11,091 nucleotides of DNA from assembly GCA_021812745.1 (NCBI GenBank), contig JAKAMS010000053.1, positions 1 through 11,091 on the forward strand. Reading direction: 5' to 3'. This DNA comes from Bacteroidota bacterium. GTDB lineage: Bacteria; Bacteroidota; Ignavibacteria; Ignavibacteriales; Melioribacteraceae. Position numbers and translations under genes: made by a program. This document shows, in pieces, positions 1 to 11,091 of this stretch. The stretch's first letter is position 1; each line of letters begins with the position of its first letter. The notes under the pieces were generated by a model that did no database searches, was not told the origin of the DNA, and saw only the letters and a list, made by a program, of their open reading frames with translations.

Positions 1-130
1 TTTAGTTTTCCAGAGTAAGTTTGCTGTTCACAGTTGATTTGTAATACAAAGCTGATTTTAAAACAAAAAGGTAGTTGCCAAAAGCGTCATTGTTGTTATT
101 GGCGGCGCTTTAGTTGCAACGCCGTTAGCC
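1..130 (+). repeat. attC site, right part only (cut by window edge)
   Basis: The stretch ends in a GGCGGCGCTTTAG-type L' arm (about 104-118), a short spacer and the R' core GTTAGCC (124-130). Recombination would cut after G124. The right arm aligns with the right arms of the attC sites ending at 1453 and 3674: all have a GC-rich arm, then CAACGCC or CAACGTC, then GTTA. The left arm (R''/L'') lies outside the window, so folding cannot be verified here. The AT-rich stretch 1-100 resembles the long central part of the other two sites. Confidence 0.75.
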
Positions 131-151
131 AAACACTTAAAGGATTCAAAT

Positions 152-1261
152 ATGGATGATAAAAAATGTATCGAAATTCTGAATTTAGGAATTACTGAAA
201 AAAGAAATGGCAATTACAAAAGAGCACTGCAATATTATAATGAGGCAAAACAATATAATAAGTTCAACTCAAATATATATTACAATACGGGGAAAGTTCT
301 ATGTGGAATAGGTGAGTTTGAAGATGCATTGAAAAATCTATTAACCTATGCTCACTTAACAATCTTAAACAATTCATTTATGAATAATCCTTTGAACTTT
401 ATAACAATAAAGGACACTATTGAAAGAATAAGAAAATCTAATCTTAATCTTCCATTGAACTATTCATTCCCAGAGAATTGGTTTGAAAAATTGACGAGTG
501 ATGAAAAATATTTAATGTTATTGGCAGATATAAATTTAACTTTTTACACTGGATTCTCATTCTTAGTTGATAAAAAAAATTTCTTAAACTTTTACCAAAT
601 AAATGAAAAGCAAATTATAGATCTTCAAAATGGCCTACTTGGTAAATCTAGTAATGTGTTTCTTAAAAACCCAGATTATGAAATAATATTTATCTGCTTC
701 GGCCTAGTATTTTTATTAGAAAACTTAAAATTAGATTTAAAATCATTGGAAGATATAGTAGCATTTTATTTTGGCGATAAATTCTCCAATAAAAATATTG
801 TAAGTCAGAACAAACTAAACTTTGATGACTTTTTAGATCGAAATCCTCCAGATATAGAGCTTGATAATTTTTTCGGACAATTTCAAAAGAACATTAAAAA
901 CGATTTATCTATAAAGTCTATCTATATGGGATATAATTTAATTGAAAATATGATGTTTGATAATTTAGATTATTTCAATCCTTTATTTGGTTGCTTGAAT
1001 ATTGGTCATACTTCGACAATGGGTTTTGAAACAGATATGATTAAAGATAATCTCAAAAAAAATAAAAATATTTATCTTTGTTACTTTGCACTACCAATTG
1101 ATGATGATGACTACCTAATTGAAAATGAAGAAATGTTAGACTGGGAGTTTGAAGAATATCTTAAGGACAAATTGCAAACAGTATTTGTTTCCATTGGTGC
1201 AGTAGCTAAAAATGAACATAAAAGATGTAGGACTTTTAAATTTTTATATGATAAACAATAA
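152..1261 (+). CDS. Cassette 1: TPR-containing protein of unknown function
   Basis: A 369-residue protein I do not recognise beyond its N-terminus. Residues 5-38 and 40-72 fit two tetratricopeptide repeats: conserved positions are L12, G13, A25, Y29 and A32 in the first, G47, A59 and A67 in the second. TPR helices usually bind other proteins. The remaining 300 residues show no motif I can name and are rich in Asn, Lys, Asp and Phe. There is no signal peptide or clear membrane segment, so a cytoplasmic location is likely. The ATG at 152 is preceded by AAAGGA with suitable spacing and sits 27 bases after the core-site cut, as expected for a cassette gene. The stop lies 2-3 bases from the start of the downstream attC. 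Function is unknown; a stress, regulatory or defence role would be a guess. Confidence 0.85.
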   Translation: MDDKKCIEILNLGITEKRNGNYKRALQYYNEAKQYNKFNSNIYYNTGKVLCGIGEFEDALKNLLTYAHLTILNNSFMNNPLNFITIKDTIERIRKSNLNLPLNYSFPENWFEKLTSDEKYLMLLADINLTFYTGFSFLVDKKNFLNFYQINEKQIIDLQNGLLGKSSNVFLKNPDYEIIFICFGLVFLLENLKLDLKSLEDIVAFYFGDKFSNKNIVSQNKLNFDDFLDRNPPDIELDNFFGQFQKNIKNDLSIKSIYMGYNLIENMMFDNLDYFNPLFGCLNIGHTSTMGFETDMIKDNLKKNKNIYLCYFALPIDDDDYLIENEEMLDWEFEEYLKDKLQTVFVSIGAVAKNEHKRCRTFKFLYDKQ

Positions 1262-1266
1262 GTTTT

Positions 1267-1453
1267 GGCTAACAAGTGCCTCAAGCCGAAAGCGTTTTCG
1301 CATTTGGCATTTGAGTAGTCTAAAAGTTTGTAGTTCCGTTTCGGCTTTGTTGTTCAGCATAGTTTGTAAATGAAAATTTGTCCTAATTAAAAAGTTATTT
1401 AAAAATGTAAAATTGTTGCGTGGGGCTTCGGCTTAGGCACAACGCCGTTATAA
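1267..1453 (+). repeat. attC site of cassette 1
   Basis: R'' is GGCTAAC (1267-1273). L'' is GTGCCTCAAGCCGAA (1276-1290), L' is TTCGGCTTAGGCAC (1427-1440) and R' is GTTATAA (1447-1453). L'' and L' pair over 14 bp with one extra base, C1282, left unpaired in L''. An extrahelical base of this kind marks the strand that IntI uses. The left arm resembles the TAACAA-CGCCTCAAG start of Vibrio attC repeats. The span is 187 bp, with a long AT-rich central segment (about 1291-1426), longer than most described attC sites. Confidence 0.9.
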
Positions 1454-1477
1454 GCTTAGTTTCTTGAGGAATTAATA

Positions 1478-3454
1478 GTGAACGAAAGAAAACCTATGCA
1501 CGAATTTGACTTAAACAGAGTAGAATTTTATTCAAAGGAAGATATGGCATCTGGACATCATCTTCAAAAAGGCGAGCATATTTTGCGAGCTGACACAAAG
1601 ACAAGCTATACTGACATCAACGAAGTATTAGAACTTTACAATCTAAAAAAATACATTGACAATGAATTGTATTTAAAAAGTTGGACGCAAGACGACATCG
1701 CAAATTTCAAACAAAAAGCAGTAGAATATGACAAAGTAATTGGAAAATTTATGGCGACCATTGACGACAACAATGTTCTGCCTTTTTATGAAAATACTTT
1801 ACAAAATTACATCCATTCGTTTTGGGAGCTAGTCAATAATCAAAGTATGTTCAAACGAATTTCTAAACTCAATTTTAGTAATATTCTTACGAATGAACCA
1901 CACATAATACACGAAATATTAACTCATAAAGGTTTAGTCGGTTACTATGACACAGAAATCAAAAACTTCCTAATGACATATTCACAATCTGCTGAAATAT
2001 TACTTTCAGTTTATGAGGTTAAAGACGACTTTGGGAAAAGTCAAAAATTCCTTCCCAAGAGCCTAACTGTTGAAGATAAAGAAACTATTCTTTCAAATTA
2101 TTTAGATTCCAGTGATGTGAACTATAATTACATTGGACTAATTCAAAACGCAAGAAATAGGAATGATTTTAAAGTTTCCGACAAAACTCGCTTAAAAGCA
2201 AAACGTTTGCATAAAAGCGAAACTGAAAAATTTTTCGCTGAGAAAAGCGGTATGAAGTATGGTGTTTCGATTAGCTTTCCTGAAAATGTCAGTAAAGTAA
2301 AAGACGGGATTATTGACGACAATTTTGTAGTAAATTACTCTTACAGTTTGGATTTCATAAAACAAAACAGTGACCCTTATTCGTTATTTCAGAATTTTAA
2401 AATTTTATTCGAATATCTTGACCTACAAAACAGAATCAATCTCGTAAGCAAGAAAAATAATATGAGCGTATTTGAAAGAATTATGGGCGTCCATTCTCAA
2501 AATGAATACAGAGGAGGAACTGAATTTAATTTATTGGAGATGACCTCGCATATTCAGATAGTCGGCTATAATAAAGTGCTTAGCAACTTAGGCATCTCAT
2601 TAGAAAATATTTTACATCGAGTTTTCACTTCATCATTTCAAGAAAAGTATGAGTTTGCAAACAATGCACGCTTTTCAATTCCATCAGCTTCATCATACTT
2701 TGAAAAAGTAAGATTGCTAGCCCCTGAGTTTGAGTCCGTATTAAAACAGTTCAAACTCTTTGTTGAGGATGGAAGCATTGATTTTGAGCTTTTACAAATT
2801 TCGTCTAATCCAACGGCTATAAAAGATATTCCCAGCTTAAATAAAAGTAAGTATATATACTTCAACGAACACAACAAAGAAATGGTCGGTTGCACAAATT
2901 TATTCTTTTCTGACCAAACACTTCTTGCTTATGTTGAACCATTTAAAGAAAAACACTATCACAATTTTTTCGAGTTACTTGCAAATGAGCAAGTAAAACT
3001 TAGTAGTTATGAGGAACATCAAAAACCTCAATTAAATTATCTAATTGACAAAGGATTTATAAACATTGACAGCAACGATTTTATTCAAATCACAAATCCA
3101 GCGAGAGTAATAATTCTGAAAGATTTATACCTCAATGAAGTTGCTTCTTTCTATCGTTATTCGTTTGAATTACGACAAGAAGCTCAACAGATGGAAGCTG
3201 AAAAAATTGTTTTCTTTGATAGCTCATTGTTTTCCAAACCTGAACAAGCGTATTTTAATTATTTCCTAAACAAAAGTGAATTTACTAATGGTGTAGATTT
3301 AAGAAATAGTTACTTACACGGAACTCAAGCAACACCAGATGAAATACAAAAACACGAGTATGCCTATTTTACTTACTTAAAACTGTTAATCTTGACATTT
3401 TTAAAAATAGAAGACGATTTAATTATTTATAAAGCAGTAAAAAACAGAATATGA
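1478..3454 (+). CDS. Cassette 2: large protein with C-terminal HEPN-type RNase motif
   Basis: A 658-residue protein, not assigned to a named family. Near the C-terminus, R609-N610-S-Y-L-H614-G matches the R(N)x3-4H catalytic motif of HEPN ribonucleases. Helix-forming hydrophobic sequence follows (about 625-650), as in the last helix of HEPN domains. HEPN RNases occur in toxin-antitoxin, abortive-infection and other anti-phage systems, so a defence role is a reasonable inference but not shown. Residues 525-565 could be a small winged-helix-like segment (weak). There is no signal peptide or membrane segment. The GTG start at 1478 is chosen because TTGAGGA (1464-1470) lies 7 bases upstream; an ATG at 1496 is the alternative. 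The gene fills a 2.2 kb cassette, large for an integron, and no separate antitoxin gene sits beside it. Confidence 0.85.
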   Translation: MNERKPMHEFDLNRVEFYSKEDMASGHHLQKGEHILRADTKTSYTDINEVLELYNLKKYIDNELYLKSWTQDDIANFKQKAVEYDKVIGKFMATIDDNNVLPFYENTLQNYIHSFWELVNNQSMFKRISKLNFSNILTNEPHIIHEILTHKGLVGYYDTEIKNFLMTYSQSAEILLSVYEVKDDFGKSQKFLPKSLTVEDKETILSNYLDSSDVNYNYIGLIQNARNRNDFKVSDKTRLKAKRLHKSETEKFFAEKSGMKYGVSISFPENVSKVKDGIIDDNFVVNYSYSLDFIKQNSDPYSLFQNFKILFEYLDLQNRINLVSKKNNMSVFERIMGVHSQNEYRGGTEFNLLEMTSHIQIVGYNKVLSNLGISLENILHRVFTSSFQEKYEFANNARFSIPSASSYFEKVRLLAPEFESVLKQFKLFVEDGSIDFELLQISSNPTAIKDIPSLNKSKYIYFNEHNKEMVGCTNLFFSDQTLLAYVEPFKEKHYHNFFELLANEQVKLSSYEEHQKPQLNYLIDKGFINIDSNDFIQITNPARVIILKDLYLNEVASFYRYSFELRQEAQQMEAEKIVFFDSSLFSKPEQAYFNYFLNKSEFTNGVDLRNSYLHGTQATPDEIQKHEYAYFTYLKLLILTFLKIEDDLIIYKAVKNRI

Positions 3455-3486
3455 ATGGGCTGTGAATCAATATGATAGTAGTTCGC

Positions 3487-3674
3487 TTATAACAAGCCGC
3501 TCAACACGGCCAGCGTTTTTCAGTGCGGCAATTGTGTATTTATAAAGTTTGGTTTGCAAAGTTTAGTTTCTCTTTTAGGTAGTTCGTTCTAAGAAATATT
3601 TTTATAAATAAAAAATTGTTCGGTTAATTGGCACTGTTCTTCTGGGGCGCCGCTTATCGGCAACGTCGTTATAT
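3487..3674 (+). repeat. attC site of cassette 2
   Basis: R'' is TTATAAC (3487-3493, within GCTTATAAC 3485-3493). L'' is GCCGCTCAACACGGC (3496-3510), L' is GCCGCTTATCGGC (3649-3661) and R' is GTTATAT (3668-3674). The outer GCCG/CGGC and inner CGGC/GCCG blocks pair around an unequal internal loop (7 against 5 bases), giving extrahelical bases on the L'' side. The span is 188 bp, almost the same as the preceding site. Its central part is AT-rich and shares short blocks (AGCGTTTT, AAAGTTTG) with that site. Confidence 0.88.
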
Positions 3675-3701
3675 GCTTAATCTTTCTATAAAACTTATTT
3701 T

Positions 3702-4358
3702 ATGAATAAGATTATGAAAATATTGAAGAAGATTAAATTCTTGGAAGAAAGCGACACTCAAACTAAAGTACAAATTGTGTTAGCTGTTCTAACTATTATT
3801 ACTCTTCTTTCTTATGTTGTTGTGAGCAGTCTCCAAATTCATCAAACTAATAAGGCTTTAGATAAAGCAGATTCTTCAAATTCATATACACGTCGAAGTA
3901 TTAACCTTTCAGAACAGCAGAATAAATTAGATATGAGAGCTTACCTTGCATATGTAGGAATAGACACTATAGCTTTTAATGTCGGTAAACCATTCAGAGT
4001 AGATCTTTTGTTAAAGAACACTGGTAAAACTCTTGCTAACAAAATAAGAGGTACATACTTACAAAAATATCGGCAAGGTCCTCCAAACCAATCTGATAGT
4101 GACACGCTTAAAAAGCATCTCAATGGTGATAATTTAGCTTGGCCAAATACTGATATGGTTACAACATTAATTTTCAAATTAGTTCTAACAAAAACTGATT
4201 CGATCAAAATCGTTAATGGTTTAGAAGAGCTATATATCATGGGTCTGTTCGAATATGATGATGTCTTCGGTGTAACTCATTACACAAAATATTGTCTCTT
4301 CTATGATCCGATAGTAAGAACTTTTAATACTTTTGAAAAATATAATGATGCAAATTAA
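3702..4358 (+). CDS. Cassette 3: single-pass membrane protein of unknown function
   Basis: A 218-residue protein. After a lysine-rich start, residues 23-43 form one hydrophobic transmembrane helix. Residues 44-78 are polar and probably helical. The C-terminal domain (about 79-215) carries RAYLAY, then a beta-rich segment with LKNTGKTLANKI (104-115), and near the end GLFEYDDVFG (181-190). This layout (TM helix, short linker, RAY-x-NTGKTPA-like domain, Y-x-D-x-FG ending) recurs in many uncharacterised bacterial membrane proteins. I recall the pattern but know no assigned function. By the positive-inside rule the N-terminus is probably cytoplasmic and the domain periplasmic. The ATG at 3702 has no clear Shine-Dalgarno; a second ATG at 3714 is possible. 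It starts 33 bases after the core cut and ends just before a truncated attC. Confidence 0.82.
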   Translation: MNKIMKILKKIKFLEESDTQTKVQIVLAVLTIITLLSYVVVSSLQIHQTNKALDKADSSNSYTRRSINLSEQQNKLDMRAYLAYVGIDTIAFNVGKPFRVDLLLKNTGKTLANKIRGTYLQKYRQGPPNQSDSDTLKKHLNGDNLAWPNTDMVTTLIFKLVLTKTDSIKIVNGLEELYIMGLFEYDDVFGVTHYTKYCLFYDPIVRTFNTFEKYNDAN

Positions 4359-4371
4359 CATAAACGAAGTC

Positions 4372-4400
4372 GCATATAACCAGCGTCTCAAGCGGAACGC
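4372..4400 (+). repeat. Truncated attC of cassette 3 (left half only)
   Basis: GCATATAAC (4372-4380) is the exact reverse complement of the cassette 3 start GTTATATGC (3668-3676), so it is the R'' site. An L''-like arm follows, AGCGTCTCAAGCGGAACGC (4382-4400), with the same CTCAAG element as the site at 1276. I find no complementary L' arm or R' core between 4400 and 5065, although one would be expected about 160-190 bases further on. The site has lost its right half, so cassette 3 should not be excisable by the usual reaction. Confidence 0.8.
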
Positions 4401-4453
4401 TTCTATGAGTAGGTTCTAATTAAAATATGTTGCTACATAAAAAGGAGAATATT

Positions 4454-5035
4454 ATGAAGGCAATATTTCAATTAATAATCCTAATATTTTTGTCCACTAA
4501 CGTAATTTCTTATTCACAAAACGACCCATGTAACTGCATTCCGAAAAGAGGGAAAGCACCATACCGTCTTAATGCAAAAACTGAGAAGAATTACGAAAAT
4601 TATCATACAAAGAAAAAATCAATAACACCCGAAACAATGCGAACATGGGAAGAGAGATATGCTGATAGAACAAAACGGGATATTGATAAAAATGCGGAAC
4701 GGTTGAAAAAGACACCAGAGGATACAGTCTATACTTTGAATGGTTACATATATAAAATAATTAAAGAGATAGATTGCGATTATCATATTATCCTTGGTGG
4801 AGAAAATCCCAGTGATCAAAAAGCAGAAATAGAAGTAACGATTGAAAATTGCGACCTCCAGAAAAAGATAATGCAATACATGAGTAATCATAATTTACAT
4901 TTTAATAGAGAATTTGGTGAGCCAGTTAAATGTCAAGTAAAAGGATTAGGTTTTTACGACGGTCAGCATGGGGTTAAGAAACTTACTGGAACAGCATGGG
5001 AATTACATCCAGTAAAGAGTCTGAAATTTGAGTGA
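4454..5035 (+). CDS. Secreted protein with GFYD-x-QHG and ELHPV motifs, function unknown
   Basis: A 193-residue protein with a Sec signal peptide: MK, a hydrophobic core at about residues 3-14, and likely cleavage near residue 21 (SYS|QND). The mature protein is periplasmic or extracellular. It has cysteines at 26, 28, 108, 133 and 160, which may form disulfides. The C-terminal part carries DYH (109-111), GFYDGQHG (166-173) and ELHPV (183-187). From memory, a similar DYHLV / GFFD-x-HG / IELHPV pattern recurs in many bacterial secreted hypothetical proteins of about 150-200 residues with no established function. Residues 50-90 are charged and probably helical. The ATG at 4454 is chosen over an in-frame ATG at 4427 because AAAGGAG (4441-4447) lies 6 bases upstream and the signal peptide starts cleanly there. 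No attC follows, so it is not a recognisable cassette. Confidence 0.82.
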   Translation: MKAIFQLIILIFLSTNVISYSQNDPCNCIPKRGKAPYRLNAKTEKNYENYHTKKKSITPETMRTWEERYADRTKRDIDKNAERLKKTPEDTVYTLNGYIYKIIKEIDCDYHIILGGENPSDQKAEIEVTIENCDLQKKIMQYMSNHNLHFNREFGEPVKCQVKGLGFYDGQHGVKKLTGTAWELHPVKSLKFE

Positions 5036-5064
5036 AATAGAGAAACTCAATAATTCGTCTAATG

Positions 5065-5199
5065 CTATTGGATCTTTAGAAGCTCTTCAGACTTCCTAAG
5101 ATTCTCTGAACTAGCGTGAGAATAGATTTCTGTTACTGAAATATTACTATGTTCTAACAACCTTTAGATAAAACCAATGTTAATTCCTTTCTGAAACAA
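5065..5199 (-). pseudogene. C-terminal remnant of a second tyrosine recombinase
   Basis: On the minus strand, 44 codons read LFQKG-INIGFI-stop-RLLEHSNIS-VTEIYSHAS-SENLRKSEEL-LKIQ-stop. This matches the last part of tyrosine recombinases (G-x-D-I-x-x-I-Q-x-L-L-G-H-x-x-x-x-T-x-x-Y-x-H). The internal TAA (5164-5166 on the + strand) sits exactly where the family has Gln, as one CAA-to-TAA change would give. The family Gly before His is Glu. The N-terminal core-binding domain and most of the catalytic domain are missing. It starts 10 bases past the stop codon of the intact recombinase. Over 27 aligned residues the two share about 11, so it is a remnant of a different recombinase rather than a recent copy. 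It lacks an IntI-like ending. Confidence 0.8.
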
Positions 5200-5209
5200 T
5201 CAATTAGAA

Positions 5210-6028
5210 TCAAAGGAGTGAAATTGCATCGTCACGCTGCTTATTAAAAAAGTGAGTATAGATTTGTGTAGTCTTAATATCCTCATGCCCTAGAAGTTCT
5301 TGAACAATTTGAAGATGAACACCTTTTTGCACTAACCAACTTGCAAAGGTATGTCGCAAACAATGAAAGTGTAACGTCTGGTTGAGTGTAGTGAGTTTCA
5401 GAAACTTCTTGAATCTAATCTGCACTCGTCTCTCTTTCCACTTCTTTACATCACCATATCTATCTGAATGATAAGAGAAAATGAATCCTTGATATGCTAC
5501 TCTTGATTGAACAATCTCTCTTACTACATCATTCATCTTGATAGATCTGAATTCTACAGTTTTCTCAGAACTGAATATCAGACGATCACCCACAACTTGT
5601 GAAGTAACAAGATTAGTTAGTTCGTTAAGTCTCATGCCAGTGTATATTGCTACTGTGAATAAGTCTCTAGTATCTTTATCCGTTACCTTGGAAATAAACT
5701 CTTCAAAATCTTTCTTGGAGAATATCAAAGGTGGATTCTTCCTTAATTTAATTTGTCGCAATGTTGAAGTTGGATTTGTTCTGATGTATTTTTGAGAGTG
5801 AGCATACTTAAACATAGCTCTCAGGTTGATGGTATGTTTACGAGCGGCAGATTTCTTCTGTAAATTAATGAACGATTCAACATCACTTTTGTCAATAGTC
5901 GAGATAACTTTATTATGAATATATCTCCCGAATATTTTTATAGTGGAACGGTAATCCTTCCTTGTAGCATCAGTGTGGACGTGCTTTTTCCAGCCCAAGA
6001 ATTCATCAGAAAAATTCAACCAGTTCAT
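5210..6028 (-). CDS. Tyrosine recombinase / island integrase
   Basis: A 272-residue site-specific recombinase. Residues 1-95 form the SAM-like core-binding domain. The catalytic domain (about 100-272) has the full set of active-site residues: R133 (YTGMRLNEL), K156 in the beta-hairpin, H222-x-x-R225 (HCLRH), H248 (LLGHED) and nucleophile Y257 (TQIYTHF). It cuts DNA through a 3'-phosphotyrosine link and exchanges strands at att sites. It lacks the extra helix segment between the catalytic boxes that defines integron IntI, so it is unlikely to act on the attC sites here. The start at 6028 is chosen over an upstream in-frame ATG at 6070 because AAGGAG lies 9 bases before it. Its 5' end faces a tRNA 3' fragment 70 bases away, as is usual for an integrase of a tRNA-targeted island. 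Confidence 0.92.
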
Positions 6029-6096
6029 TATGTTCGACTCCTTGAAAACGTGCCACCAATTTTGGAGCAAGGGCTAAGTCTATGTAATTACAGTAG

Positions 6097-6126
6097 GGGT
6101 CGCGGGTTCAAATCCCGCCGTTCCGA
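6097..6126 (+). other. Island attachment site: 3' end fragment of a tRNA gene, probably tRNA-Pro
   Basis: A perfect T arm (stem GCGGG 6102-6106, loop TTCAAAT 6107-6113, stem CCCGC 6114-6118) is followed by the 3' acceptor strand CGTTCCG (6119-6125) and discriminator A6126. No matching 5' acceptor strand (CGGAACG), D arm or anticodon arm lies in the preceding 80 bases, so the tRNA is incomplete. C1:G72 pairing with A73 suggests tRNA-Pro; an initiator tRNA would not pair 1-72. The fragment marks the chromosomal side (attR) left when an element inserted in the tRNA 3' end. The other copy should form the end of the intact tRNA left of the window. Confidence 0.85.
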
Positions 6127-6137
6127 CACACGTATTC

Positions 6138-6162
6138 AGGCACAATTTTATGTGCCTTTTTT
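6138..6162 (+). terminator. Rho-independent terminator of the disrupted tRNA gene
   Basis: The stem AGGCACA (6138-6144) pairs with TGTGCCT (6151-6157) over 7 bp around a 6-base loop, followed by an uninterrupted run of T (6158-6162). It lies 12 bases after the tRNA 3' end, so it is most simply the original tRNA terminator. It is only 22 bases before the purF start codon. Confidence 0.85.
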
Positions 6163-6167
6163 ATAAT
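6162..6167 (+). promoter_or_regulatory. Possible -10 element for purF
   Basis: TATAAT overlaps the end of the terminator T-run, 17 bases before the purF ATG. No convincing -35 element (TTGACA or the Bacteroidota TTTG) is at the right spacing. In an AT-rich genome the match can arise by chance. It is listed because purF has almost no other room for a promoter. Confidence 0.2.
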
Positions 6168-6184
6168 TGTTGAAGAATATTTTT

Positions 6185-7657
6185 ATGAATGATAAACCAA
6201 GATGTAATTGCGGTGTATTCGGAATTTTTGACGCTAAGGATGCAGCATTAACAACTTACTATGGACTGTTATCTTTGCAGCATCGAGGACAAGAAGCTGC
6301 AGGAATAGTTTCCTTGTCATATAATCAAAAAAGTAAACCAATTTTTAATGTTCATAGAAATCTTGGATTAGTCTCGGAAATATTTAATGATGATAAAATA
6401 TTTGAGAATGTTCTTATCGGTTCTAGCGCTATAGGTCATAACCGTTACTCTACAACCGGTTCTTCCGACTCATCTAAAAATATTCAGCCGTTCACAGTGA
6501 ATTACCGGATGGGTAATTTGGCTATTGCACACAACGGTAATTTGACAAATGCAAAAGAATTGCGTGAAGAGTTAGTTAATGACGGGGCAATTTTTCAAAC
6601 AACGAGTGATACTGAAGTAATTTTACATCTGATTGCACGAAGCAAACTTGATAATCAAATAGATCAAATAAAAGAAGCTCTCCAAAAAGTTGAAGGCGCA
6701 TACAGTATTGTTATCTTGACAAATGACAAATTGATTGGTGCAAGAGATCCGCATGGATTCCGTCCTTTATGTGTTGGAAAGATTAATGGCTCATTAATAG
6801 TTACCTCCGAAACTTGCGCTCTTGATATCAATTCTGCTCAATATGTGCGCGATGTAGAACCCGGCGAAATGGTGATAATTGATAACGAAGCAAACAGTTC
6901 CGGCATTGTAAAATCTATAAACATTTATCAAAAAACTTTTCCGAAAAAACATTGTGTCTTTGAGTATATCTATTTTTCGAGACCTGATAGCAGAGTCTTC
7001 GGCACAAATGTAGATAAGATGAGAAGAAAATTAGGAAAAGTACTTGCCGAAAAACATCCGGCAGTTGATATAGACGGCGATAAAATTATTGTCATAAGTG
7101 TTCCGGATAGTTCTAACACTGCGGCGATTGGTTACCAGACTCAATTAGCCAAACAAGGCGTATCTTCAAAACTTGAAATTGGATTGATCCGCAGTCACTA
7201 TATTGGCCGAACTTTTATTTTGCCGGGTCAACGCGCAAGGGAAATCGGAGTAAAAATTAAATTCAATACTGTGAAAGGTGTTCTTGAGAACAAAACAGTT
7301 GTTTTGATTGATGACTCAATTGTAAGAGGAACAACTTCAAAACAGTTGGTTAAATTACTGCGCGAAGCTAATCCTAAATCTATTCATTTGAGAATTTCCT
7401 CACCGCCGATTATTAGTCCATGTTATTATGGAATGGATTTTCCGTCCAAAGAGGAATTGATTGCTAATAAATTTAATGTTGATATCGAAGCAATACGCAA
7501 ATATCTTGATGTGGATACTTTAGAATATCTTACAATAGATGAAATGTTAGAAGCAATGGTAGACCATAAGCCGGATAACTTTTGCACTGCTTGTTTCTCC
7601 GGCATTTATCCGGTAGCAATTAACAAACAGATTACAAAAAATGTTTACGAAGACTAA
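6185..7657 (+). CDS. purF: Amidophosphoribosyltransferase, Fe-S type
   Basis: Catalyses the first committed step of purine synthesis: PRPP and glutamine give 5-phosphoribosylamine. The 490-residue protein has an N-terminal Ntn glutaminase domain starting at C9 (C-GVFGIF), the nucleophile exposed after removal of an 8-residue propeptide. SLQHRGQEAAGI and GHNRYST are typical of the family. The C-terminal phosphoribosyltransferase domain has the PRPP loop D376-D377-SIVRGTT. C257, C413, C467 and C470 correspond to the four [4Fe-4S] ligands of the Bacillus subtilis type enzyme, whose cluster makes it oxygen-sensitive. The E. coli type lacks the propeptide and cluster. The ATG at 6185 is chosen over a TTG at 6167 because the latter lies in the terminator tail and would add residues not usual in the family. 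It is the first gene of an operon; pgsA follows after 8 bases. Confidence 0.96.
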   Translation: MNDKPRCNCGVFGIFDAKDAALTTYYGLLSLQHRGQEAAGIVSLSYNQKSKPIFNVHRNLGLVSEIFNDDKIFENVLIGSSAIGHNRYSTTGSSDSSKNIQPFTVNYRMGNLAIAHNGNLTNAKELREELVNDGAIFQTTSDTEVILHLIARSKLDNQIDQIKEALQKVEGAYSIVILTNDKLIGARDPHGFRPLCVGKINGSLIVTSETCALDINSAQYVRDVEPGEMVIIDNEANSSGIVKSINIYQKTFPKKHCVFEYIYFSRPDSRVFGTNVDKMRRKLGKVLAEKHPAVDIDGDKIIVISVPDSSNTAAIGYQTQLAKQGVSSKLEIGLIRSHYIGRTFILPGQRAREIGVKIKFNTVKGVLENKTVVLIDDSIVRGTTSKQLVKLLREANPKSIHLRISSPPIISPCYYGMDFPSKEELIANKFNVDIEAIRKYLDVDTLEYLTIDEMLEAMVDHKPDNFCTACFSGIYPVAINKQITKNVYED

Positions 7658-7665
7658 TTTGAAAC

Positions 7666-8244
7666 ATGAATAAAATTCTAAAAGAAATTTATCTGTTGCC
7701 AAATCTGATAAGTTTATTCCGGCTGTTATTATTCATCCCATTTATTTTTCTATTTCAGTTGATGAAAGCCGATGATCATTATAGATACTACATTCTTGCA
7801 CTAATTTTAATCGCATTTATTTCTGACCTTCTTGATGGATATACTGCGCGTAAGAGAAACCAAATATCAGAACTTGGGAAAATCATTGATCCTTTAGCAG
7901 ATAAAGTTCTTGTGGCTTTGATTGTTATCAATCTCTTTTTTATGGAAATGATTCCAACGTTCTTTTTCTGGTTAATCATTGTGAGAGATATTTTTATTTT
8001 TCTTGGCGGATTATATATAAAGCAAAAGATTGGTAAGGTGCTTCCATCGAACCTTCTTGGAAAAGCTACAGTTTTTTCAATTGGAATCTTTATCATAATC
8101 ACATTACTAAAATTGAATGAATTGAGTGCTATTTATCAAGGAGTAATGATTATATCTATAACATTATGTTTTGCTTCAGTTATTGGTTATTCATTACGGG
8201 CAAAAGAAATATTAAACTGGAAAAAGAATGAAACTATTCTCTAA
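7666..8244 (+). CDS. pgsA: CDP-alcohol phosphatidyltransferase, likely phosphatidylglycerophosphate synthase
   Basis: An integral membrane enzyme of 192 residues with about five to six hydrophobic helices. The family motif D-x2-DG-x2-AR-x8-G-x3-D-x3-D is complete: D54, D57, G58, A61, R62, G71, D75 and D79. It transfers a phosphatidyl group from CDP-diacylglycerol to an alcohol. Size and the N-terminal LPNLISLFRLLLF-like segment favour glycerol-3-phosphate as acceptor, the first step to phosphatidylglycerol. Substrate cannot be fixed from sequence alone; a related acceptor such as a polyol phosphate is the alternative. It starts 8 bases after purF and overlaps ftsY by 17 bases, so it is probably translated from the same mRNA. 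Confidence 0.9.
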   Translation: MNKILKEIYLLPNLISLFRLLLFIPFIFLFQLMKADDHYRYYILALILIAFISDLLDGYTARKRNQISELGKIIDPLADKVLVALIVINLFFMEMIPTFFFWLIIVRDIFIFLGGLYIKQKIGKVLPSNLLGKATVFSIGIFIIITLLKLNELSAIYQGVMIISITLCFASVIGYSLRAKEILNWKKNETIL

Positions 8245-9154
8245 TCTGAAAAAGTTAAAAGAAGGATTAACAAGAACTCGGGAAAATCTAACCACTAAGA
8301 TTTCAGAAGTTATCACTAGAAAAGTTAAAATAGATGAAAACACTCTAGATGATCTGGAAGAAATATTAATCAATAGTGATTTAGGTAGTAAGTTGACGGA
8401 ACAATTAATCAGCAATGCTAAATCCGCATTATTTAAAGAGCATGATAGGACACTCGATAAAATAAAAGAGATTTTAAAGAAAGAACTTGTCAAACTGATC
8501 CAGCCGCAAGATAAGAAAACCTCTGCAGATTTACTTCCAGACCAAAATAAAGTAAAAATAATTTTAATTATTGGTATTAATGGTTCAGGGAAATCTACAA
8601 CGATTGGAAAACTGGCTTATAAATATAAAACTGAAGGGAAAAGAGTAATTATCGGTTCAGCAGATACTTTCAGAGCTGCGGCAAATGAACAGTTAAAAAG
8701 TTGGGCTACAAAAGCAGGTGTTGATTTAATTGAAGATATATCGAAAGATCCTTCGGCAGTTGTTTATGAAACGGTCAAATCTGCTTTGTTAAACAATTAT
8801 GAAATTGTTTTGATTGATACAGCCGGAAGACTCCACAATAATAAAAATTTGATGTTAGAGCTGAACAAAATAAACGGAGTTATTTCTAATCTGATCCCCG
8901 GAGCACCTCACGAATGTCTTTTAGTAGTTGATGGCAATTCAGGACAAAACGCAATAATGCAGTTTGAGGAGTTTAACAAGTATTCTAATCTAACAGGTGT
9001 TATCATTACTAAACTAGATGGTACTGCCAAAGGCGGTTCTGTTTTGCAGATAGCATCGGAAAAGAATATTCCAATCCGTTACATCGGTTTAGGTGAGGGA
9101 ATGGAAGATCTTCAAGAATTTAACGCAGAAGAATTTGTTGATGCAATGTTTTGA
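8228..9154 (+). CDS. ftsY: Signal recognition particle receptor FtsY
   Basis: An SRP-family GTPase of 308 residues that docks Ffh-ribosome complexes at the inner membrane. The N-terminal helical N domain (about 1-100) begins with a basic amphipathic helix (MKLFSNLKKLKEGL) that can bind membrane. There is no long acidic A domain, as in many non-enterobacterial FtsY proteins. The NG GTPase motifs are present: G1 GINGSGKST (116-124), DTFRAAA (146-152), G3 DTAGR (197-201), DGNSGQNA (235-242), G4 TKLD (261-264), and the closing GLGEGMEDL (287-295). Ffh is excluded because no C-terminal M domain is present. It overlaps the end of pgsA by 17 bases and is the last gene of the operon. Confidence 0.96.
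   Translation: MKLFSNLKKLKEGLTRTRENLTTKISEVITRKVKIDENTLDDLEEILINSDLGSKLTEQLISNAKSALFKEHDRTLDKIKEILKKELVKLIQPQDKKTSADLLPDQNKVKIILIIGINGSGKSTTIGKLAYKYKTEGKRVIIGSADTFRAAANEQLKSWATKAGVDLIEDISKDPSAVVYETVKSALLNNYEIVLIDTAGRLHNNKNLMLELNKINGVISNLIPGAPHECLLVVDGNSGQNAIMQFEEFNKYSNLTGVIITKLDGTAKGGSVLQIASEKNIPIRYIGLGEGMEDLQEFNAEEFVDAMF

Positions 9155-11091
<1,937 letters not shown>

Follow-up and report, generated by a model that had tools for sequence, protein, structure and literature searches.

An integron cassette array beside a split tRNA-Pro(ggg) gene, probably at the end of a genomic island, in a Melioribacteraceae-type bacterium

Introduction

Clusters of attC sites without an integron integrase are known as CALINs. 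They have been published, as have sedentary integrons, reverse integrons and cassettes for defence (PMC9024848, PMC12444791, PMC3607928), and complete integrons were previously found in Ignavibacteriae (IntegronFinder 2.0; PMC9024848). Anti-phage defence cassettes in integrons were described by Darracq, Getz and Kieffer (all 2025, via PMC12444791). The Melioribacteraceae-type lineage is not among the 11 taxon models that PMC8352920 names, and no paper on integrons in Melioribacter was found in the literature searched, most subscription papers being outside it.

The DNA analysed here, referred to as the window, is the whole stretch of 11,091 nt from contig JAKAMS010000053.1. We consider it very probable that positions 1-6094 represent the right end of an integrative island inserted in tRNA-Pro(ggg) upstream of purF in a Melioribacteraceae-type bacterium, and that this end carries a cassette array with the attC sites of the family's integrons. 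The array is a further example of a known gene-capture system and not a new system. It shares with CALINs and sedentary chromosomal integrons the single-gene cassettes, the R''/L''/L'/R' architecture of attC and the lack of an intI in view, but differs from them in that its attC sites are, at about 190 nt, long and have a conserved loop, that it ends a probable tRNA island and that the absence of intI holds within the window. As in the reverse integrons of Treponema (PMC3607928), intI of the relatives reads towards attI and the array, although the phylum is another and the arrangement is taken from the relatives, not from the window. The locus resembles tRNA islands with a tyrosine integrase in having a breakpoint in the 3' half of the tRNA and an adjoining integrase, whereas its cargo includes a cassette array and one end is in view. 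It resembles the published defence cassettes (PMC12444791) in that one cassette carries a candidate defence gene, but the lineage differs and PDC-S56 is a candidate family. Cassette arrays and an attC family are hereby documented for Melioribacteraceae-type bacteria, and the position of an array carrying a candidate anti-phage gene at a probable tRNA-island end offers a route by which cassettes could pass between cells.

Identification of attC sites

The closest relatives were found via purF, and 10 of their genomes supplied attC-like sites, selected for BLAST similarity to the second attC site of the window (attC2). Eleven attC sites of relatives were aligned, with no sequence of the window included, and used to build an HMM and a covariance model (R1). 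The sites and cassettes of the array are as follows.

1..130, + strand: 3' part of an attC, cut by the window edge, of a cassette that lies further to the left; R1 E 1.2e-10 over model positions 1-129 of 192
125..1447, + strand: cassette 1; starts TTAGCCAAAC, own attC at its end; start and R'' complementary over 10 bases
1263..1453, + strand: attC1; R1 E 6.2e-18; R and L stems in the bottom-strand fold
1448..3668, + strand: cassette 2; start and own R'' complementary over 9 bases
3483..3674, + strand: attC2; R1 E 1e-36; 81% identical across 186 bp to an attC in a related genome
3669..4420 (right limit approximate), + strand: cassette 3, truncated inside its attC; 9-base start/R'' match, no L'/R' half found
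4372..4415 (right limit approximate), + strand: last attC, 5' half (R'' and L'') only; R'' GCATATAAC plus CAGCGTCTCAAGCGG

Beyond these three R1 matches, whose E-values are rough, the next in the window had E 0.83. The HMM matched 3486-3673 (5.6e-48), 1267-1451 (2.3e-12) and 6-129 (5e-12), with no other match at E 10; its background over 80 purF loci (1.3 Mb) was one match at E 1e-3 or better (in L054). The E-value of attC2 is favoured, because the model sites were chosen by BLAST likeness to it, whereas attC1 and the edge site are fair tests, since neither was used in that choice. Similarity between the attC sites of the family runs through all 190 bp, loop included. An Rfam scan of the window at gathering cut-offs gave no matches, and neither did a scan of IMG/VR for an attC 21-mer.

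The left edge of the window falls inside an attC and the right end of the array is a truncated one. Three cassette starts and three R'' ends are therefore present but only two whole attC sites, the last site being without its 3' half. The remaining 5' half resembles L119 2388-2574 by eye. When the missing half was sought in 4400-6094, the best duplex partner (-10.9 kcal/mol) was within the range of swapped arms and lay inside the recombinase gene.

Cassette boundaries and folding of attC

Each cassette starts with a sequence complementary to its own R''. The start of cassette 1 (GTTAGCCAAAC, 124-134) and its R'' (GTTTTGGCTAAC, 1262-1273) are reverse complements over 10 exact bases, and nine-base reverse complements were found for cassette 2 (GTTATAAGC from 1447 and GCTTATAAC at 3485-3493) and cassette 3 (GTTATATGC from 3668 and GCATATAAC at 4372-4380), whilst the six mismatched start/R'' combinations in the window gave 4-6 bases only. 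Taken alone this complementarity is weak and not decisive, because the window held four GTT/AAC pairs of at least 9 bases spaced 600-2200 bp apart, versus an average of 2.75 in 20 dinucleotide shuffles. It gains weight because five of the six boundary ends sit on attC model matches, the sixth (the R'' at 4372) being on a site too short for the model. When relatives were included, 13 cassettes were compared, and in 7, two of which belong to the window, own start and R'' matched over at least 7 bases, against 6 of 156 swaps; the test on relatives is noisy, and some of the low values may come from wrong anchors.

On the bottom strand of attC1 the R and L stems are formed without interruption; one side carries two single extrahelical bases, and the opposite side a bulge of 4 nt. 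Against 100 shuffles its fold had z -2.05 in the circular form (with its own R') and -0.25 in the linear form; the values for attC2 were -2.88 and -1.71. In the minimum-energy fold of attC2 the R stem was closed and the L arms each folded on themselves, with no L-with-L pairing. The bottom strand of each whole attC would fold into a hairpin for the integron integrase. With RNAalifold on the linear attC alignment, 10 pairs were predicted and none showed change on both sides. This was attributed to the existence of arm subtypes and to R' being contributed by the adjacent cassette, for which reason own arms were compared with permuted arms. Across 28 sites (26 of relatives and the two of the window; 5 of the 33 sites, all of relatives, were left out for want of an AAC or GTT anchor), the observed sum was reached in 1 of 20000 permutations, which supports L''/L' pairing in the attC family. 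The L arms of attC1 paired better than all 27 swapped partners, whereas those of attC2 were imperfect and 18 of 27 swaps paired equally well; its two arms look like two subtypes. Part of the array may be inactive, because the L arms of attC2 are poorly matched and the last attC is truncated.

The original prediction of an array of integron cassettes carrying three unrelated genes is supported, as the attC models matched both predicted sites; the covariance check that it had called for, run here with R1, gave 6.2e-18 and 1e-36. The exact start/R'' complementarity that it reported (10, 9 and 9 bases) was confirmed against 4-6 for mismatched pairs. Its claim of pairing L''/L' arms was borne out for attC1 and only partly for attC2; in the last site the 3' half is missing.

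Integron integrases and attC sites in related genomes

The family of the nearest relative was represented by 79 genomes. Of these, 62 had R1 matches (E up to 1e-4) and 33 had IntI (E up to 1e-60), 32 of the 33 above the curated cut-off; across the 294 genomes of that relative's class, IntI over the cut-off was present in 53. As three of the IntI genomes had no R1 match, attC sites without an IntI match occurred in 32 of the 79, many of the assemblies being fragmented. The clearest such case is G198, with contigs of 1.69 and 0.85 Mb, 24 attC matches and no IntI match.

Over 186 bp, attC2 has 81% identity with an attC of genome G002 (L090 6863-7046) that lies 0.9 kb past an intact intI. G002 has a complete integron comprising intI, an attI-like site, a cassette and attC; the first cassette begins 144 bases past the intI frame, with an 11-base match to its own R''. 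Among the matches listed, nine IntI loci had an attC within 5 kb (G002:C158, G008:C111, G008:C89 with a broken intI, G306:C87, G282:C4, G311:C92, G206:C61, G048:C8 and G152:C64), and in all of these the array was 3' of intI and in the same direction. The attC at G210:C53, about 7 kb from IntI, on its 5' side and in the opposite direction, was left out of the nine. No attC HMM match was found in the 2.4 kb past the 3' end of intI at G004:C8 (L096), and no family attC near the IntI of G246:C3 (L213).

Neither IntI nor the attI-like motif AAGTAATAGTT was found in the window. The missing IntI is uninformative, because the window starts inside an attC and the array therefore continues to the left, which is the intI side in the relatives; since the relatives' arrays sit 3' of intI, any intI of this array is expected left of the window. 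Its cassettes could be excised or inserted by an IntI located there or acting in trans. The recombinase of the window had been predicted not to be IntI, and this holds for the only intact one (described below), which scored 71 bits with the integron-integrase model TIGR02249 (cut-off 265). The accompanying view that integrons are little described in this group does not stand, given IntI in 32 of 79 family genomes and the Ignavibacteriae integrons recorded in PMC9024848.

The tRNA-Pro(ggg) junction

To the right of the array the window contains the following features.

4427..5035, + strand: 202-aa ORF lying between the array and the recombinase; no Pfam match
5077..5199, - strand: remnant (41 aa), C-terminus of a second tyrosine recombinase; best tblastn E 1.5e-11, 51% identity
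5210..6070, - strand: tyrosine recombinase, probable island integrase; PF00589 3.1e-26, PHROG integrase 9.2e-53
6095..6127, + strand: attR-like 3' part of tRNA-Pro(ggg); homology to L001-L008 starts here, tRNA intact in relatives
6185..7657, + strand: purF, first chromosomal gene past the island; 98% amino-acid identity to L001

The purF loci of eight relatives (L001-L008) aligned with the window only from 6093-6095 rightward, with nucleotide identities right of the breakpoint of 92% (L001) and 87% (L003). Base 6095, the breakpoint, falls within tRNA-Pro(ggg), upstream of purF. This tRNA gene is whole and just upstream of purF in L001, L002 and L003. ARAGORN detected it in 57 of the 80 purF loci; among the remaining loci are several short contigs. 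ARAGORN found no tRNA in the window, where just the 3' part of tRNA-Pro(ggg) remains. Because the relatives' homology begins at 6095 inside this gene, positions 1-6094 look like the end of a tRNA island: the breakpoint is in the 3' part of the tRNA, the site is empty in relatives and an integrase gene is adjacent. That the array adjoins an integrase beside a split tRNA-Pro(ggg), a probable genomic island, was not noticed originally.

The tyrosine recombinase at 5210..6070, the likely island integrase, points away from the tRNA-Pro fragment. Its database copy (P0001) has 272 aa, and the start may lie 14 codons in. The best NCBIfam models were XerC/XerD, below their cut-offs. Close relatives were few: the best two after itself had 45% and 49% identity, and among the 294 class genomes four matches were found at E 1e-40 (35-38% identity). 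A pattern scan of IMG/VR for the integrase gave two matching stretches, none of which was confirmed. This enzyme would move the block between tRNA-Pro sites. In 40 regions around family attC sites (L151-L190, several cut by contig ends), a non-IntI tyrosine recombinase was detected with a profile of the window integrase's homologs in one (L151), so that array and island integrase do not form a recurrent unit in this sample. The 202-aa ORF had no match in the 79 family genomes at E 1e-5, in a search run without a positive control.

Cassette-encoded proteins

Each cassette contains one gene.

152..1261, + strand: cassette 1 ORF, 369 aa; weak TPR near the N-terminus (Pfam TPR_2 5.7e-06, 26.5 bits versus a cut-off of 27)
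1478..3454, + strand: cassette 2 ORF, 658 aa; PADLOC PDC-S56 5.1e-245 over residues 7-655
3702..4358, + strand: cassette 3 ORF, 218 aa; no family, hydrophobic N-terminal segment by eye

The cassette 3 protein is a near-orphan, with one relative besides itself (E 0.001, 29% identity). The cassette 2 gene matches PDC-S56, a candidate single-gene anti-phage defence family, and its product had 902 homologs at E 0.001, the best 120 of the 902 having 74-96% identity. The few named homologs were mostly from Bacteroidota, with one from Campylobacterota. Near the C-terminus is an R-N-S-Y-x-H motif in which R609, N610, S611, Y612 and H614 did not vary in any of the 43 aligned sequences, one of them the window's; RNSYLHG was likewise invariant in 8 of 8 PDC-S56 sequences. 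On the strength of this invariant motif of the RX4-6H type, the protein may be a HEPN RNase. The structure model had a mean pLDDT of 72, which fell under 50 at the motif (599-616); a fold search of the model against the PDB gave 214 matches at E up to 10 and none at E 0.001. Neither the model nor the fold search backed the HEPN assignment, and there was no Pfam match at E 0.001. PDC-S56 matches were present in six plasmid records, each at under 60% identity, and none was found in phages. A relative in G221 (67% identity) had no attC of the window's family in the surrounding 12 kb (L137). The name 'PDC-S56' was not found in the literature searched, which covered few subscription papers. Cargo of this kind would benefit the host, with PDC-S56 as a probable anti-phage gene, possibly encoding a HEPN RNase.

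Alternative explanations

An intI and attI just left of the window, which would make this a complete integron and not an IntI-less array, are quite conceivable, although we lean somewhat the other way. The array passes the left edge inside an attC, and the arrangement at the relatives' nine IntI loci, with the array 3' of intI and in the same direction, places intI to the left; yet 32 of 79 family genomes, many of them fragmented assemblies, have attC and no IntI match, so that arrays lacking IntI may be common. A decaying remnant that has lost both intI and its right end, and is mobilised no longer, comes near to an even chance in our judgement and falls a little short of it. The last attC lacks its 3' half, the second recombinase is reduced to 41 aa, the arms of attC2 are mismatched, and CALINs have been proposed to be degraded integrons (PMC9024848); however, attC1 is structurally intact, the cassette genes are open at 369, 658 and 218 aa, and decay at the edges is compatible with activity inside the array.

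A chimeric assembly in which an array contig was joined to a purF contig is very improbable. Arrays of attC can break assemblies, and of 10 intI contigs of known length, 5 ended no more than 500 bp from the 3' end of intI and 1 no more than 500 bp from the 5' end, but a junction exactly in a tRNA gene beside an integrase is expected biology. The integrase (P0001) is recorded on five contigs, a count that by itself is no proof of the junction. We give almost no credence to the sites being ordinary dispersed repeats and not recombination sites: they are indeed alike over the whole 190 bp, loop included, but their own arms outpair permuted arms, and the single-gene units of the window start with a match to their own R''.

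Beyond the preferred reading of a tRNA-island end carrying an array with the family's attC sites lies a more speculative and rather doubtful extension, in which one IntI in the family would serve many IntI-less, attI-headed chromosomal stations, and the array of the window would be such a station on a tRNA island, carried between cells without intI. If attI-headed, IntI-less loci are confirmed, whether one IntI feeds several stations in trans becomes testable.

attI-like motifs

The motif CAGTATAAGTAATA immediately followed by GTTA, with variants and usually preceded by a hairpin (by eye), was present 122-146 nt past the IntI frame in eight IntI loci. A motif of the same type was seen at 24 examined sites without an intact IntI, 7 of them in loci fetched for their attC and the other 17 hand-picked from pattern hits. 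An IntI remnant was detected by HMM at two of the 24 (L209, 62 bits; L213, 36 bits). A further candidate remnant, in L197, scored 18 bits; it overlaps with the motif and is probably a spurious hit. A few codons resembling the end of intI at L140 and L159 (by eye) had no tblastn support. The attI-like pattern is not free of background: allowing up to one mismatch, it gave 54 hits in 23 of the 79 genomes, compared with 19 hits for a reversed control. The motif sites without IntI look like integrons that lost intI yet kept attI, or like stations served in trans. A family attC followed within 6 kb downstream on the same strand at 17 of the 24 sites, and in 11 of these 17 the start matched the R'' of the next attC over at least 9 bases; of the 17 hand-picked sites, 10 had an attC and 8 a start/R'' match.

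Integron integrase genes and attI-like sites

In relatives (Melioribacteraceae-type genomes), a reversed integron arrangement was seen, the family's integrase gene intI reading towards its own attachment site attI and the array. This was the case at the following nine loci, the ones at which an attC site was seen within 5 kb.

L090, L094, L097, L190, L214, L215, L216, G306:C87 and G282:C4: intI reading towards attI and the array

Cassettes without an intact intI were also found headed by attI-like sites (L140, L154, L159, L180, L199, L200, L206 and L208–L212), and in two genomes, G198 and G008, at several places within the one genome. The sequence of the attI-like site was CAGTATAAGTAATA|GTTA or variants of it, often preceded by a hairpin.

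8146 from the minus end of L180: attI-like site

These loci look like integrons whose intI was lost while attI persisted, or like stations that are supplied in trans.

attC sites

The second whole attC site of the window's cassette array (attC2, 3483–3674) combined an L'' arm from one subtype with an L' arm from another. As with attC2, the own arms of the relatives' attC sites in L099, L100 and L114 paired no better than did swaps with partner arms from other attC sites of the family; the mixed arms of attC2 and the pairing at these three loci hint at recombination between attC sites.

The densest array seen in this analysis (L158, G232:C1 481000–500900) held 15 attC sites in 20 kb, a stretch in which no IntI was found. 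Only one of the 40 fetched attC regions (L151, G048:C19 152000–171999) contained a non-IntI tyrosine recombinase.

6945–7958 of L151: non-IntI tyrosine recombinase; of the four attC sites in the region, the first lies ~4 kb away

Proposed insertions at tRNA-Pro(ggg)

The intact recombinase of the window (5210..6070, minus strand), beside the split tRNA-Pro(ggg) upstream of purF, was directly followed by the remnant of a second one, which suggests nested insertions at this tRNA site.

5077–5199, minus strand: tyrosine recombinase remnant, 41 aa

Judged from coordinates, tRNA-Pro(ggg) and purF are separated by 1.1–2 kb in nine relatives (L009, L013, L019, L025, L028, L040, L042, L046 and L075), compared with ~0.1 kb in the closest kin of the window; the wider gaps possibly represent other insertions at this tRNA.
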